64,000 nt of DNA from Methylacidimicrobium sp. AP8 (lineage in GTDB: Bacteria > Verrucomicrobiota > Verrucomicrobiia > Methylacidiphilales > Methylacidiphilaceae): contig NZ_LR797830.1 in the NCBI RefSeq assembly GCF_903064525.1, forward strand, positions 1,550,001 through 1,614,000, written 5' to 3'. Positions within the stretch are counted from its first letter, which is position 1. Each line of letters opens with the position of its first letter. Of this stretch, positions 1 to 64,000 are shown piece by piece. A program made the translations under genes and the position numbers. Under the pieces are notes generated by a model. It saw only the letters and a program-made list of their open reading frames with translations, did not search any database and was not told the DNA's origin.

Positions 1-758
1 GGTACCAGTCGAGCCAAGCGTCGCGGACCGCCTGCGCGGCCTGGAGCACCAGCGGGTTGGTCTCGACGGTGGTTCCTTGGACAAGCGCCTCGTTCCCGCG
101 CAGCTCCGCCTCGAGCGCGGCGATCGCCTGCTCCGTTTCCTGGACCTTCCACTGCGCGTCGACCGACTGCTGTTCGGAAATCACGCCGGTGGCGGTGCCG
201 CCGCGGTAGAGGCCCAGGTCGTACCGGTAGCGCCCGAGGGCCGCCTTCTCCTCCTCGATCCGGTGGCGGAGCCGGCTGACCTGGCTGAAGAGGTTCTCGA
301 CCCGGCGGACCGCGGCCGCCAGGTCGGCTTCCGCCTTGCGAAGCGCCACCCAGGACTTGAGGCCGTCGAGCCGGACCAGCGTCTGCCCCTTCTCCACCCG
401 CTCGGTCTCCTCGACGCAGACCTCGACCACCGTCCCGGCGACCTGGGATTTGACGGGGGCGACGTTCCCGGTCACGTAGGCGTCGTTGGTCACGACCCAG
501 TTGCGCAGGAAGAGGGCCCAGAAGAGGACTCCGAAGGCGACCAGCCCGAGGATCCAGCGCCGGGCCGCCCCCGGGCCGCGCGGCCGCTTCCCCCCCCCCG
601 CCGCCGGCCTGGAGCGAGCGGATCAGCCGCCCCCAGATTCTCTCCGGAGCCAGCCGCAGCGCCCGCGGCGGCCGGACGCGCGGCTCCCGCAGATCCCAGG
701 AGCCCTCCCCGCCGACCTCGGGCTCGGGAGTCGGCCATTCCCATCCTCCGCTCCTCAT
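1..758 (-). CDS. HlyD/EmrA-type membrane fusion protein, partial and frameshifted
   Basis: This is the periplasmic adaptor of a tripartite efflux pump. After a proline-rich N-terminal tail the frame reads a single membrane anchor (WILGLVAFGVLFWALFLRN) and then the biotinyl-lipoyl-like motif NDAYVTGNVAPVKSQVAGTV, followed by a coiled-coil hairpin that runs off the window edge. Its ATG (756-758) overlaps the stop of the upstream MFS gene as ATGA, so the two form an operon and probably one pump. The N-terminal 55 or so codons (ending in IWGRLIRSLQAG) and the rest are in different frames. The break is at a run of ten C on the plus strand (590-599), where 8 or 11 would restore the frame. It could be a sequencing error, slippage or a real pseudogene. 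Confidence 0.75.
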   Translation of the reverse strand, partial: MRSGGWEWPTPEPEVGGEGSWDLREPRVRPPRALRLAPERIWGRLIRSLQAGGGGGEAAARPGGGPALDPRAGRLRSPLLGPLPAQLGRDQRRLRDRERRPRQIPGRRDGGRGLRRGDRAGGEGADAGPARRPQVLGGASQGGSRPGGRGPPGREPLQPGQPAPPPDRGGEGGPRALPVRPGPLPRRHRHRRDFRTAVGRRAVEGPGNGAGDRRARGGAARERGACPRNHRRDQPAGAPGRAGGPRRLARLV

Positions 759-2354
759 CCTCCTCCCCTCCCCGCATCCGCGAGCCGGTCCGGGCCGGGA
801 CCGGGTCCCGGGGAAGCGGGAGGCCCCGGGCAGAAGAAGGCCAGAGCCGCCAGGAAAAGGAAGGCCCAAGCGGCGACCCGGAAGAGATCCTCGAAGGCGA
901 GGACCTGCGCATGGGCGAGGGCGTCCCGGTCGAGAAGCCGCAGGCCGACTTCCCAGCCGATCCCCTCCTCCCGCAGGCGGGCGCGCAACGGATCGAGCAG
1001 CGGGTGGGCGGGCGGCATCCACTCGACCAGCCGCCTCTTGTGAAAGGCGGCCTTGTGGTAGAGGACCGTTCCGAGCAGCAGCGACGCCCACCCTTGCGCG
1101 GCGACCCGGAAGCTCCCGGCCAGCTCAATGGCCATCGCCTGGTTTTTCGGAGAGAGGCCGTGCGAGAGGAAGTTGGTCGCCGGGGCCAGGAAGATCCCCA
1201 GAGCGACCCCCTCCACCAGCTGCGGTCCCACGAATTCGAGCCAGAGGTTCCTCTTGCGGTGGATGTCGTAATAGCTCGTCCAGAGCGCGAAGCCCGCGAA
1301 GAGGAGGAGGCTGGCGACCAGCAGAAGCCGGTTGCGGCCCCAGGCGACGACGCGCGCGCTCAGGAGCGCGAAGGGGATCGCCCCCGCCGCCAGCGAGAGC
1401 ATGACCAGGCCGCCGAGCCACGGGCCGTAGCCCCAGACCGATTGGAGGCGGACCAGGAGCAGGCTCCAGAGGCCGTAGAAGAGGAGGAAGCCGCCGCAGA
1501 GGCAGGTCATCCCCACGACGAACCGGGGGCGGAGGAAGAGGGTCAGGCGGACCAGCGGCTCCCGGAACCGGAGCTCCCAGCCGAGGAAGGCGAGCAGGGC
1601 CAGGAAGGCGATCCCCATCAGGACGTCGAGAAGGGAAGAGTTGTACCAGTCGTAGTCGTCCCCCATGTCGATCGCGGTCTGGAAGGCGAAGAAGACAGTC
1701 GCCAGCAGGCCGAGCCCCACCCAGTCGAAGGGGCTTCCCGGGCGGACCGGAGGCCGGGGGGCCAGGAGCCGGGAAGCCTCCGCCGTGCAGAGCAGGACGG
1801 CCAGCCCGTCGACCAGGAACCAGAGCCGCCAGCTCGCCGCTTCCCTCCCCCACCGCTCCTCGAGCCAGCCGCCGAAGAGCGGGCCGAACACAAAGGGGAC
1901 GACCGCGACCACGGCCCAGAGCACCGGGGCGAGGCCGCGCAGGCTCGGCCGGTACTCCTCGAGGAGAAGCACCGGAGCCAGGAGGATCAAGACCCCTCCC
2001 CGCCCCCAGCAGGATCCGCGCCAGCAGGAAGAGCACGAAGCCCGGCGCGCCGGCGCAGAGGAAGCCGCCCAAGGCCGTCAGCCAGCCGGCCGCAAGGAAG
2101 AGGCGGAGGGCCCCGACCCGCTCCGCCAGCGGGTTGGCCAGGAGCATGCCGAGCGCCTGGGCCGCGAAGAACTCTCCGTTCATCCAGGCCCCATGGCTCT
2201 GGTGCTGGCCGAGCTCGGCCACGCTGTAGGGGATGATGCCCGTGAAGGCCCCGGTGTTGAGCAGCGAAAAGAGGCTCGCGCCGACCAGCGCCAGGTGCAG
2301 CCGCGCGAACCGCCCGGACGGATCCCGGGCGCCGGAGGCGTCGGCGGGGCTCAC
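755..2354 (-). CDS. MFS efflux transporter, DHA2/EmrB family, frameshifted
   Basis: This is a proton-driven multidrug permease of the 14-helix DHA2 type. The N-terminal part has GAFTGIIPYSVAELGQHQ, then NGEFFAAQALGMLLANPLAE and the loop ARILLGAGRG. The remainder, in another frame, carries about ten further hydrophobic segments, for example WRLWFLVDGLAVLLCTA and GFLLFYGLWSLLLV. The two frames join at the G-rich run around 1993-2008, consistent with one inserted or lost base. Corrected length would be about 530 aa, normal for EmrB relatives. The stop overlaps the start of the adaptor gene. Substrate cannot be told from sequence. Confidence 0.78.
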
Positions 2355-2668
2355 GGCTCTCCTCCCGCCGAAAAGGGGGCGCCGCGCACGCGCCCCGACC
2401 GCTCACCCTTCTTCGCCATGCTCCCGCTTCCCCTTGCAAAAGGCCATAGCCCTTCCGAACCTGAAGTAGGAGCTATCAGCTCGGGCTATGCGAGCGGTCT
2501 TTTCCGGGCGAGCCCCATCACCTGGAGAAGGGCAATTACCGATTCTCCCGACGCCCTGTCAAGGCTTTCCGGCAAGGGATCGTGCGCAAAAAAAAGCGCG
2601 GCCGGGCCTCGGGGTTTCCCCGGTCGCCCGGAGGCGCCGGCGGAGAGGAGAAGAGGGAGGCGGCTCCA
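2355..2668. other. Intergenic, no gene seen
   Basis: I see no coding frame here. It holds the terminator of the DUF302 gene and presumably the minus-strand promoter of the efflux pair. Confidence 0.6.
2588..2633 (-). terminator. Rho-independent terminator after the DUF302 gene
   Basis: On the minus strand a GC-rich stem (CCGGGC outer arm, CCGGGG-AAA-CCCCG inner arm) is followed by eight T residues (2588-2595 complement). It lies 36 bp after the stop of the gene ending at 2669. Confidence 0.7.
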
Positions 2669-3061
2669 CTAGAGGGAATCGAGCACCCGCTGGAGGCGCG
2701 CCTTGGCCTCCGCGGCCAGCGGCTTGACCGCTTCCTGGGGCAGCATGGTCGACATCACCTCCGGGTCCATCACCTCGACGTGGACCTTGCCCGCCGCGTC
2801 CTGCCGGACGACCGCGTTGCACGGCATGAGCAGCCCCACGGTCGGCTCGATCTCGAGCACCTGGTGAGCCAGCTGCGGATGGCAGGCTCCCAGGATCCGG
2901 TAAGGAGGCATCTCCTTCCCGAGCCGCTTCTTCAAGGTCGCGGCCACATCGATGTCGCTCAGAATGCCGAATCCTTCCCGCTGGAGGGCCTCCACCACCC
3001 TGGGCACCGTCTCCTCGAACGAGGTCGAGACTTCCTTGCCGAATCCATACGCGTTCTTCAT
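2669..3061 (-). CDS. DUF302 family protein
   Basis: A 130-aa cytosolic protein of the DUF302 family, whose function is not established. The family pattern is clear: FGKEVSTSFEETVPRVVEAL, GFGILSDIDVAATLKKRLG, then YRILGACHPQLAHQVL and the conserved GLLMPCNAVV segment. The start at 3061 is chosen because GGAGGATCGA sits directly upstream. The reading frame stays open further upstream but without family similarity. A truncated paralogue with the same N-terminus lies at 18844-19010. A clear terminator follows the stop. Confidence 0.85.
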   Translation of the reverse strand: MKNAYGFGKEVSTSFEETVPRVVEALQREGFGILSDIDVAATLKKRLGKEMPPYRILGACHPQLAHQVLEIEPTVGLLMPCNAVVRQDAAGKVHVEVMDPEVMSTMLPQEAVKPLAAEAKARLQRVLDSL

Positions 3062-3265
3062 TCGATCCTCCCTGGCCTGGTCTTCTGCCGGCCCCGGCTT
3101 CGCAACGCCTCGCGCCGGAAGCGGCGCCGCCCTGTTATAACAGCATAGTAGCCGGCCGGGGGAGGCCGGGCAAGCGGGACCATCCGGCGCCCGATTGCGG
3201 CTCCCGCCCGAAACGGTTCGGATTGGCTTCGGGCGCCGCATCGCCTACCCTCGGCTCCGGCTTCC

Positions 3266-4687
3266 ATGGTCTTCCGCCCGGCTCCCGCTTCCGGCGCTCC
3301 GCTCCTGGCCGCCCTTCTTCTGGCTCTCCTCCCGGCCGCGTCCGGCCGCGCCGCCGACCCCTTCTTCCCCTACGGGGTGGCCTCCGGCGATCCCGAGACC
3401 CATTCGGTCATCCTCTGGACCCGGATCGAGAGCGGCAAGCCGAGCGTCTCCCTCCGCTATGAAGTGGCCACCGACCCCGACTTCCGCCGGGTCGTCGCCT
3501 CGGGAGAGGTGGAGACCGGCCCGGCGCGCGACTACACCGCCAAGGCGGACGTCACCGGGCTCGAGCCGGGCACCCGGTATTTCTACCGGTGGAGCGGCGA
3601 AGGGCACCGGAGCCCCACAGGCCGGACCGAGACACTTCCGGAACGGGCCGACCGCTTCCGGATCGCCGTGGCGAGCTGCCAGCACTACGGAGCCGGCTTC
3701 TACACCGCCTACCGCTCGATCGCCGCGGACCAGCCCGACCTTCTGGTCCATCTAGGCGACTGGATCTATGAGTTCCCCACCTACGGAGCGGCCGCGGCCC
3801 GCCCGGACCCGGTCGGCGTCGCCGAAGACCTCTCTTCCTACCGGGCCAAGCACCGCCTCTACCGGAGCGATCCCGATTTCCAGCGGGCCCTCCAGTCGGT
3901 GCCCGTGGCCGCCATCTGGGATGATCACGAGGTCCAGAACGACTATTCGGGCAAGGCCGCCCGCTTTTACGCGCCCCGGCGGCTCCAGGCCGCCTACCAA
4001 GCCTACTTCGAGTACGTGCCTATCCGGCCGCAGGAGGAGTTCCGGATCTACCGCAGCTTCCGGATCGGCGACCTGGCAGAGCTCTTTCTTACCGACGGCC
4101 GGCAGTACCGGGACGAGGACGTTTGGCACCCGGCCTTCTTCCCCCCGCCCGACGCCGCCCGGCAAGCGCTCGCCCCCGGCCGGTCGATGCTCGGCGCCGC
4201 CCAGCGCGACTGGCTCTTGACCGGCCTTTCCCGGAGCCCTGCCCTCTGGAAGCTGATCGGCAGCGGCGACCTCATGATGGACCTGCGGCTCCACGGGCTT
4301 CCGGTCAGCGTCGACTCCTGGGACGGGTTTGCCTGGGAAAAGGAGCAGATCCTGGCGGCGATTGCCGCGAAGCAGATCCGCAACGTACTTGTGCTGAGCG
4401 GCGACACCCACGTCTTTTCCTACGGGGAGCTCCGCTACCAGGGAAAGCCCGTCGCACTCGAGGTGGGGACTGCGGGGATCTCTTCGCCGGCCGGCAAGCT
4501 CGAACGGGCCGCGGAGGTCGAGGCGGCCAATCCCCACATCCTCTTCTCCGACCGCGACCACCGGGGCTACGTCCTCCTCGACATCGGCCGCGAGGCGATC
4601 GAGGTCTCCTTCTACGGCTTCTCGACGGTGTTGGAACCCGACGGCCGACGCATCCTGCTGCGGCGATTCCGGATCCCGCGCTCCTGA
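3266..4687 (+). CDS. phoD: PhoD-type alkaline phosphatase / phosphodiesterase
   Basis: A secreted calcium/iron-type phosphatase that would release phosphate from organic esters. The first 30 residues form a signal peptide ending in SGRAADPFFPYGVASGDP. A fibronectin-like N-terminal domain (residues 30-125) precedes the metallophosphatase core with HLGDWIYE, AAIWDDHEVQNDYSG and LSGDTHVFSYGEL, the usual metal-binding positions of PhoD (PF09423). The length of 473 aa is typical. I see no twin-arginine motif, unlike many PhoD proteins, so Sec export is more likely. No Pho-box-like repeat is visible directly upstream. The gene stands alone between minus-strand genes. Confidence 0.85.
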   Translation: MVFRPAPASGAPLLAALLLALLPAASGRAADPFFPYGVASGDPETHSVILWTRIESGKPSVSLRYEVATDPDFRRVVASGEVETGPARDYTAKADVTGLEPGTRYFYRWSGEGHRSPTGRTETLPERADRFRIAVASCQHYGAGFYTAYRSIAADQPDLLVHLGDWIYEFPTYGAAAARPDPVGVAEDLSSYRAKHRLYRSDPDFQRALQSVPVAAIWDDHEVQNDYSGKAARFYAPRRLQAAYQAYFEYVPIRPQEEFRIYRSFRIGDLAELFLTDGRQYRDEDVWHPAFFPPPDAARQALAPGRSMLGAAQRDWLLTGLSRSPALWKLIGSGDLMMDLRLHGLPVSVDSWDGFAWEKEQILAAIAAKQIRNVLVLSGDTHVFSYGELRYQGKPVALEVGTAGISSPAGKLERAAEVEAANPHILFSDRDHRGYVLLDIGREAIEVSFYGFSTVLEPDGRRILLRRFRIPRS

Positions 4688-4712
4688 GGCGTGCGGTAGC
4701 CGCCTTTTTTTC
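4688..4712 (+). terminator. Possible terminator after phoD
   Basis: A short stem (GCGG-TAG-CCGC, 4693-4703) is followed by seven T residues. The stem is only about 4-5 bp, so this is tentative. Confidence 0.35.
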
Positions 4713-4835
4713 CCGGAAAAAGACGGCTTTCGCCTTTCCCTTCCCCCGCCCGGCGCCGGATCCGCTGCCGCGAAAGCCGAATCGGCGCCCTTCCTCCACG
4801 ATCTACGGGAGCGCCGGCGCGGCACGGGCTCCTTC

Positions 4836-5711
4836 TCAGCGGATCTGCCGTTTCTGGTGCACCAGCTTCCAGATCATCGGGGTCAAGATCAGCTCCATCG
4901 CCAGCGGCATCTTGCCTCCGGGACAGACGATCGTGTTCGGCCGGGACATGAACGAGCCGTGCAGCATGGAAAGGAGGTAGGGGAAATCGATCTCCTTCGG
5001 GTTCCGGAAGCGGATCACGAGCATGCTCTCGTCCGGGGTGGGGATATCCCGCGCGATAAAGGGATTCGAGGTATCCACGGTCGGCACCCGCTGGAAATTG
5101 ACGTGGGTACGGGAAAACTGCGGGCAGATGTAATGGACGTAATCAGGCATCCGCCGGAGGATCGTGTGGACGATCGCTTCCTGGGAGTAGCCCCGCTCCT
5201 TCTTGTCCCGGTGGATCTTCTGGATCCACTCGAGGTTGATGATCGGCACCACCCCGATCAGCAGGTCGGCGTATCGCGCCACGTTGGCTTTGTCGGTGAC
5301 GACAGCGCCGTGCAGCCCCTCGTAAAGCAGGAGGTCGGTCCCTTCGGGAATATCCTCCCATGGCGTGAACATTCCCGGCTGAAGGTGGTAAGGGGCGGCT
5401 TCCTCCTCGTTGTGGAGGTACTTCCGGACCTTGCCGGTCCCGGTCTCCCCATAGGTGCGAAAGAGCTCTTCGAGCTCTTCGAAGAGGTTCGCCTCCGGTC
5501 CGAAGTGGCTGAAATGGCGGTTGCCCTTCTTCTCCGCCTCTTCCATCCGGGCCTTCATCTCGGCCCGGTCGTACCGGTGAAAGGCGTCTCCCTCGACGAT
5601 CCAGGCGTTGATCCCCTCCCGGCGGAAGATGTGCTGGAAGGCGGTCTTGACGGTCGTGGTGCCGGCTCCGGACGAGCCGGTGACGGCGACAACAGGATGC
5701 TTGGCGGACAT
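4836..5711 (-). CDS. prkB: Phosphoribulokinase, type II (proteobacterial form)
   Basis: Phosphorylates ribulose 5-phosphate to ribulose 1,5-bisphosphate, the committed step of the Calvin cycle. The P-loop VTGSSGAGTTTVKTAF is at residues 10-25, followed by the substrate region EGDAFHRYDRAEMKARM and the strand LLLYEGLHGAVV. The 291-aa length fits the bacterial octameric class rather than the plant/cyanobacterial class. AGAGGA precedes the ATG by nine bases. It lies 16 bp downstream of the fructose bisphosphatase gene on the same strand, so both carbon-fixation genes are probably co-transcribed. RuBisCO is not in the window. Confidence 0.95.
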   Translation of the reverse strand: MSAKHPVVAVTGSSGAGTTTVKTAFQHIFRREGINAWIVEGDAFHRYDRAEMKARMEEAEKKGNRHFSHFGPEANLFEELEELFRTYGETGTGKVRKYLHNEEEAAPYHLQPGMFTPWEDIPEGTDLLLYEGLHGAVVTDKANVARYADLLIGVVPIINLEWIQKIHRDKKERGYSQEAIVHTILRRMPDYVHYICPQFSRTHVNFQRVPTVDTSNPFIARDIPTPDESMLVIRFRNPKEIDFPYLLSMLHGSFMSRPNTIVCPGGKMPLAMELILTPMIWKLVHQKRQIR

Positions 5712-5727
5712 GCGATGAATCCTCTGG

Positions 5728-6792
5728 TTAGCTTTTATAGATCGATCGGCTGGCGAAGAGCGGAGACTTGAACGAAAGGTCCTCTCCCCGATCGTAGGCT
5801 TGGTGATAGCGGACCAGCCGCTCCACCTCGTTGCGCGAGCCCAGGATGACGGGGATTCGCTGGTGCAGCTCGGTCGGCTGGACCTCGAGGATCCTCTCCC
5901 GCCCCGTCGAGGAAGCCCCGCCCGCCTGCTCGACGATCAGGCTCATCGGATTGGCCTCGTAGAGCAGCCGCAACCGGCCTCCCTTGCTCGGATCCTTCGT
6001 ATCCCGCGGATAGAGGAAGACGCCTCCGCGGATTAGGATCCGGAAGACCTCGGCGACCATGGAGGCGACCCAGCGCATGTTGAAGTCGACGCCGCGCGGC
6101 CCGCTCTTTCCCAGCTTGCACTCCTCCACGTAATGGCGGACCGGGGGCTCCCAGAACCGCTCGTTGGAGGCGTTGATCGCAAACTCCCGGGTATCCTCCG
6201 GGATGCGCAGGTCGGGATGCGTGAGGAAGAAGGTGCCCACCTCGCGATCGAGGGTGAACCCGTGGACGCCGCGACCGAGGGTCAGGACCAGCATCACGCT
6301 CGGCCCATAGAGGGAAAAGGCGGCCGCCACCTGGGAGACGCCCGGCTGGAGGAAATGCTCGGGCTTGAGCTCCTTGACCCCTTCCGGGGCCCGGAGCACC
6401 GAAAAGATCGAGCCGACGGTCACGTTCAGATCGAGGTTGGACGAGCCGTCGAGGGGGTCGTAGACCAGCAGATAGCGCCCGTCGCGGCTCTCCGGGATCG
6501 GATAGGGACCCTCCAGCTCCTCGGAAACCACCCCGAGGAGATGCTCGCAGGACTCGCAGGTCTGCAGGACTAGCTCATTGGCGATGACGTCAAGGGGCTT
6601 CTGCTCCTCGCCCTGGATGTTGATCCGGGTGCTCGCCTTCGCCTCGGCCAGCTTGCCGCGCGAGACCGCCGCGGCGATGTACTTGCAGGCGACCTCGATA
6701 TCCTTGATCAAGCCCGCCAGCGCCGGATCGAGCGCGGGCGTCTTCCGCCGTTCGTTCAACAAGAACGCGCTCAATGTGACTCGATGGGCCAT
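5728..6792 (-). CDS. fbp: Fructose-1,6-bisphosphatase, class I
   Basis: Removes the 1-phosphate of fructose 1,6-bisphosphate in gluconeogenesis and the Calvin cycle. The class I metal site DPLDGSSNLDLNVTVGS is present, with VSEELEGPYPI before it and the C-terminal block KGGRLRLLYEANPMSLIVEQ. The start at 6792 (MAHRVTLSAF) is chosen because GGAGGAGAAGCG precedes it; an in-frame extension upstream lacks similarity. Length is 354 aa, usual for the family. It is the first gene of a two-gene unit with prkB. Confidence 0.95.
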   Translation of the reverse strand: MAHRVTLSAFLLNERRKTPALDPALAGLIKDIEVACKYIAAAVSRGKLAEAKASTRINIQGEEQKPLDVIANELVLQTCESCEHLLGVVSEELEGPYPIPESRDGRYLLVYDPLDGSSNLDLNVTVGSIFSVLRAPEGVKELKPEHFLQPGVSQVAAAFSLYGPSVMLVLTLGRGVHGFTLDREVGTFFLTHPDLRIPEDTREFAINASNERFWEPPVRHYVEECKLGKSGPRGVDFNMRWVASMVAEVFRILIRGGVFLYPRDTKDPSKGGRLRLLYEANPMSLIVEQAGGASSTGRERILEVQPTELHQRIPVILGSRNEVERLVRYHQAYDRGEDLSFKSPLFASRSIYKS

Positions 6793-7045
6793 CGCTTCTC
6801 CTCCCTTTCTACTTCCCCTGCGGGGCGACCGTTTCCATCCCGAAATCGTAAATCGCAATCTCTCCGGGGACGCAAGCTTTACTCCCCCCGCCCTCGGAGA
6901 AAAAGGACACGCGCATCAATTAGCGCGCTTTTGCTCCGCTCTGGCAATCGCCTTTTTTACCCGGGGGTACGATTCCCGGACCGGACCGGGAAGACCGATC
7001 CGGATGGCTTGCTTCTCGGTCTTATCCGGACTATGTAGCGGCAGC

Positions 7046-7726
7046 ATGCATCCCCGGCAACGGTTTGCGCTTCTCTTCGGCGTGGCGGCGGCGCGGCTCC
7101 GGGCCCGCCGGCTTCTCGGGCTGCTGGTCCTTCCGCTCCTGCTGGGCGGCTGCGGATACAACCGGATCCAGGAGGAGGATGAGCAGGTCAAGGCCGCTTG
7201 GGCGGAGGTCGTCAACCAGTACAAGCGGCGGGCCGACCTCGTCCCCAACCTGGTGGCGGTTGTCAAGGGATATGCCGCCCACGAGAAGGAGGTTCTCACG
7301 CAAGTGACCGAGGCCCGCGCGCGGGCGGGCGCGCTCACGGCCGGCCCCGAGCTCCTCCAAAACGAGGAGGCGATGCGCCGATTCGCCGCGGCGCAGGGCG
7401 AGCTCGGCACGGCCTTGAGCCGGCTGATGGCGGTCGCCGAAAGCTATCCCCAGTTGAAAGCCGACTCCGTCTTTCGGGACTTGCAGGCCCAGCTCGAAGG
7501 GACCGAAAACCGGATCGCCGTGGCGCGCCGCCGCTACATCCAGAGCGTGCAAGCCTACAACACCCTGATCCGCTCCTTCCCCACCAATCTCACCGCGCTC
7601 GTCTTCCACTATTCGGTCAAGCCGACCTTCTCGGTCGAAGACGAGGCGCAGATCGCCCGGCCCCCTTCGGTCGATTTCCCGGGAGCCGCTCCGGGTTCCT
7701 CCGTCCCCGGCTCCTCGCCGCGATGA
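7046..7726 (+). CDS. lemA: LemA family lipoprotein
   Basis: A membrane-attached helical-bundle protein of the LemA family; its biochemical role is unknown. The start at 7046 gives a signal sequence with arginine-rich n-region, hydrophobic LLGLLVLPLLLGG and a lipobox cysteine in GGCGYNRIQEEDEQVK. The family signature follows: WAEVVNQYKRRADLVPNLV, then ENRIAVARRRYIQSVQAYN and FPTNLTALVF. It overlaps the next gene by ATGA, forming a lemA-TPM-TPM unit; LemA and TPM proteins are commonly adjacent. Confidence 0.92.
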   Translation: MHPRQRFALLFGVAAARLRARRLLGLLVLPLLLGGCGYNRIQEEDEQVKAAWAEVVNQYKRRADLVPNLVAVVKGYAAHEKEVLTQVTEARARAGALTAGPELLQNEEAMRRFAAAQGELGTALSRLMAVAESYPQLKADSVFRDLQAQLEGTENRIAVARRRYIQSVQAYNTLIRSFPTNLTALVFHYSVKPTFSVEDEAQIARPPSVDFPGAAPGSSVPGSSPR

Positions 7727-8640
7727 ACGCGCCCCGCCTCGGATGGGTCCTCGGGCTGCTGTTCGCCCTCTTCTGGTTGGACGCCGGTCCCCTCGCGGCC
7801 CGAGAGGAGAGCGAGGAGCCCCAGGTCGCGCCGATCCCTCCCTTTGAGAGCTATGTCGTCGATCGGGCCCGGCTGCTTTCCGCCCGCGAGCGCGCCTCCC
7901 TCGACCGGAGGTTGCGCCTCTTCGCCAAGCGCAAGGGGAGCCAGGTGGCCGTCCTGATCGTCCCCTCGACCCGGCCCGAGTCGCCCGAGAGCTACGCGAT
8001 CCGCGTCGTGGAAAAGTGGAAGCTCGGTCGCAAGGGGATCGACGACGGCGTCCTCCTCCTGATCGTGACCCAGGAGCGGGTCGTCCGCCTCGAGGTCGGC
8101 TACGGCCTGGAAGGGGCGATTCCGGACGCGGAAGCCAAGCGGATCATCGAGGAGCGGATCCTCCCGTTCTTTAAGAAGGATCTCTTCTTCACCGGGATCT
8201 CGGTCGGGCTCGACGCGATCTGCGCCAAAATCGCCGGGGAGCCGCTCCCGCCCCTTAAGCCGCCGCCGGAGGCCCCGGCGCGGGCGGCCGAGCGCGGGGA
8301 CCGGAGCGGAGTCCTCGGCGGGCTCTTCGTCCTGGTCTTGATCGTGAGCAGCCTCTTCGGGCCCTTCCTCGGCGCCGCCCTCGCCGGGGGCCTCGGCCTC
8401 CTGGCGGGATGGCTCTTTCTGGGCGGGTTCTGGACGGGGCTGCTCCTGGGCTTGCTGGCCGCCGGGGCCGCCCTCTTCCTGGCCGGCTTTCTCCGGGGCC
8501 GAGCCGGCCCGGTCGTCTGGCGGGACGGCACCGACCTCTCCGGCTGGGGCTATTGGACCGGATTCGGCGGAGAATCGGGCGGCTTCCGCGGCGGAGGGGG
8601 CGGTCAATTCGGAGGCGGCGGCGCCTCCGGGAGGTGGTAA
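7723..8640 (+). CDS. TPM domain membrane protein (YgcG-like)
   Basis: A 305-aa exported protein with an N-terminal signal sequence, a TPM domain (about residues 40-175; VDRARLLSARERASLDRRL, GSQVAVLIVPST, GRKGIDDGVLLLIV, VGYGLEGAIPDAEAKRII) and then two or three hydrophobic segments. The end is a glycine-rich tail with GGFRGGGGGQFGGGGASG, typical of YgcG-type TPM proteins. TPM domains have been linked to photosystem repair in plants and to acid phosphatase-like folds; the bacterial role is unclear. It overlaps lemA by four bases and the next TPM gene by one base (TAATG). Confidence 0.88.
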   Translation: MNAPRLGWVLGLLFALFWLDAGPLAAREESEEPQVAPIPPFESYVVDRARLLSARERASLDRRLRLFAKRKGSQVAVLIVPSTRPESPESYAIRVVEKWKLGRKGIDDGVLLLIVTQERVVRLEVGYGLEGAIPDAEAKRIIEERILPFFKKDLFFTGISVGLDAICAKIAGEPLPPLKPPPEAPARAAERGDRSGVLGGLFVLVLIVSSLFGPFLGAALAGGLGLLAGWLFLGGFWTGLLLGLLAAGAALFLAGFLRGRAGPVVWRDGTDLSGWGYWTGFGGESGGFRGGGGGQFGGGGASGRW

Positions 8641-9188
8641 TGGACTGGAGGGAAACCCTGGGCCGGTTCTTCCGCCACTGGCGCGCGGGCACGCGCTTCG
8701 GCCACCGGCCCTTCCCGCCGGGCGCCCTCGAGCGGATCGAGGCGGCCGTCACGCAAGCGGAGCAGCGCTACGACGGGGAAATCTGCTTTGTCGTGGAATA
8801 CGCGCTCGACTGGCCGAGGCTCTGGCGCGGGATGACCGCGGCCGAGCGGGCCCGCGAGCTCTTCGCGCAGCTCGGCGTCTGGGACACCGAAAAGAACAAC
8901 GGGGTGCTTCTCTACGTCCTGGTTCCCGACCGGAGCATCGAGATCGTCGCCGACCGGGCGATCCACCAGGCCGTCGGGGAGGCCGAGTGGAAGGCGATCT
9001 GCGCCCGGATGGAGGCGGAGTTCCGGAAGGGCCGATTTCTGGAAGGAAGCCTCGAGGCGATCCGCACCGTGGCGGACCATCTCGGCCGCCATTTCCCCAG
9101 GCGCGAGGGGAAGAGCAACGAGCTTCCCGACCCTCCTACCGTCCTCGATCGGGGCAATCCCGTAGCCGAGGGGGAGGGGGGATACTAG
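8640..9188 (+). CDS. Second TPM domain protein, soluble
   Basis: A 182-aa protein with a second, shorter TPM domain and no evident signal peptide: IEAAVTQAEQRYDGEICFVV, LGVWDTEKNNGVLLYVLVPD, EIVADRAIHQAVGEAEW. It starts in the TAATG overlap with the previous gene. A paired membrane and soluble TPM arrangement after lemA recurs in several Gram-negative genomes. Its TAG stop forms part of the CTAG target duplication of the MITE that follows, so the element inserted exactly at the stop codon without changing the protein. Confidence 0.85.
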   Translation: MDWRETLGRFFRHWRAGTRFGHRPFPPGALERIEAAVTQAEQRYDGEICFVVEYALDWPRLWRGMTAAERARELFAQLGVWDTEKNNGVLLYVLVPDRSIEIVADRAIHQAVGEAEWKAICARMEAEFRKGRFLEGSLEAIRTVADHLGRHFPRREGKSNELPDPPTVLDRGNPVAEGEGGY

Positions 9189-9366
9189 CGGCCATTTCTC
9201 ACAAGCTTTCTCCTACGGCTTGCAAAACGGGCTCGTCTGCTTCGCTCCCGCTTGGTTTTCCATCCTCGCAGTATGTCTTCATACAGCTCCGGTGGAAAAC
9301 CTGCGCCCGCCTCGCACCCAAGCCCATTTGCGGCGCCTCGGCTACGAAATTTGTGAGAAATGGCCG
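9189..9366. mobile_element. MITE-like element, probably IS1380-mobilised
   Basis: A 178-bp non-coding element with imperfect inverted ends (CGGCCATTTCTCACAA on the left, TTGTGAGAAATGGCCG on the right), flanked by direct CTAG copies (9185-9188 and 9367-9370). Its ends share CCATTTCTCAC with the IS1380 copies in this window, and all three target duplications fit NTAG. The right part of a second copy lies at 30982-31051. Confidence 0.8.
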
Positions 9367-9379
9367 CTAGCGGCCCTGC

Positions 9380-10450
9380 TCACTTGTGGGCGATGACGAA
9401 GAGCAGGGCCGTGTCGAGCACCATCCAGGCGAAGGAGAGCATGAGGAGGATCTCCACCGCGATGAAGAAGTTGGTGGAGATGAAATTCTGCGCCGAGCTG
9501 TAGCACTGCTCGATCCGGTCGAGCTTCGCGTTGACCGCCTTCGAAAGGTCTCCGATGTCGAAGACCTGCTCGACGTAGCGGTAGATCGTCCGCAGGTGCC
9601 AGTCCGAGTCGATCCTCAGCACATTGCCGAACACCTGGTAGATCGACTCGACGATCGCCAGCTTGTCGCGAACGAAGTCCATCGCCTCGCTCGAGAAGCG
9701 CTCGTACCAGCGCGGCATCACCCAGAACTTGTGCCAGGGCGGAAGGTGGGCCACGAGGGTCCGGGCGCGCCCGATCTCCCGGTCGAGCAAGGAGTTGTAC
9801 GACCGCAGGTTCCAGTAGACGGCATAGGCGAGCCGGATCATATCGAGGATCGTTTCGGCCTCGAAGGAGGAGATCACCGCGCCGAACCGCTTGATGAGGA
9901 TCAACTCGTTTTCGTAGTAGCCGAAGTTGACCAGCTTCTCCTGCTCGAGGACGAAGGAGGAGAGCATGTCGTAGCTCGGCTCCCCCGAGACCATTCCGTA
10001 TAAGGTCTTCCGGTTCTCGCGGAGAAAGACCTCGGCGTCCCCGATGACCCCCGGCTCCAGGGAAAGGATCGGGAAGACCTGGATCTCCTCCAGCCGGACC
10101 TCGTACTGGTAGGTGGCGAACTGCTTCGCCTCCCCGAGCACCTCGCCAACGGTCGCCCGTGCCCACTCGGCGATCGGAGCCGAACCGACCCGGAGCAGAT
10201 CGATTCGCGAGGCGAGGTTGGCGTAGAAATCGAGATCCACCTGGACAAAGAAGGAAACCTGGAGGAGGCCCACCCCGAAGTTGTAGATCCGGGCCACGGC
10301 GTCGCCTTCGGCCAGGGGCGTTCCCCGGAACGAGATCGGCTCGGTCCTCGGCCGGGCGAACTGCTTCATCAGACCCTTGGTCACCGGCTCCCGGAAGTCG
10401 AGCTCCAGCCCCATGTCGAAGGGGATCAGAAAGAACACCTGCGCTTTCAT
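9380..10450 (-). CDS. Membrane-anchored protein, possibly RMD1/DUF155-like
   Basis: A 356-aa protein that I cannot assign with certainty. The N-terminal half is a mixed alpha/beta region; the middle has FGYYENELILIKRFGAVISS, and the C-terminal third is a long helical stretch (SIYQVFGNVLRIDSDWHLRT, FDIGDLSKAVNAKLDRIEQC) ending in one or two hydrophobic helices (EILLMLSFAWMVLDTALLFV). That layout, a helical hairpin before a C-terminal membrane anchor, resembles the RMD1/YagE (DUF155) family, but no signature is decisive. It converges on the MITE and is transcribed away from the aminopeptidase-like gene. Confidence 0.7.
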   Translation of the reverse strand: MKAQVFFLIPFDMGLELDFREPVTKGLMKQFARPRTEPISFRGTPLAEGDAVARIYNFGVGLLQVSFFVQVDLDFYANLASRIDLLRVGSAPIAEWARATVGEVLGEAKQFATYQYEVRLEEIQVFPILSLEPGVIGDAEVFLRENRKTLYGMVSGEPSYDMLSSFVLEQEKLVNFGYYENELILIKRFGAVISSFEAETILDMIRLAYAVYWNLRSYNSLLDREIGRARTLVAHLPPWHKFWVMPRWYERFSSEAMDFVRDKLAIVESIYQVFGNVLRIDSDWHLRTIYRYVEQVFDIGDLSKAVNAKLDRIEQCYSSAQNFISTNFFIAVEILLMLSFAWMVLDTALLFVIAHK

Positions 10451-10574
10451 CGGTCTTGCATTTGTCTATCTTATCACTTCTCCTGGTTTCTTCCAGTTTC
10501 CGGCTGCCCGTCCTCGCTTTTTCGGCCGGCAACCTCTTCTTGCCCGAGGCGGGGTTCTCCCGTTTACTGGAGCG

Positions 10575-11729
10575 ATGCATCCGGCTCCGAGCGCCTTTCC
10601 CCGGTTCGACCTCTCGCGGCTCCTTCGGACCGTCTTCGCCCCGCGCCGCGCAGAGCGGATCGCCCTCCTCATCGATCTACCGGATCCGCGGCGGGTTCGC
10701 GGCTTCGCCTTCCTGGACGACCCGTCCCTCTCGGTGCAGCGGCTCGCCTACGAGGTCTTTTTCGAAGGGCTGCGACACGGGGTCCGGGACGAGCTGGGCC
10801 TGGCCGGCGGCGACCTCTTCGCCTATGCGGAGACCGGGGGCAGCAACCTCGACCTGCCCTGCGAAGCCTTCGACGTCTCCGGCAACCGGCTCCTCTTCGA
10901 CCGGGACCTCTACCCCCGCTTCGATCTCTTCCTCTGCTTCTCCCGCTTCTCGGCGACCGCCCCCCTGACCGCCAAGGCCAAGGCCTTCGGCTTCCGCGGA
11001 GCGACCCTCCACGGGCTTAACCGGACGATCCTGGCCAGCGGCCTCTCGGTCGACTACGAGGCGGTGAGCCGGCAGGCGGAGATCCTCCGTTCCGGCCTCT
11101 CCGGGGCCGATCGCTTCCGCATCGACTACCGGATCGAGGGCGTCCCGCTCTCGCTGACCCTGGAGACCGCCGGTGCGGAGGCGCAGAAGAGCCACGGCCT
11201 CTGCCGGGGGGAAAAGCCGGATATCGTCAACCTGCCGGCCGGGGAAGTCTACTTTGTCCCTACCGGAGCCGAAGGCGCGTTCCCTTATCGCTGGGAGGAC
11301 GGAACCATCGCGATCGTCGAGGTCTTCGGCGGACGAGCCCGCAGGGCGCGCCTGCTCCGCGGCGATCCCGCCCGGGTCGAGCTCTACAACCGCCGCCTGG
11401 CCGAGGATCCGGCCGCCGGGGAGGTGGGCGAGCTCGGCTTCGGCACCCAGGAGCTGCCGCCCGCCGGCGCGGACATCCAGGACGAGAAGATCCTCGGCAC
11501 CTTCCACATCGCAACCGGGCGGTCCGACCACCTGGGAGGCCCGCTGGGCCCCTCGGCCTTCCGCCAGCCCCGGAACGCGACCCACGACGACATTCTCTTC
11601 GCCCCATTCCAGACTCCCTACGTCGAGGCCCCCCAGGTGCGGATGGAGCGAGGGGCCGAGACCCGGATTCTTCTCGAGGAGTACCGGCCCGGGCCCTATT
11701 TCCGCCAGCTGCTGGGCCGCCGGGAATGA
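10575..11729 (+). CDS. Aminopeptidase T (M29)-like protein
   Basis: A 384-aa protein resembling the metal-binding half of M29 aminopeptidases. The motifs NLPAGEVYFVPTGAEG, GELGFGTQELP, LGTFHIATGRSDHLGG and NATHDDILF match the order of metal ligands in that family (Glu, Glu, His, His/Asp). The N-terminal half is less conserved, so peptidase activity is an inference. Its stop overlaps the start of the methyltransferase gene (ATGA), implying coupled translation. Such peptidase-like genes next to mercaptohistidine methyltransferase-like genes suggest a role in small-molecule rather than protein metabolism, but that is speculative. Confidence 0.7.
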   Translation: MHPAPSAFPRFDLSRLLRTVFAPRRAERIALLIDLPDPRRVRGFAFLDDPSLSVQRLAYEVFFEGLRHGVRDELGLAGGDLFAYAETGGSNLDLPCEAFDVSGNRLLFDRDLYPRFDLFLCFSRFSATAPLTAKAKAFGFRGATLHGLNRTILASGLSVDYEAVSRQAEILRSGLSGADRFRIDYRIEGVPLSLTLETAGAEAQKSHGLCRGEKPDIVNLPAGEVYFVPTGAEGAFPYRWEDGTIAIVEVFGGRARRARLLRGDPARVELYNRRLAEDPAAGEVGELGFGTQELPPAGADIQDEKILGTFHIATGRSDHLGGPLGPSAFRQPRNATHDDILFAPFQTPYVEAPQVRMERGAETRILLEEYRPGPYFRQLLGRRE

Positions 11730-12460
11730 GCTCCTCCTTTTACGAAACGGAGCGGGCCCTCGCGCAATACATGATCCTCCACTACGGGGCGCCCGAGTGG
11801 CAGCTGCCGAGCGGCGCCCCGCCGGAGCTGGCCGACTTCCCCGTCCGCTGCGTGCAGGAGGGTTTCCGCTGGGAGGAGCTCCCCCCCGATCCTACCGCCC
11901 TCGAGCTCGGCTGCGCGGTCGGGCGCTCCTGCTTCGAGCTCTCCCGGCGCTGCCGCCGCGTCCTCGGGGTCGACCGTTCCGCAACCTTCATCCGGGCCGC
12001 ACTCCGCCTCCAGGCGGAGGGGTCGCTCCGCTGCCCGGTCCCCGGGGAAGGAGAAGAGGCTTCCGAGCAGCGCTTCTCCCTTCCGCCACGCGTCCGCCCG
12101 GAACGGGTGGTTTTTGCGGTCGGCGACGCCCTGTCGGCCGGCCGGGACGAGCCGTTCGATCTTCTCCTCGCCGCCAACCTCCTCGACCGGCTTGCCGATC
12201 CGGCGGCCTTCCTCGACCGGCTTCCTTCCCTCGTCCGCCCCGGCGGACAGCTTCTCCTCACCTCCCCCTACAGCTGGCTCCCGGAATACACGCCGCGGGA
12301 ACGTTGGCTTGTTCCAGGCTCCAAACGGGTCGCCTCGCTGCTGGAGAGGAGGTTCACCCTCCTGCGCCGGTGGGAGCTGCCGCTTGTTCTCCGCGAGCAT
12401 CCCCGGAAGTTCCAGTGGTGCCTCCCGGAGGCCACGCTCTGGCGCAGGAACTGGGACTAG
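11726..12460 (+). CDS. Putative 4-mercaptohistidine N1-methyltransferase
   Basis: A 244-aa SAM-dependent methyltransferase. The start (SSFYETERALAQYMILHYG) matches the beginning of the methyltransferase domain found at the C-terminus of OvoA, which N-methylates 4-mercaptohistidine to ovothiol A. The SAM loop is ALELGCAVGRSCFELSR, followed by VLGVDRSATFI and FDLLLAANLLDRL. The OvoA sulfoxide-synthase part (DinB and FGE-like domains) is absent here and not elsewhere in the window. It overlaps the aminopeptidase-like gene by four bases. Ovothiol itself remains unproven as the product. Confidence 0.78.
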   Translation: MSSSFYETERALAQYMILHYGAPEWQLPSGAPPELADFPVRCVQEGFRWEELPPDPTALELGCAVGRSCFELSRRCRRVLGVDRSATFIRAALRLQAEGSLRCPVPGEGEEASEQRFSLPPRVRPERVVFAVGDALSAGRDEPFDLLLAANLLDRLADPAAFLDRLPSLVRPGGQLLLTSPYSWLPEYTPRERWLVPGSKRVASLLERRFTLLRRWELPLVLREHPRKFQWCLPEATLWRRNWD

Positions 12461-12472
12461 CGGCTCGGGCCT

Positions 12473-13807
12473 TCAGGGGCGCTTGGGCACCGCCCGCCGG
12501 AGGATGCGCTCCCCCTTCCGCTCGATCGGCGTCGGCACGCTTTTTTTGAGCGCCCAATCGATTCTCGGCGTCAGGTCCTCCTGTACATTGTCGCTGGTGC
12601 CCGAAAGCCGCACCGTCGTCCAAAAATAGCCTCCCGGCCCCGGCTGGAAGAGCCCGACGTCGACCCGAGGCGCCAGCTGCGCCAGATCGGACCGGACCCC
12701 GACGTTGAGAACCCCGGACACCCGCTTCCCCACGACCTCGGCCCAGCCGTTGAGAGCCATCGCATCCCCCGATTGCACGTCGATGTCGGTGATGCGCAGC
12801 CAGTCTCCCTTCCCCTCGACGTGGCATTGCGCCCGGCTCAGCGTCAGATCCTGGAGCGCGGACACGCGCAAAAGGGAGTCGATGGCGATCAGGAAAGGAA
12901 TGCCGTGCAAAGAACCGTCATCGAGAAAGAGGTCCCCCCTGGCCTCGGCCGGCTCCGCCCCTTTGGCCACCACCTTGCCGAAGCCGTGAATCGTGCCCGT
13001 CACCCGGTGTTGCCACGGGCCGGGGAGAACGGCCTTGGTGGGCACCGCGCGGATCTGCCAGGAAAGGTCGGTCGACTCCGTAGGGAAGAGCGCCAGCTTC
13101 CCGGTTCCCGCAATCAGCGCCTCGGGCGCGCTCCGAAGGTGGAGTTCGGCCGACTCTACCCGTACCGTCCTTCCCGCCAAAAGACCATGCGCCTCGGTTA
13201 GCACCAGCTCCGGCAGCTCCGCCACCCGGACATGCCCGCCACGGGCCCGCAGCGCGATGCCCTCTTCGCTCCGCTCTCCGCGCAGATCGATCTCGTCGGC
13301 CATCCCGCCGCCGCCGAGCTCCGCCGGCCACCTGACGCTCAGGTGGGAGACGCGGAACCGCTGGGGCAGCACGCTCGCCACCTCCCTCCCGATCCCTCCC
13401 GGCGAGCCCGGAGCCGCCGCCTCCTCGGCGGAGGCCTTCTGCAATAGGATCTTGAGCCTGACGATCGAGGCCCGGCGCACCTCCAAGGAAAGGCGGAGCA
13501 AGGCGAGCGGATCGATCTCGATCCGGATGTTTTTGGCCTGGATCGAGGCGAAATGGGAGCCCGGCGCACCTTTCCCCTGATATCCCTTGGTGGCCAATCC
13601 GAAACCGGCAAAGGCAAAGGGCTCGAAAGTCCCCTGGCAGCCGGTCGCCCGCTCGATCAGATCCGCGGCATAGCCGGCGAACCGCTTCCCCCGGACGAAG
13701 CCGTTGAGCCAGAGTGCTCCCGTCCCCCCCGCTCCCAGGAGGACGACCAGCAGAGTCAGCGCTGCAATCCGGAGCCAGCAAAAGCAGCGTTCTTTGGAAA
13801 TGGCCAT
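12473..13807 (-). CDS. AsmA-like membrane-anchored protein
   Basis: A 444-aa protein with one N-terminal membrane helix (RIAALTLLVVLLGAGGTGAL) and a long periplasmic region with alternating beta strands. Phrases such as ATGCQGTFEPFAFAGFGLAT and IEIDPLALLRLSLEVRRASI are typical of the AsmA/DUF748 chorein-related superfamily, thought to bridge the envelope and move lipids. I chose the start at 13807, just before the hydrophobic segment. The upstream frame stays open but adds nothing recognisable. It converges with the methyltransferase gene. Confidence 0.6.
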   Translation of the reverse strand: MAISKERCFCWLRIAALTLLVVLLGAGGTGALWLNGFVRGKRFAGYAADLIERATGCQGTFEPFAFAGFGLATKGYQGKGAPGSHFASIQAKNIRIEIDPLALLRLSLEVRRASIVRLKILLQKASAEEAAAPGSPGGIGREVASVLPQRFRVSHLSVRWPAELGGGGMADEIDLRGERSEEGIALRARGGHVRVAELPELVLTEAHGLLAGRTVRVESAELHLRSAPEALIAGTGKLALFPTESTDLSWQIRAVPTKAVLPGPWQHRVTGTIHGFGKVVAKGAEPAEARGDLFLDDGSLHGIPFLIAIDSLLRVSALQDLTLSRAQCHVEGKGDWLRITDIDVQSGDAMALNGWAEVVGKRVSGVLNVGVRSDLAQLAPRVDVGLFQPGPGGYFWTTVRLSGTSDNVQEDLTPRIDWALKKSVPTPIERKGERILRRAVPKRP

Positions 13808-13977
13808 GCGGCTCCATCCTATCCAATTGCAGCCGGAAGCATAGCCAACGGGTGCTTCCCGCCCGATGCTTTTTTGGCCTTTCCTACCAGGAAAATGCGG
13901 CCGCTCTTGCCAAAATCGGGAAAATCCCTTCTCTTCTCCCCCGGAGCGCCCGCCGTGCCGCCGGCTTCCCGCGTCAG

Positions 13978-14050
13978 GCACCCGTAGCTCAGGGGATAGA
14001 GCAGCGGATTTCTAATCCGTTGGTCGCAGGTTCGAATCCTGCCGGGTGCG
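13978..14050 (+). tRNA. tRNA-Arg (TCT)
   Basis: The cloverleaf is complete: acceptor GCACCCG/CGGGTGC, D arm with AGCTCAGGGGATAGAGC, anticodon stem GCGGA/TCCGT with loop TTTCTAA (anticodon TCT) and T loop GGTTCGAATCC. CCA is not encoded. Confidence 0.95.
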
Positions 14051-14432
14051 ACTAGATTAAAATCGACTTCCGAAAGCTATTTCCTCTGGAATCGCAAGCA
14101 TAAGCCGATTTTGCCATAGGCGCACTTGTATAACCCAAAGAGACCCAAAAACACCCATACGCGCTCCCCAAAAGTGGCGAGAAAATGGCGAGAAGATTGG
14201 CGGGAGAGGACAGCGGTTCAGCCCCAACACTGTCCTCTCCAGCTCCCCATTCCACCAGCCTTCGAGGGGTGCTCCTATACGCGCGTACACTATTTTCGGA
14301 TCTGCGTCGGGCGGGATGCTTCCCGCCCCTACGTCAAGCCCCGGCGGTGCGGTGGCCTTGCCGAGAGGATGCCTCCTCCGCTGCCAAATGGCTGTGACGC
14401 CGACGCCAGCGGCTTCGGCCCGGGACGGCGGG
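14051..14432. other. Non-coding stretch between tRNA-Arg and the IS cluster
   Basis: No gene recognised. A GC-rich hairpin (GGGCGGGATGCTTCCCGCCC) lies around 14309-14328. The area 3' of a tRNA gene is a usual integration site, but I find no integrase and no repeat of the tRNA 3' end, so an old scar is only possible. Confidence 0.5.
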
Positions 14433-14475
14433 TGATCTTTCTTCGAAAACGTGGACGGGGCTTCGGAGGGTTTAG

Positions 14476-16186
14476 CCCCGATATCTCACCAATAGCGGGC
14501 ATAGCGGAGGGCAAAAAAGCCGACAAAAGGGCATAGGAAAGGCCGTCTTTCCCTGGTATAAGTGCGTTAAGAAGACGTTACTACAACCAGAAAAAAGAAA
14601 CGGCCTTCCATGACAGAGTGTAGCCAAGAGACTTTTGCGTTTACAGATCATTTTTCGCGACGGGTGGAAGCGGGATTTACCGCGGGTCGGATCTCCAGCG
14701 ATGGGGGCGCAATTCTGTTGCGGGAAGCGGATCGGAAGATCGGTTTGTTAAGACGGTTAGAGGGTTGCTTCGTGGATCGACGCCATCCGAAACGCATTGT
14801 GCATCGGGTACGGGAGATGCTTGCCCAGCGCATTTTCGGGATTGCGATGGGCTACGAAGACCTCGACGACCATGAGCAGTTGCGGACCGATCCGCTGGTT
14901 GCTCTCCTGAGCGGGAAAAGCGATCTGGAAGAGGATCTGGCGGGCAAGAGCACCCTCAACCGGCTGGAGCTGGTGGGTCGAAGCGAGCGCTACCACAAGA
15001 TCGACTACTCGGCCGAAGCGATCGACCGTCTTCTGGTCGATCTCTACCTCCAATCGCATCCCCAGCCCCCTGAGGAGGTGGTGCTCGATCTGGATGCGAC
15101 CGACATCCCCCTTTACGGACATCAGCCGGAGCGCTTCTTCCATGGTTACTAGGACTCCTACTGCTATTTGCCGCTCTACATCTTTGCTGGCGATCAACTC
15201 CTTGGCGTCCGGCTTCGGCCATCGAACCAGGATGCGTCGGCGGGCTCCCTTACGGAGGTGAGCCGGATCGTGGAACAACTCCGTACCCGTTGGCCCGGAG
15301 TCCGGATCGTGCTCCGGGCCGATTCGGGCTTCTGCCGGGAAGAGATCATGGCTTGGTGCGAAGCCAATCAAGTCGACTACCTCTTCGGCTTGGCCCGCAA
15401 CGAGCGCTTGTGCCGGACCATTCAGGGGTCGATGGAGCAAGCCCGTCGTCTGCACGAGTCGAGTGGCAAGCCGGCCCGCTTCTTTACCGAGTTTGCCTAC
15501 CGCACCTTGAGCAGCTGGTCGAGGGAGCGCCGGGTGGTCGCCAAAGCCGAGTACCTGGAAAGAGGGGAGAATCCGCGCTTTGTCGTGACCTCTCTCTCCA
15601 CCGAGGAGTGGCCCGCCCAAAACCTTTACGAGAAGCTCTACTGTGCTCGTGGCGACATGGAGAATCGGATTAAGGAACAACTCTACCTCTTTGCCGACCG
15701 GCTCTCGACCGCGCAAATGGCCAGCAACCAACTTCGCCTCTACTTCTCGGCTCTCGCTTACACCCTGGTCGAAGCGCTGCGACGGCTCGGTCTGCGAGGA
15801 ACGGACTGGGCCGAGGCCCAGGTCGACACCCTCCGGCTCAAGCTCTTTAAGATCGGCACGCTGGTCCGAGTCAGCGTCCGCCGCGTCTTCCTCTCGATGA
15901 GTAGCGCCTATCCTTGGAAGAGCCTCTTTACCCACGTCTTCCGAGTGCTGCGTTGTTGAGCAGGTATCAAAACCCCACCTTCTTCTCCTTCCGCAAAGCC
16001 TACGATCGGGCGGAGCCTTGCTCCACAACCGGCTTTTTGCGCTTTGCAGCGCTCGCGTTAAGGCAAATCGAATGAAAATCTTGCTCGATCCTGCCTCACG
16101 AAGAGCTCTGCGCGGCCGGAACTGCTCGCAAGCGACTCGATCGGCACCTCTCTCGCCCGAAAGCTCGTACTGGTGAGAAATGGGGG
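14476..16186 (+). mobile_element. IS1380-family element, copy 1
   Basis: 1711 bp, with ends CCCCGATATCTCACCAATA (left) and, in reverse complement, CCCCCATTTCTCACCAGTA (right). It is flanked by TTAG duplications at 14472-14475 and 16187-16190. The site of insertion is inside IS3 element A, just beyond its orfB stop. About 230 bp after the transposase are non-coding. Confidence 0.92.
14610..15959 (+). pseudogene. IS1380 transposase with internal amber codon
   Basis: The 449-codon frame encodes a DDE transposase: LDLDATDIPLYGHQPERF, IVLRADSGFCREEIMAWCE and DMENRIKEQLYLFADRLST carry the catalytic acids. Codon 181 is TAG (15150-15152) where the other copy has TAC (Tyr). Only this single base separates it from an open frame at that point, so the copy died recently or depends on readthrough. 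An internal start could give a C-terminal product. Confidence 0.9.
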
Positions 16187-17026
16187 TTAGTTGTTTAGGT
16201 TAGCGAGATTATTTTCGAAGTCCAGCGGGGATTGGTAATGGAGGCCGCTATGAAGGCGGCGGCGGTTGTAGAAGCATTCGATGTAATCGAAGATCATGAT
16301 CTTGGCCTCTTGTTTTGTTTTCGGGAGGAAGCAGCCGAAGCACTCGGTTTTGAGCGTGGCCCAGAAGGATTCCATCATGGCATTGTCATAACACTGTCCC
16401 TTGCGGCTCATGGAGGCGACGGCACCGCAGGAGTGCAGTAGCGCGTTGAACTCTCCGCTGGCATACTGGACGCCGCGATCGGAATGGTGCAAGAGCCCTG
16501 GGTCGGGGCGTCGGCTTTTTCAGGCCTTCTTCCAGGCTCTTGTCACCAAAGAGGTAGAGAGCGAGTCCTCGGCATGCCAGCCGACAGACCGGCGGGAACC
16601 ACCATCGAGGATGGCGGAAAGAGAAAGCCAGCCCTCGGCGGTGAGGATGGAGGTGATGTCACCGATCCAGATCTGGTTGGGGCGATCCGGCGCGGGCATC
16701 CGGGCCAGCCAGTTGTCGGCGACCGGAAGGCGATGGGCGCTATCGGTGGTTTGGGGACGGAAGCGGCGTTTTTGTTTCGCGCGCAGACCGAGCTCCCGCA
16801 TTAAGCGGGCCACCCGATTTTTGCCGCAAGGCTCTCCGGCCTTACGCAGTGCCCAGGTGATGCGCGGGCTGCCATAGCTTCTCCGGCTTTCCAGGAAAAC
16901 TGGATGGATGGCCGCAAGCAGTTGCTTGTCCCGTTGTAGACGGCTTCCCCGGTCCTTGTGCCGGTGAGCATGGAAGCCGCTCCGGGAAACCTCCAGAGCT
17001 TCGGCCAATTCGGTGAGGCAATAATC
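16187..17026 (-). pseudogene. IS3 element A orfB (rve integrase), disrupted
   Basis: The integrase catalytic frame of IS3 element A. It reads YCLTELAEALEVSRSGFHAH, PNQIWIGDITSILTAEGWLS (first Asp), LLHHSDRGVQYASGEF (second Asp) and YDNAMMESFWATLKTECF (Glu). The original start lies at 18464 (MQKMTK), beyond the ISL3 insertion, which now supplies a new start (MKQRGG at 17044). An in-frame TGA sits at 16520-16522 between the first and second catalytic blocks. Both lesions make it inactive. Confidence 0.88.
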
Positions 17027-18438
17027 GCCTCCTCGCTGTTTCATGTGGCCAAGGCGGGAATATCCAACCTCAGCTTTCCGGCTTTGAGGAAAGCGGCGAT
17101 CCGTAAGCACCGAAAGCTTCGGAAGCCTCTGGCCATCCTTTTGGCAAGCTGGATGAGTCCGTTGATCGCCTCGATGAGACCATTGGTCACCCGGCTCTGG
17201 AGGAAAGCAAGGACGCCGTCCAGATGGTCTTTGATCGTCTTGGAAAGCTTTCGGAAGGGAGCAAGCCGGCTGCGGTCGGCCCACTGGAACCACCAGCGGA
17301 GCTCTTGGGGATCCTCTTGGGCGAGGATCTCTTGCAGAGCCTCCCGCAACCCAATGGCTCTTCCCAGTCGGGGGTAGGCTGCACAAAGGGAAGCACGCAG
17401 ACTCTTCTGCTCCCTGCTTCGCGTCCATTCGTTGCCTCGCAGCGCCCAGAGGCTTCCCTTCGGCAGCAGCCCCTGACGCACGAACTCCTTGCGTACTTGG
17501 TCGACCGCCTCTCCCGCCATCTGCATGAGGTGGAAGCGGTCAAAGACGATCTGCGCCTTGGGGAAGTGCTCCTTGGCTCCGCAAATGTAGGAAGGGCTCA
17601 TGTCCATGCAGATTAGCTCGATCTGCTCGGAACTCGCTCCATGCTCGCGCATCTCCTTGGCAAATGCCTCCAAGGCCTCCTTCCCTTTGCCTTCCGCCAG
17701 GAAGAGGAGCTTCCGGCTCTCCGCGTCGGTAACGGCGGTCACGTAGCGGTGACCCCGCTTGCTGCTGGTCTCGTCGACCAAGATCCGCTTCACCCCGCTC
17801 CAATCCTCCTTCCGATAGGCCTTTTCCACGTAATGCTCCAAGATTCTCCACAGCCGGGTGTCCTGCTCCTTGAGCATCTTGGCCACCTGGGAAACCGGCA
17901 TCTCCTGGGAAAGCATCAGGATGACCGCCTCCATCATCAAGGTAAACCCGCTCCCCGGTCTGGCCCAGGGAACTTCCGCCAACCGCACTCCGTGCTCCGG
18001 ACAGTCCACCCGAGGAACCCGCGCCACCAGCTCGGTCTTGTACTGCCAGAAGTTCATGTGCCTCCACCGCTTCTCCACCGTGTCGTGCGCAGGAGAAGGA
18101 CGCCCGCATTCCGGACAGGGGAACCGATGGCCCTCGCGAAAATCGAGCCAGATCTTCAAGGTGTGATCCACCGCAGACAGTTCGCTTCGAGTCACCTTCC
18201 ATTCCGGACCCAACTGTAAGGCCATCCCAAAAAGCTTGTTCGCATCCATGCCCGAAGAATCGGAAAACGAGGCGAGCTTGGCAATCCGCCGTCAAGGAGG
18301 ATCGACGAAGTCGAAGTGTCCTTGACGGCAATTCGCCCGGACTCAAAATCCGTCGAAGACGGATGGCAAGAACACCGTTTCTTGCCATCCCTCAATGGCA
18401 AATCTGCCTCCTCCGCCCATTCCATTCAGCGAAGAGCC
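17027..18438 (-). mobile_element. ISL3-family element, copy 1
   Basis: 1412 bp with ends GGCTCTTCGCTGAATGGA and GCCTCCTCGCTGTTTCAT. It is flanked by the 8-bp duplication GATTATTG (complement at 17019-17026 and 18439-18446), as expected of ISL3. It sits in the start region of IS3 element A orfB. Confidence 0.95.
17041..18249 (-). CDS. ISL3-family transposase
   Basis: A 402-aa intact transposase. It has an N-terminal zinc-finger-like part (FPCPECGRPSPAHD and RVDCPEHGV), then the DDE domain with RILVDETSSKRGHRYVTAV, ICMDMSPSYICGA, FDRFHLMQMAGEAVD and the C-terminal GLIEAINGLIQLAKRM. It is nearly identical to the copy at 25109-26317, indicating recent duplication. Stop TGA lies 14 bp from the element end. 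Confidence 0.95.
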   Translation of the reverse strand: MDANKLFGMALQLGPEWKVTRSELSAVDHTLKIWLDFREGHRFPCPECGRPSPAHDTVEKRWRHMNFWQYKTELVARVPRVDCPEHGVRLAEVPWARPGSGFTLMMEAVILMLSQEMPVSQVAKMLKEQDTRLWRILEHYVEKAYRKEDWSGVKRILVDETSSKRGHRYVTAVTDAESRKLLFLAEGKGKEALEAFAKEMREHGASSEQIELICMDMSPSYICGAKEHFPKAQIVFDRFHLMQMAGEAVDQVRKEFVRQGLLPKGSLWALRGNEWTRSREQKSLRASLCAAYPRLGRAIGLREALQEILAQEDPQELRWWFQWADRSRLAPFRKLSKTIKDHLDGVLAFLQSRVTNGLIEAINGLIQLAKRMARGFRSFRCLRIAAFLKAGKLRLDIPALAT

Positions 18439-18446
18439 CAATAATC

Positions 18447-18786
18447 TTTGGTCATTTTTTGCATCACCGCATATCGCTGGCAGGCATCTCGGCCGACCCA
18501 ATGCTTTTTGTAAAATGTCGCGCTGAGGGCGCAGATAGTCGTTTTCCTGGCGCAACCTCCGCAGCTCGCGCTGCTCGGGCGATTCGGCCGCCAACGTCTT
18601 GGGATCGCTGAAAGCCCGACCGCCTTGGTCTTCCTTGACCCACAGATTCAGCGACCAATGGGAAACGCCCAGATCGCGAGCTACCTCGTGAATCGAACGC
18701 CCCCCTCGCACCAGGGCCACCGCATTCTCTTTACACTCGCGGTCATAACGCCGCGCGAACTTGCTGCTGCTCTTTCCGTTGTTCAT
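18447..18786 (-). pseudogene. IS3 element A orfA, truncated by ISL3
   Basis: The helix-turn-helix protein of the IS3 element: SSKFARRYDRECKENAVALV, GRSIHEVARDLGVSHWSLNL and the leucine-zipper-like ELRRLRQENDYLRPQRDILQ. Its 3' end is separated from orfB by the ISL3 insertion, and the frame now reads into ISL3 sequence. In intact relatives orfA and orfB are joined by a programmed frameshift. Confidence 0.85.
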
Positions 18787-18843
18787 TTGGAGTTTTCCTT
18801 TCTAACCCCCAAAGCCCCTGTCCGCAAAATCGAAGAAACTTCA

Positions 18844-19010
18844 ATGCGATACGGGGGCATCTCCTTGCCCAACTTGCTCCTGAGGGTCGCCGCCACATCG
18901 ATTTCGCAGAGGATGCCAAATCCCTCCTTGCGCAGAGCCTCTACCACCTTGGGGACGGTTTCCTCGAACGAGGTGGCCACTTCCTTCCCAAATCCATGCG
19001 AGGTCTTCAT
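18844..19010 (-). pseudogene. DUF302 gene fragment, 5' part
   Basis: This encodes the first 55 or so residues of a DUF302 protein (SHGFGKEVATSFEETVPKVV, GFGILCEIDVAATLRSKLG, ending in MPPYRI) and is cut by the end of IS3 element A. It is a clear paralogue of the intact gene at 2669-3061. GGGAGC precedes the start. The remaining half is not found in the window. Confidence 0.88.
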
Positions 19011-19422
19011 CTCACGCTCCCGTTTTCGGCTCGCGCCGCATCCTGCTTCCGAAGGGAAGCGTCCGGCGACCCAGCCTACTTGTCATGACAGTATCCTCTT
19101 CCCTTTCGGGAAAGAGCGCAAGGGGATTCGTTGGAGCTGCTGCGGCGCCGGTCCCGTGCCTATTCCGCGCTCGAAAGTACTCCATTCTTCCGGCGATTCA
19201 CTTCCCATCCGCAAAGAATCAACGGTGAAAACCGCGCGGTTATGCGAGCGACTCCGCAGTTGCCGATTCGTCTTCCCTTTCCCGGCTCCACGGGCCGCTC
19301 GACTCGTCTCTTCGCCGCAAAGCCGCTCGCGGAAGCTTTCCCTAGAGAGGCCTGGCATTGATTCATTAGAAGACTACCTACGGCCAATTAGCCTACTTCA
19401 TCGTCCTCCGCTCGTCCGCGCG
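19011..19422. other. Intergenic, no gene seen
   Basis: No convincing coding frame. A palindrome TGTCATGACA lies at about 19081-19090, near the promoter of the DUF302 fragment. Confidence 0.5.
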
Positions 19423-19550
19423 ATGCCACACAACCGTCACAAGATCGCCATACAACCGTAACATTTCCGTAACCATCGCGTCACTTCTCCGTCCCGTTCC
19501 AGTCACTTTCATGACATAGTTCTGTCATATAGTCGTAACATATTTGTAAC
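19423..19550 (+). promoter_or_regulatory. Pho-box-like array of twelve heptamers at 11-bp spacing
   Basis: Starting at 19423 and then every 11 bp, the heptamers are ATGCCAC, CCGTCAC, TCGCCAT, CCGTAAC, CCGTAAC, GCGTCAC, CCGTCCC, CAGTCAC, ATGACAT, CTGTCAT, TCGTAAC and TTGTAAC. The four-base spacers are unrelated and mostly AT-rich. Nine of twelve have GT at positions 3-4. Eleven-bp-spaced CTGTCAT-type heptamers are the known recognition unit of PhoB. The array ends about 115 bp before the chosen start of the TonB-dependent receptor. Binding by PhoB is an inference. Confidence 0.75.
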
Positions 19551-19665
19551 ACTATTTTCCTTGCTCACAATTCTTAACGTACCTATTGTGCAGGTCATTT
19601 CTTGCGCCTAGTTGACATAGACATGGATGGAACTTGCGCAGACAGTAGGAGGACCAGATTCAGAT

Positions 19666-22371
19666 ATGAGTGCCGAAGAGTTGTTGGATACGATTCATGC
19701 TTGGAGATGGCCCGCTGCCCGATCCTTCTGCCTGCTCTTCCTCGCTTTTCTGCTGAGCATGCAAGAGACGCGAGCCAACGACCCCGGAATCCCGAAAGTG
19801 AACGACAGCCTCTCGGGACCGCAGGAAAGCACAGGCGAACCCATCGCTCTGGGCGGGGGTCCGGACTCCTGGGATGCCGCTCCGACTGCCTCCACCGGGC
19901 CCTCCTCCGTCTACGGCGCCAGACCTCCCGGATCGGATCTAGCCGATATTCAGCCTCTTCTCGCCGCCAACTCCCCCAGCCCGAGCGCCTCCTCCGGAGC
20001 AGAGAGCGAACCGAGCGCGCCGGACAGCAACGGCGGCGCCATCCAGATGCCCACCACCGAAGTTACGGCGGGCCCCGACAACCCTCTTCTCGACGCGCCC
20101 ACCGACCTCGTGCCGGGAGCATCGCAAGCGCCGACCCAGGAACAGATCTTCCGGTCCGGGGCAACCACCCGCGTGATCGACAAGAACATGGCGGCCAGCG
20201 CCGGTCCGGTGGCCGGCGCGGCCCAGGTGCTCCAGTTTTCACCGGGCGTGAACGTCAACGGCTACGGAAACACCGGGGCCACCAAGTACACCGTCTCGAT
20301 CAATGGAATCGGGAACGGCTGGAGCGGCTTCGGGGGGTATACGGGCGGGGCCTCGATCATGATGACGCTCGACGGGGTGCCGATGAACAATGTTTCGACC
20401 GGCCTCTGGCAGTCGCCGTCGGTCCCGATCATGCAGATGATCTCGAGCACCACCGTCACCTACGGCCCGGCAACGGCGGCCGGCCGCTGGTATGACAATG
20501 TCGGCGGCATGGTGGAGTTCACCCCGATCCAGCCGACCGAGCATTCGGGCGCCGATCTCAACATCATCTACGGAAGCTTCAACCAGAAGTTGCTGACCGC
20601 CGACTACCGGACCGGAAACATCCACGGCTGGTCGACGGTGATCTCCGGTGGAGTCGGCGACGGAAACAACTTCCGGATGTCCCCGGACGGATTCCGAAGC
20701 CCGAGCTACCAGTACGCGGCCTACGTAAAGACGATCAAGAACTTCAACCATGGCGACATCAGCTTCGGTGCCTGGTATGCGGATGCGGGCGGCTACCGGC
20801 CCACCATTATTCCCGTCGGCGCCAACCCCTACGTGACGGTCAACGGCCAGAGCGCGAGCGGCATGCCGATTGCCGGAACCCCCTACAGCCAGGCGACCAG
20901 CGGCTACTATAGCAATCTCAACTACGATACTTGGCGCAAGTTCGACAGCCAATCGACCCAAATCGCCTATGCCAAGCAGAACATCTACCTCGACGACGAC
21001 AAGAAGACGACCCTTCACAACATGCTTTTCTACAACGGTTCCAACCGTATCCACAGCCGTTATTACAACTTCTTCGAAAATGCCGCCAACGCGTATGAGT
21101 ACAACAATCCGTCCGAATCGGACTTCGGGGACCAGATCGGATTGACCAAGATCCTCCCCTACAACACGGTCGACGTCGGAGGATATTACATCTCCTCGAC
21201 CTACAACAGCCGCAATGCCTTCTACAATCCGAACTACTTCCTTCCCGGAACGACGATTCCCGGCGGGGAGCTGACCCCGAACAACCTCTATCGGAACGAT
21301 TACTGGGACCAGACCGATATCGCGGTCTATCTCCAGGATACGATCGAGCCGATCAAGGCGCTTCAGATCGTTCCAAGCATCCGCTACGACGTCTTCACGA
21401 CTGCTTATTCGATGAACGCCCAGGAGCAGTTCCCGTTGGCGTTTCAATACAACCCCGGAAACAATCAAGGAAAGTTGCCGAACGCCACACGCCACCTCGG
21501 CGGCCTTGAGCCTTCGATTCTTCTCAACCTGGAGGTGACTCGTTGGCTTGCCCTTTACGGCAGCTACTCGGAAACTTACGAGACCGACACGGTCGGAGGC
21601 GGGGGCGGTATCTTTCAAGCCATTCCCGCCTCCTACTACGGGCTGTCGCTGGCGCAGTACGCGATTGCGGGCGCCAAGACTCATTTCGAGAAGCTGCCCG
21701 GACTCAACAATATGCTTTTCGGCGCCAACTACTTCTGGCTTCGATTCGCCGAACAGGCGATCGACATGGTCAACTTCGTCGGTAAGCCGATCACCGGGCT
21801 CGGGACCTCGATCTACCAGGGAGCGGACTTCTTCCTCGATGACAACCCGATCGGCACCTTTCACCTCTACATGAATGGTGCGGTCGAGAACGCCACCTAC
21901 AGGAGCTACGTCGTGAATTCGAGCCCCACGCAGAAAATTAACTACGATGGCCGCCATATCCCCTATGTGCCCAGCGTCATGCTCACCGGAGGCATCTATC
22001 AGATCCAGCAGATCGGCAAGGTCTCCCTGCGCCTCAGCCTCTGGTTCATCTTCAACGGGGAGCAGTACGTCTTCAACAACGAGATCGGGGCGCCGAGCAA
22101 TCAGACGATGCCCCAGTATTACACCCTCAACGCCTCGATCAACGCGGCGGTCCCGATGCGCCTCTTCGAGCGGGAGAGGATGATCAACTTCAACCTGACC
22201 CTGATGAACATCACCGACCTCAACTACAACGGCTACGAATACATCACCAGCGGCGGCTACTACGGGACCGCGGGAAACGCCAACGTGCCCTCTGCCTATC
22301 AGTCGGGCTACATGCTCGGCTATCCGGGAGCACCCTTCACGCTCTACGGGAGCATCGGTGCCAGCTTTTGA
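19666..22371 (+). CDS. TonB-dependent outer-membrane receptor
   Basis: A 901-aa receptor. From the start at 19666 (AGGAGGA lies 12 bases upstream; an ATG at 19627 lacks one) there is a signal segment SFCLLFLAFLLSMQETRAND, a long Pro/Ser/Gly-rich region to about residue 110, a plug domain (QEQIFRSGATTRVID, VLQFSPGVNVNGYG, MMTLDGVPMNN, TVTYGPATAA) and a barrel with many aromatic beta strands ending in the usual terminal Phe (LYGSIGASF). The ligand is unknown. The upstream Pho-like array and the downstream phosphoesterase suggest a phosphorus-containing ligand. Its stop is seven bases before that gene, so they form an operon. Confidence 0.9.
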   Translation: MSAEELLDTIHAWRWPAARSFCLLFLAFLLSMQETRANDPGIPKVNDSLSGPQESTGEPIALGGGPDSWDAAPTASTGPSSVYGARPPGSDLADIQPLLAANSPSPSASSGAESEPSAPDSNGGAIQMPTTEVTAGPDNPLLDAPTDLVPGASQAPTQEQIFRSGATTRVIDKNMAASAGPVAGAAQVLQFSPGVNVNGYGNTGATKYTVSINGIGNGWSGFGGYTGGASIMMTLDGVPMNNVSTGLWQSPSVPIMQMISSTTVTYGPATAAGRWYDNVGGMVEFTPIQPTEHSGADLNIIYGSFNQKLLTADYRTGNIHGWSTVISGGVGDGNNFRMSPDGFRSPSYQYAAYVKTIKNFNHGDISFGAWYADAGGYRPTIIPVGANPYVTVNGQSASGMPIAGTPYSQATSGYYSNLNYDTWRKFDSQSTQIAYAKQNIYLDDDKKTTLHNMLFYNGSNRIHSRYYNFFENAANAYEYNNPSESDFGDQIGLTKILPYNTVDVGGYYISSTYNSRNAFYNPNYFLPGTTIPGGELTPNNLYRNDYWDQTDIAVYLQDTIEPIKALQIVPSIRYDVFTTAYSMNAQEQFPLAFQYNPGNNQGKLPNATRHLGGLEPSILLNLEVTRWLALYGSYSETYETDTVGGGGGIFQAIPASYYGLSLAQYAIAGAKTHFEKLPGLNNMLFGANYFWLRFAEQAIDMVNFVGKPITGLGTSIYQGADFFLDDNPIGTFHLYMNGAVENATYRSYVVNSSPTQKINYDGRHIPYVPSVMLTGGIYQIQQIGKVSLRLSLWFIFNGEQYVFNNEIGAPSNQTMPQYYTLNASINAAVPMRLFERERMINFNLTLMNITDLNYNGYEYITSGGYYGTAGNANVPSAYQSGYMLGYPGAPFTLYGSIGASF

Positions 22372-22378
22372 GCCGCCC

Positions 22379-22563
22379 ATGCCCAAGAAGCCCATGACAA
22401 CACCCAGGATCTCCCGACTCGGCAGACGGTCTCTTTCGCGCAGCCTGCGCCTCCTCTGCCTTCTCCTTCCGCTCTTCCGCGCACTGGCCGCAGGCGCCGC
22501 GCTGCTGCCTCCCACCGAGGCGCCCGTCGACCACTTCATCCTTCTCTTCCAGGAAAACCATAG
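22379..22563 (+). pseudogene. Phospholipase C/phosphoesterase gene, 5' fragment
   Basis: After a signal peptide (RLLCLLLPLFRALAAGA) the frame reads APVDHFILLFQENHS and stops at the edge of an IS1380. This is the N-terminal active-site block of the phosphoesterase family PF04185 (bacterial phospholipase C, AcpA-type acid phosphatases), whose usual form is ENxSFDxxxG. The continuation FDNLLGEFPG is found after the IS, so the gene was intact before insertion. It starts seven bases after the receptor gene and would be a secreted enzyme. Confidence 0.85.
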
Positions 22564-24273
22564 CCCCCATTTCTCACCAGTACGAGCTTTCGCGCGAGAG
22601 AGGTGCCGGTTGAGTCGCTTGCGAGCAGTTCCGGCCGCGCAGAGCTCTTCATGAGGCAGGATCGAGCAAGATTTTCGTTCGATTTGCCTTAACGCAAGCG
22701 CTGCAAAGCGCAAAAAGCCGGTTGTGGAGCAAGGCTCCGCCCGATCGTAGGCTTTGCGGAAGGAGAAGAGGTGGGGTTTTGATACCTGCTCAACAACGCA
22801 GCACTCGGAAGACGTGAGTAAAGAGGCTCTTCCAAGGATAGGCGCTACTCATCGAGAGGAAGACGCGGCGGACGCTGACTCGGACCAGCGTGCCGATCTT
22901 AAAGAGCTTGAGCCGTAGGGTGTCGACCTGGGCCTCGGCCCAGTCCGTTCCTCGCAGACCGAGCCGTCGCAGCGCTTCGACCAGGGTGTAAGCGAGAGCC
23001 GAGAAGTAGAGGCGAAGTTGGTTGCTGGCCATTTGCGCGGTCGAGAGCTGGTCGGCAAAGAGGTGGAGTTGTTCCTTGATCCGATTCTCCATGTCGCCAC
23101 GAGCACAGTAGAGCTTCTCGTAAAGGTTTTGGGCGGGCCACTCCTCGGTGGAGAGAGAGGTCACGACAAAGCGCGGATTCTCCCCTCTTTCCAGGTACTC
23201 GGCTTTGGCGACCACCCGGCGCTCCCTCGACCAGCTGCTCAAGGTGCGGTAGGCAAACTCGGTAAAGAAGCGGGCCGGCTTGCCACTCGACTCGTGCAGA
23301 CGACGGGCTTGCTCCATCGACCCCTGAATGGTCCGGCACAAGCGCTCGTTGCGCGCCAAGCCGAAGAGGTAGTCGACTTGATGGGCTTCGCACCAAGCCA
23401 TGATCTCTTCCCGGCAGAAGCCCGAATCGGCCCGGAGCACGATCCGGACTCCGGGCCAACGGGTACGGAGTTGTTCCACGATCCGGCTCACCTCCGTAAG
23501 GGAGCCCGCCGACGCATCCTGGTTCGATGGCCGAAGCCGGACGCCAAGGAGTTGATCGCCAGCAAAGATGTAGAGCGGCAAATAGCAGTAGGAGTCGTAG
23601 TAACCATGGAAGAAGCGCTCCGGCTGATGTCCGTAAAGGGGGATGTCGGTCGCATCCAGATCGAGCACCACCTCCTCAGGGGGCTGGGGATGCGATTGGA
23701 GGTAGAGATCGACCAGAAGACGGTCGATCGCTTCGGCCGAGTAGTCGATCTTGTGGTAGCGCTCGCTTCGACCCACCAGCTCCAGCCGGTTGAGCGTGCT
23801 CTTGCCGGCCAGATCCTCTTCCAGATCGCTTTTCCCGCTCAGGAGAGCAACCAACGGATCGGTCCGCAACTGCTCATGGTCGTTGAGGTCTTCGTAGCCC
23901 ATCGCAATCCCGAAGATGCGCTAGGCAAGCATCTCCCGTACCCGATGCACAATGCGTTTCGGATGGCGTCGATCCACGAAGCAACCCTCTAACCGTCGTA
24001 ACAAACCGATCTTCCGATCCGCTTCCCGCAACAGAATTGCGCCCCCATCGCTGGAGATCCGACCCGCGGTAAATCCCGCTTCCACCCGTCGCGAAAAATG
24101 CGCTGTAAACGCAAAAGTCTCTTGGCTACACTCTGTCATGGAAGGCCGTTTCTTTTTTCTGGTTGTAGTAATGTCTTGCTAACGCACTTATACCAGGGAA
24201 AGACGGCCTTTCCTATGCCCTTTTGCCGGCTTTTTTGCCTTCCGCTATGCCCGCTATTGGTGAGATATCGGGG
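22564..24273 (-). mobile_element. IS1380-family element, copy 2
   Basis: 1710 bp in opposite orientation to copy 1, flanked by ATAG duplications (22560-22563 and 24274-24277). Ends are the same as in copy 1. It interrupts the phosphoesterase gene between the Ser and Phe codons of its active-site motif. Confidence 0.93.
22790..24139 (-). pseudogene. IS1380 transposase, second copy, with a different amber codon
   Basis: The same 449-codon DDE transposase as at 14610-15959. Codon 73 is TAG (23921-23923) where copy 1 has CAG (Gln); the Tyr codon mutated in copy 1 is intact here. The remaining 370 codons are open from an internal ATG at 23902 and contain all three catalytic acids, so a truncated product missing the N-terminal part is conceivable. 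Confidence 0.9.
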
Positions 24274-24277
24274 ATAG

Positions 24278-24309
24278 CTTCGACAACCTCCTGGGCGAGT
24301 TCCCGGGTT
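24278..24309 (+). pseudogene. Phosphoesterase gene, second fragment
   Basis: These 32 bp after the IS1380 continue the phosphoesterase frame as FDNLLGEFPG, then run into an IS3 element A fragment. The rest of the gene is lost or displaced. Confidence 0.75.
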
Positions 24310-24450
24310 GAAGTTTCTTCGATTTTGCGGACAGGGGCTTTGGGGGTTAGAAAGGAAAACTCCAAATGAACAACGGAAAGAGCAGCAGCAAGTTCGCGCG
24401 GCGTTATGACCGCGAGTTTAAAGAGAATGCGGTGGCCCTGGTGCGAGGGG
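24310..24450 (+). mobile_element. IS3 element A, 5' terminal fragment
   Basis: The outer end (TGAAGTTTCTTCG) and the first about 28 codons of orfA (SSKFARRYDREFKENAVALV) match element A. The fragment is cut by the end of IS3 element B at 24451-24456. It is inverted relative to the copy at 14433-18843. Confidence 0.85.
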
Positions 24451-24489
24451 TTCAGTGGACCCCGATGGCAAGACAGATTTCCTCTGAAT

Positions 24490-24919
24490 TTAAGCTGCAT
24501 CTATTCCTTCAGTCGCAGCGGAACAGCGCTGCCCTGTTGTTGCGCGGGGAGAATCCCCTGCGCAGCGTAGCGGAGCAGGGCGTTCTCCCCGCGTTCCGCC
24601 GAAATGATCCGGGATGCTGGCCCCTCCTCCATTGCCATCCGCATAAACGGCGTTCGGTGTTCGGTAGCCCAGCGACTGGTGCGGACGCTCGCCGTTGTAG
24701 AAGGCAAAATACTCCTCCAGCCCGAGCGTCAACTCGGCCACCGTGCCGTACCCCTTCAGATACACATCCTCATGCTTGAGGCTGCGCCAGAGCCGTTCGA
24801 CAAAAATATTGTCCAACGCTCGACCCCGTCCATCCATGCTAATCGCAATGCCTGCGCCCTTGAGCATGCCCGTGAACGTAGCGCTGGTGAACTGGGAGCC
24901 CTGATCGCTACTGAAGATC
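24490..24919 (-). pseudogene. IS3 element B orfB, 3' part
   Basis: The C-terminal integrase region: SSDQGSQFTSATFTGMLKG (second catalytic Asp), ISMDGRGRALDNIFVERLWR (Glu) and FYNGERPHQSLGYRTPNAVY. It continues the frame at 26332-26887 once ISL3 copy 2 and one duplication are removed. Confidence 0.88.
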
Positions 24920-26331
24920 GGCTCTTCGCTGAATGGAATGGGCGGAGGAGGCAGATTTGCCATTGAGGGATGGCAAGAAACGGTGTTCTTGCCATCCGTC
25001 TTCGACGGATTTTGCGTCCGGGCGAATTGCCGTCAAGGACACTTCGACTTCGTCGATCCTCCTTGACGGCGGATTGCCAAGCTCGCCTCGTTTTCCGATT
25101 CTTCGGGCATGGATGCGAACAAGCTTTTTGGGATGGCCTTACAGTTGGGTCCGGAATGGAAGGTGACTCGAAGCGAACTGTCTGCGGTGGATCACACCTT
25201 GAAGATCTGGCTCGATTTTCGCGAGGGCCATCGGTTCCCCTGTCCGGAATGCGGGCGTCCTTCTCCTGCGCACGACACGGTGGAGAAGCGGTGGAGGCAC
25301 ATGAACTTCTGGCAGTACAAGACCGAGCTGGTGGCGCGGGTTCCTCGGGTGGACTGTCCGGAGCACGGAGTGCGGTTGGCGGAAGTTCCCTGGGCCAGAC
25401 CGGGGAGCGGGTTTACCCTGATGATGGAGGCGGTCATCCTGATGCTTTCCCAGGAGATGCCGGTTTCCCAGGTGGCCAAGATGCTCAAGGAGCAGGACAC
25501 CCGGCTGTGGAGAATCTTGGAGCATTACGTGGAAAAGGCCTATCGGAAGGAGGATTGGAGCGGGGTGAAGCGGATCTTGGTCGACGAGACCAGCAGCAAG
25601 CGGGGTCACCGCTACGTGACCGCCGTTACCGACGCGGAGAGCCGGAAGCTCCTCTTCCTGGCGGAAGGCAAAGGGAAGGAGGCCTTGGAGGCATTTGCCA
25701 AGGAGATGCGCGAGCATGGAGCGAGTCCCGAGCAGATCGAGCTAATCTGCATGGACATGAGCCCTTCCTACATTTGCGGAGCCAAGGAGCACTTCCCCAA
25801 GGCGCAGATCGTCTTTGACCGCTTCCACCTCATGCAGATGGCGGGGGAGGCGGTCGACCAGGTGCGTAAGGAGTTCGTGCGTCAGGGGCTGCTGCCGAAG
25901 GGAAGCCTCTGGGCACTGCGAGGCAACGAATGGACGCGAAGCGAGGGGCAGAAGAGTCTGCGCGCTTCCCTTTGCGCCGCCTACCCCCGACTGGGAAGAG
26001 CCATTGGGCTCCGGGAGGCTCTGCAAGAGATCCTCGGCCAGGAGGATCCCCAAGAGCTCCGCTGGTGGCTACAGTGGGCCGATCGCAGCCGGCTTGCTCC
26101 CTTCCGAAGGCTTTCCAAGACGCTCAAAGAGCACCTGGACGGCGTCCTTGCTTTCTTCCAGAGCCGGGTGACCAATGGTCTCATCGAGGCGATCAACGGA
26201 CTCATCCAGCTTGCCAAAAGGATGGCGAGAGGGTTTCGAAGCTTCCGGTGCTTGCGGATCGCCGCTTTCCTCAAAGCCGGAAAGCTGAGGTTGGATGTTC
26301 CCGCCTTGGCCACATGAAACAGCGAGGAGGC
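24920..26331 (+). mobile_element. ISL3-family element, copy 2
   Basis: 1412 bp, same ends as copy 1 and opposite orientation. It is flanked by the 8-bp duplication TGAAGATC (24912-24919 and 26332-26339), inside IS3 element B orfB. Confidence 0.95.
25109..26317 (+). CDS. ISL3-family transposase, second copy
   Basis: 402 aa and intact, with the same zinc-finger-like N-terminus and DDE blocks as the copy at 17041-18249. The two differ at only a few residues, mostly in the C-terminal third (for example TRSEGQK against TRSREQK). Being the only intact open frame besides IS481 and IS1182 in this cluster, it could still mobilise both ISL3 copies. Confidence 0.95.
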   Translation: MDANKLFGMALQLGPEWKVTRSELSAVDHTLKIWLDFREGHRFPCPECGRPSPAHDTVEKRWRHMNFWQYKTELVARVPRVDCPEHGVRLAEVPWARPGSGFTLMMEAVILMLSQEMPVSQVAKMLKEQDTRLWRILEHYVEKAYRKEDWSGVKRILVDETSSKRGHRYVTAVTDAESRKLLFLAEGKGKEALEAFAKEMREHGASPEQIELICMDMSPSYICGAKEHFPKAQIVFDRFHLMQMAGEAVDQVRKEFVRQGLLPKGSLWALRGNEWTRSEGQKSLRASLCAAYPRLGRAIGLREALQEILGQEDPQELRWWLQWADRSRLAPFRRLSKTLKEHLDGVLAFFQSRVTNGLIEAINGLIQLAKRMARGFRSFRCLRIAAFLKAGKLRLDVPALAT

Positions 26332-26887
26332 TGAAGATCTCCGGCTTCCCGTACAGAGCCAGCGCATCCTCCAGGCAGTCGACGCAGAACGAGCTGTCCA
26401 GGCTGTTGCTGATCCGCCAGCCCAGTACCCGCCGCGAGTACCAGTCGATGATCGCCACCAGATAAACAAAACCTCGCAGGAGTTGAATGTACGTAATGTC
26501 GGAGCTCCAAACCTGATCGGGCCGGCTGACCTCCACGCCGCGCAGCAGGTAGGGATAAACAGCCTGCTCGGGATGTCCCACGCTCGTCGAAGGCCCCGGC
26601 GCCATCCCAGCCAACCCCATATGGCGCATCAACCGCTGCACCCGCTTGCGGTTTGCAACATATCCCAGTCGCCCCAGAAAAACCACCATCCGCCGGCTGC
26701 CGTAAAACGGCCGCCGCGTGTATTCCTCATCCATCAGCCGGCACAGCAGCAAATCCTCCTCGCTTTGCTCGCCAGACGCCCCCCCGCCCGTAGAACGTAG
26801 CCCGCGCCACCCCTGCCAGTTCGCATTGCCGCACCACCGCCAGTTCCGCCTCTCGCTCTATCCAGCCTATCCGTGCCTCGCTGCTCA
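26332..26887 (-). pseudogene. IS3 element B orfB, 5' part, frameshifted
   Basis: The N-terminal half of the integrase: RRPFYGSRRMVVFLGRLGY and RPDQVWSSDITYIQLLRGF (first catalytic Asp), ending in GKPEIF at the ISL3 junction. A run of seven C (26779-26785), six in copy B, shifts the frame after the first 35 or so codons. The start overlaps the stop of orfA as ATGA. Confidence 0.85.
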
Positions 26888-27167
26888 TAGTCCGGACTTT
26901 TTTTTAAGCCAGTCCAGCTCCATCTTCAGCCGACCAATCTCCCCATACAGCCGATCTTCATCCGCATGCGCAGCCGGCTTCGGCCCTCGCTTTCCTTCAA
27001 AAATCGTCGCCACCCGCTCCAGGAGCTCTTTCTTCCAATGCCCGACCACGACTGGATGCACCCCGTACTGCTGCGCAATCTCGTTGAGCGTCTTCAACCC
27101 CCGGATCGCTTCCATTCCCACCTTCGCCTTGAACTCCGCGCTATGTGCCTTGCGCTTCCTGCCTTCG
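26885..27167 (-). pseudogene. IS3 element B orfA, split by IS481
   Basis: The helix-turn-helix protein (GMEAIRGLKTLNEIAQQYGV, HWKKELLERVATIFEGKRG, YGEIGRLKMELDWLKKKSG). Its first few codons (MSEG) are left at 28233-28243 on the far side of the IS481 insertion. Confidence 0.88.
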
Positions 27168-28128
27168 TGTCAGGTCCCGCATGATTGCGTACTGCTTTTT
27201 GGAAGAGATGCGGATGGGATTGTTGCCATGTTTTTAGGGCCTGAAGTGGGGTTTGGTGATTGAGCGATTTTTGAGGGTGGTGTTCGTTGTAGAGCCAGGC
27301 GTAGCGGTGGAGCGTGGTTTTCAGGTCGAGGGAGCTTTGGAAGTGATGAGTACGGAGGATCTGCGCCAGTCTTCCGTTGAAGCGCTCCACCATGCCATTG
27401 GTGCGAGGCGACTTTGGCTTGGTCAGGCGGTGCTCGATTCCCAATGCTTGGCAGAGCGCGTCGAACTCATGGGCTCCGGTAGCATCCTTGGCTGCTTGGC
27501 CGAAGACGCGATCGGTGAACTCCTTGCCGTTATCGGTGAGGATGGTTCGGATTTTCACGGGTGCCGCCTTGGCCAGCGCCTGGAGAAAGCTGCGGGCGGC
27601 CGCTGGGGTCTTTGCACGCTTGACCGCCAAGAAGACCCAACGGGTGGCTCGATCGATGGCGACGAAGACATAACGGCGAGACGTCTCGTCGGCCATCTGG
27701 GGCAGGTATTTGAGGTCCACATGAAAGTAGCCCGGCAGGTAAACTTTAAAGGGTTGAGTGGGATTGGCCGGTTTTTCCGGTTGAGGCAGCCGGGAGTGGC
27801 CTCGGCGCCGCAGGAGCCGGCCCAAGGCCGAGCGGGTCATGGAGGGTTCGATAAATTCGCGGATGACGGCCAGCAGATCGTCCAGCGGCAGCCGGAGCTG
27901 CGTGCGCAAGTAGATCACCAGCTCTTCCTGTCCCGGATTGAGTGTCGTCGGAAGATGATGCGGGGTGTGGCTGGCATCCTCGACAAAATCCCGCTTCCGC
28001 CACCGACGAATCGTCTCCCGAGTCACGCGAAACTGCCTCGCCAACTCGTAATCGCTGCCCTTCGCCCGTTGAATCGCCGTGCGGATCGCCGGCGTAGTCG
28101 TCGCATTTTTGTGCAGGGTGATTCTCAT
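27094..28128 (-). CDS. IS481-family transposase
   Basis: An intact integrase-type transposase. It has a helix-turn-helix start (ARQFRVTRETIRRWRKRDFV) and the DDE core FHVDLKYLPQM, ILTDNGKEFTDRVF and SPRTNGMVERFNGRLAQIL. The frame has no stop inside the element: after NHAGPDT at the terminal repeat it reads 24 or so codons of host sequence to a stop at 27094. The natural protein therefore ends in target DNA and its tail depends on the insertion site. Confidence 0.92.
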   Translation of the reverse strand: MRITLHKNATTTPAIRTAIQRAKGSDYELARQFRVTRETIRRWRKRDFVEDASHTPHHLPTTLNPGQEELVIYLRTQLRLPLDDLLAVIREFIEPSMTRSALGRLLRRRGHSRLPQPEKPANPTQPFKVYLPGYFHVDLKYLPQMADETSRRYVFVAIDRATRWVFLAVKRAKTPAAARSFLQALAKAAPVKIRTILTDNGKEFTDRVFGQAAKDATGAHEFDALCQALGIEHRLTKPKSPRTNGMVERFNGRLAQILRTHHFQSSLDLKTTLHRYAWLYNEHHPQKSLNHQTPLQALKTWQQSHPHLFQKAVRNHAGPDTKAGSARHIARSSRRRWEWKRSGG

Positions 28129-28232
28129 ATCTTTACCTCGGCTTTCCAGCTTGCCACAACCTCCCGAAGCACCGCACGCCCGATCAGCAACGGACGGCGA
28201 TTTTCTAGAAGGTAATCATGCGAACCCCAACA
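27168..28232 (-). mobile_element. IS481-family element
   Basis: 1065 bp. The ends TGTCAGGTCCCGCATGATTG and TGTTGGGGTTCGCATGATTA are inverted, and CCTTCG is duplicated on both sides (27162-27167 and 28233-28238). It sits in the fourth codon of IS3 element B orfA. Confidence 0.93.
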
Positions 28233-28302
28233 CCTTCGCTCATGCCATCACCCTCCCAAGATGGCAGCTTAAATCCCTCTCTCAAAATCGGGGTCCACTA
28301 TA

Positions 28303-28913
28303 CCCTTGAGCATGCCCGTGAACGTAGCGCTGGTGAACTGGGAGCCCTGATCGCTATTGAAGATCTCCGGCTTCCCGTGCAGAGCCAACGCATCCTCCAG
28401 GCAGTCGACGCAAAACGAGCTGTCCAGGCTGTTGCTGATCCGCCAGCCCAGTACCCGCCGCGAGTACCAGTCGATGATCGCCACCAGATAAACAAAACCT
28501 CGCAGGAGTTGAATGTACGTAATGTCGGAGCTCCAAACCTGATCGGGCCGGCTGACCTCCACGCCGCGCAGCAGGTAGGGATAAACAGCCTGCTCGGGAT
28601 GTCCCACGCTCGTCGAAGGCCCCGGCGCCATCCCAGCCAACCCCATATGGCGCATCAACCGCTGCACCCGCTTGCGGTTTGCAACATATCCCAGTCGCCC
28701 CAGAAAAACCACCATCCGCCGGCTGCCGTAAAACGGCCGCCGCGTGTATTCCTCATCCATCAGCCGGCACAGCAGCAAATCCTCCTCGCTTTGCTCGCCA
28801 GACGCCCCCCGCCCGTAGAACGTAGCCCGCGCCACCCCTGCCAGTTCGCATTGCCGCACCACCGCCAGTTCCGCCTCTCGCTCTATCCAGCCTATCCGTG
28901 CCTCGCTGCTCAT
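28303..28913 (-). pseudogene. IS3 element B orfB, copy B, 3' truncated
   Basis: About 203 codons from the start (SSEARIGWIEREAELAVVRQ) through the first and second catalytic Asp blocks (WSSDITYIQLLRGF, NSDQGSQFTSATFTG). The Glu block is lost. Unlike copy A, the C run near the N-terminus has six residues and the frame is open. Confidence 0.88.
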
Positions 28914-29197
28914 AGTCCGGACTTTTTTTTAAGCCAGTCCAGCTCCATCTTCAGCCGACCAATCTCCCCATACAGCCGATCTTCATCCGCATGCGCAGCC
29001 GGCTTCGGCCCTCGCTTTCCTTCAAAAATCGTCGCCACCCGCTCCAGGAGCTCTTTCTTCCAATGCCCGACCACGACTGGATGCACCCCGTACTGCTGCC
29101 CAATCTCGTTGAGCGTCTTCAACCCCCGGATCGCTTCCATTCCCACCTTCGCCTTGAACTCCGCGCTATGTGCCTTGCGCTTCCTGCCTTCGCTCAT
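28910..29197 (-). CDS. IS3 element B orfA, copy B
   Basis: A 95-aa Tnp_1-type helix-turn-helix protein, complete: SEGRKRKAHSAEFKAKVGME, LNEIGQQYGVHPVVVGHWKK and the coiled GRLKMELDWLKKKSGL. GGGAGGGTGATGGC precedes the ATG at 29197. Its stop overlaps the start of orfB (ATGA), where translation or frameshifting would link the two. Confidence 0.88.
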   Translation of the reverse strand: MSEGRKRKAHSAEFKAKVGMEAIRGLKTLNEIGQQYGVHPVVVGHWKKELLERVATIFEGKRGPKPAAHADEDRLYGEIGRLKMELDWLKKKSGL

Positions 29198-29251
29198 GCC
29201 ATCACCCTCCCAAGATGGCAGCTTAAATCCCTCTCTCAAAATCGGGGTCCA

Positions 29252-29415
29252 CCATATGGTACTGTATCGCAACGACTTACGAGATCTTCTTCCAAACATG
29301 GGTTGGCGTCGACTCCGTGCGGAACGTACTTATGGGCCTGGATCCGCTGGAGCGGCCGGCCGACCCGGCCGCCGCTCCCGATTCCGCATCGCGCGCCGCT
29401 CCCCTCCCGCAATGA
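29252..29415 (+). pseudogene. 3' remnant of an unidentified gene
   Basis: A plus-strand frame reads CIATTYEIFFQTWVGVDSVR, then NVLMGLDPLERPADPAAAPD and stops at TGA 29413-29415. Its composition is protein-like and GC-biased like host genes, unlike IS sequence on either side. It might be the displaced end of the phosphoesterase gene, but the match to that family is too weak to claim. Confidence 0.4.
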
Positions 29416-29454
29416 CGCAGCGAACCGTTCCTAAAACTATAGACAACCATTCCA

Positions 29455-31008
29455 TTACCAGGGAAGATCGTCCAGGACGTCGGCCGAACAGTGCTGCCGA
29501 CGGTTCGCGTGCCGGGGTTTCGCCGGCAAAGCCCGGGTAGCGCCCAATGCCCACGATTTCGGGGACAGAGGCGCGGGAGACAAGCGATTGCCTCCCGACC
29601 GGGCATGCGCTGCATGCGCCGCTTTGAGCCCCTTCCGAACGTCCGCCCAGAACGACCATACATGCTTCGCCCGATTCCTCGCGGGTAGGGCGAAGGTGAG
29701 ATGGCCGCCATTGCGGGTCGGCACGACAGCCTCCCGCACGGACGGGCGCTCGGATAGGCCCAATCCTCTCCGGGCGACGGCGTAGGCCGCGCCCTGGTGA
29801 GAACCGATGCCATGACGGCGCGCGTGGTTGACCGCGCCGATCACGGAAGTGTAGGCCGGGTCGACTTCGATCCATTTGACTCCGGCACGAAAGGAAGCCG
29901 CCTTGAGCATGGAGTTCGTCTTGGCGTAGGCGAAGGATGAGAGCGAGCGAGCCCGGACGCAATCGACCGCCTCCAGCTCGGCCCTCCGCTTGCGAAGATC
30001 CAATCGCTCGATCACGAGCGGCTTGCCCGATTCGGCGCAGGCCCGGGCGATCTGCCGGCACGCATCGCCGATCGCGGCTTTCGCCTGCTCCTCGCTCTTC
30101 CCATAGAGATGCAATCCGATCCGGCGGATTTCCACGAGATTCCCGAAGCGATCCGTTTCGGCCAAGGCAAGATGATCCGGGTTGCTGTCAACGCCGATCG
30201 CTCCGGCAAGGCGGCGTGTCACCAGGGCAACCGGTTGCGCCTCGACGCTTGCGAATACCCGCCACCCCTTCCAGTCCCGCACGAAGCGGTAGCTCACGGC
30301 AGCTCCCTCCCGCTTGCGGAAGAGCTTCCCCGTCTTGGTTTGTGCGGTCACGACCCGGCCGGCGGAGAGGGCCTGGAGGATTTCCTCCTGGCCGTAGGCC
30401 AAGCGCACGCCCTCGAGCACCAGGTGTTTGCTCGTGCTTCCCCATCCGTACGGCAGCCGCAACCGCAGCCGCAGGCTGCCGTCCGGAGCGACTGCGGCTT
30501 GGCAGGACTGGTTGCCCGAGGCCTCGTCCTTCGATCCGAGCACAAAGAACTGGCTGCTCCGCTCCGCCTGCCAATCCTTCTTCCATGCGGCATGGTCCGC
30601 ATAGCCGTTCTCTTCCCGGGAAAACTGCTTGCGGAAGAGGCGTCGGGAACCGAAACAGAGCCGGACCCGGCCGGACTCCTGATCGGCCAGAAGCGCCTCG
30701 AGCTTCGCCCGCAGGACGGCAAGCCGCCGCTTTTTCTGGTGCACGACATCCGATCCCGGATGCTTCTTCTCCAGCCGGCCGACCGCCTCTTCCGCTTTCC
30801 GGATCCGCCATTTGGCTTCCTCGATCAACTCGGGCCGCCTTTCCCGGATCGAGGCGATCTTGCCTTCGAGCTCGACCCGAATGGCGTTGAACTGCCGGGC
30901 GGTGAGGCCGAACCGGCGCCGAAACGACCGCTTGAGCTCGTTTAGGGGAACGCCCGCCCGCATCCTGGCGAAAAGAGTCCGCTGCGCCCGCCTCGCACCC
31001 AAGCCCAT
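29455..31008 (-). CDS. tnpB: TnpB, IS607-associated, with chimeric N-terminus
   Basis: A 517-aa RuvC-like RNA-guided nuclease homologue. The acidic triad regions are GVDSNPDHLALAETD, VIERLDLRKRRAEL and VDPAYTSVIGAVNHARRHG. I see no CxxC zinc ribbon before the last Asp, unusual for TnpB. The authentic 32 or so N-terminal residues (present in copy 2 as SKLPVFTYQTRLRLTHEQTS) are gone. The frame instead starts at an ATG inside a MITE fragment, giving GLGARRAQRTLFARM. GAGG lies 11 bases upstream of it. The rest is open, so it may be expressed; activity is uncertain. Confidence 0.85.
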   Translation of the reverse strand: MGLGARRAQRTLFARMRAGVPLNELKRSFRRRFGLTARQFNAIRVELEGKIASIRERRPELIEEAKWRIRKAEEAVGRLEKKHPGSDVVHQKKRRLAVLRAKLEALLADQESGRVRLCFGSRRLFRKQFSREENGYADHAAWKKDWQAERSSQFFVLGSKDEASGNQSCQAAVAPDGSLRLRLRLPYGWGSTSKHLVLEGVRLAYGQEEILQALSAGRVVTAQTKTGKLFRKREGAAVSYRFVRDWKGWRVFASVEAQPVALVTRRLAGAIGVDSNPDHLALAETDRFGNLVEIRRIGLHLYGKSEEQAKAAIGDACRQIARACAESGKPLVIERLDLRKRRAELEAVDCVRARSLSSFAYAKTNSMLKAASFRAGVKWIEVDPAYTSVIGAVNHARRHGIGSHQGAAYAVARRGLGLSERPSVREAVVPTRNGGHLTFALPARNRAKHVWSFWADVRKGLKAAHAAHARSGGNRLSPAPLSPKSWALGATRALPAKPRHANRRQHCSADVLDDLPW

Positions 31009-31051
31009 TTGCGGCGCCTCGGCTACGAAACTTGTGAGAAATGGCCGCTAG
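30982..31051 (+). mobile_element. MITE fragment, right end
   Basis: These 70 bp match the right end of the MITE at 9189-9370 nearly base for base, including TTGTGAGAAATGGCCG and the CTAG. The fragment joins tnpB at CTGCGCCCGCC, which both parents contain. Confidence 0.85.
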
Positions 31052-32589
31052 CAGCCTGTCGGCCTTAGTACGAGAGTTTGCCACGATGCGGCGACGGTCC
31101 GATGCGGCATGGGGAGCGATTGTCTCGGGAATCCTAAAAACCAAGACAATGCGACGACCGTTTTTCCGGCGGAGAGCGACCATAGGGATCCAATCGGAAG
31201 GGAACCGAGCTTGCGGGCTCCCCCAAGCTTCCAAAGTCGCTTGAAGTTGTACGCCAAGCAGACCAACGACCATTCGCCCTGGACTTTGGCTTGCCCGCGG
31301 AGCCGAAATGCTCGGAAGCCCATTACCGATTTGATGATGCCGAAGACCGGTTCGACCGTCTGCTTGCGTCGAGCATAGAGGCGGCGGCCTTCCGGACTGG
31401 CGAGCTTCTCAACCATCTTGCGTCTCCACGGGGCGGTATATTCCACGGGCTTCTCCCGTCGACGATCGGTGGGCCGGAACTCGTATCGCCGGCGGCATTC
31501 CAGAGCTTCAGCCCTCATCGGACAGTAGACTTCGATTCCTTCCGCCTGCAGAGCCTCGACCTGTTCGCCATTGGCATACCCCGTGTCTACCAGCACCGCA
31601 CGGACCCGACCGGCTTCCGTAGGAATGGCCCGCACGTCGGCTTCCAACTCGCCGGCATCGTTGGCGCACACACTCACCCGAGCCGAAAGCACCAAGGCAC
31701 TCCCTTCCGCATCCACGGCCGCCTGCGCATTGTAGCTCTGTTCAAAGGCTTCGTTGCGGCTCTTGCGCATCAGCCGGCTCTCGGGATCGGTCAGGTTGCT
31801 TTGCTCCTCCGCCCCAGGCTTCTCCTCCGGAGGGTGGATATGCCGCCCTTTGGCACTCCCCTTGCGAGCTTCCCGTTCTTTTACCTTCCGCTCGTAATCC
31901 GCACGCTCCCGCTCCGCTCGCTCCTTGGCCCGTTCCTCCAGCCGGCGTTGCGCTTCCTCTAGCTTTGCCTGGAGCCGCTCCCGCCGACCAATCTCCTCAG
32001 GTAGCTTGCCCGGATCCGCTTCCTCTCTCCGGTCCGCTTCCTCCGCCCTCTTCAAGAGATCTGCCACATCCGCCCGCAAAAGCTCCACCAGTTCTCCGGC
32101 CCGCTCGTAGGTCACATTCCGATGCTTGCTCGCGTTGGCCCGAATCTTCGTCCCGTCGACACTCACCACCCCGACCTTCAAAAGCTTCATCTCCCGGGCC
32201 AACTCCAAGACCTTCAAAAAGCAGTCCGCCACCGCAGCAAAGTTCTCCCGCCGAAACCGGCAGATCGTGTCGTGATCCGGATGGGTGTTCGCACAAAGAT
32301 AACGCACCGCCACGTCCCGCCGCGTCGCTGCCTCAATCCTCCGACTCGAAAAGATTCCGTTGGCGTAGCAATAAATCAAAAGCGAGAGCATCATCGACGG
32401 CGGATACTGTGCGTCCCCAGTCCCGCGTACGTTCACCCGAAAGCCCCGCAGATCCATCCTCTCCACCGCCTCGATGACAAAATGCACCAAGTCGTCCTCC
32501 TCCACCCAATCTCGCAGGTCCTCGGGCAAAAGCATCGGCGTCATCCGATCCACCGTCACAAATCGCTCAGCCATGCCCTCTTTTACCAT
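31048..32589 (-). CDS. IS1182-family transposase
   Basis: A 513-aa transposase with the N-terminal DUF772 block (RRDVAVRYLCANTHPDHDTI), a charged coiled segment (residues 185-260) and the DDE acids in VVSVDGTKIRANASK, AVLVDTGYANGEQVEAL and KQTVEPVFGIIKSVMGFRAF. The stop codon TAG is not in the element: it is made by the flanking CTAG duplication. The frame is otherwise intact, so the element may be active. Confidence 0.93.
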   Translation of the reverse strand: MVKEGMAERFVTVDRMTPMLLPEDLRDWVEEDDLVHFVIEAVERMDLRGFRVNVRGTGDAQYPPSMMLSLLIYCYANGIFSSRRIEAATRRDVAVRYLCANTHPDHDTICRFRRENFAAVADCFLKVLELAREMKLLKVGVVSVDGTKIRANASKHRNVTYERAGELVELLRADVADLLKRAEEADRREEADPGKLPEEIGRRERLQAKLEEAQRRLEERAKERAERERADYERKVKEREARKGSAKGRHIHPPEEKPGAEEQSNLTDPESRLMRKSRNEAFEQSYNAQAAVDAEGSALVLSARVSVCANDAGELEADVRAIPTEAGRVRAVLVDTGYANGEQVEALQAEGIEVYCPMRAEALECRRRYEFRPTDRRREKPVEYTAPWRRKMVEKLASPEGRRLYARRKQTVEPVFGIIKSVMGFRAFRLRGQAKVQGEWSLVCLAYNFKRLWKLGGARKLGSLPIGSLWSLSAGKTVVALSWFLGFPRQSLPMPHRTVAASWQTLVLRPTGC

Positions 32590-32622
32590 ATTCCAGAAGG
32601 AAAAGGAAAGTCCGACAGGCTG
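31052..32622 (-). mobile_element. IS1182-family element
   Basis: 1571 bp with inverted ends CAGCCTGTCGG, flanked by CTAG (31048-31051 and 32623-32626). It landed on the CTAG at the end of the MITE fragment. Confidence 0.93.
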
Positions 32623-32644
32623 CTAGTAGGTGAAAACAGGGAGC

Positions 32645-33205
32645 TTACTCATGGATCGCTTTGAGCGCCTTCTCGGCGCGGTTCCGGGCGGATCGCTTCC
32701 CGTAAAGCCTGGCACACATCGAAACGATGACCTCATGCAGGTCGCCCACGATGTCATCAGTCCTGTCGTCCGACTCCACCACCAGGACCGATCGGCTCTG
32801 CGCGGCCAATGCCGCTTCCACGTACTCCAAGCCGAAGCGCATCAGCCGGTCGCGATGCTCGACCAGGATGACGCCGATATTGGGATCACGGAGCAGCTCG
32901 ATCAGGCCCTTCCGATGGCCGTTCATTCCGGAGCCGACCTCCTTGACGGCCTTGACGATCGGCAACCGTTTGCTCAGCGCGAACTCGGTCAGCCGAGCCA
33001 ATTGCCGGTCCAGATCCGCTTCCTGATCGGAGCTCGATACCCGTGCGTAAAGGGCGACCCCATTGGGTTGTGAGGGCTCCGCATGCACGATCACCGTTCC
33101 GGTCGGCAACTGCTCGGCCGGGACGGGCAAACGCCCTTCCTTCCACATCCGCCAAGCCGTCTTGTAGCAAATGCCCTGCCGCTTGGCCCAGACACTCAAC
33201 TTCAC
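32645..33205 (-). CDS. tnpA: TnpA serine recombinase of IS607 copy 1
   Basis: A 186-aa serine recombinase of the IS607 type: MerR-like DNA-binding N-terminus (SVWAKRQGICYKTAWRMWKE) followed by a resolvase domain with catalytic Ser in VALYARVSSSDQ and the conserved VILVEHRDRLMRFG. Its stop overlaps the original start of tnpB. It is intact and almost identical to the copy at 53639-54199. Confidence 0.93.
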   Translation of the reverse strand: MKLSVWAKRQGICYKTAWRMWKEGRLPVPAEQLPTGTVIVHAEPSQPNGVALYARVSSSDQEADLDRQLARLTEFALSKRLPIVKAVKEVGSGMNGHRKGLIELLRDPNIGVILVEHRDRLMRFGLEYVEAALAAQSRSVLVVESDDRTDDIVGDLHEVIVSMCARLYGKRSARNRAEKALKAIHE

Positions 33206-33389
33206 TCAGACATACTGCCATTAAACTTGCTATGTGTCCATATATTTTTTAGCTGCTGGCAACCCCTTGGTGCTCGATCTCCATGAGGTGCTCCGAGTAC
33301 GTCCGGCCGGCGGAAGCGGTTTTGGGCAGGCAGGTCCCGCTGTCCGCAAAAAAGGGGGAAGGTCCCCGCTTCCCGCGGCAGGACCGCCC

Positions 33390-34436
33390 TCACCGGCGGC
33401 TCCAGAGCGTGGTCAGCAAGGCCAGGATCCCCAGCCCGGCCGCCGCCCAGACCCGTCCCGCTTCGGCTCCGCCCGAGCCGGGCTCCCATTCGGGGCGGAT
33501 CCCGTGCTTCTCCAGCCGCTGGGCGACGGCGCGGCCGATCTCTTCCGGGGAGCTCTCCTTCGCCCGGAAGAAGAGGCCGCCTGTGGTTTCGGAGACCGCC
33601 TCCAGAGGAGGATCGAAGCGCGCGGTCCGCAGCGGTCCCTTCGCGGGCTCCCCCTCCGAGGAGGGCTCCTCCGGAGCCGATTCGTCGGGCACGGCCGTCT
33701 CGCGGTCCCCGCCGACGGCGACGCACACGAAAAGCACGCGGGGAGCGGCGGCCTGCACCTCCTTGGCGGCCTCGCCGATTTCGGCGATCGGAACTTCTCT
33801 CCCCTCCTCCCTGCCCCCGTCGGAAAGCAACACCGCCACCGGCATGGGGGACTCGGGGGGATTTTGGCTCCACTCGGCCGCCAGCGCCCGCAGAGGCTCG
33901 ACAAGGTCGGTCCCCCGCGATTTCGGCACCGCCGCCGCGCTCCGGAGGTAGTAGGTAAAGGCATTGTGGTCGCTACTCGGCAGCAGCAGCACCGACGCGT
34001 CGCCCGCGAAGGGGACGATCCCGAACCGGGCGCCCGGGAAGCCCGAGAACAGATACGAGCAGAGGCGTTGGGCCCATTCCAGGCGCGAGAGGGAGCCGCT
34101 CCGCCCCCCGGCCGCATCCTCCGCCCGCATGGAAAGGGAGGTATCAAGGAGGAGCCAGAAGTCGCAGCGGCGCCACCGTGCCGCCGGCGCTCCCCAATCC
34201 CAGCGCAAGCCGGCCATGCCGGCGGCGGTCGCCAGCAGGGCCAGGCAGAGGAGCAGGGTCTCTCCCCGGCTCCCCTGCTTCGGCCCATGGTGCGCCTCCG
34301 GCCCCCCGTCCAGCGCGGCCCGCTCTTGGGCAAGGGAGCGCCGCCGGCTTCGCTGCCAGATCACGATCAGCGGCAACAGGCCGACGGGAAGGAGGCCCCA
34401 AGCGCTTTCCGGCTTCAGGTAGAGCGACCCGATCAC
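33390..34436 (-). CDS. VWA-domain membrane protein (BatB-like)
   Basis: A 348-aa protein with a membrane helix at each end of the core (LLPVGLLPLIVIWQ, LLLCLALLATAAGMAG) and a C-terminal anchor (AAAGLGILALLTTLW). The von Willebrand A domain between them has the MIDAS motif LLDTSLSMRAED and AVLLSDGGREEGREV. The start is GTG at 34436, overlapping the previous stop as GTGA; no ATG fits. It is the last gene of the MoxR-VWA operon before the IS607 boundary. Confidence 0.8.
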   Translation of the reverse strand: MIGSLYLKPESAWGLLPVGLLPLIVIWQRSRRRSLAQERAALDGGPEAHHGPKQGSRGETLLLCLALLATAAGMAGLRWDWGAPAARWRRCDFWLLLDTSLSMRAEDAAGGRSGSLSRLEWAQRLCSYLFSGFPGARFGIVPFAGDASVLLLPSSDHNAFTYYLRSAAAVPKSRGTDLVEPLRALAAEWSQNPPESPMPVAVLLSDGGREEGREVPIAEIGEAAKEVQAAAPRVLFVCVAVGGDRETAVPDESAPEEPSSEGEPAKGPLRTARFDPPLEAVSETTGGLFFRAKESSPEEIGRAVAQRLEKHGIRPEWEPGSGGAEAGRVWAAAGLGILALLTTLWSRR

Positions 34437-35245
34437 ATCTTCCCCTTGGGAACCGACGGGGCGTGCCCTTGCCGCTCGGGGAGAGGCGGGGCTTCCTCCG
34501 GCTTTTGGACATCTTTTTTCCCCGGCTTCTCTCCCCCGCCCTGCACCTGGGCGTGGCTGAGGGTCGGGCGGAAGGTCGAGCCGAGCACCTCGAGGTTTTC
34601 CATGGTCCAAGGATCCTCCGGCGCTTCCTTGAGCGCGGCTGCGCTCTCCGAGACCGCGGCAAGCCAAGACTCTACCTGCCGCTGGGCATCGGGCTCCAAA
34701 CCGGCGATCCAGGCATCCAAAAGCCCTTTGGCGTAAAAGATCTTGTGCCGGCATTGCGCCGCGTCGGGAACGCCGGAGGGGGGCAGGCCCGCGGCGAGCA
34801 GCGGGAAGGCTTGCGTCCGCAAGGCCCGCAGCCGGAGGAGCAGCTCGGCCAGGTGGGGGTGGTCGGGCTCCTCCCGGCGGTAGACCGCCGCCTCCGCGGA
34901 AAGGACGGAAGCCTGCCGGAGGAGGACCCAGGCGGCTTCCCGCGCGATCCCTCTGCGGATCTCCTCGGGGAGCGAGAGCTCTTCGAGGCGATCTTGCAAT
35001 CGGCGGCCCGCCTCGGAAAGCTCCTCGCCCCGCTCCGCGGCGCTCTGCAGCCGTGCGACGGCGGCGCGGGCTTCCGCCGCCTTGGCCTCGAGCGAGATCC
35101 GCGCCGCGATCGCTTGCCTTGCCCGCCGGTCCTCGGCTCCCCGCCAAGCGGCGCCGGCCGAAAGAAAGACGACCCCTAAGCTCACGAGCAGCCAGCCGAG
35201 CCGGCTCCGACTCTTACTCTTCCCTCTTGCCTCCGTTTCTTTCAT
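34433..35245 (-). CDS. Membrane-anchored helical protein of the MoxR-VWA operon
   Basis: A 270-aa protein with one N-terminal membrane helix (LGWLLVSLGVVFLSAGAAW) and a long helical, Ala/Glu/Arg-rich region (AEARAAVARLQSAAERGEEL). Its tail is Pro/Lys-rich. The position between two VWA genes is where the TPR protein BatC sits in Bat operons, but I see no clear TPR repeats. Function unknown. Confidence 0.7.
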   Translation of the reverse strand: MKETEARGKSKSRSRLGWLLVSLGVVFLSAGAAWRGAEDRRARQAIAARISLEAKAAEARAAVARLQSAAERGEELSEAGRRLQDRLEELSLPEEIRRGIAREAAWVLLRQASVLSAEAAVYRREEPDHPHLAELLLRLRALRTQAFPLLAAGLPPSGVPDAAQCRHKIFYAKGLLDAWIAGLEPDAQRQVESWLAAVSESAAALKEAPEDPWTMENLEVLGSTFRPTLSHAQVQGGGEKPGKKDVQKPEEAPPLPERQGHAPSVPKGKM

Positions 35246-35269
35246 GAGACGGCCTTCTCCTCCGGAATG

Positions 35270-36346
35270 TCAAGGCCCCCGGGGGATCGCCCGATTCCGA
35301 ACCCAGGCGGAACCGGCGACGCACGCGCAGGCGAGCGCAAAGAGGCCCCGCTCCCAAGGGTTCTGCTCGGCGACCTTCCACTCCATCCGGGGACGGGTCT
35401 CCTTGCGGGCGATCTCCTCATACAAGCTCTGGAAGGCTTCCTCATTTTCCGGATCGATCCGCGTCATCGTCCGGTAGGCGTTCGTCGCGACTTCCGCCGG
35501 AAGGTCCTCCACGCTCAAGCAATAGACACGCACCTCGAGCGCGCGGGCGAATTCCAGGACCCGGGCGGTGGGGAGGCTCTCGTTGCGGACCATGCCGTCG
35601 GTGAAGGCGACAATCGCCGCATCCGCATGGCTGCCGAAGATCCGGCGGAGCGCGGCTCCGTCCGGAAGGGGCGCGCCCCGCCCCAGCGCCTCCTGCGCTT
35701 CCCGCCAGCGGCGCCGGAGAACGGCGTCCTCCCACCGGCCCGCGCGCACGATCGCCTCCAACCCGGCCCAGATGCCCAGCCCCAGCTCGGTGCCCATGCC
35801 CATCCCGGGATCCTTGGTGGACACCGACCGGACGACGCGTTGGAGCCGGGCGGCCGGCTCCGGACCCCCGCCCTCCGGAGCGAGCGGCACCAGCGGCAGC
35901 CGGACGGCGGCGCTGCCGGAGAACTCGATCAGCCCGAGGCGGACCCGGCCCGCGGCGGGCCCGCGGACGGCGGCCAGAAAACGGAGATTGGCCCGGCGCA
36001 AGCTTTCCTCCTTTTTCCCCTGCATGCTTCCGGAAAGATCGTCGACCAGGACGAGCCTCCTCTCCCAGTCGGATGCCGGAGCCGGCTCGCGGCGCGCGCC
36101 GAGATGCCCGACCACCGCAAGGAGCGCGGCCCAAGCCAGCCAGAGTAGGAGAAGCGGAGCGAGGTCGGCGAGCAGCAGGAGCGCCCGCGCCCGCCCGGGA
36201 AGCGCGCGCAGCGTTTCGGCGTAGAGGGAGAGGCCCCCGTGACGGCTCCAAGCCGCCGGCCGCCTGCGGCTCCGCGCCCACAACCCGAGCCAAAAGGCGG
36301 CCGGCCCCAAGAGCGCCGCGCAGTACCCGAGCGATTCCCCGCTCAT
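35270..36346 (-). CDS. VWA-domain membrane protein (BatA-like)
   Basis: A 358-aa protein with an N-terminal hydrophobic region (two to three helices to about residue 90), a VWA domain with the complete MIDAS LVDDLSGSMQGKKEES and the strand AIVAFTDGMVRNESL, and a C-terminal helix (GLFALACACVAGSAWV). ATG overlaps the previous stop (ATGA). Bat proteins act with MoxR ATPases, probably in metal or protein assembly at the membrane. Confidence 0.8.
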   Translation of the reverse strand: MSGESLGYCAALLGPAAFWLGLWARSRRRPAAWSRHGGLSLYAETLRALPGRARALLLLADLAPLLLLWLAWAALLAVVGHLGARREPAPASDWERRLVLVDDLSGSMQGKKEESLRRANLRFLAAVRGPAAGRVRLGLIEFSGSAAVRLPLVPLAPEGGGPEPAARLQRVVRSVSTKDPGMGMGTELGLGIWAGLEAIVRAGRWEDAVLRRRWREAQEALGRGAPLPDGAALRRIFGSHADAAIVAFTDGMVRNESLPTARVLEFARALEVRVYCLSVEDLPAEVATNAYRTMTRIDPENEEAFQSLYEEIARKETRPRMEWKVAEQNPWERGLFALACACVAGSAWVRNRAIPRGP

Positions 36347-37859
36347 GCTCCGCCCTCTTGCCCCGCCTCGCGCTCGAGCCGGCGCAAAAGCTCGCCTACC
36401 CGGCTCTCCGCGGCGCCGCCGACGGCTGCCGTGCCGGCCCCGTCGGCAAAAAGCACCTCGCTCTGCGCCAAAAGAGAGCGGCAAAGCTCTTCGGCCGGCG
36501 CGGAGAGCTCTCCCGACCGGCGCTTCTCCAGCAGCCGCCAGGCGAACCTGCGCACGGATGCCAGGTCCCGCTCCCGCTCCCAGCTCTCCCTGGCTTGCCG
36601 GATCAGCAGCGGGGCGGCCGCCTCCGCGGCCGGCATTGCACCCGCCGGCGCACGCTTGCCGGTCCGGTGCGCCCAGGCGAGGCAAGCGGCTCCGGCAGCC
36701 GCCAGGAAAGCCCCCAGCCCGAGCAGCAGTCGCGGCCCCGGGGATTCGGCCCGGCCGGCCGGGGCTGGCGGTTCCACCCAGCCGGGGGGGGTTTGAGGGG
36801 ATGGAGGCTGCCAGCACCGCCCGACAAGCCGATCACCCGCAGGGTCAGGGGCGGAGCTTGGACCGACCGAATCGGATGGTCCGCCTCCCGGTAGGCGACG
36901 CCGCCCGGCTCGATCCGAAACTCCCCGGTCCGATAGAATCGCAGCGGCAGCCGAACCTCCCGGCTGGGCCCCCCGCCCTCTTCCTGCGGCTCGCCCCGTT
37001 CGAGAAAGGCCGGAAGAAGAGCCTCGCCGCTCACCGGGCGGATGCTCAGCTCGGAGAGGCTCCGCGAGGCCGCATCGGGTTCGACGCGCGCAGTGGGACC
37101 CACCCGCACCGCCACCCGGAGGGTAATCAGGTTCCCCAGGAGGACGGTCATGCTCTCCCCCTCTTCTCCGCCGGGCCGCACCAGAGCCGCCCTCACCTCG
37201 ACCGGGCTGCGGAGCGGATCGAGCACGGGAACGGCCCACCGGATTCCCTTCGCCTGGGAAAGGGCCAGCCGGCGGGCCACAAGAATGGGGTCGGGAACCT
37301 CGACCGCCGTCCCCTTGCCCTCCGCCAGCTTCTCCACCCGGCCGGACCAGCCGGCTCCGAAAAGGTCGAGAAGCTCTCGGTGGATCTCCCGGCAGATTTC
37401 GTCTTTTTCCTGCTCCGAAAGCCGCGGGTCGAAAGCGAACTCCACGCGGGGGAGAGGCACGCAGGGGCCCGCGACGGTTTCCACCAGAGGATAGACAAAC
37501 CGGATCGACTCCCGGCTCCGCAAGGAGGCCGCCGACGCGAAGATCTCTTCGGGAGGCGTGTCGGCGGGAAGGCTCACCAGAACGCCGGCGCCGCGGGCCT
37601 CGACGCTCTCCGCCCATAACGGGCCCAGCGCGGCTTTCCAGGCCTCCGTCCAGTCGCGCGAGCCGGCGGGGAGGACGCGCCGGATCTCTACGTAGAGGCG
37701 CGGCAGCGGGGTCGCGACGCAGAAACGGAGCTCCCGGTCATAGAAGAAGAGAGCCCGGTCCTTCCGCGGCTCTCCCCGGGCCGTGTCGACGCCGAGCGGG
37801 AGCTGCCCGACGGCGATCCCCAGCAAAAGGCCGAGCCCGGCGGCCCACAGCAGCTTCAT
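36343..37859 (-). CDS. Exported protein of the MoxR-VWA operon (BatD-like), frameshifted
   Basis: The first frame begins with a signal peptide (LLWAAGLGLLLGIAVGQL) and continues about 355 codons, including a beta-rich part (RLPLRFYRTGEFRIEPGGVA). The last about 150 residues are in another frame: PQTPPGWVEPPAPAGRAESP, the membrane helix LLLGLGAFLAAAGAACLAW and a helical cytosolic tail. The switch is at a run of eight G on the plus strand (36784-36791). Beta-sandwich, one membrane helix and cytosolic tail is the BatD plan, but similarity is weak. Overlaps on both sides (ATGA) confirm its limits. Confidence 0.65.
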
Positions 37860-38737
37860 GCCGGCACCCTCCGTCGAAAGGCGGCCATCCGCCCGATCCG
37901 CTCCCTCAGGGAGTCCCCTTCCTCGACGATCTCCCACTCCACGCCGCGCCGAAATCCCCAAAACGCGAGCCGGCTCGCCAGCTCCCGCAACCGCCGGCCG
38001 GCGTGCGCGCAAAAGGCTTCCCGGAACCGCCGCGAGCCGAGCGGGGCGCGCAGGCAGAGCCCGGAGGGATCGCGGAACGCCCAGAACGCCCGGGGGGAAG
38101 GCAACCGCAATTCCCAACGGCCGGCCAGCGCGAAAAGAAGCACCTCCCGGCCCGGAGCCCGCAACCGGGCCAAGGGCCGCGCGAAGCCCGGGTCTCGGAA
38201 AAGGCGGCCGACCGGCACCAGGACAACGACCGCGGAAGCCGAGGGGAGCCACGGCCGCGCCGCGGCCAGCAGCCGGGGAAGCTCCTCCTCCCCGTCCCCC
38301 GCTTCCGACGACAACCGCCGGAGCTTCCCCAGGATCCGATCTTTCCAGGCCGGTCCGGCGTGCAGGGGCTCCCGGACCAGCGCCGGGCGCCGGCCGGCGA
38401 CGGCTCCGATCCGGCTTTCCGGGTCCGAGGCCGCGATCTCCTCCCACAAGAGCTCCGCCAGATCGCAGGCGATGCCCCCGAGCGGGGACGCCTTGCGGCA
38501 ACAGCCCGCATCGACCAGAAGGAGCCCCGGCGCGCGCGACTCCTCGGCCAGCCGGACCAGCTTCTCTCCCCATCGCCGCGACTGGATCCAATCGATCCAG
38601 CGGACGTCCTCTCCCGCCCGGGCCTCCCGGAAGGCCTCGAACTCCAATCCCCCCGGCATCGGATCGGCCGGCCACGCGCCGGGGATCGGCGAGGCGATCC
38701 GCCGCCGGGGGAAAAAGCCGCAAGGGAGGGAGGCCAT
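37856..38737 (-). CDS. DUF58 family protein
   Basis: A 293-aa protein with the DUF58 signature near the N-terminus: EFEAFREARAGEDVRWIDW followed by WGEKLVRLAEESRAPGLLLVD. DUF58 proteins resemble VWA domains and occur between MoxR and Bat genes as here. It starts nine bases after the MoxR stop and ends in an ATGA overlap with the next gene. Confidence 0.85.
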   Translation of the reverse strand: MASLPCGFFPRRRIASPIPGAWPADPMPGGLEFEAFREARAGEDVRWIDWIQSRRWGEKLVRLAEESRAPGLLLVDAGCCRKASPLGGIACDLAELLWEEIAASDPESRIGAVAGRRPALVREPLHAGPAWKDRILGKLRRLSSEAGDGEEELPRLLAAARPWLPSASAVVVLVPVGRLFRDPGFARPLARLRAPGREVLLFALAGRWELRLPSPRAFWAFRDPSGLCLRAPLGSRRFREAFCAHAGRRLRELASRLAFWGFRRGVEWEIVEEGDSLRERIGRMAAFRRRVPA

Positions 38738-38746
38738 GAGGAGAGG

Positions 38747-39979
38747 CTACTCGAGGTCCGGGACCCGATAGAGGACCTCCTGCAACAGGTAGCGGACGAC
38801 GACCTCCCGCGGCAAGAGGGCGGCGAGGCTCGAAAAGCTGCGGCGGTCCTCCTCCGACAATTTTTCCAGCAGATGCGGGGCGAGCTTCGGGCAGAGCACC
38901 TCCAGCTCTTCGGAAAGCCGGATGCGGTGGTTCATGACGTCCGGGTAGATTTCCCGGACGTCGGAGGGGGCCACCCAAAGCCGGGGGATCCCGTCCGCGG
39001 GCCCGACTCCGCTCCCCCGCAGGAAAGCCACCACCTTCGAGGCGCCGAGCAGCCCCAAGGCGGGCCGTTCGGCCAAATAGCCGGAAAATAGGGCGGAAAG
39101 AGGAACGCCCGCCAGATCCTCCAACTGCCGCCGGACGGGCGCCAGCCTCGCCTCCAGCTGCTCCACCTCGGTCAGGCGAACCAGATACTCCTTGAGCAGC
39201 CGGCTCGCCGCCACTTCGGTCCAGATGAAGGAGCGGATCTCCTCGAACTCGCCGGGGGTAAGCGGCTCTTCGGCGCCGTCCTCGGCCGCCTCGCCGTCGA
39301 GAAAGCCTTCCGCCCGCTCCAAAAGCCGAATCCGCTCCTCCGGCCGCAGGGGCGCAAAAAAGATCTGGAAGAGCGAGCGATCCCGATCCGCGTCTCCGAT
39401 CTGGTAGAGGCCGGAGACCTCCATGGGGTTGAGCGTCATGAAAATGATGTTCGGCCGAGGGAGGGGAAAGGCGCGTTCCTCCCCGAAGGTGACCGAGACG
39501 AACCCCTCGATCTTCGCCTGCAGCACGCCGCTGCGCGCTTTTTCGGGCGCCCGGTTGTATTCGTCGCAGAGGACGACGTTGGCGAAGAGGGGGCCTCTTT
39601 CGAAGACGAGGCTCCCCTCCTTTTCCACAAAGCTCCCGGTGAAATCCCTGGGCAGAAGGTCGGCCGTGCACTGAATCCGGCTGAAGGTGCCGCCGATCGC
39701 CCGTGCGAGAACCGACGCCATCGTGCTCTTGCCGGTTCCGGGCAGGCCGATGAACGTGCAATGCCCGTTGGCCGGAAATCCGCCTACATTGGGTTGAAAG
39801 ACCGAGAGGGAGCCTACCAGCCCGCGGAAGACGGCCGCTTCCTGGCCGACGATCACGCCGGCTACCTTCCGCCAGATCGTCGCTATCCTCCGCTGGTAGT
39901 GGAGGTGCCTCTCCCGGATTTCCGCAGCCCCCCGCTCCTCCGCACGATGCGCTTCCCCGCCTCGGCTCGCCGGTCCCAC
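38747..39979 (-). CDS. MoxR family AAA+ ATPase
   Basis: A 410-aa AAA+ ATPase and the first gene of the operon. Walker A is FIGLPGTGKSTMASVLARAI, Walker B VVLCDEYNRAPEKARSGVL, and sensor 1 IIFMTLNPMEVSGLYQIGDA. The region before sensor 2 contains an inserted acidic loop (AAEDGAEEPLTPGEF). The start is uncertain: the frame opens at a GTG (39979). Its typical role is chaperone-like activation of partners together with VWA proteins. Confidence 0.88.
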   Translation of the reverse strand: MGPASRGGEAHRAEERGAAEIRERHLHYQRRIATIWRKVAGVIVGQEAAVFRGLVGSLSVFQPNVGGFPANGHCTFIGLPGTGKSTMASVLARAIGGTFSRIQCTADLLPRDFTGSFVEKEGSLVFERGPLFANVVLCDEYNRAPEKARSGVLQAKIEGFVSVTFGEERAFPLPRPNIIFMTLNPMEVSGLYQIGDADRDRSLFQIFFAPLRPEERIRLLERAEGFLDGEAAEDGAEEPLTPGEFEEIRSFIWTEVAASRLLKEYLVRLTEVEQLEARLAPVRRQLEDLAGVPLSALFSGYLAERPALGLLGASKVVAFLRGSGVGPADGIPRLWVAPSDVREIYPDVMNHRIRLSEELEVLCPKLAPHLLEKLSEEDRRSFSSLAALLPREVVVRYLLQEVLYRVPDLE

Positions 39980-40308
39980 GGCTCCAAAGAAGCCTGTGGG
40001 AAAAAAAACGCAACGAGAATTCCTTCCCGGCCGGCCTCTGCGGCCGCCCGCGCCCCGTCTCCCGGGCCCTCCCGCCCCGCTGCCCGAGCGGCCGCTCCTT
40101 TGCTTCCAACAAAAGGAACGAATTTTCTTGCCGGCGGGAAGCCGGCGGCCTTAGGGTTCGGGCCAGCTCTGTGAAGGATCGCGCGTTGCCATCCTTTCGG
40201 GAATGGCAACATTCATAACTAACCAACCACCTCCGCGTTCGGAGGTTTCCTCTTCTGTAAGCCGCCTTCCGGCCCACCAAGGGGATAGCGCAGGGCCGAT
40301 GGGTCATT
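39980..40308. other. Divergent intergenic region
   Basis: No gene seen. It contains a hairpin GCCGGC-GGGAA-GCCGGC near 40130-40147 and the stem-loop listed separately. It must hold the promoters of both the MoxR operon and the helicase gene. Confidence 0.5.
40227..40250. terminator. Stem-loop ahead of the helicase gene
   Basis: ACCTCCG-CGTT-CGGAGGT with a T-rich 3' side (TTTCCTCTT). Placed in the 5' leader of the helicase gene, it could be an attenuator or a terminator; the T run is interrupted. Confidence 0.35.
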
Positions 40309-41619
40309 ATGTCGTCTTCTCTCTCCTTTCGTAGCTTCCCCTTGGGAACCAAAATCTGGCAGGCGGTCGAAGAGGCCGGGTACGCCCGGCCCACTCCGAT
40401 CCAAGCGGCGGCGATTCCCCTCATTCTCCAAGGCCGCGACCTGATCGGCATCGCCCAGACGGGAACCGGAAAGACCGCGGCCTTCACCCTGCCGATTCTC
40501 GCCAAGCTCTGCCCGGAGGGGAACATCCCCGCCCGCAGCGGCACCCGTGCGCTGATCTTAAGCCCGACCCGGGAGCTGGCGGCGCAGATCGAGCAAAACG
40601 CCCGGACCTACGGGAAGCACCTGCCCCTGCGCATTGCAAGCGTGCACGGAGGCGTGAGGGAACGGCCCCAAGTGGCGGCGCTCCGTTCCGGCGTCGACCT
40701 GGTCGTCGCCTGTCCCGGCCGGCTGCTCGACCTGCTGGAGCAGCAGCACGGCAACCTTGCCCGGCTCGAGTTCCTGGTCTTCGACGAGGCGGACCGGATG
40801 CTCGACATGGGCTTTCTGCCCTCGATCCGGCAGATCATGCGGTGGGTCTCCCGCAAGCGGCAGACCCTGCTCTTTTCGGCCACCTGCTCGCCGGAGATCG
40901 AAACGCTGGCCCGCGACTTCCTCTCCGCGCCGCAGATCGTCCGGATCGGCCGCCGGGCCGATCCCGCCCAGGCGGTGGTCCAGTCGGTCTACGAGGTGGC
41001 GCGGGAGCAGAAGGCGGAGCTGCTCTGCCGCCTCCTCCAAGCCGAGGAGCTCCGGAGCGTGCTCGTCTTTTCCCGGACCAAGCACGGGGCGGACCGGATC
41101 GGGCGGGTCTTGGAGCGGGCGGGGATCCCGACGGCGACCATGCATGCGGACCGTTCGCAGGGCCAGCGGACCCGCGCCTTGGAGGCCTTCAAGGCGGGGG
41201 CCGTCCGCGTGCTTGTCGCGACCGATATCGCCGCCCGCGGCATCGACGTCGACGGCATCTCCCATGTCATCAACTACGATTTCCCGGCGACGCCCGAGGA
41301 TTACGTCCACCGGATCGGGCGAACGGGCCGCGCTGAGGCCACCGGGGATGCGATCAGCTTCGTCGCCCGGGAGGAGCTCGGAGCGCTCCGGGCGCTGGAA
41401 CGGTTGCTCGGGCGGACCATCGAGCGGAAGCAGATCGCCGGCTTTGCGCCGGAGGGATGCTCCGGGGGGTCCTCCGCCGGGGGGCAGCAGAGCCCCGCTT
41501 CTCCCGAACACCGTCCCGCCGGAAGGAGCCGGGCCTCCCGCGCCGACCGGAGAGGCCGTTATCGAAGCGGCGGCCGCGGAAGCAGCCGGCACGAGCCGCG
41601 CTCCTTCCGGCCGGCATAG
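40309..41619 (+). CDS. DEAD-box RNA helicase (RhlE-like)
   Basis: A 436-aa ATP-dependent RNA helicase. All core motifs are present in order: Q motif (RPTPIQAAAIP), AQTGTGKTAAF, PTRELAAQ, LVFDEADRMLDMGF, LLFSATCSPEI, VATDIAARGIDVDG and HRIGRTGRA. A basic Arg/Ser/Gly-rich tail of about 60 residues follows, as in RhlE/CsdA proteins that act on ribosomes or mRNA at low temperature. It is divergent from the MoxR operon. Confidence 0.93.
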   Translation: MSSSLSFRSFPLGTKIWQAVEEAGYARPTPIQAAAIPLILQGRDLIGIAQTGTGKTAAFTLPILAKLCPEGNIPARSGTRALILSPTRELAAQIEQNARTYGKHLPLRIASVHGGVRERPQVAALRSGVDLVVACPGRLLDLLEQQHGNLARLEFLVFDEADRMLDMGFLPSIRQIMRWVSRKRQTLLFSATCSPEIETLARDFLSAPQIVRIGRRADPAQAVVQSVYEVAREQKAELLCRLLQAEELRSVLVFSRTKHGADRIGRVLERAGIPTATMHADRSQGQRTRALEAFKAGAVRVLVATDIAARGIDVDGISHVINYDFPATPEDYVHRIGRTGRAEATGDAISFVAREELGALRALERLLGRTIERKQIAGFAPEGCSGGSSAGGQQSPASPEHRPAGRSRASRADRRGRYRSGGRGSSRHEPRSFRPA

Positions 41620-41851
41620 CCCCCGCCCCGCAACGGGCTCTCCCCTCGCCGTCCGCGTTCCTCCTGCAAGGGCGCCGGCCGCAAGGCGGCGCGGCCTGCG
41701 GGGGAGGCGCCAATTTTCCCTTTCCGGGTCGCGGGCCGGCCGGTAGGCTCTACCGGAGAAGGCGGAGGGGCGGCCTGTGGAGCCGCCCGGTCGGGCGGAG
41801 CGGGCGCGGCCGGGAGAATCGCGAACGAACGATCGGGAAGGAGGAAGAGCC

Positions 41852-42874
41852 ATGGAAATCGGTGTCATCGGGTTGGGGCGGATGGGAGCCAACATGGTCA
41901 GGCGGTGGCAGAAGAAGGGTCACCGCTGCGTGGTCTACGACCTCCATCCGGAGGCCGTCGAAGCGTTGGTGCGGGAGGGGGCGACGGGAGCTTCCTCGCC
42001 GGCGGACCTGGCGCAGAAGCTGAGCAAGCCCCGGGCGGTCTGGCTAATGGTGCCCGCGGGGGCCGTCGATTCGATGCTCAACGAGACGGCCGCGCACCTG
42101 GAGCCGGGAGACATCCTGCTGGACGGGGGAAACTCCTTCTACCAGGACGACATCCGGCGCGCCAAGGAATTGCAGGCGCGCGGGCTCCACTACGTCGACG
42201 TCGGCACCAGCGGAGGCGTCTGGGGGCTCGAGCGGGGCTACTGCCTCATGATCGGGGGAGAAAAGGAGATCGTCGAGCACCTCGACCCGCTTTTTGCCGC
42301 GCTGGCGCCGGGCAAGGAGGCGGCCGAGCCGACGCCTGGACGGGAAAATAAGCCGGGGACCGCGGAAGCGGGGTACCTCCACTGCGGCCCCAGCGGAGCC
42401 GGGCATCTGGTCAAGATGGTCCATAACGGGATCGAGTACGGCCTCATGGCCGCCTACGTGGAGGGCCTCAACATTCTCCGCCACGCCGGCGAGGGCAAAG
42501 CGGGCCGGGCCGTCGACGCGGAGACCACCCCGCTGCGCAACCCGGAACACTACCAGTACGATATCGACCTGACCGAAGTCGCCGAGGTCTGGCGCCGGGG
42601 CAGCGTCATCCGATCCTGGCTCTTGGACCTGATCGCCCGAGCGCTGCTCGAAGATCCCAACCTCGACCGCTTCTCCGGCCGGGTTTCGGATTCCGGCGAA
42701 GGCCGCTGGACGGTGGAAGCGGCGGTCGACCTGGGCGTTCCCGCGCCGGTGATCAGCAGTGCGCTCTTCGCGCGCTTCGGCTCGCGCCGTCACGACGAAT
42801 TCGCCAACAAGCTTCTCTCCGCGATGCGCTACGAGTTCGGAGGCCATTTGGAAAGGAAAGAAGGGGCCTCCTAG
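41852..42874 (+). CDS. gnd: 6-phosphogluconate dehydrogenase, decarboxylating (short type)
   Basis: Oxidises 6-phosphogluconate to ribulose 5-phosphate. The Rossmann motif IGVIGLGRMGANMVRRW opens the protein, then LLDGGNSFYQDD, VDVGTSGGVWGLERGYCLM and the catalytic GAGHLVKMVHNGIEYGLM. At 340 aa it belongs to the short, YqeC-like class, usually NAD-dependent. GGAAGGAGGAAGAG precedes the ATG at 41852. It begins a three-gene plus-strand unit. Confidence 0.92.
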   Translation: MEIGVIGLGRMGANMVRRWQKKGHRCVVYDLHPEAVEALVREGATGASSPADLAQKLSKPRAVWLMVPAGAVDSMLNETAAHLEPGDILLDGGNSFYQDDIRRAKELQARGLHYVDVGTSGGVWGLERGYCLMIGGEKEIVEHLDPLFAALAPGKEAAEPTPGRENKPGTAEAGYLHCGPSGAGHLVKMVHNGIEYGLMAAYVEGLNILRHAGEGKAGRAVDAETTPLRNPEHYQYDIDLTEVAEVWRRGSVIRSWLLDLIARALLEDPNLDRFSGRVSDSGEGRWTVEAAVDLGVPAPVISSALFARFGSRRHDEFANKLLSAMRYEFGGHLERKEGAS

Positions 42875-42962
42875 GAGGCTCCCGCACGAAGGAACGGCCG
42901 GCGACGGCACCCGGGGAGATCGGCCTCCTTTCGCGCCGTCCCCTTCCGCCGCCGACGCGGTC

Positions 42963-43916
42963 ATGGCACCGTTTCCCTCTCTGGCCGCCGAAGCGTTCGT
43001 GCTGGGCGCCGGGCTCGGCACGCGGCTGCGGCCGCTGACCGACGAGCGGCCCAAGCCGCTCATTCCGATCGCGAACAAGCCCTTGCTCACCTTCGTCTTC
43101 GATCGGCTGATCGAGGTAGGGATCGAAGGATTTATCGTCAACACGCACCACCGGCCCGAGGCCTACGCGAAGGCATTCCCGGAGGCGAGCTACCGGGGCC
43201 GGCCGATCCGTTGGAGCCACGAGCCGATCCTGCTCGATACCGGAGGGGGGATCCGCAAGGTCGGCGGATGGTTCGGGGATCGGCCGTTCCTGGTCCACAA
43301 CGGGGACATCCTTACCGACCTGCCGATCGCGGAGGCGGTTCGGCAGCATCTGGCGGGCGACGATCTGGCCACCCTCGTCCTCCGATCCGGCGGCCCGGCG
43401 CTCCACGTCGGCTTCGACCCGATGGAGCGGAAAGTCGTCGACATCCGCGGCATCCTGGGAAGGGAGGATGCGCCCCGGTTCCTCTACACCGGCATCGCCG
43501 TCCTCTCCCCCGGCTTCCTCCGCTGGATCCCGGAGGGCGGCCCGGTCTCGCTGATCCCCGCCTTCCTCGACGCCATCCGCCGATCGGGCAGGGTCGGGGG
43601 AATCGTCCTCGACCAGGGCCGGTGGTTCGACCTGGGGACCCGCGAAGCCTATCTCTCGGTCCACCGGGAGCTGGCCCGGGATCCGGGCCCCTGGGCCCCT
43701 CTCTGCTGGATCGACCCTTCCGCCCGCCTGGCTCCGGACGCCGTGCTCGAAGGAGCCACCGCGATCGGGCCGCGATGCCGGGTCGGGTCCGGGGCGCTTC
43801 TGCGCGACTCTATCCTTTGGGAAGACGCCGAGGCCGCACCCGGCAGCCGGCTCGAGCGCTGCGTCGTCCGGGACTCCCGTCTTGCCAACGGGAGCCTCGC
43901 GGACGCAGATATTTGA
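42963..43916 (+). CDS. Sugar-phosphate nucleotidyltransferase with left-handed beta-helix tail
   Basis: A 317-aa nucleotidyltransferase: AFVLGAGLGTRLRPLTDERP and KPLIPIANKPLL form the nucleotide site, FLVHNGDILTDL the metal-binding Asp. The N-terminal 230 residues resemble MurU (MurNAc-1-phosphate uridylyltransferase), and the next gene is AmgK-like, but MurU lacks the C-terminal hexapeptide-type repeats seen here (APDAVLEGATAIGPRCRVGS). Sugar specificity is therefore open. Three bases separate it from the kinase gene. Confidence 0.82.
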   Translation: MAPFPSLAAEAFVLGAGLGTRLRPLTDERPKPLIPIANKPLLTFVFDRLIEVGIEGFIVNTHHRPEAYAKAFPEASYRGRPIRWSHEPILLDTGGGIRKVGGWFGDRPFLVHNGDILTDLPIAEAVRQHLAGDDLATLVLRSGGPALHVGFDPMERKVVDIRGILGREDAPRFLYTGIAVLSPGFLRWIPEGGPVSLIPAFLDAIRRSGRVGGIVLDQGRWFDLGTREAYLSVHRELARDPGPWAPLCWIDPSARLAPDAVLEGATAIGPRCRVGSGALLRDSILWEDAEAAPGSRLERCVVRDSRLANGSLADADI

Positions 43917-43919
43917 GCC

Positions 43920-44915
43920 GTGCTTCCCGACCAGCTTCTGGAGGAAACCGCCCGCCGCTTGCCCTTCGGCCGGTTGGACCGGGCCTCGATTACCAAGCTG
44001 GAAAAGGGGGGTTCGGACCGGAGCTTCTACCGGATCCGGATCGATCCGAAGGATTCGCTGATCCTGGTCCGCTACGGGGAGAGTCGGCCCGAAAACGCGC
44101 GATACGGCCTCCTGGGCAACTTTCTCCGCTCCTTGGGAGTTCGTTGTCCCCGGATCTACGGCCAGGACCCGGAGCGCGGGCTCCTCTGGCTGGAGGACCT
44201 GGGAGACGCCGATCTGTGGAGCTATCGCCATGCCCCTTGGGAGGAGCTGGCCCCCCTTTATCACTCGGCCTTGCGGGAGATCTTCCTCCTCCACTCCCGC
44301 GGCGCCGAACGGCTCGACGGGCTAGCGACCGAGCCGCCGTTCACCCGCGAACTCTACGTCTGGGAGCAAGGTTATTTTTTCCAGAACTGCCTCGGGCGCT
44401 TCTTCCGCCTGGAAGCGGACACGATCTCCCGCCTCTCCGCCCTTCCGAGGCTCGCGCAGGTCGCCGAGATCCTTTCCGCCTTCCCGCGCCGGCTCATCCA
44501 CCGGGACTTCCAATCCCAAAATATCCTGATCCGTGCGGGGCAAGCCTATCTCATCGACTTCCAAGGCATGCGGCTCGGGCTGGCCTCCTACGACCTGGCC
44601 TCGCTCCTCTACGATCCCTACGTCGCCCTCGACGCGGGGCGGAGGGAAGAGCTCCGGAGCTACTACCGCTCGCTCTGGCGCGAGGCCCTCCTCCCTCCCC
44701 CGGAGGATCTCGAAGAAGCCTTCGAATGGGCGGCCCTCCAGCGGCTGATGCAGGCGCTGGGCGCCTACGGCTATCTCGGATTGGTCAAGAAAAGAGAGGA
44801 GTTCCTCGGCCACATTCCCGTCGCGTTGCGCCTCCTGGTCGAGGTGCTCCGGCGGATCCCCGGCCTCGAGCCGCTCCGGGAACGGGCCGAGCTCTGCCTC
44901 GGCGCGGCGCGCTAG
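43920..44915 (+). CDS. AmgK-like sugar kinase (APH fold)
   Basis: A 331-aa aminoglycoside-phosphotransferase-type kinase starting with GTG. The catalytic loop is LIHRDFQSQNILI and the metal-binding part LIDFQGMRLGLASYDLAS, close to AmgK, which phosphorylates the anomeric position of N-acetylmuramate for cell-wall recycling. With the preceding nucleotidyltransferase it would convert a free sugar to a nucleotide sugar. The assignment rests on these motifs and the gene pairing. Confidence 0.8.
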   Translation: MLPDQLLEETARRLPFGRLDRASITKLEKGGSDRSFYRIRIDPKDSLILVRYGESRPENARYGLLGNFLRSLGVRCPRIYGQDPERGLLWLEDLGDADLWSYRHAPWEELAPLYHSALREIFLLHSRGAERLDGLATEPPFTRELYVWEQGYFFQNCLGRFFRLEADTISRLSALPRLAQVAEILSAFPRRLIHRDFQSQNILIRAGQAYLIDFQGMRLGLASYDLASLLYDPYVALDAGRREELRSYYRSLWREALLPPPEDLEEAFEWAALQRLMQALGAYGYLGLVKKREEFLGHIPVALRLLVEVLRRIPGLEPLRERAELCLGAAR

Positions 44916-44952
44916 GCGACCTCCGGCGGAAGCGGGAGGCGCGTCCGGCTGC

Positions 44953-45342
44953 CTACCGATAGCACCAGACCCAAAGCTGGTCGGAGAGATCTCCCGGCAC
45001 CGGAGAGTAGCGCTTCTTCTCCGCCGGGGTGAACAGGATCAGCCCGCGGGCCCCGTGCGCGACTGCCACCCGTTCGACCGGACGCCAAGTCGAGTCGATG
45101 AGCCGGGTCTCGTCGATGTAGATCGCCCCTATGATGTGGTAGCGGGCCGGCGTGCCGCGGAGATAGATCGGGATGCCGGGCTCCTCGTCGAACTCGGGGC
45201 CGATCTGCTTGATGACCGGACCCTTGGCGGCGGCGCGGGAGACCTCGATCTCATACCAGTACGCCTTGGACGCCCATGCCGAAGGAATCAGCAGCAGCCA
45301 GATCGCCGCAATCGCAACCGCATGGCTCCGCCGGAGTTGCAT
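44953..45342 (-). CDS. Small exported protein, unknown
   Basis: A 129-aa protein with a signal peptide (AVAIAAIWLLLIPSAWA) and a compact domain (ASKAYWYEIEVSRAAAKGPV, YHIIGAIYIDETRLIDSTW, GARGLILFTPAEKKRYSPVP). I do not recognise the family. It converges on the AmgK-like gene. Confidence 0.6.
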   Translation of the reverse strand: MQLRRSHAVAIAAIWLLLIPSAWASKAYWYEIEVSRAAAKGPVIKQIGPEFDEEPGIPIYLRGTPARYHIIGAIYIDETRLIDSTWRPVERVAVAHGARGLILFTPAEKKRYSPVPGDLSDQLWVWCYR

Positions 45343-45375
45343 GGACTCCTATCGAATGAGGATCGCGAGCAAAGG

Positions 45376-45741
45376 TCAAGCCCGGAACGGCGGCGGACGC
45401 GGTCTTAGGCCGCACGGGGAAACGGCCGGCACGAGAGCCGGAAGGCTTGCGCACGGGCCGGAAACCGCCCGCGGGAACCCTCGGGCGTAAAGAAAGCCGT
45501 TCTTCCGGACCAGGAGATTCTTATCGAGCAGGAGCGGATGGAAATAGGCCCGGCCGACGCGGACCGCGTAGTCCTTCAGGCGGCTGTTCATTTGGCGCTC
45601 CAAGTAGGCCCGCAGGGTTTCGCTGCCGAGGAAGTGGGAGAGGATGGCCGTCAGGAGGAGGAGGAGGAGGAGGACGGCGGCGAGCGCCGCGATCAGCGCA
45701 AGAAGAGGAACCCGGTGTTTGGACAAGGAAGGAAATCGCAT
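45376..45741 (-). CDS. DUF748/AsmA-like N-terminal remnant
   Basis: A 121-aa frame with one membrane helix (LIAALAAVLLLLLLLTAIL) and then LRAYLERQMNSRLKDYAVRV and GRAYFHPLLLDKNL, which is how DUF748 (AsmA-superfamily) proteins begin. Those proteins are usually several hundred residues long; here the similarity stops after about 85 residues and the rest is Pro-rich. It is probably a truncated gene. Confidence 0.5.
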   Translation of the reverse strand: MRFPSLSKHRVPLLALIAALAAVLLLLLLLTAILSHFLGSETLRAYLERQMNSRLKDYAVRVGRAYFHPLLLDKNLLVRKNGFLYARGFPRAVSGPCASLPALVPAVSPCGLRPRPPPFRA

Positions 45742-45862
45742 CGGCCCATCGGAGCTTTTATTAAGATTGTGTTAATCAGGCGCCCCGTCAAGGAACCCGG
45801 ACCGGCTCATGGCTCCCCGCGATGTCTCGAATCCCCCGGCCCTACGCGGTAGGATTCCGCTC

Positions 45863-46684
45863 ATGACCTTCTCCTCCCGCGACGCCGATCTTTTTTTCAC
45901 CGTCCTGGGCGAGGGCACCCCGCTGGTGCTGCTCCACCCCACGCCGGTCGACCACCGCTTCTGGCTGCCGGTCGCCCGCCTCCTGGCCTCCGAGCATCGC
46001 GTCATCCTCCCGGATCTGCGCGGCCACGGACGATCGCAAGCCGGCGCGGGACCGATCACGGTAGAAAAGCTCGCCGAGGATGCCGCCGCGCTGCTGGATT
46101 TCCTAGGCATCGAGAAGGCCTTCTTCGGAGGATGTTCGATCGGAGGATACGCCCTCTTTGCAATCTGGCGCCGAACGCCCGGCCGCGTCCTCGGCCTGGC
46201 TTTCTGCTGCTCGCGCCCGCAGGCGGACGACGACGCGGTCCGCTCCCGCCGTCAACGGAACATCGGGTTGATCCGCGCCGGGCAGGCGTCGGCCTTCGTC
46301 GAGGAGCAGCTCCGGACTCTCTTCGGGCCGACGGCCCGCCGCCGTGCCCCCCAAGCGGTCGAGCAAGCCCGGGAGATGATGGCGGCCGCTTCCCCGGAAG
46401 CCCTCGTCGCGGTTCAGGAGGGCCTGGCCGCCCGGCCCGACTCGATCGCCACCGCCCGGACGATCCGGGTGCCCTGCTGCGTAATCGCCGGCGGGGAGGA
46501 CACCGCGAGCCCTCCCGACGCCATGCGCCTCCTGGCGGACGAGATCCGGCGCGGCGGAGGCATCGTGGAGTATTCCGAAATTCCGGATGCGGGCCATTAC
46601 GCTCCCTTCGAGCAGCCGGAGCGCGTAGCCGCCATCCTCCGGCGCTGGCTCGACGGCTCCTCCCGCATCCGCGCCGGAGCCTGA
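45863..46684 (+). CDS. Alpha/beta hydrolase
   Basis: A 273-aa alpha/beta hydrolase. Oxyanion region LVLLHPTPVDHRFW, LPDLRGHGRSQAG, nucleophile elbow FFGGCSIGGYALF (Ser), and the catalytic His in IPDAGHYAPFEQPERV. The start at 45863 (TFSSRDADLFFTVLGEG) fits the family; an in-frame ATG at 45809 would add 18 residues. The substrate cannot be predicted. Confidence 0.82.
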   Translation: MTFSSRDADLFFTVLGEGTPLVLLHPTPVDHRFWLPVARLLASEHRVILPDLRGHGRSQAGAGPITVEKLAEDAAALLDFLGIEKAFFGGCSIGGYALFAIWRRTPGRVLGLAFCCSRPQADDDAVRSRRQRNIGLIRAGQASAFVEEQLRTLFGPTARRRAPQAVEQAREMMAAASPEALVAVQEGLAARPDSIATARTIRVPCCVIAGGEDTASPPDAMRLLADEIRRGGGIVEYSEIPDAGHYAPFEQPERVAAILRRWLDGSSRIRAGA

Positions 46685-46754
46685 AAGCCGCCCCGGCGAA
46701 GCGGAGGCCCGGGAAGGAGGCATCGCAACCGCCTCCGGCCGGCTCTTCGGCCTC

Positions 46755-48098
46755 CTACCCGTCTTCGAAGGGGTGTCCCGGCCTGCCGTCGGCGGGAAGG
46801 AGGCCGTAGCGCCGCATCTTGGTGTAGAGGAGCTGGCGGTGGATGCCGAGGGCGCGGGCCGCCTCAGCCCGGTTGCCGCGGCTGCGCGCCAGCGCCCGGC
46901 GGATCAGCAGCTCCTCGAGGCGCGCGATGGCCGAAGGCAGATCCTCGTCGGGCCAGTCGAACCGAGCCGGGCTCTCCGCCTCCGGGGCGAGCGCCAGGTC
47001 GGAAGCGGCGATCCTCTCGCCGCGCGCGAGCACCGCCGCTCTCTCAAGGACGTTGCGCAGCTCCCGGACGTTGCCCGGCCACGGATACCGGATGAGGAGC
47101 GCCGCCGCATCAGCAGCGAGCGACTTGCCGGAACGGGCCAGGAAATGCTCCGCCAGCGGGAGGATGTCGGCGATCCGCGCCCGGAGGGGAGGCAGCTCGA
47201 TGGGCACGACGTGGAGCCGGTAAAAGAGATCTTGCCGAAAGGCGCCTTCGCGCACGCGCTCGGCGAGGTCGCGATTGGTGGCGGAGATGACGCGGACGTC
47301 GACCGGGACCGGCTTGCCGCCGATCGGAGTAATCACCCGCTCCTGGAGGGCGCGGAGGAGCTTCGGCTGCATCGAGAGCGGCATTTCGCCGACCTCGTCC
47401 AAAAAGAGGGTTCCCCCGTCGGCTTCCAGGAATGCGCCCTTCCGGTCGGCATGGGCGCCCGTGAAGGCGCCGCGGAGATAGCCGAAGAGCTCGCTCTCCC
47501 ATAGGTCGGCGGGAACGGCCGCGCAGTTGACCGCGACGAACGGCTTGTCGCGGCGACGGCCGTGGTCGTGGATCGCCCGGGCGACCAGCTCCTTGCCTGT
47601 TCCGGTCTCTCCGAGAATGAGGACCGTGGCGTCGCTGTCCGCCACCCTGCCGATCGTCTTTTGGACCTTTCGCATCGCTTCGCTCGAGCCGATGAACTCC
47701 GCGGGCCGGGCTTCGGACCGGGCGGCCTCGAACCGGACGCTGGCCGTCTCCATCTCCCGGAGGAGCCGCGCCAAGTCGGCCCGGCCGATCGGCTTGGTCA
47801 AGTGGTCGAAGGCCCCCAGCCGCATCGCCTCGATCGTATTGGCCGCGGTGGCGTGGGCGGTCAGCACCGCGACGGGCGGCGCTTCGGGCAGCCGCCGGAT
47901 GCGCGCCAGCACCTCGAGGCCGTCCATCCCCGGCAGCCGGAGGTCGAGCAGGACCCCGTCGATCGGTTCCGACCCCAAGGCGGCCAGCGCTTCCGCCCCG
48001 GATCCGGCGGTCCGGGCCTGGTGGCCGAGGCTGCGGACCGTTTCGGCCAGCGCTTCGGATAGCGCGTCGTCGTCGTCGACGATCAGGATGCGGCCCAT
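46755..48098 (-). CDS. NtrC-type sigma-54 response regulator
   Basis: A 447-aa three-domain regulator. The receiver has ILIVDDDDALSEAL and the phospho-acceptor Asp in GVLLDLRLPGMDGL. The AAA+ domain has GETGTGKELVARAIH, the sigma-54-binding loop RGAFTGAHADRKG and GGTLFLDEVGEMPL. A Fis-type HTH ends it (RGNRAEAARALGIHRQLLYT). It overlaps the end of the histidine kinase gene by 16 bases, forming a two-component pair. Targets would have -24/-12 promoters; none is identified here. Confidence 0.93.
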   Translation of the reverse strand: MGRILIVDDDDALSEALAETVRSLGHQARTAGSGAEALAALGSEPIDGVLLDLRLPGMDGLEVLARIRRLPEAPPVAVLTAHATAANTIEAMRLGAFDHLTKPIGRADLARLLREMETASVRFEAARSEARPAEFIGSSEAMRKVQKTIGRVADSDATVLILGETGTGKELVARAIHDHGRRRDKPFVAVNCAAVPADLWESELFGYLRGAFTGAHADRKGAFLEADGGTLFLDEVGEMPLSMQPKLLRALQERVITPIGGKPVPVDVRVISATNRDLAERVREGAFRQDLFYRLHVVPIELPPLRARIADILPLAEHFLARSGKSLAADAAALLIRYPWPGNVRELRNVLERAAVLARGERIAASDLALAPEAESPARFDWPDEDLPSAIARLEELLIRRALARSRGNRAEAARALGIHRQLLYTKMRRYGLLPADGRPGHPFEDG

Positions 48099-49570
48099 GG
48101 CAGAACCAGCTCGAAGGTGGTGCCCGGCCCTTCGTCGAGAAGGCGTGCCGTCCCCCCGTGCGCGGCGGCCGCCTCCCGGACGATCGAGAGCCCGAGGCCG
48201 GTTCCCCCCGCCCGCCCGGAGACGAAGGGCTCGAAGAGGTGCGCGCGGATCGAGGCGGGCGGACCGCTCCCCTCGTCGTGCACCGAAAAGCGCACACCCT
48301 CCGGAAGCGCCTGCGCCCGCAATCGGACCTCCGTTCCTTCCGGCGCGGCTTCGATCGCGTTGCGCAAGAGGTTGTCGAGGGCGCGGCGGATCTGCGCCGG
48401 ATCGAAGGACGCTTCCTTCAGGTCCGCGGTGGCTACCAAGGAGACGCCCTTGGCCTTCGCCAGCTCGGCAAGCGTCGAAGCGCAGGAAGCCAGAAAAGGC
48501 TCGAGCTCCACCTCTTCGCGCCGAACCCGCTCCCTCTCGCTCACCGACAGGAGGCGGCGGAGGAGCGCGTCGAGGCGGTCGACCTGGCTTAGGATCATGC
48601 GCAAAGCGCCGTTCTTGGCCGCCTCGTCGCCGTGCAGCGCGTTTTCGGCCTTAAGCCGCATGGCGGCGATCGGGTTGCGGATCTCGTGGGCGATCCCCGC
48701 CGAGACGCGTCCGATCGCCGCCAGCCGCTCGCCGGCCGCCATCTGCCGCGCCAGCCGGTCCGCTTTTCTTCTCGCCTCGGAGAGGCGCGCCCCGGCCTCG
48801 TTGAGGGCGGAGACGATCCGGTCGAGCTCCCGCTCCCCGGTCGGGGGCAAGACGGGCAAGTCGGGGATATCGTGGGCCTGGAGGGCGCTTTCGATCCGCC
48901 GCAGATGGCGCGACCAGATCAAGGTAAAGCGCGAGAGCAGAAGGGAGGCGAGGAAGACGTTCGCGAAGAGGATCGCCAGGCCGGCCATCAAGAGCCGATA
49001 GCTCCGGCCGGCAAAAGGGAAGATGCGGGTCATCGTCCAGGCCGTCCACCCCGGCACGGGGCCCCGGAGAGGAGTGGCCGTGACCAGCAGGATCTGGGAA
49101 GCCGCGGCATAGCGCACGGCGACCGGGCGGTTCTCGGAGAGCGCGGCATGGGTGACCCTTTCGATCCGGGGCAGCTCGGCCTCCGGCACGTCGGTCTTCG
49201 GCCTTTCGCCCGGATAGGTGGGGTAGGCATAGGCGAGCGAGCCCCTCCCCTCCTCCCAGATGCCTCCTTCGATCCCCGGCCGGTCGTGCAGCGCGGCGCG
49301 GACCGCCTCGGCGAGCCGGGCACGGACCTCCGGTCGCACCGCCTCGGAAGAAGATTTCGGGAGCAGCGCCCCCAGGCTCCGGATGCCCTCGGCGATGTCT
49401 TCGGCGGCCCGGCTGCTTTCGGCCTGGGCCTGGGCGGCCCGGGCGGAAGCCGATTGGCCGAATAGGCCGATCATCAGCATGGCCGCGGAGGCCGTCGCGC
49501 CGATGAGCAAGAGCAAGAGGACGATCAGCCGTCCCCGCATGGAGCAGAACATAGGAAAGATCGGCGGCAT
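48083..49570 (-). CDS. Sensor histidine kinase
   Basis: A 495-aa membrane kinase. Two membrane helices (LIVLLLLLIGATASAAMLM, LLMAGLAILFANVFLASLLL) flank a periplasmic sensor of about 150 residues. A HAMP-like linker, the H-box SAGIAHEIRNPIAAMRLKAE and the ATPase blocks (NLLRNAIEAAPEGT, GTGLGLSIVREAAAAHGG) follow. It is the cognate partner of the NtrC-like regulator. The sensed signal is unknown. Confidence 0.92.
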   Translation of the reverse strand: MPPIFPMFCSMRGRLIVLLLLLIGATASAAMLMIGLFGQSASARAAQAQAESSRAAEDIAEGIRSLGALLPKSSSEAVRPEVRARLAEAVRAALHDRPGIEGGIWEEGRGSLAYAYPTYPGERPKTDVPEAELPRIERVTHAALSENRPVAVRYAAASQILLVTATPLRGPVPGWTAWTMTRIFPFAGRSYRLLMAGLAILFANVFLASLLLSRFTLIWSRHLRRIESALQAHDIPDLPVLPPTGERELDRIVSALNEAGARLSEARRKADRLARQMAAGERLAAIGRVSAGIAHEIRNPIAAMRLKAENALHGDEAAKNGALRMILSQVDRLDALLRRLLSVSERERVRREEVELEPFLASCASTLAELAKAKGVSLVATADLKEASFDPAQIRRALDNLLRNAIEAAPEGTEVRLRAQALPEGVRFSVHDEGSGPPASIRAHLFEPFVSGRAGGTGLGLSIVREAAAAHGGTARLLDEGPGTTFELVLPWAAS

Positions 49571-49696
49571 GCTCGCCTGGGCCCCGGTATTTTACGCAAA
49601 CTTTGCTCTCCGAGGCGAGCTTCCGATCGTTCCGCCCCTTCCCCGCGTTCCCGGAGGAACGCGCGCGGGCTCGCGCGCACGGCGTCCGAACCGCCT

Positions 49697-49849
49697 TCAG
49701 CTCTTGTGGTCGAGCGGCTGGTAGGTCGGAGCGGGCGTCGGCTGCGCCGGCTGGGGCTTGGGCTTTTCCGAGCAGGCGACGACGGCCAGGAGCGAGGCGG
49801 CGGCCAGGATCCTGCCTAGGACCGTGAGAAGAGAGACCCGGGTATTCAT
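49697..49849 (-). CDS. Small lipoprotein
   Basis: A 50-aa protein with signal sequence and lipobox (AAASLLAVVAC), followed by a short Pro/Gln-rich tail (SEKPKPQPAQPTPAPTYQP). It is 126 bp upstream of the histidine kinase on the same strand. Unknown function. Confidence 0.6.
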   Translation of the reverse strand: MNTRVSLLTVLGRILAAASLLAVVACSEKPKPQPAQPTPAPTYQPLDHKS

Positions 49850-50057
49850 GCTCGAAGAGCATGCCCGTTCCCGGCAGGCGGCGCCACCAAATTTCGCGGC
49901 GCGTCGCATTTTTATGTTTCTTGAACGAAGCGACTTACGCGCGCCGGCGGCGGCCGGGGCGCTTCGGGCCCGTAGTCCGGATTTCCGCGCCACCCCGTCG
50001 GCCAAGGATCGATTCGCTCCTTTCGCGACGCAGCGAATGGAGGCAGCTTACCTTACG

Positions 50058-51315
50058 ATGACGACACGCGCCGCCCGGGAGTACTACGCCCACGCTCCGG
50101 TGCGCCGGAGGATCGCCGAATATTGCGGCGGAGTCCCGGAGGATCCGGGATCCTTTTCCTGCGTCTACCTCGTCGGTTACGGCGCCGCCATGGGCCGACG
50201 GCCTTCGGCCGAGCCTCATGCTTCGGTGGAGAAGCGGAACTTTCCCGACCTGCTGGAGGCCGGGGTGGATATCCTCCGCTCGGTCTGGGATCGGAACGCG
50301 CTCTTGGGGATCCTCGACATCGAATACGTCAACTGGGACTACCCGGCCGAAGTCTTCTTCCGGCCGCCGGAGGTCTTTTCCCGGGTCGAGCCGCTCTACC
50401 GGGTGATCCGCCGCTCCTTCGGCGCCTACGGGATCGAGCCGCTGACCATCTTGACCGGCCAGGGGTACCATTTCGTCTTGCGGATTCCCAAGGATTCGAA
50501 GGCCTTCCCGCTGCTGGCCGCCCGCGGCTCGGCTTCTCCCCGCCTGCTCGAATGGGGCGACCGCTTCGCGGCCCGCTTCGGGCGCTCCCTGCCTTCCCCG
50601 GAAGCGGCGGCCTACGAGACGTTGGGCCGACTTCTCGAGCACTTGGTCCACCGGATCCTCCGTGAATACGAGTCGCTCCCTCCGGCCGGGAGCGAGCCGC
50701 TCCCGGCCGTTCCGACCGACGCCGCCGTCGGGCGGATCGGCTCCAGAGGCTGTCGCGAGGCGGTTTCCCTCGACCTCTCCCTCTTCGGCGATCCGCTGCC
50801 CCGGCGGGCGACCCGCTGCCCCTTTTCGGCCTATCAGAAACACCGTGTCCTCCGGGAAAAGTACGGGGAACGGGCCGGCCGGCAGCTCCCCGTTCCGCTT
50901 CTTCTGCCGCGATTCCCCGGCTCCCGGCTCGAAGATCTCCTCGAGGCCCGGACCGATGGGGAACGGGCCGCGCGGTTGGCCGAGGACTGCTCGGTCGCCA
51001 TCCCCGATGCCGCCCCGTCGATCCCCGCGTGGCTTGCGGACTACGAGGGATCCGCGCTGGCCGAGGTCCATCGGGAAATCCGGGAGATCCGGCGCGACCG
51101 GACCGCCCCGCCGCCCGGGCTGCCGCCCTGCGTCGTCCACTGCCTGCGCGACCCCAACCCCCACCTCCTGAAACCGACCAACCTGCAAGCGCTCACCCGC
51201 GTGCTGCTCGCCCTCGGTTGGGAGCCCGCGCAAATCGCCGGTCTGGTCTGCGCGCTACGAGGAGGAGCACGGATGGGGAGATCTCTGGGACAAGTACGAG
51301 GCGGTGACCCGCGCC
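50058..51315 (+). pseudogene. Archaeo-eukaryotic primase (AEP)-like protein, frameshifted and fused
   Basis: About 415 codons of a protein I tentatively place in the AEP (PrimPol) superfamily: acidic motif I LGILDIEYVNWDY, motif II ILTGQGYHFVLRIPK and a possible motif III VSLDLSLFGDPLP. The C-terminal part ALTRVLLALGWEPAQIAGL changes frame near 51240 and continues as WSARYEEEHGWGDLWDKYEA. At RAQ (about 51315) it passes in frame into a sugar-phosphate isomerase remnant. The start at 50058 has GGAGG 13 bases upstream; an ATG at 50037 is possible. Nearby genes give no functional hint. Confidence 0.5.
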
Positions 51316-51576
51316 CAGAGCGTCGCCATCGCCCTCGAAACCCTCCTGCCGCACCTTTTTACCGCCGATCCGGGTCTCCTGCGCGAGCTGGTCGAGCCTT
51401 TCCCCAAGGAGGAGGTGGGGATCTGCTTCGACACGGGGCATTGCTTCTTGTGGCGCTCCCGGCCGCTCGAACCGGCTTACGAGCTTCTCGCCGACCGGGT
51501 GATCGCCCTCCATGTCAACGACAACCGAGGGGTGACCGATGACCACCTCGCCCCCGGCCAAGGGAAGATCGACCGG
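51316..51576 (+). pseudogene. Sugar-phosphate isomerase/epimerase fragment
   Basis: About 87 codons of a TIM-barrel sugar-phosphate isomerase (AP endonuclease 2-like): VAIALETLLPHLFTADPGLL, EEVGICFDTGHCFLWR and VIALHVNDNRGVTDDHLAPG, with the His/Asp metal ligands. It has neither its own start nor its end: it is joined in frame to the primase-like gene on the left and to a P-type ATPase remnant on the right. Confidence 0.65.
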
Positions 51577-51994
51577 CCCCGCTGGGTCTCCTTCCGGATC
51601 GCCTCCGCAGGCCTCTCCCTTTTTGCATGGATCCGGACCGCTCACCAGGCCACCTTCGCCGAGGCGAGAACGGTGACCGCCGACGCCGTGGTGGCGATGG
51701 ACGCCTTCTCCCTCTTCTCCTGCCGTTCGCTCACCCGGCCCCTCCCTGCGGGCCATCGCCGCCAACCCATGGGTTCTCGGGGGAGCGCTCGCGACGGCCC
51801 TCCTCCAACTCGCCTTCACCTACCATCCCGTCATGAACCGGATCTTCGGCACCGAGCCGATCCACCCGGCCTACTGGGTCTATCCGGTTCTCTGCGGCCT
51901 CGGATCGGCGCTCCTCGTCGAGGCCGAAAAACGGCTGCGGCCCTGTGCGCGGGCGGAGCGGCACGGGTCTCCTTCCGGAAGGAGCTCCGGCTAG
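51577..51994 (+). pseudogene. P-type cation ATPase, C-terminal fragment, frameshifted
   Basis: The last membrane part of a calcium/cation-type P-ATPase: EARTVTADAVVAMDAFSLFS, CRSLTR, then after a frame change near 51740 SLRAIAANPWVLGGALATAL and HPVMNRIFGTEPIHPAYW. It stops at TAG 51992-51994, one base before the IS607 boundary. The catalytic part is absent. Confidence 0.65.
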
Positions 51995-52024
51995 CCGTTC
52001 CTAAAACCATAGACAACCGTTCCC

Positions 52025-53646
52025 CTACCAGGGAAGATCGTCCACGACGTCAGCCGAACAGTGTTGCCGACGGTTCGCGTGCCGGGGTTTCGCCGGCAAA
52101 GTCCGGGTAGCGCCCAATGCCCGCGATTTCGGGAGCAGAGGCGCGGGAGGCAGATGGTTGCCTCCCGACCGGGCATGCGCTGCATGCGCCGCTTTGAGCC
52201 CCTTCCGAACGTCCGCCCAGAACGACTCGTCCGATTCCTCGCGGGTAGGGCGAAGGTGAGATGGCCGCCATTGCGGGTCGGCACGACCGCCTCCCGCACG
52301 GACGGGCGCTCGGATAGGCCCCATCCTCTCCGGGCGACGGCGTAGGCCGCGCCCTGGTGAGAACCGATGCCATGACGGCGCGCGTGGTTGACCGCGCCGA
52401 TCACGGAAGTGTAGGCCGGGTCGACTTCGATCCGTTTGACTCCGGCACGAAAGGAAGCCGCCTTGAGCATGGAGTTCGTCTTGGCGTAGGCGAAGGATGA
52501 GAGCGAGCGAGCCCGGACGCCATCGACCGCCTCCAGCTCGGCCCTCCGCTTGCGAAGATCCAATCGCTCGATCACGAGCGGCTTGCCCGATTCGGCGCAG
52601 GCCCGGGCGATCTCCCGGCACGCATCGCCGATCGCGGCTTTCACTTGCTCCTCGCTCTTCCCATAGAGAGATGCAATCCGATCCGGCGGCTTCCCACGAG
52701 ATTCCCGAAGCGATCCGTTTCGGCCAAGGCAAGATAATCCGGGTTGCTGTCAACGCCGATCGCTCCGGCAAGGCGGCGTGTCACCAGGGCAACCGGTTGC
52801 GCCTCGACGCTTGCGAATACCCGCCACCCCTTCCGGTCCCGCACGAAGCGGTAGCTTACGGCAGCTCCCTCCCGCTTGCGGAAGAGCTTCCCCGTCTTGG
52901 TTGCTCCGATCACGACCCGGCCGGCGGAGAGGGCCTGGAGGATTTCCTCCTGGCCGTAGGCCAAGCGCACGCCCTCAAGCACCAGGTGTTTGCTCGTGCT
53001 TCCCCATCCGTTCGGCAGCCGCAACCGCAGCCGCAGGCTGCCGTCCGGAGCGACTGCGGCTTGGCAGGACTGGTTGCCCGAGGCCTCGTCCTTCGATCCG
53101 AGCACGAAGAACTGGCTGCTCCGCTCCGCCTGCCAATCCTTCTTCCATGCGGCATGGTCCGCATAGCCGTTCTCTTCCCGGGAAAACTGCTTGCGGAAGA
53201 GGCGTCGGGAACCGAAACAGAGCCGGACCCGGCCGGACTCCTGATCGGTCAGAAGCGCCTCGAGCTTCGCCCGCAGGACGGCAAGCCGCCGCTTTTTTTT
53301 GGTGCACGACATCCGATCCCGGATGCTTCTCCTCCAGCCGGCCGACCGCCTCTTCTGCTCTCTTGATCCGCCCTTTGGCTTCCTCGATCAACTCAGGCCG
53401 CCTTTCCCGGATCGAGGCGATCTTGCCTTCGAGCTCGACCCGAATGGCGTTGAACTGCCGGGCGGTGAGGCCGAACCGGCGCCGAAACGACCGCTTGAGT
53501 TCGTTTATGGAAACGCCCGCCCGCATCCTGGCCAAAAGAGTCCGCTGCGCCCGCCCGTAGAGCGCCGCATAGGCGTCAAGACACGAAGTCTGCTCATGCG
53601 TTAACCTCAACCGGGTCTGGTAGGTGAAAACAGGGAGCTTACTCAT
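52025..53646 (-). pseudogene. tnpB: TnpB of IS607 copy 2, multiply frameshifted
   Basis: It keeps the native N-terminus (SKLPVFTYQTRLRLTHEQTS) and all catalytic blocks (GVDSNPDYLALAETD, VIERLDLRKRRAEL, VDPAYTSVIGAVNHARRHG), but spread over three frames. One shift is a run of eight T (53293-53300) where copy 1 has five and CTGG follows; another lies near 52660-52700 in the region matching copy 1 LHLYGKSEEQAK; a third is near 52230, before the tail. Not functional as read. Confidence 0.88.
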
Positions 53647-54199
53647 GGATCGCTTTGAGCGCCTTCTCGGCGCGGTCCTGAGCGGATCGCTTCCCGTAAA
53701 GCCGGGCACACATCGAAACGATGACCTCATGCAGGTCGCCCACGATGTCATCGGTCCTCTCGTCCGACTCCACCACCAGGACCGATCGGCTCTGCGCGGC
53801 CAATGCCGCTTCCACGTACTCCAAGCCGAAGCGCATCAGCCGGTCGCGATGCTCGACCAGGATGACGCCGATATTGGGATCACGGAGCAGCCCGATCAGG
53901 CCCTTCCGATGGCCGTTCATTCCGGAGCCGACCTCCTTGACGGCCTTGACGATCGGCAACCGTTTGCTCAGCGCAAATTCGGTCAGCCGAGCCAATTGCC
54001 GGTCCAGATCCGCTTTCTGATCGGAGCTCGATACCCGTGCGTAAAGGGCGACCCCATTGGGTTGCGAGGGCTCCGCATGCACGATCACCGTTCCGGTCGG
54101 CAACTGCTCGGCCGGGACGGGCAAACGCCCTTCCTTCCACATCCGCCAAGCTGTCTTGTAGCAAATGCCCTGCCGCTTGGCCCAGACACTCAACTTCAC
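53639..54199 (-). CDS. tnpA: TnpA serine recombinase of IS607 copy 2
   Basis: 186 aa and intact, with the same MerR-like N-terminus and resolvase domain (catalytic Ser in YARVSSSDQKADLDRQ) as the copy at 32645-33205; only a few residues differ. Since tnpA alone carries out IS607 transposition, this copy could still move even though its tnpB is decayed. Confidence 0.93.
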   Translation of the reverse strand: MKLSVWAKRQGICYKTAWRMWKEGRLPVPAEQLPTGTVIVHAEPSQPNGVALYARVSSSDQKADLDRQLARLTEFALSKRLPIVKAVKEVGSGMNGHRKGLIGLLRDPNIGVILVEHRDRLMRFGLEYVEAALAAQSRSVLVVESDERTDDIVGDLHEVIVSMCARLYGKRSAQDRAEKALKAIHE

Positions 54200-54259
54200 T
54201 CGTACATACTGCCATTAAACTGGCTATGTGTCCATATATTTTTTAGCTGCTGGCAACCC

Positions 54260-54660
54260 GTCGCAATCGGCGCGAGCGCCGGGGAAAGACCGGGCGGGAT
54301 CTGATCCGCCGCGCGAAGCAGCCGCTCGCTGACCAGCTGGCGGCTGCGGTAGATGTCCGTTCCGTCGCGAAAGATGAGCGTGACCTGGGAGAGGCCGAAC
54401 TTGCTGATCGACCGCACCTCCTCCAGGTGCGGCAGCGCGGAGAGCTCCCGCTCCATCGGCATCGTGACCAGCTTCTCGATCTCCTCGGGGGCGAGCGAGG
54501 GGACGACCGTGTTCACCTGGACCTGGACGGTCGAGATGTCGGGAACGGCGTCGATCGGCAGGCGGAGGGCGGCCCAGATCCCGAAGCCGATGAGGGCTCC
54601 GACCGCCAGCAGCACGCCCGATCGATGCCGTAGGGAAAAGGCGAAGATTCGTTCGAGCAC
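54260..54660 (-). pseudogene. CusA/CzcA-type RND efflux pump, N-terminal fragment
   Basis: About 133 codons of a heavy-metal RND transporter: membrane helix 1 (GVLLAVGALIGFGIWAALRL), PIDAVPDISTVQVQVNTVVP, EIEKLVTMPMERELSALPHL and VTLIFRDGTDIYRSRQLVSE. It probably starts with GTG at 54660. It is cut by IS607 copy 2; the remaining 900 or so residues are not in the window. Confidence 0.85.
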
Positions 54661-54777
54661 CAAGCCGGCCCTGACTCTTAGGGGAGTGGAGGAAGCGTCC
54701 CAGACGGGAAAGGATCCTGCAAGCCAATCCCGCAAAAGCGCTTGCCTCGGGCCGGCAGGGGAAGGAATGGTGGGAGG

Positions 54778-55494
54778 ATGGCGACGGCCGACCGCATCGT
54801 CCCTTCCGCGGTCCGGATCTTCGCCGCCCGGCTTTCCGGGTTTCCGCCGCCGGATGCGGGCAGCGGAGCGCTCCCGGGGCGCGTCCGGGCCGGGCGCAGC
54901 GAGGAGCTCTTGCGCCGCCTCCTCTCCCGCTTCACCGGCATCGCCCCCGAGCGGCTTCCCATCGGGAGAGGGTGCTGGGGAAAGCCGCTCCTCCCGGAAT
55001 CGTTCGGCCTCTGGTTCAACCTCTCGCACTCCGCGGACCGCTGCCTCGTGGCCGTCGCCCGCTTCCCCGTCGGCATCGACCTGGAGGCCGACGTGCCTAG
55101 GAGAGATCCTGTCGGGCTCGCCCGGCGATTTCTCCCGGCCGAGGAGGCGGCCGTGGCCGCGGCCGCTCCCCCGGCGGAGCGCACCTTGAGCTTCCTGCGG
55201 GCTTGGACCAAGCGGGAGGCTTTTCTCAAGGGATGCGGAACGGGCCTCTTCCGCTCCCCCCGCTCTTTCCGCCTCGTCCGGCGCGACGGATCCCCCTGGG
55301 AAGAGGTCGACCCCCCGGAACCGGAGGGCGCCCGCTGGGCGGTCCGAAGCCTAGACTGCGGAGCCGGTTTTGTCGGCGCTCTGGCCGTCTCGCACCGGTC
55401 ACCCGATGCGGTGGTTCCGACCATCGAGGAGATTTCCGCGGCCGATCTGGCTTTCGACCCGGTGCCGACGCTTTCCGTTGACGCGAAGGATTAG
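54778..55494 (+). CDS. 4'-phosphopantetheinyl transferase, Sfp type
   Basis: Transfers the phosphopantetheine arm of CoA to carrier proteins. A 238-aa single-copy Sfp-type enzyme with GKPLLPESFGLWFNLSHSAD, VGIDLEADVPRRD (metal-binding Asp/Glu) and the FLRAWTKREAFLKGCGTGL block. The start at 54778 is chosen because the frame upstream adds no similarity; a GGAGG sits directly before it. It is 23 bp ahead of the MntR-like gene. Confidence 0.9.
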   Translation: MATADRIVPSAVRIFAARLSGFPPPDAGSGALPGRVRAGRSEELLRRLLSRFTGIAPERLPIGRGCWGKPLLPESFGLWFNLSHSADRCLVAVARFPVGIDLEADVPRRDPVGLARRFLPAEEAAVAAAAPPAERTLSFLRAWTKREAFLKGCGTGLFRSPRSFRLVRRDGSPWEEVDPPEPEGARWAVRSLDCGAGFVGALAVSHRSPDAVVPTIEEISAADLAFDPVPTLSVDAKD

Positions 55495-55517
55495 GAGAGG
55501 CTAAATTTTTTGTCGAA

Positions 55518-56279
55518 ATGAAGCAGGGCCTGGAGGAAGCGGAAGGCAGAAAAGGCTCGCCCGTCCCCAGCCAAGCCCAGCAGGACTACCTCAAGCAGAT
55601 CCTTCTTTTGGACGAGAACCCCCGGGGGGCAACCACCCAGCTTCTGGCGGACCGGATCGGAGTCCGCCCCGCTTCGGTCACGGGGATGCTCAAGAAGCTC
55701 GCCGAAGAGGGGCTGGTGGAGCGGGCGCCCTATCGCAGAGTCCGGCTGACCGAGGCGGGCCGGCGGATCGCGGTCGAGATCGTCCGGCACCACCGGCTCT
55801 TGGAAGTCTTTCTCTTCCGGATGCTCGGCTACCGGTGGGACGAGGTGCACGAGGAAGCCGAGGCGCTCGAGCATGTGATCAGCGAACGCTTCGAGCAGAG
55901 GGTGGCCGAGGTTCTTTCCCACCCCGAGCGGGATCCGCACGGAGACCCGATTCCCACCCCGGAGCTGGCCCTGGGGGAGGATCGACATCTGGTCCCGCTC
56001 GCCCGCCTCGGCCGGGCGAGCCGGGCGATTATCCGCCGGGTGACCCTGCAGGACCAGGATGCTCTCAACCTGGTGGAAAGGCTCGGCCTCCTTCCGGGAA
56101 CGGAGGTCGAGGTGGCCGACAGCCACCCGGACGGAGTCTCCCTCCTTGTCGCCGGCAGCCGCTTTCTGGTTCCCAGGCTTCTCGCCTCCCATCTGCTGGC
56201 CGAGACCCTCTCCGGCTCGGCTTCCTCCGATCCGCCGCCCGGAAGAAAGGCGGGACGGCCCGGGATCCATGAGCGCTGA
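55518..56279 (+). CDS. mntR: DtxR/MntR-family metal-dependent regulator
   Basis: A 253-aa repressor with an N-terminal winged helix (QDYLKQILLLDENPRGATTQ, ASVTGMLKKLAEEGLVER), the metal-binding/dimer domain (VRHHRLLEVFLFRMLGYRWD, EAEALEHVISERFEQRVAEV) and a C-terminal FeoA/SH3-like domain (GLLPGTEVEVADSHPDGV). It overlaps the mntH gene by 11 bases, which strongly suggests that it controls manganese or iron uptake through it. Confidence 0.88.
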   Translation: MKQGLEEAEGRKGSPVPSQAQQDYLKQILLLDENPRGATTQLLADRIGVRPASVTGMLKKLAEEGLVERAPYRRVRLTEAGRRIAVEIVRHHRLLEVFLFRMLGYRWDEVHEEAEALEHVISERFEQRVAEVLSHPERDPHGDPIPTPELALGEDRHLVPLARLGRASRAIIRRVTLQDQDALNLVERLGLLPGTEVEVADSHPDGVSLLVAGSRFLVPRLLASHLLAETLSGSASSDPPPGRKAGRPGIHER

Positions 56280-57624
56280 CCCCTCCAGCCATCCGGCGGG
56301 GACGCGAACGAAGCTCGAGCCGGCGGTCGCCGCCTCCGCGGACGGGTGGGACGCCCGGGTGCGGGAGCGGGCGGCAACCGTCCTCGGCGGCGAGGCGACG
56401 GGAAAAGCCGACCGATTCCTTCCGTTTCTCGGGCCCGCATTCATCGCGGCCATCGCCTATGTCGACCCGGGCAACTACGCGACCGACATCGAGAGCGGAA
56501 CCCGCTACGGCTACCAGCTCCTCTGGGTGGTGCTCTGGGCGAACCTAATCGCCCTTTTCGCGCAAGGCCTCTCCGCCAAGCTCGGCATCGCGACCGGAAA
56601 AAATCTTCCCGAATGCATCCGGGAGGCTCTCCCCCACCCGCTCTTGCGCATCGCCTACTGGCTCCAAGCCGAGCTGATGGCGGTCGCGACCGATCTGGCC
56701 GAGTTCCTAGGGGCCGCCCTCGGATTGCAGATCCTCTTCGGGATCCCGCTCGGAATCGGAGCCGTCCTCACCGGCGCCCTTTCTTTCCTGATGCTCGGGC
56801 TGCGGCCCAAGGGCTTCCGCTCTCTCGAGCTCCTTCTCACCGCCTTCGTGGGCTTCATCGCCGCCTGCTACGCCTTCGAGCTCTTCTGGATCCATCCCTC
56901 GCCCTCGGCGTGCCTCCGCGGCCTCCTCGTTCCCTCTCTTCCCGGGACCGAAGGCGCCTACCTGGCCGCCGGCATCCTGGGAGCGACCGTGATGCCGCAC
57001 GCAATCTATCTCCATTCGGCTCTCACCCAGGGGAGGATTCCGGCCCGGCGGGTCGAGGAGAAGCGGAAGCTGATCCGCCTCTCCTTTCTCGACGTCTCCC
57101 TGGCCATGGCGATCGCCGGGCTCATCAACCTGGCGATGCTCGCCGTGTCGGCGGCAGCCTTCGCGGGCTCCGCGCCCGCCGGAGGCAACACGATCCTCCA
57201 GGCGTACCGGGCGCTCTCGCCCATGCTGGGCACGCTGGCCGCCGGCGCGTTCGCGCTTTCGCTGCTCGCCTCCGGCCTCTCGTCCTCGGCGGTGGGGACG
57301 CTCGCCGGGCAGGTCATCATGCAAGGGTTCGTCGGCTTTCGCATTCCCATCTGGGTCCGGCGGCTGGTGACGATGGCGCCGGCGGTCCTGCTGATCGCCT
57401 TGGGCATCGACGCGACCAAGATCCTCATCGCTTCCCAGGTGATCCTCAGCTTCGGCATCGGCTTCGCGCTCGTCCCCCTCCTGCTCTTCACCCAGAGCCG
57501 CCGCCGGATGGGGCCCCTGCGCAACTCTCCCGGGACGACGATCGCCGGATGGCTCGTCTGCGCCGCCGTCATCGGGCTCAACGCTTTTCTGCTTGCCCGG
57601 TTCTTTGGCTTCCTCTCCCAATAG
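56269..57624 (+). CDS. mntH: Nramp-type Mn2+/Fe2+ transporter
   Basis: A 451-aa proton-coupled divalent metal importer. The metal-binding motif is in helix 1 (AYVDPGNYATDIESGTRYGY) and its partner in helix 6 (ATVMPHAIYLHSALTQG). Eleven or so hydrophobic helices are visible. The N-terminal 45 residues are a cytosolic extension. The first codons overlap the end of mntR. Confidence 0.93.
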   Translation: MSADPSSHPAGTRTKLEPAVAASADGWDARVRERAATVLGGEATGKADRFLPFLGPAFIAAIAYVDPGNYATDIESGTRYGYQLLWVVLWANLIALFAQGLSAKLGIATGKNLPECIREALPHPLLRIAYWLQAELMAVATDLAEFLGAALGLQILFGIPLGIGAVLTGALSFLMLGLRPKGFRSLELLLTAFVGFIAACYAFELFWIHPSPSACLRGLLVPSLPGTEGAYLAAGILGATVMPHAIYLHSALTQGRIPARRVEEKRKLIRLSFLDVSLAMAIAGLINLAMLAVSAAAFAGSAPAGGNTILQAYRALSPMLGTLAAGAFALSLLASGLSSSAVGTLAGQVIMQGFVGFRIPIWVRRLVTMAPAVLLIALGIDATKILIASQVILSFGIGFALVPLLLFTQSRRRMGPLRNSPGTTIAGWLVCAAVIGLNAFLLARFFGFLSQ

Positions 57625-57667
57625 GACAGGAGCCGTCCGGAAGGCGCCCGGACCCTTCCCTGCGATC

Positions 57668-59656
57668 ATGGAAGCTTCCCACCTTCGCCTCTGGCCGTCC
57701 GACGGGAGGCGGCGTGTGGTCATCAGCCGCATCCTGCCGGAGATCGACGACCCCCGGTTTCCCGTGAAGCGAGGGCTCGGCGACACGCTCGCGATCCAAG
57801 CACACGTCTTTGCCGACGGTCACGACCGGATCGAGGTCCGCCTCCGCTATCGGCACCAGGATGATTCCGACTGGCGAGAGGTGGCGATGCGGGAGCTCGG
57901 GAACGACGAGTGGCAGGCCGAAATCCGGCTCGAGAAGCTCGGCTTTTACGAATGCCGGGTGCATGCCTGGATCGACCACTTTCTCACCTGGCTCGAAGGC
58001 TTCCACAAGAAGGCCGACGGGGGCGAACAGATCGAGGTCGAGCTCCAGATCGGCGCCGACCTGCTCGACGCGGCGGCAGGGCGGGCTCCCGAGCCGGAGC
58101 GCAAAGAGCTTGCGGAATGGGCCGCGCTCCTCCGGAACCGCTCCCTGCCGATCGGCGAGCGCGCGCTCGTGGCGCGGAATCCCGCGCTGGCGGAGCTGGC
58201 GCGAAGGTTTCCCGACCGGAGCCTGGAAAGCGTCTCGCCCTTTGCGCGGAAGGTCCTCGTCGACCCTCCCCGCGCGCTCTTCAGCTCCTGGTACGAGCTT
58301 TTCCCCCGGTCGTGGGCTCCCGAGCCGGGCCGCCACGGGACCTTCGCGGACTGCCTGCGGCTCCTCCCGGAAATCGCCGCGCTCGGCTTCGACGTCCTCT
58401 ATCTCCCGCCCATCCATCCGATCGGCTCGCATTTCCGGAAAGGAAAAAACAACAGCGTCGTCTGCGGCCCCGATGACGTGGGCAGCCCGTGGGCGATCGG
58501 CTCGGAGGAGGGCGGCCACAAGGCGATCCATCCGGCGCTCGGCGGCTGGGAAGACTTCCACCGCCTGCAGGCCCGTGCCCGGGACTTCGGCTTGGAGATC
58601 GCGCTCGACATCGCCCTCCAGTGCAGCCCCGACCACCCCTATGTCCGCGAGCATCCCGAATGGTTTCGCTGGCGGCCGGACGGGACCGTCCAGTACGCCG
58701 AAAACCCGCCCAAAAAGTACCAGGACATCATCCCCTTCGACTTCGAGTGCGCCGAATGGCGATCGCTCTGGGAGGAGCTTCGGAGCATCTTCGTCTTTTG
58801 GATCGAGCGCGGCGTCCGGATCTTCCGCGTCGACAACCCCCACACCAAGCCGATGGCGTTCTGGGAGTGGCTGATCGCCGAACTCAAGGCGGACTACCCC
58901 GAGGTGATCCTCCTCGCAGAGGCGTTCACCCGCCCCAAGATTCTCTACCATCTGGCCAAGTGCGGCTTCTCCCAAGGCTACACCTACTTCACCTGGCGGT
59001 CGACGCCCGCGGAGCTGCGGGAATACCTGACCGAGCTGACGAGTCCGCCCGTCCGGGAGTTCTTCCGGCCCAACTTCTGGCCCAACACCCCGGACATCCT
59101 TCCGGTCTACCTGCAGCAGGGAGACCGCTCGACCTTCCTGCAGCGGCTCATCCTGGCCGCGACCCTCTCCGCCAACTACGGCATCTACGGACCGGCCTTC
59201 GAGCTCTGCGTCCGGGAGGCCCTGGTTCCCGGGCAGGAGGAATATCTCGACTCGGAAAAGTACCAGCTCCGCCGCTGGGACTGGAACGCGCCCGGAAACA
59301 TCAAGGCCGAGATCGCCCGCGTCAACCACATCCGCAAAACCCACCGCGCCCTCCAGGAAACCAACAACCTCCGCTTCTGCGACACCGACAACCCCTGCCT
59401 GCTCGCCTATGCCAAGGCGAGCGCCGACCGCGGGGACCTGATCCTGGTTGTCGTCAACATGGATGCCCGCCCGCAATCGGGCTGGGTCCGTTTCCCGGCG
59501 GGCGACTTCGGCATCGATCCCCGGAAGCCCTTTCAGGTCAACGACCTGCTCGCCGACACGAGCTATACCTGGCACGACGGGAGCAACTACGTCCGCCTGG
59601 ATCCGGCGGTCAGCCCCGCGCACCTCTTCTGGGTGACCCAGTATGCGCCGGATTAG
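57668..59656 (+). CDS. glgE: Alpha-1,4-glucan:maltose-1-phosphate maltosyltransferase
   Basis: Extends alpha-1,4-glucans with maltosyl units from maltose 1-phosphate. The 662-aa protein has the family N-domain (VVISRILPEIDDPRFPVKRG), then the GH13 barrel with LYLPPIHPIGSHFRKGKNNS, GVRIFRVDNPHTKPMAFWEW (nucleophile Asp) and EVILLAEAFTRPKILYHLAK (acid/base Glu). It heads a plus-strand unit with the maltokinase-like and branching-enzyme genes. Confidence 0.95.
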   Translation: MEASHLRLWPSDGRRRVVISRILPEIDDPRFPVKRGLGDTLAIQAHVFADGHDRIEVRLRYRHQDDSDWREVAMRELGNDEWQAEIRLEKLGFYECRVHAWIDHFLTWLEGFHKKADGGEQIEVELQIGADLLDAAAGRAPEPERKELAEWAALLRNRSLPIGERALVARNPALAELARRFPDRSLESVSPFARKVLVDPPRALFSSWYELFPRSWAPEPGRHGTFADCLRLLPEIAALGFDVLYLPPIHPIGSHFRKGKNNSVVCGPDDVGSPWAIGSEEGGHKAIHPALGGWEDFHRLQARARDFGLEIALDIALQCSPDHPYVREHPEWFRWRPDGTVQYAENPPKKYQDIIPFDFECAEWRSLWEELRSIFVFWIERGVRIFRVDNPHTKPMAFWEWLIAELKADYPEVILLAEAFTRPKILYHLAKCGFSQGYTYFTWRSTPAELREYLTELTSPPVREFFRPNFWPNTPDILPVYLQQGDRSTFLQRLILAATLSANYGIYGPAFELCVREALVPGQEEYLDSEKYQLRRWDWNAPGNIKAEIARVNHIRKTHRALQETNNLRFCDTDNPCLLAYAKASADRGDLILVVVNMDARPQSGWVRFPAGDFGIDPRKPFQVNDLLADTSYTWHDGSNYVRLDPAVSPAHLFWVTQYAPD

Positions 59657-59728
59657 CCGTAGCCGGCCGCCGGGGGAAGGCGCGCGGGCCGTCTTGCCGA
59701 GCGACTCCGGCTTTGGCAAGCATAGGGA

Positions 59729-61288
59729 ATGTCTTCGGACCCCGATCCGCTGGCCGAGAAGTTCTGGTTCTCCCCCGCCGGAGGGCGTCTAGCGGCAAAC
59801 CTCTTCCCATCCTTCCTTCTCGGCCGGCGCTGGTTCGCGGGAAAGGCCCGGGGCCTCGAGGAGGTCTGGGTGGCCGACGCGTTTCGCCTCGGCCGCCGGG
59901 AGGAGGGGCTGCGGCTGCTCCTCCTCCAGGCCCGCTTCGCCGCGGGCGAGACGGCCCTCTTCTCGCTGCCGGTCCGGATGGCCGGGGATCATCCGCCGGC
60001 CGGCTTGGCGGAGGGGGACCGGATCGGTCCGCTCTCCCCCGCCTCGCCGCAGTGCCTTTGGGAGGCGACCGGGGACCCGCTTTTCGGCCAGGCCCTGCTC
60101 GATCTGCTGGCCGAGGAGAAGGAGGTGTTGGGGCCGCAAGGCCTCCTGCGGGGAAGAAGGGGACCCCTGCTGGCCGAGCTCGGCGCCTCGGGCGACCTTC
60201 CGAAAGATTGCCGGCTGCTCGGCCGGGAACAGAGCAACAGCTCCCTCCTCTTCGGAAGCCGCCTTTTTCTAAAGCTCTACCGGAAGCTCGAGGGAGGCCC
60301 GAACCCCGACGCCGAGGTCCACGAGCGCCTCTCGGGCGTCCTCGGTTTTCCGCACGTGCCCCGCTACGGAGGCAGGCTCGACTACGAGCCGCAAAGCGGC
60401 GCTCCGATCCTGCTCGGGCTGCTCACCGAGGCGGTCCCCCACCGGTCGGACGCCTGGACTCTCGCCCTGGCCGAGGCGACCGGGTCGCTGGACTCCTCGG
60501 GCGCCCCTCCTCCTCTTCCGGACTCTTCCCGGCCGAGCTGGGAGCTGCTGGGCAGGCGCACCGCCGAGTTCCATCTGGCGATGGCGGGGTCGACGGATGA
60601 TCCGGCCTTCGCCCCCGAGCCCCTGGCCGCGGAGGAGATTCCCCTCGTTTTCGCGGAAGCCCTCGAGCTGCTTCGCCGCTCCTTCGGGATGCCGCACGGC
60701 CCCCCGGCCGTGCCGTCGAGCCCCGAAGAGGAGCGGCTGGCGTACCTCTTTCCGCGGATCGAATCCCGCTTCCGCTCGATCCTCGACCTGCCGGCCGATC
60801 TGGTGAAGATCCGGATCCACGGCGACTACCATCTCGGCCAAGTCCTGGCCACCGAAGACGATTTCGTGCTGATCGACTTCGAAGGAGAGCCGGAGCGGTC
60901 GCTGGCCGAAAGGCGGCGCAAGGCCTTGGCGCTCCGCGACGTCGCGGGGATGGTCCGCTCCTTCCACTACGCCGCGCTCGCCCCCGTCTTCCTGCCCGGG
61001 GACGCGGGAGAGGAGCGAGGCCGGCGGCTGGCCGCCGCCGACGGTTGGCGGCGGCGGGCGACCCGGCGGTTCCTCGAAGGCTACTTCGCGGCTGCCGGCC
61101 CGGCACCCTTCCTGCCGGCAACACCGGCCGGATGCCGGACCCTCCTCGAGTTCTTCGTGCTCGAGAAGGCGGTCTACGAGGTGGGCTACGAGCGGAACAA
61201 CCGGCCGGCCTGGGAGGAAATTCCGCTGCGGGGCGTCGAAGAACTCCTGGAAAGCGGCCGGAGTTCCGAGGAGAATGGGAGTCTATGA
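59729..61288 (+). CDS. mak: Maltokinase (Mak/Pep2-type)
   Basis: Phosphorylates maltose to maltose 1-phosphate, the GlgE donor. The 519-aa protein starts with the Mak cap domain ([19 protein letters not shown]) and ends with the kinase catalytic loop [20 protein letters not shown] followed by [20 protein letters not shown]. In many bacteria Mak is fused to trehalose synthase; here it is free-standing and no treS is in the window. It overlaps glgB (ATGA). Confidence 0.9.
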
Positions 61289-63264
61289 GGGAGAGAGAAA
61301 CCGATCCGAAGGCCGCCGCAACCGAACCGGGGCGCATCGCAACGGCTCCGGCCCCCGGCCGGAAGCTTCCCGAGGTTTGGGGGGAGACCGACACCTACCT
61401 CTTCCGGCAAGGCAGCCATACCCGGCTCTATGAAAAGCTCGGCGGCCGCCTGCTCACCTGGAACGGGGAAAAGGGCGGCTATTTCGCCGTCTGGGCTCCC
61501 AACGCGGAGGCGGTCTCCGTGGTCGGCGACTTCAACGGCTGGGATCCGGACGCCTCTCCGCTCACGCTGCGCGGGGATCAAACCGGCGTCTGGGAGGGGT
61601 TCGTCCCCGGGCTCGGAAGCGGAACCCTCTACAAATACTGCATCCGCTCCAAACACCACGGCTCGCCGCTGCTGAAGAGCGACCCCTACGCCTTTCTCTG
61701 GGAGGTTCCGCCCCGGAGCGCCACGATTCTCTGGGACATCTCCTACGAATGGAACGATCGCCGCTGGATGGAAGAGCGCGCGGCCCGCAACGCGATCAAT
61801 GCCCCCTGGTCGATCTACGAGGTGCACTTAGGCTCGTGGCGACGGGTTCCCGAGGAGGGCCACCGGCCGCTCTCCTACCGGGAGATCGCCCCGCAGCTGG
61901 CCGCCCACGTCAAGGCGATGGGCTTCACCCACGTCGAGCTCCTGCCGATCATGGAGCATCCTTTCTCGGGCTCCTGGGGTTACCAGACGATCGGCTACTT
62001 CGCGCCGACCAGCCGCTACGGCACGCCGCAGGATTTCATGTATTTGATCGACTATCTCCACCGGGAGGGGATCGGAGTGATCCTCGACTGGGTCCCCTCC
62101 CACTTTGCCACCGACGGCCACGGGCTGGGGCTCTTCGACGGCACCCATCTCTACGAGCACGCCGATCCTCGCCAGGGGTATCATCCCGATTGGGGCAGTT
62201 ACATCTTCAACTACGGCCGCAACGAAGTCCGCGCCTTTCTGCTCAGCAGCGCCCGCTTCTGGCTCGAGAAGTACCACGCGGACGGCCTCCGGGTCGACGC
62301 GGTCGCCTCGATGCTCTATCTCGACTACTCCCGCCGGCCCGGGGAATGGATCCCCAACCAGTACGGGGGCAAGGAAAACCTCGAGGCGATCCGCTTTCTG
62401 CGCACCTTGAGCGAGCAGCTCTACCAGGACTTTTCCGGCATCCAGCTCATCGCCGAGGAGTCGACCTCCTACCCGATGGTGAGCCGCCCGACCTACATGG
62501 GAGGCTTGGGCTTCGGGTTCAAGTGGAACATGGGGTGGATGCATGACACCCTCTACTACTTCTCCCGCGACCCGATCTACCGGAAGTATCACCAGCACTG
62601 CCTCACCTTCAGCGCCTGGTACGCCTGGCAGGAAAACTTCATCCTCCCCCTCTCCCACGACGAGGTCGTCCATGGGAAGGGTTCGCTGATCGCCAAGATG
62701 CCGGGGGACGACTGGCAGAAGTTCGCCAACCTGCGGGCGCTCTTCGGCTACATGTTCTTTTTCGTCGGCCACAAGCTGCTCTTCATGGGCGGAGAGTTCG
62801 GGCAGCGCAACGAGTGGTGCCATGAGGCCAGCCTCGACTGGCACCTGGCCTCCGAAGGAAGGCACAACCAGCTGCTCCAGTGGGTCCGCTCCCTCAACCA
62901 CCTCTACGCGGGGGAGCGCGCGCTCCACGAGGACAACTTCACCGGCCAGGGCTTCTCCTGGATCGACTTCAGCGATGCGGAGAAGAGCGTCCTTAGCTTC
63001 CTCCGCAAGTCGAAGGACGGGCGGGAGCTGATCCTTTGCGTCTTCAACCTCACTCCGGTCCCCCGCATCGGATACCGGGTGGGCGCTCCCTTCGCCGGCT
63101 ACTGGCGGGAGATCGCCAACAGCGACGCCGTCGAGTTCGGAGGCAGCGGAATGGGGAACCTGGGCGGCCTCGAGGCCGACCAGCTTCCCTGGCAGGGGCA
63201 GCCCTGCTCGCTCAACCTCACTCTCCCCCCCCTGTCGGCGCTCGCCTTCAAGAAGGTCCTCTAG
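61285..63264 (+). CDS. glgB: 1,4-alpha-glucan branching enzyme
   Basis: Introduces alpha-1,6 branches into glycogen. The 659-aa GH13 protein has a CBM48 domain ([20 protein letters not shown]), the barrel motifs [29 protein letters not shown] (nucleophile Asp), [10 protein letters not shown] (Glu) and [17 protein letters not shown], and a C-terminal beta domain. The short N-terminal extension before the CBM48 (about 45 residues) lacks the N1 domain of enterobacterial GlgB. Its stop overlaps the convergent gene's stop within CTAG. Confidence 0.96.
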
Positions 63265-63860
63265 CGTGCTCTCTCTTTGCCCCGCTCCCCGGGTTTCCGG
63301 CCTTCCGGGGAAAGGTGGACGCTTAGCGCGCCGGCCGCCCGCGCCCCGAGCGCGCCGAGAAACGTCCCGCCGGCCCAGGCCGCGACCGCAGCACCCGGTC
63401 CCGCTTCGGCACCGAGCATCCCTCCGACCACCGTGCCCAGCCCCAGCGAGCCGACCCGCAGGCCCGCTTGGACCAGGTGGATCGCGGAATCCCGGAACCG
63501 CTCTTCGGCCAAGGCCCGTACCGCCTTCTGCCACTCTTCCGATTGGAGAAGCTCCGAGGCCCATCCGAAGCGCCCGGAATGGCGAAAGAACTCCCGGCGC
63601 CACCGCCGCAGCCTCTCGGAAGAGGAACCGGCGGTCTTTTCTTCCCTCCCTCCCGGCTTTTCGCCGCCCCGCCGGGCGCGGCGGAAGGCCTCCGCCTTGG
63701 CCTGCTCGATGGTGCGGCCGCCCGCCCGCGAGGGTTTTTCCCCCCGGCCGGCGCTACCGGAGATCCATCGGGCCGCCTCCGCGACTACCTGCCGAGCCCG
63801 CCCGGCTAGATCCGCAAAGCTCATCCTGACCGTGCTTTTCCCGCTCGATTGTCTGTCCAT
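63261..63860 (-). CDS. Unknown basic protein with C-terminal glycine-rich hydrophobic segment
   Basis: A 199-aa protein that I do not recognise. The first half is very basic and charged ([20 protein letters not shown]); the second half has [20 protein letters not shown] and a Gly/Ala-rich hydrophobic part ([20 protein letters not shown]) that could insert into a membrane. The start at 63860 is a choice; 63824 is also possible. It converges on glgB. Confidence 0.5.
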
Positions 63861-64000
63861 GGTTCGCGGTGGGGCGATCGACCCGGCCCGCGCAACCCCT
63901 TTCCGCCCTCCGAGCCGCCGGCTTCCGGGCGAAAATCGAGCCCCTTCCCCCTTCCTTGGGCGAAGTTTCACCCGGTTCCGAGTCGGCTGCCCCGGCGATG

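Follow-up and report, generated by a model that had tools for sequence, protein, structure and literature searches.

Organization of the locus

The window, i.e., the whole 64-kb stretch of DNA analysed here, belongs to the single-contig, 2.30-Mb genome of an acid-loving verrucomicrobial methanotroph of the genus Methylacidimicrobium. An array of short, regularly spaced units precedes a TonB-dependent receptor gene, and the features that surround it are as follows.

3266–4687, + strand: PhoD-like phosphatase gene (profile and orthologue comparison); in relative L006 the array and receptor follow it directly
19401–19422, + strand: two weak in-phase units, TCGTCCT (19401) and TCGTCCG (19412), which may extend the array upstream (not scored by the matrix)
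19423–19550, + strand: predicted PhoB operator, built of twelve 11-bp units that each join a 7-bp half-site and a 4-bp spacer (periodicity, matrix, conservation in L005, L006, L007 and L009)
19561–19589, + strand: predicted promoter, TTGCTC, 17 bp, TATTGT, with the −10 element in register with the array grid (orthologue comparison only)
19666–22371, + strand: TonB-dependent receptor gene with plug and beta-barrel domains and a signal sequence (Pfam PF00593, PF07715; start at 19666 plausible)
22379–22564, + strand: acid phosphatase gene remnant (PF04185 / TIGR03397 in relatives)
22790–23902, − strand: insertion-sequence transposase gene (open reading frame list; second copy at 14610–15959)

The initial annotation had placed an outer-membrane receptor and a secreted phosphoesterase downstream of the array. 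The receptor stands, with relatives in Methylacidimicrobium tartarophylax, strain LP2A and Methylacidiphilaceae MAGs. The phosphoesterase, which had helped to make phosphate control seem reasonable, does not: its homology stops at 22564, before the transposase gene (which we take, by eye, to be IS1380-like), so that only a truncated remnant is present here, whereas in relatives the acid phosphatase behind the receptor is intact (TIGR03397 above cut-off). The gene order in L006 is PhoD, array, receptor, acid phosphatase and a phosphoribulokinase-like gene. In the window, PhoD adjoins a kinase gene (3266–5711), and the array, receptor and broken phosphatase are found 15 kb away. Flanked by insertion-sequence genes, the array-receptor block (14610–23902) looks as if it had been relocated.

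The array consists of twelve 11-bp-phased half-sites

Three properties ascribed to the array by the initial annotation were confirmed in the sequence: the heptamer starts are spaced by exactly 11 bp between 19423 and 19544, nine of the twelve carry GT at positions 3–4, and the one at 19522 is CTGTCAT, the E. coli PhoB half-site and the single exact match among the twelve. Self-match of the array at lags of 11, 22 and 33 bp was 0.52, 0.51 and 0.46 vs. a background of about 0.27, and no other part of the 64-kb window gave a better lag-11 stretch or a better 12 × 11 information block. The mean agreement of the twelve heptamers with CTGTCAT was 4.42 out of 7 in the array phase, compared to 0.8–2.7 in the ten other phases and 1.69 ± 0.32 window-wide.

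The scoring matrix for the array test was built from non-orthologous arrays only and is independent of the window array. With this matrix the top phased array of the window starts at 19423, has 12 units and scores 71.7; the best score in 60 Markov-resampled 64-kb sequences was 18.2, and the observed local score was reached in none of 3,000 local resamples. Unit scores range from −1.0 to 13.2, which describes an operator with more than two in-phase units of unequal strength, the two promoter-proximal units being the highest and the middle ones the lowest. Tandem Repeats Finder did not detect the array at 19423–19550, because the units have only the core in common and their spacers differ. On the same grounds a simple tandem repeat was rejected.

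The array is conserved at orthologous receptors

An array occupies the same place at the orthologous receptor in all four relatives with upstream sequence examined (L005, L006, L007, L009), and the orthologous arrays comprise 11–15 scored units, the last one of L005 being weak. Units of the window and L005 pair one to one, apart from a single additional unit that is again exactly 11 bp long, and agree at 53/60 core positions (3–7) vs. 44/60 for the four spacer positions plus the first position. Among orthologous arrays, units are gained in exact 11-bp steps. The unit pooled from 17 arrays reads TTGTCACAnAA, with A/T-rich spacer positions.

Measured from the first base of the last recognised unit, a candidate −10 element begins at 30 bp in four arrays and at 40–42 bp, approximately one unit more, in the window-receptor orthologues. 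Array and promoter therefore share one helical register. A sigma-70 consensus scan gave no match at the predicted 19561–19589 promoter.

Arrays in the host genome precede receptor genes

We surveyed the host genome by pattern and model scans. With up to three mismatches allowed, a run of four phased GT(C/A)AC cores is confined to three places, each time on the coding strand, and the reversed-motif control of the same scan gave zero matches. One is the window receptor, another a second receptor followed by TPR and propeller-phosphoesterase genes, and the remaining one a third receptor-like gene with a plug match just below the cut-off. The same three receptor places were the best genome matches of a calibrated matrix model. 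Plug matches number 12 in the genome and the array stands at three of them; scanning of the other nine receptor loci revealed no array. A two-unit site was seen before a gene for a secreted protein of unknown family, at 689 kb in the genome. Across the genus, with one mismatch allowed, four-unit matches are present in six of seven genomes and absent from the controls.

According to the initial annotation, a matrix made from the heptamers should find sites ahead of pst, phoU and phoBR. This failed in the own genome, where neither matrix nor pattern scans found a site at pstSCAB, phoU or phoBR, not even one of two units, and it held for pst genes elsewhere in the class, as described below. Either the own pst genes are outside PhoB control or their box has changed beyond recognition.

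The array matrix recognizes pst loci across the class

The pst test covered 41 pstC loci, the own one and 40 drawn from 36 further genomes of class Verrucomicrobiae, with a matrix trained on receptor arrays and with the column-reversed matrix and the opposite strand as controls. Phased sites on the sense strand exceeded the column-reversed control (Wilcoxon p = 2.7e-6, 3.7e-5 and 3.4e-6 for two, three and four units, respectively) as well as the opposite strand. The 95% control level was surpassed at 23 of the 41 loci on the sense strand vs. 8 on the other strand, and in many cases the passing site immediately precedes pstS, pstC or a porin gene. The pst sites of the class have two to five units with the same 11-bp spacing and orientation, which agrees with the two to four half-sites that had been regarded as normal for PhoB operators. 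None of the Methylacidiphilum pst loci rose above the control level. The motif was also found before pstS in G012, a genome from the family's third genus, and before the pstC gene of a more distant relative. Since a matrix derived from receptor arrays marks pst loci class-wide, we identify its motif as the verrucomicrobial Pho box. The extended Pho box originally proposed for the window is thus well supported by the class-wide pst sites, by those before pstS and an MGDG-synthase-like gene in G012, and by the distant pstC.

The latter G012 site (L206, near 1507) is a clear two-unit Pho box approximately 45–70 bp before the MGDG-synthase-like gene, a gene type tied to phosphorus deficiency (PMC4796936); its position suggests membrane-lipid remodelling under phosphate limitation in the family. 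In two relatives (L062, 1501–1538; L212, near 1509) a four-unit array lies about 120–140 bp after a PQQ-domain-like gene, presumably methanol-dehydrogenase-like as judged by eye, hinting that phosphate control may be linked with lanthanide-dependent methanol oxidation. Four Methylacidiphilum loci (L192, L194, L197, L199) have in common a two- to three-unit site whose downstream gene encodes a 450-aa membrane protein of unknown family and possibly adjoins mobile-element-like genes.

A phylum-wide four-unit scan matched 17 of 388 genomes, with six control matches. It gave two pst-linked cases; in one of these (L125) the array is oriented away from the porin-pstS-pstC genes. Several matches were unrelated, i.e., a palindromic repeat family in G191 and a simple repeat in G300. 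The distant relative G191 (L082, L099, L105) has several 11-bp-phased GTTAC/TGTAAC arrays that flip orientation midway, stand before unrelated genes and resemble a dispersed repeat family. Viral contigs scanned for eight exact units yielded mostly simple tandem repeats. Contig L218 (12382–12463) is unlike most viral matches in that its eight GTAAC cores, all exact and 11 bp apart, are separated by spacers that vary.

The candidate regulator and comparison with known operators

Six OmpR-type DNA-binding domains were found in the genome. For one of these regulators the best family is PhoB, at 239.7 bits and below the curated cut-off of 296.2; the adjoining kinase has PnpS, WalK and PhoR as best families, likewise below curated cut-offs. 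The recognition helix of this regulator, RTVDTHIRRLR, is one residue off that of E. coli PhoB (1GXP), and close orthologues are present in 12 of 13 family genomes, the missing one being an 83% complete MAG. Judged by its sequence, this PhoB-like regulator is the likely binder of the array. PhoB sites contain TGTCA tracts 6 bp apart (PMC6194859), and a Pho box is composed of two 11-nt direct repeat units (PMC4415409). The half-site core found here is near CTGTCAT (TTGTCAC when pooled) and is repeated directly every 11 bp, as in a Pho box. Because clear Pho members without conserved boxes have been reported (PMC4415409), we did not take a site before the own pst, phoU or phoBR as defining.

The array shares with the E. 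coli Pho box (two 11-nt units, CTGTCAT core) the 11-bp head-to-tail units, the TGT(C)A core, the A/T-rich spacer, a place upstream of the promoter and phosphate-related genes nearby. It differs in having 12–15 units instead of a few, with TTGTCAC or TTGTAAC as consensus. In E. coli the last unit is closer to the −10 element; in the array it lies farther upstream. The pst Pho boxes of the class have the same matrix, spacing and orientation, yet only two to five units, before pstS, pstC or a porin gene, compared to 11–15 here. Complex PhoP operators of Streptomyces likewise contain more than two 11-nt units of unequal strength, but their core is GTTCACC, they belong to another phylum and the examples have four units. 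The Caulobacter receptor Cc0171, present in low-phosphate stalk extracts, is like the window receptor a TonB receptor linked with phosphate scavenging, although it was reported to be constitutive in rich and poor medium (PMC2996285). The regulator and the site are of a known kind, and it is the length of the array (11–15 vs. 2–5 units) and its TonB-receptor targets that are unusual.

Alternative explanations

In our opinion the array is very probably a long Pho box, a PhoB operator that would switch on the receptor under phosphate limitation. Our confidence is held below near-certainty by the absence of a site at the own pst, phoU and phoBR and of any above control at Methylacidiphilum pst. 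The sub-cut-off scores of regulator and kinase and the restriction of arrays to three of 12 receptor loci weigh against it as well. Another regulator of the OmpR/PhoB family, with a similar helix and responding to a metal or envelope signal, might bind instead, the likeness to a Pho box then reflecting shared ancestry of the DNA-binding domain. At least five further OmpR-type domains are available for this, two of the regulators being nearest to heavy-metal regulators and one to KdpE; moreover, the arrays of this genome all precede TonB receptors and none precedes pst, and one receptor is weakly similar to siderophore receptors. However, the matrix also picks out pst loci of the class, a property expected to be shared by PhoB alone, four other OmpR-type regulators had no site at their own loci, and phosphatase genes neighbour the array-bearing receptors, which counts in favour of PhoB. 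We therefore regard another regulator as unlikely.

Two further explanations do without a specific regulator. Helix-phased, A/T-rich spacers could bend the DNA and raise promoter activity by shape, and 11 bp is indeed near the helical repeat. Such an origin is very improbable, since the conserved part is the specific GT(C/A)AC core and not the spacers, reversed-motif controls gave zero matches, and the sites keep to one strand and reappear at pst genes. Gains and losses of 11-bp units do occur, as slippage would produce, and might point to chance or to a decayed, functionless tandem duplication. This we consider extremely improbable in view of the resampling result (0/3,000), the zero controls, the preservation of cores over spacers and the absence of a detected tandem repeat.

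Proposed mechanism and biological significance

It can be read from the DNA itself that the array is phased and conserved, shares its motif with the pst Pho box of the class and is in register with a −10 element; binding by this PhoB, activation and spreading along the array are what we infer. Under phosphate limitation, the PhoR-like kinase would phosphorylate PhoB, which would bind the 11-bp units head-to-tail, most strongly at the two promoter-proximal units, and then spread upstream across the weaker ones. The distribution of strength, with the promoter-proximal units strongest and the middle ones weakest, suggests such nucleation near the promoter. Bound PhoB would aid RNA polymerase at the weak promoter (19561–19589), turning on the receptor gene and, where relatives have kept the acid phosphatase gene intact, that gene as well.

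A more speculative, and rather doubtful, extension is that the Methylacidimicrobium PhoB left pst for TonB receptors, and that at one receptor 12–15 half-sites let it polymerise along one face of the DNA, with the array length setting the threshold or steepness of the phosphate response. The graded or high-threshold switch and the long cooperative filament of the initial annotation are likewise speculative; more sites could equally lower the threshold of the switch rather than raise it. Natural operators of 2, 4, 8, 12 and 15 units, apparently served by one regulator, would make the relation between half-site number and PhoB response testable. The analysis also provides a working Pho-box matrix for Verrucomicrobia. 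In verrucomicrobial methanotrophs, our results point to phosphate-starvation control of TonB receptors, and they suggest that in this genus the Pho regulon has been rewired away from pst.
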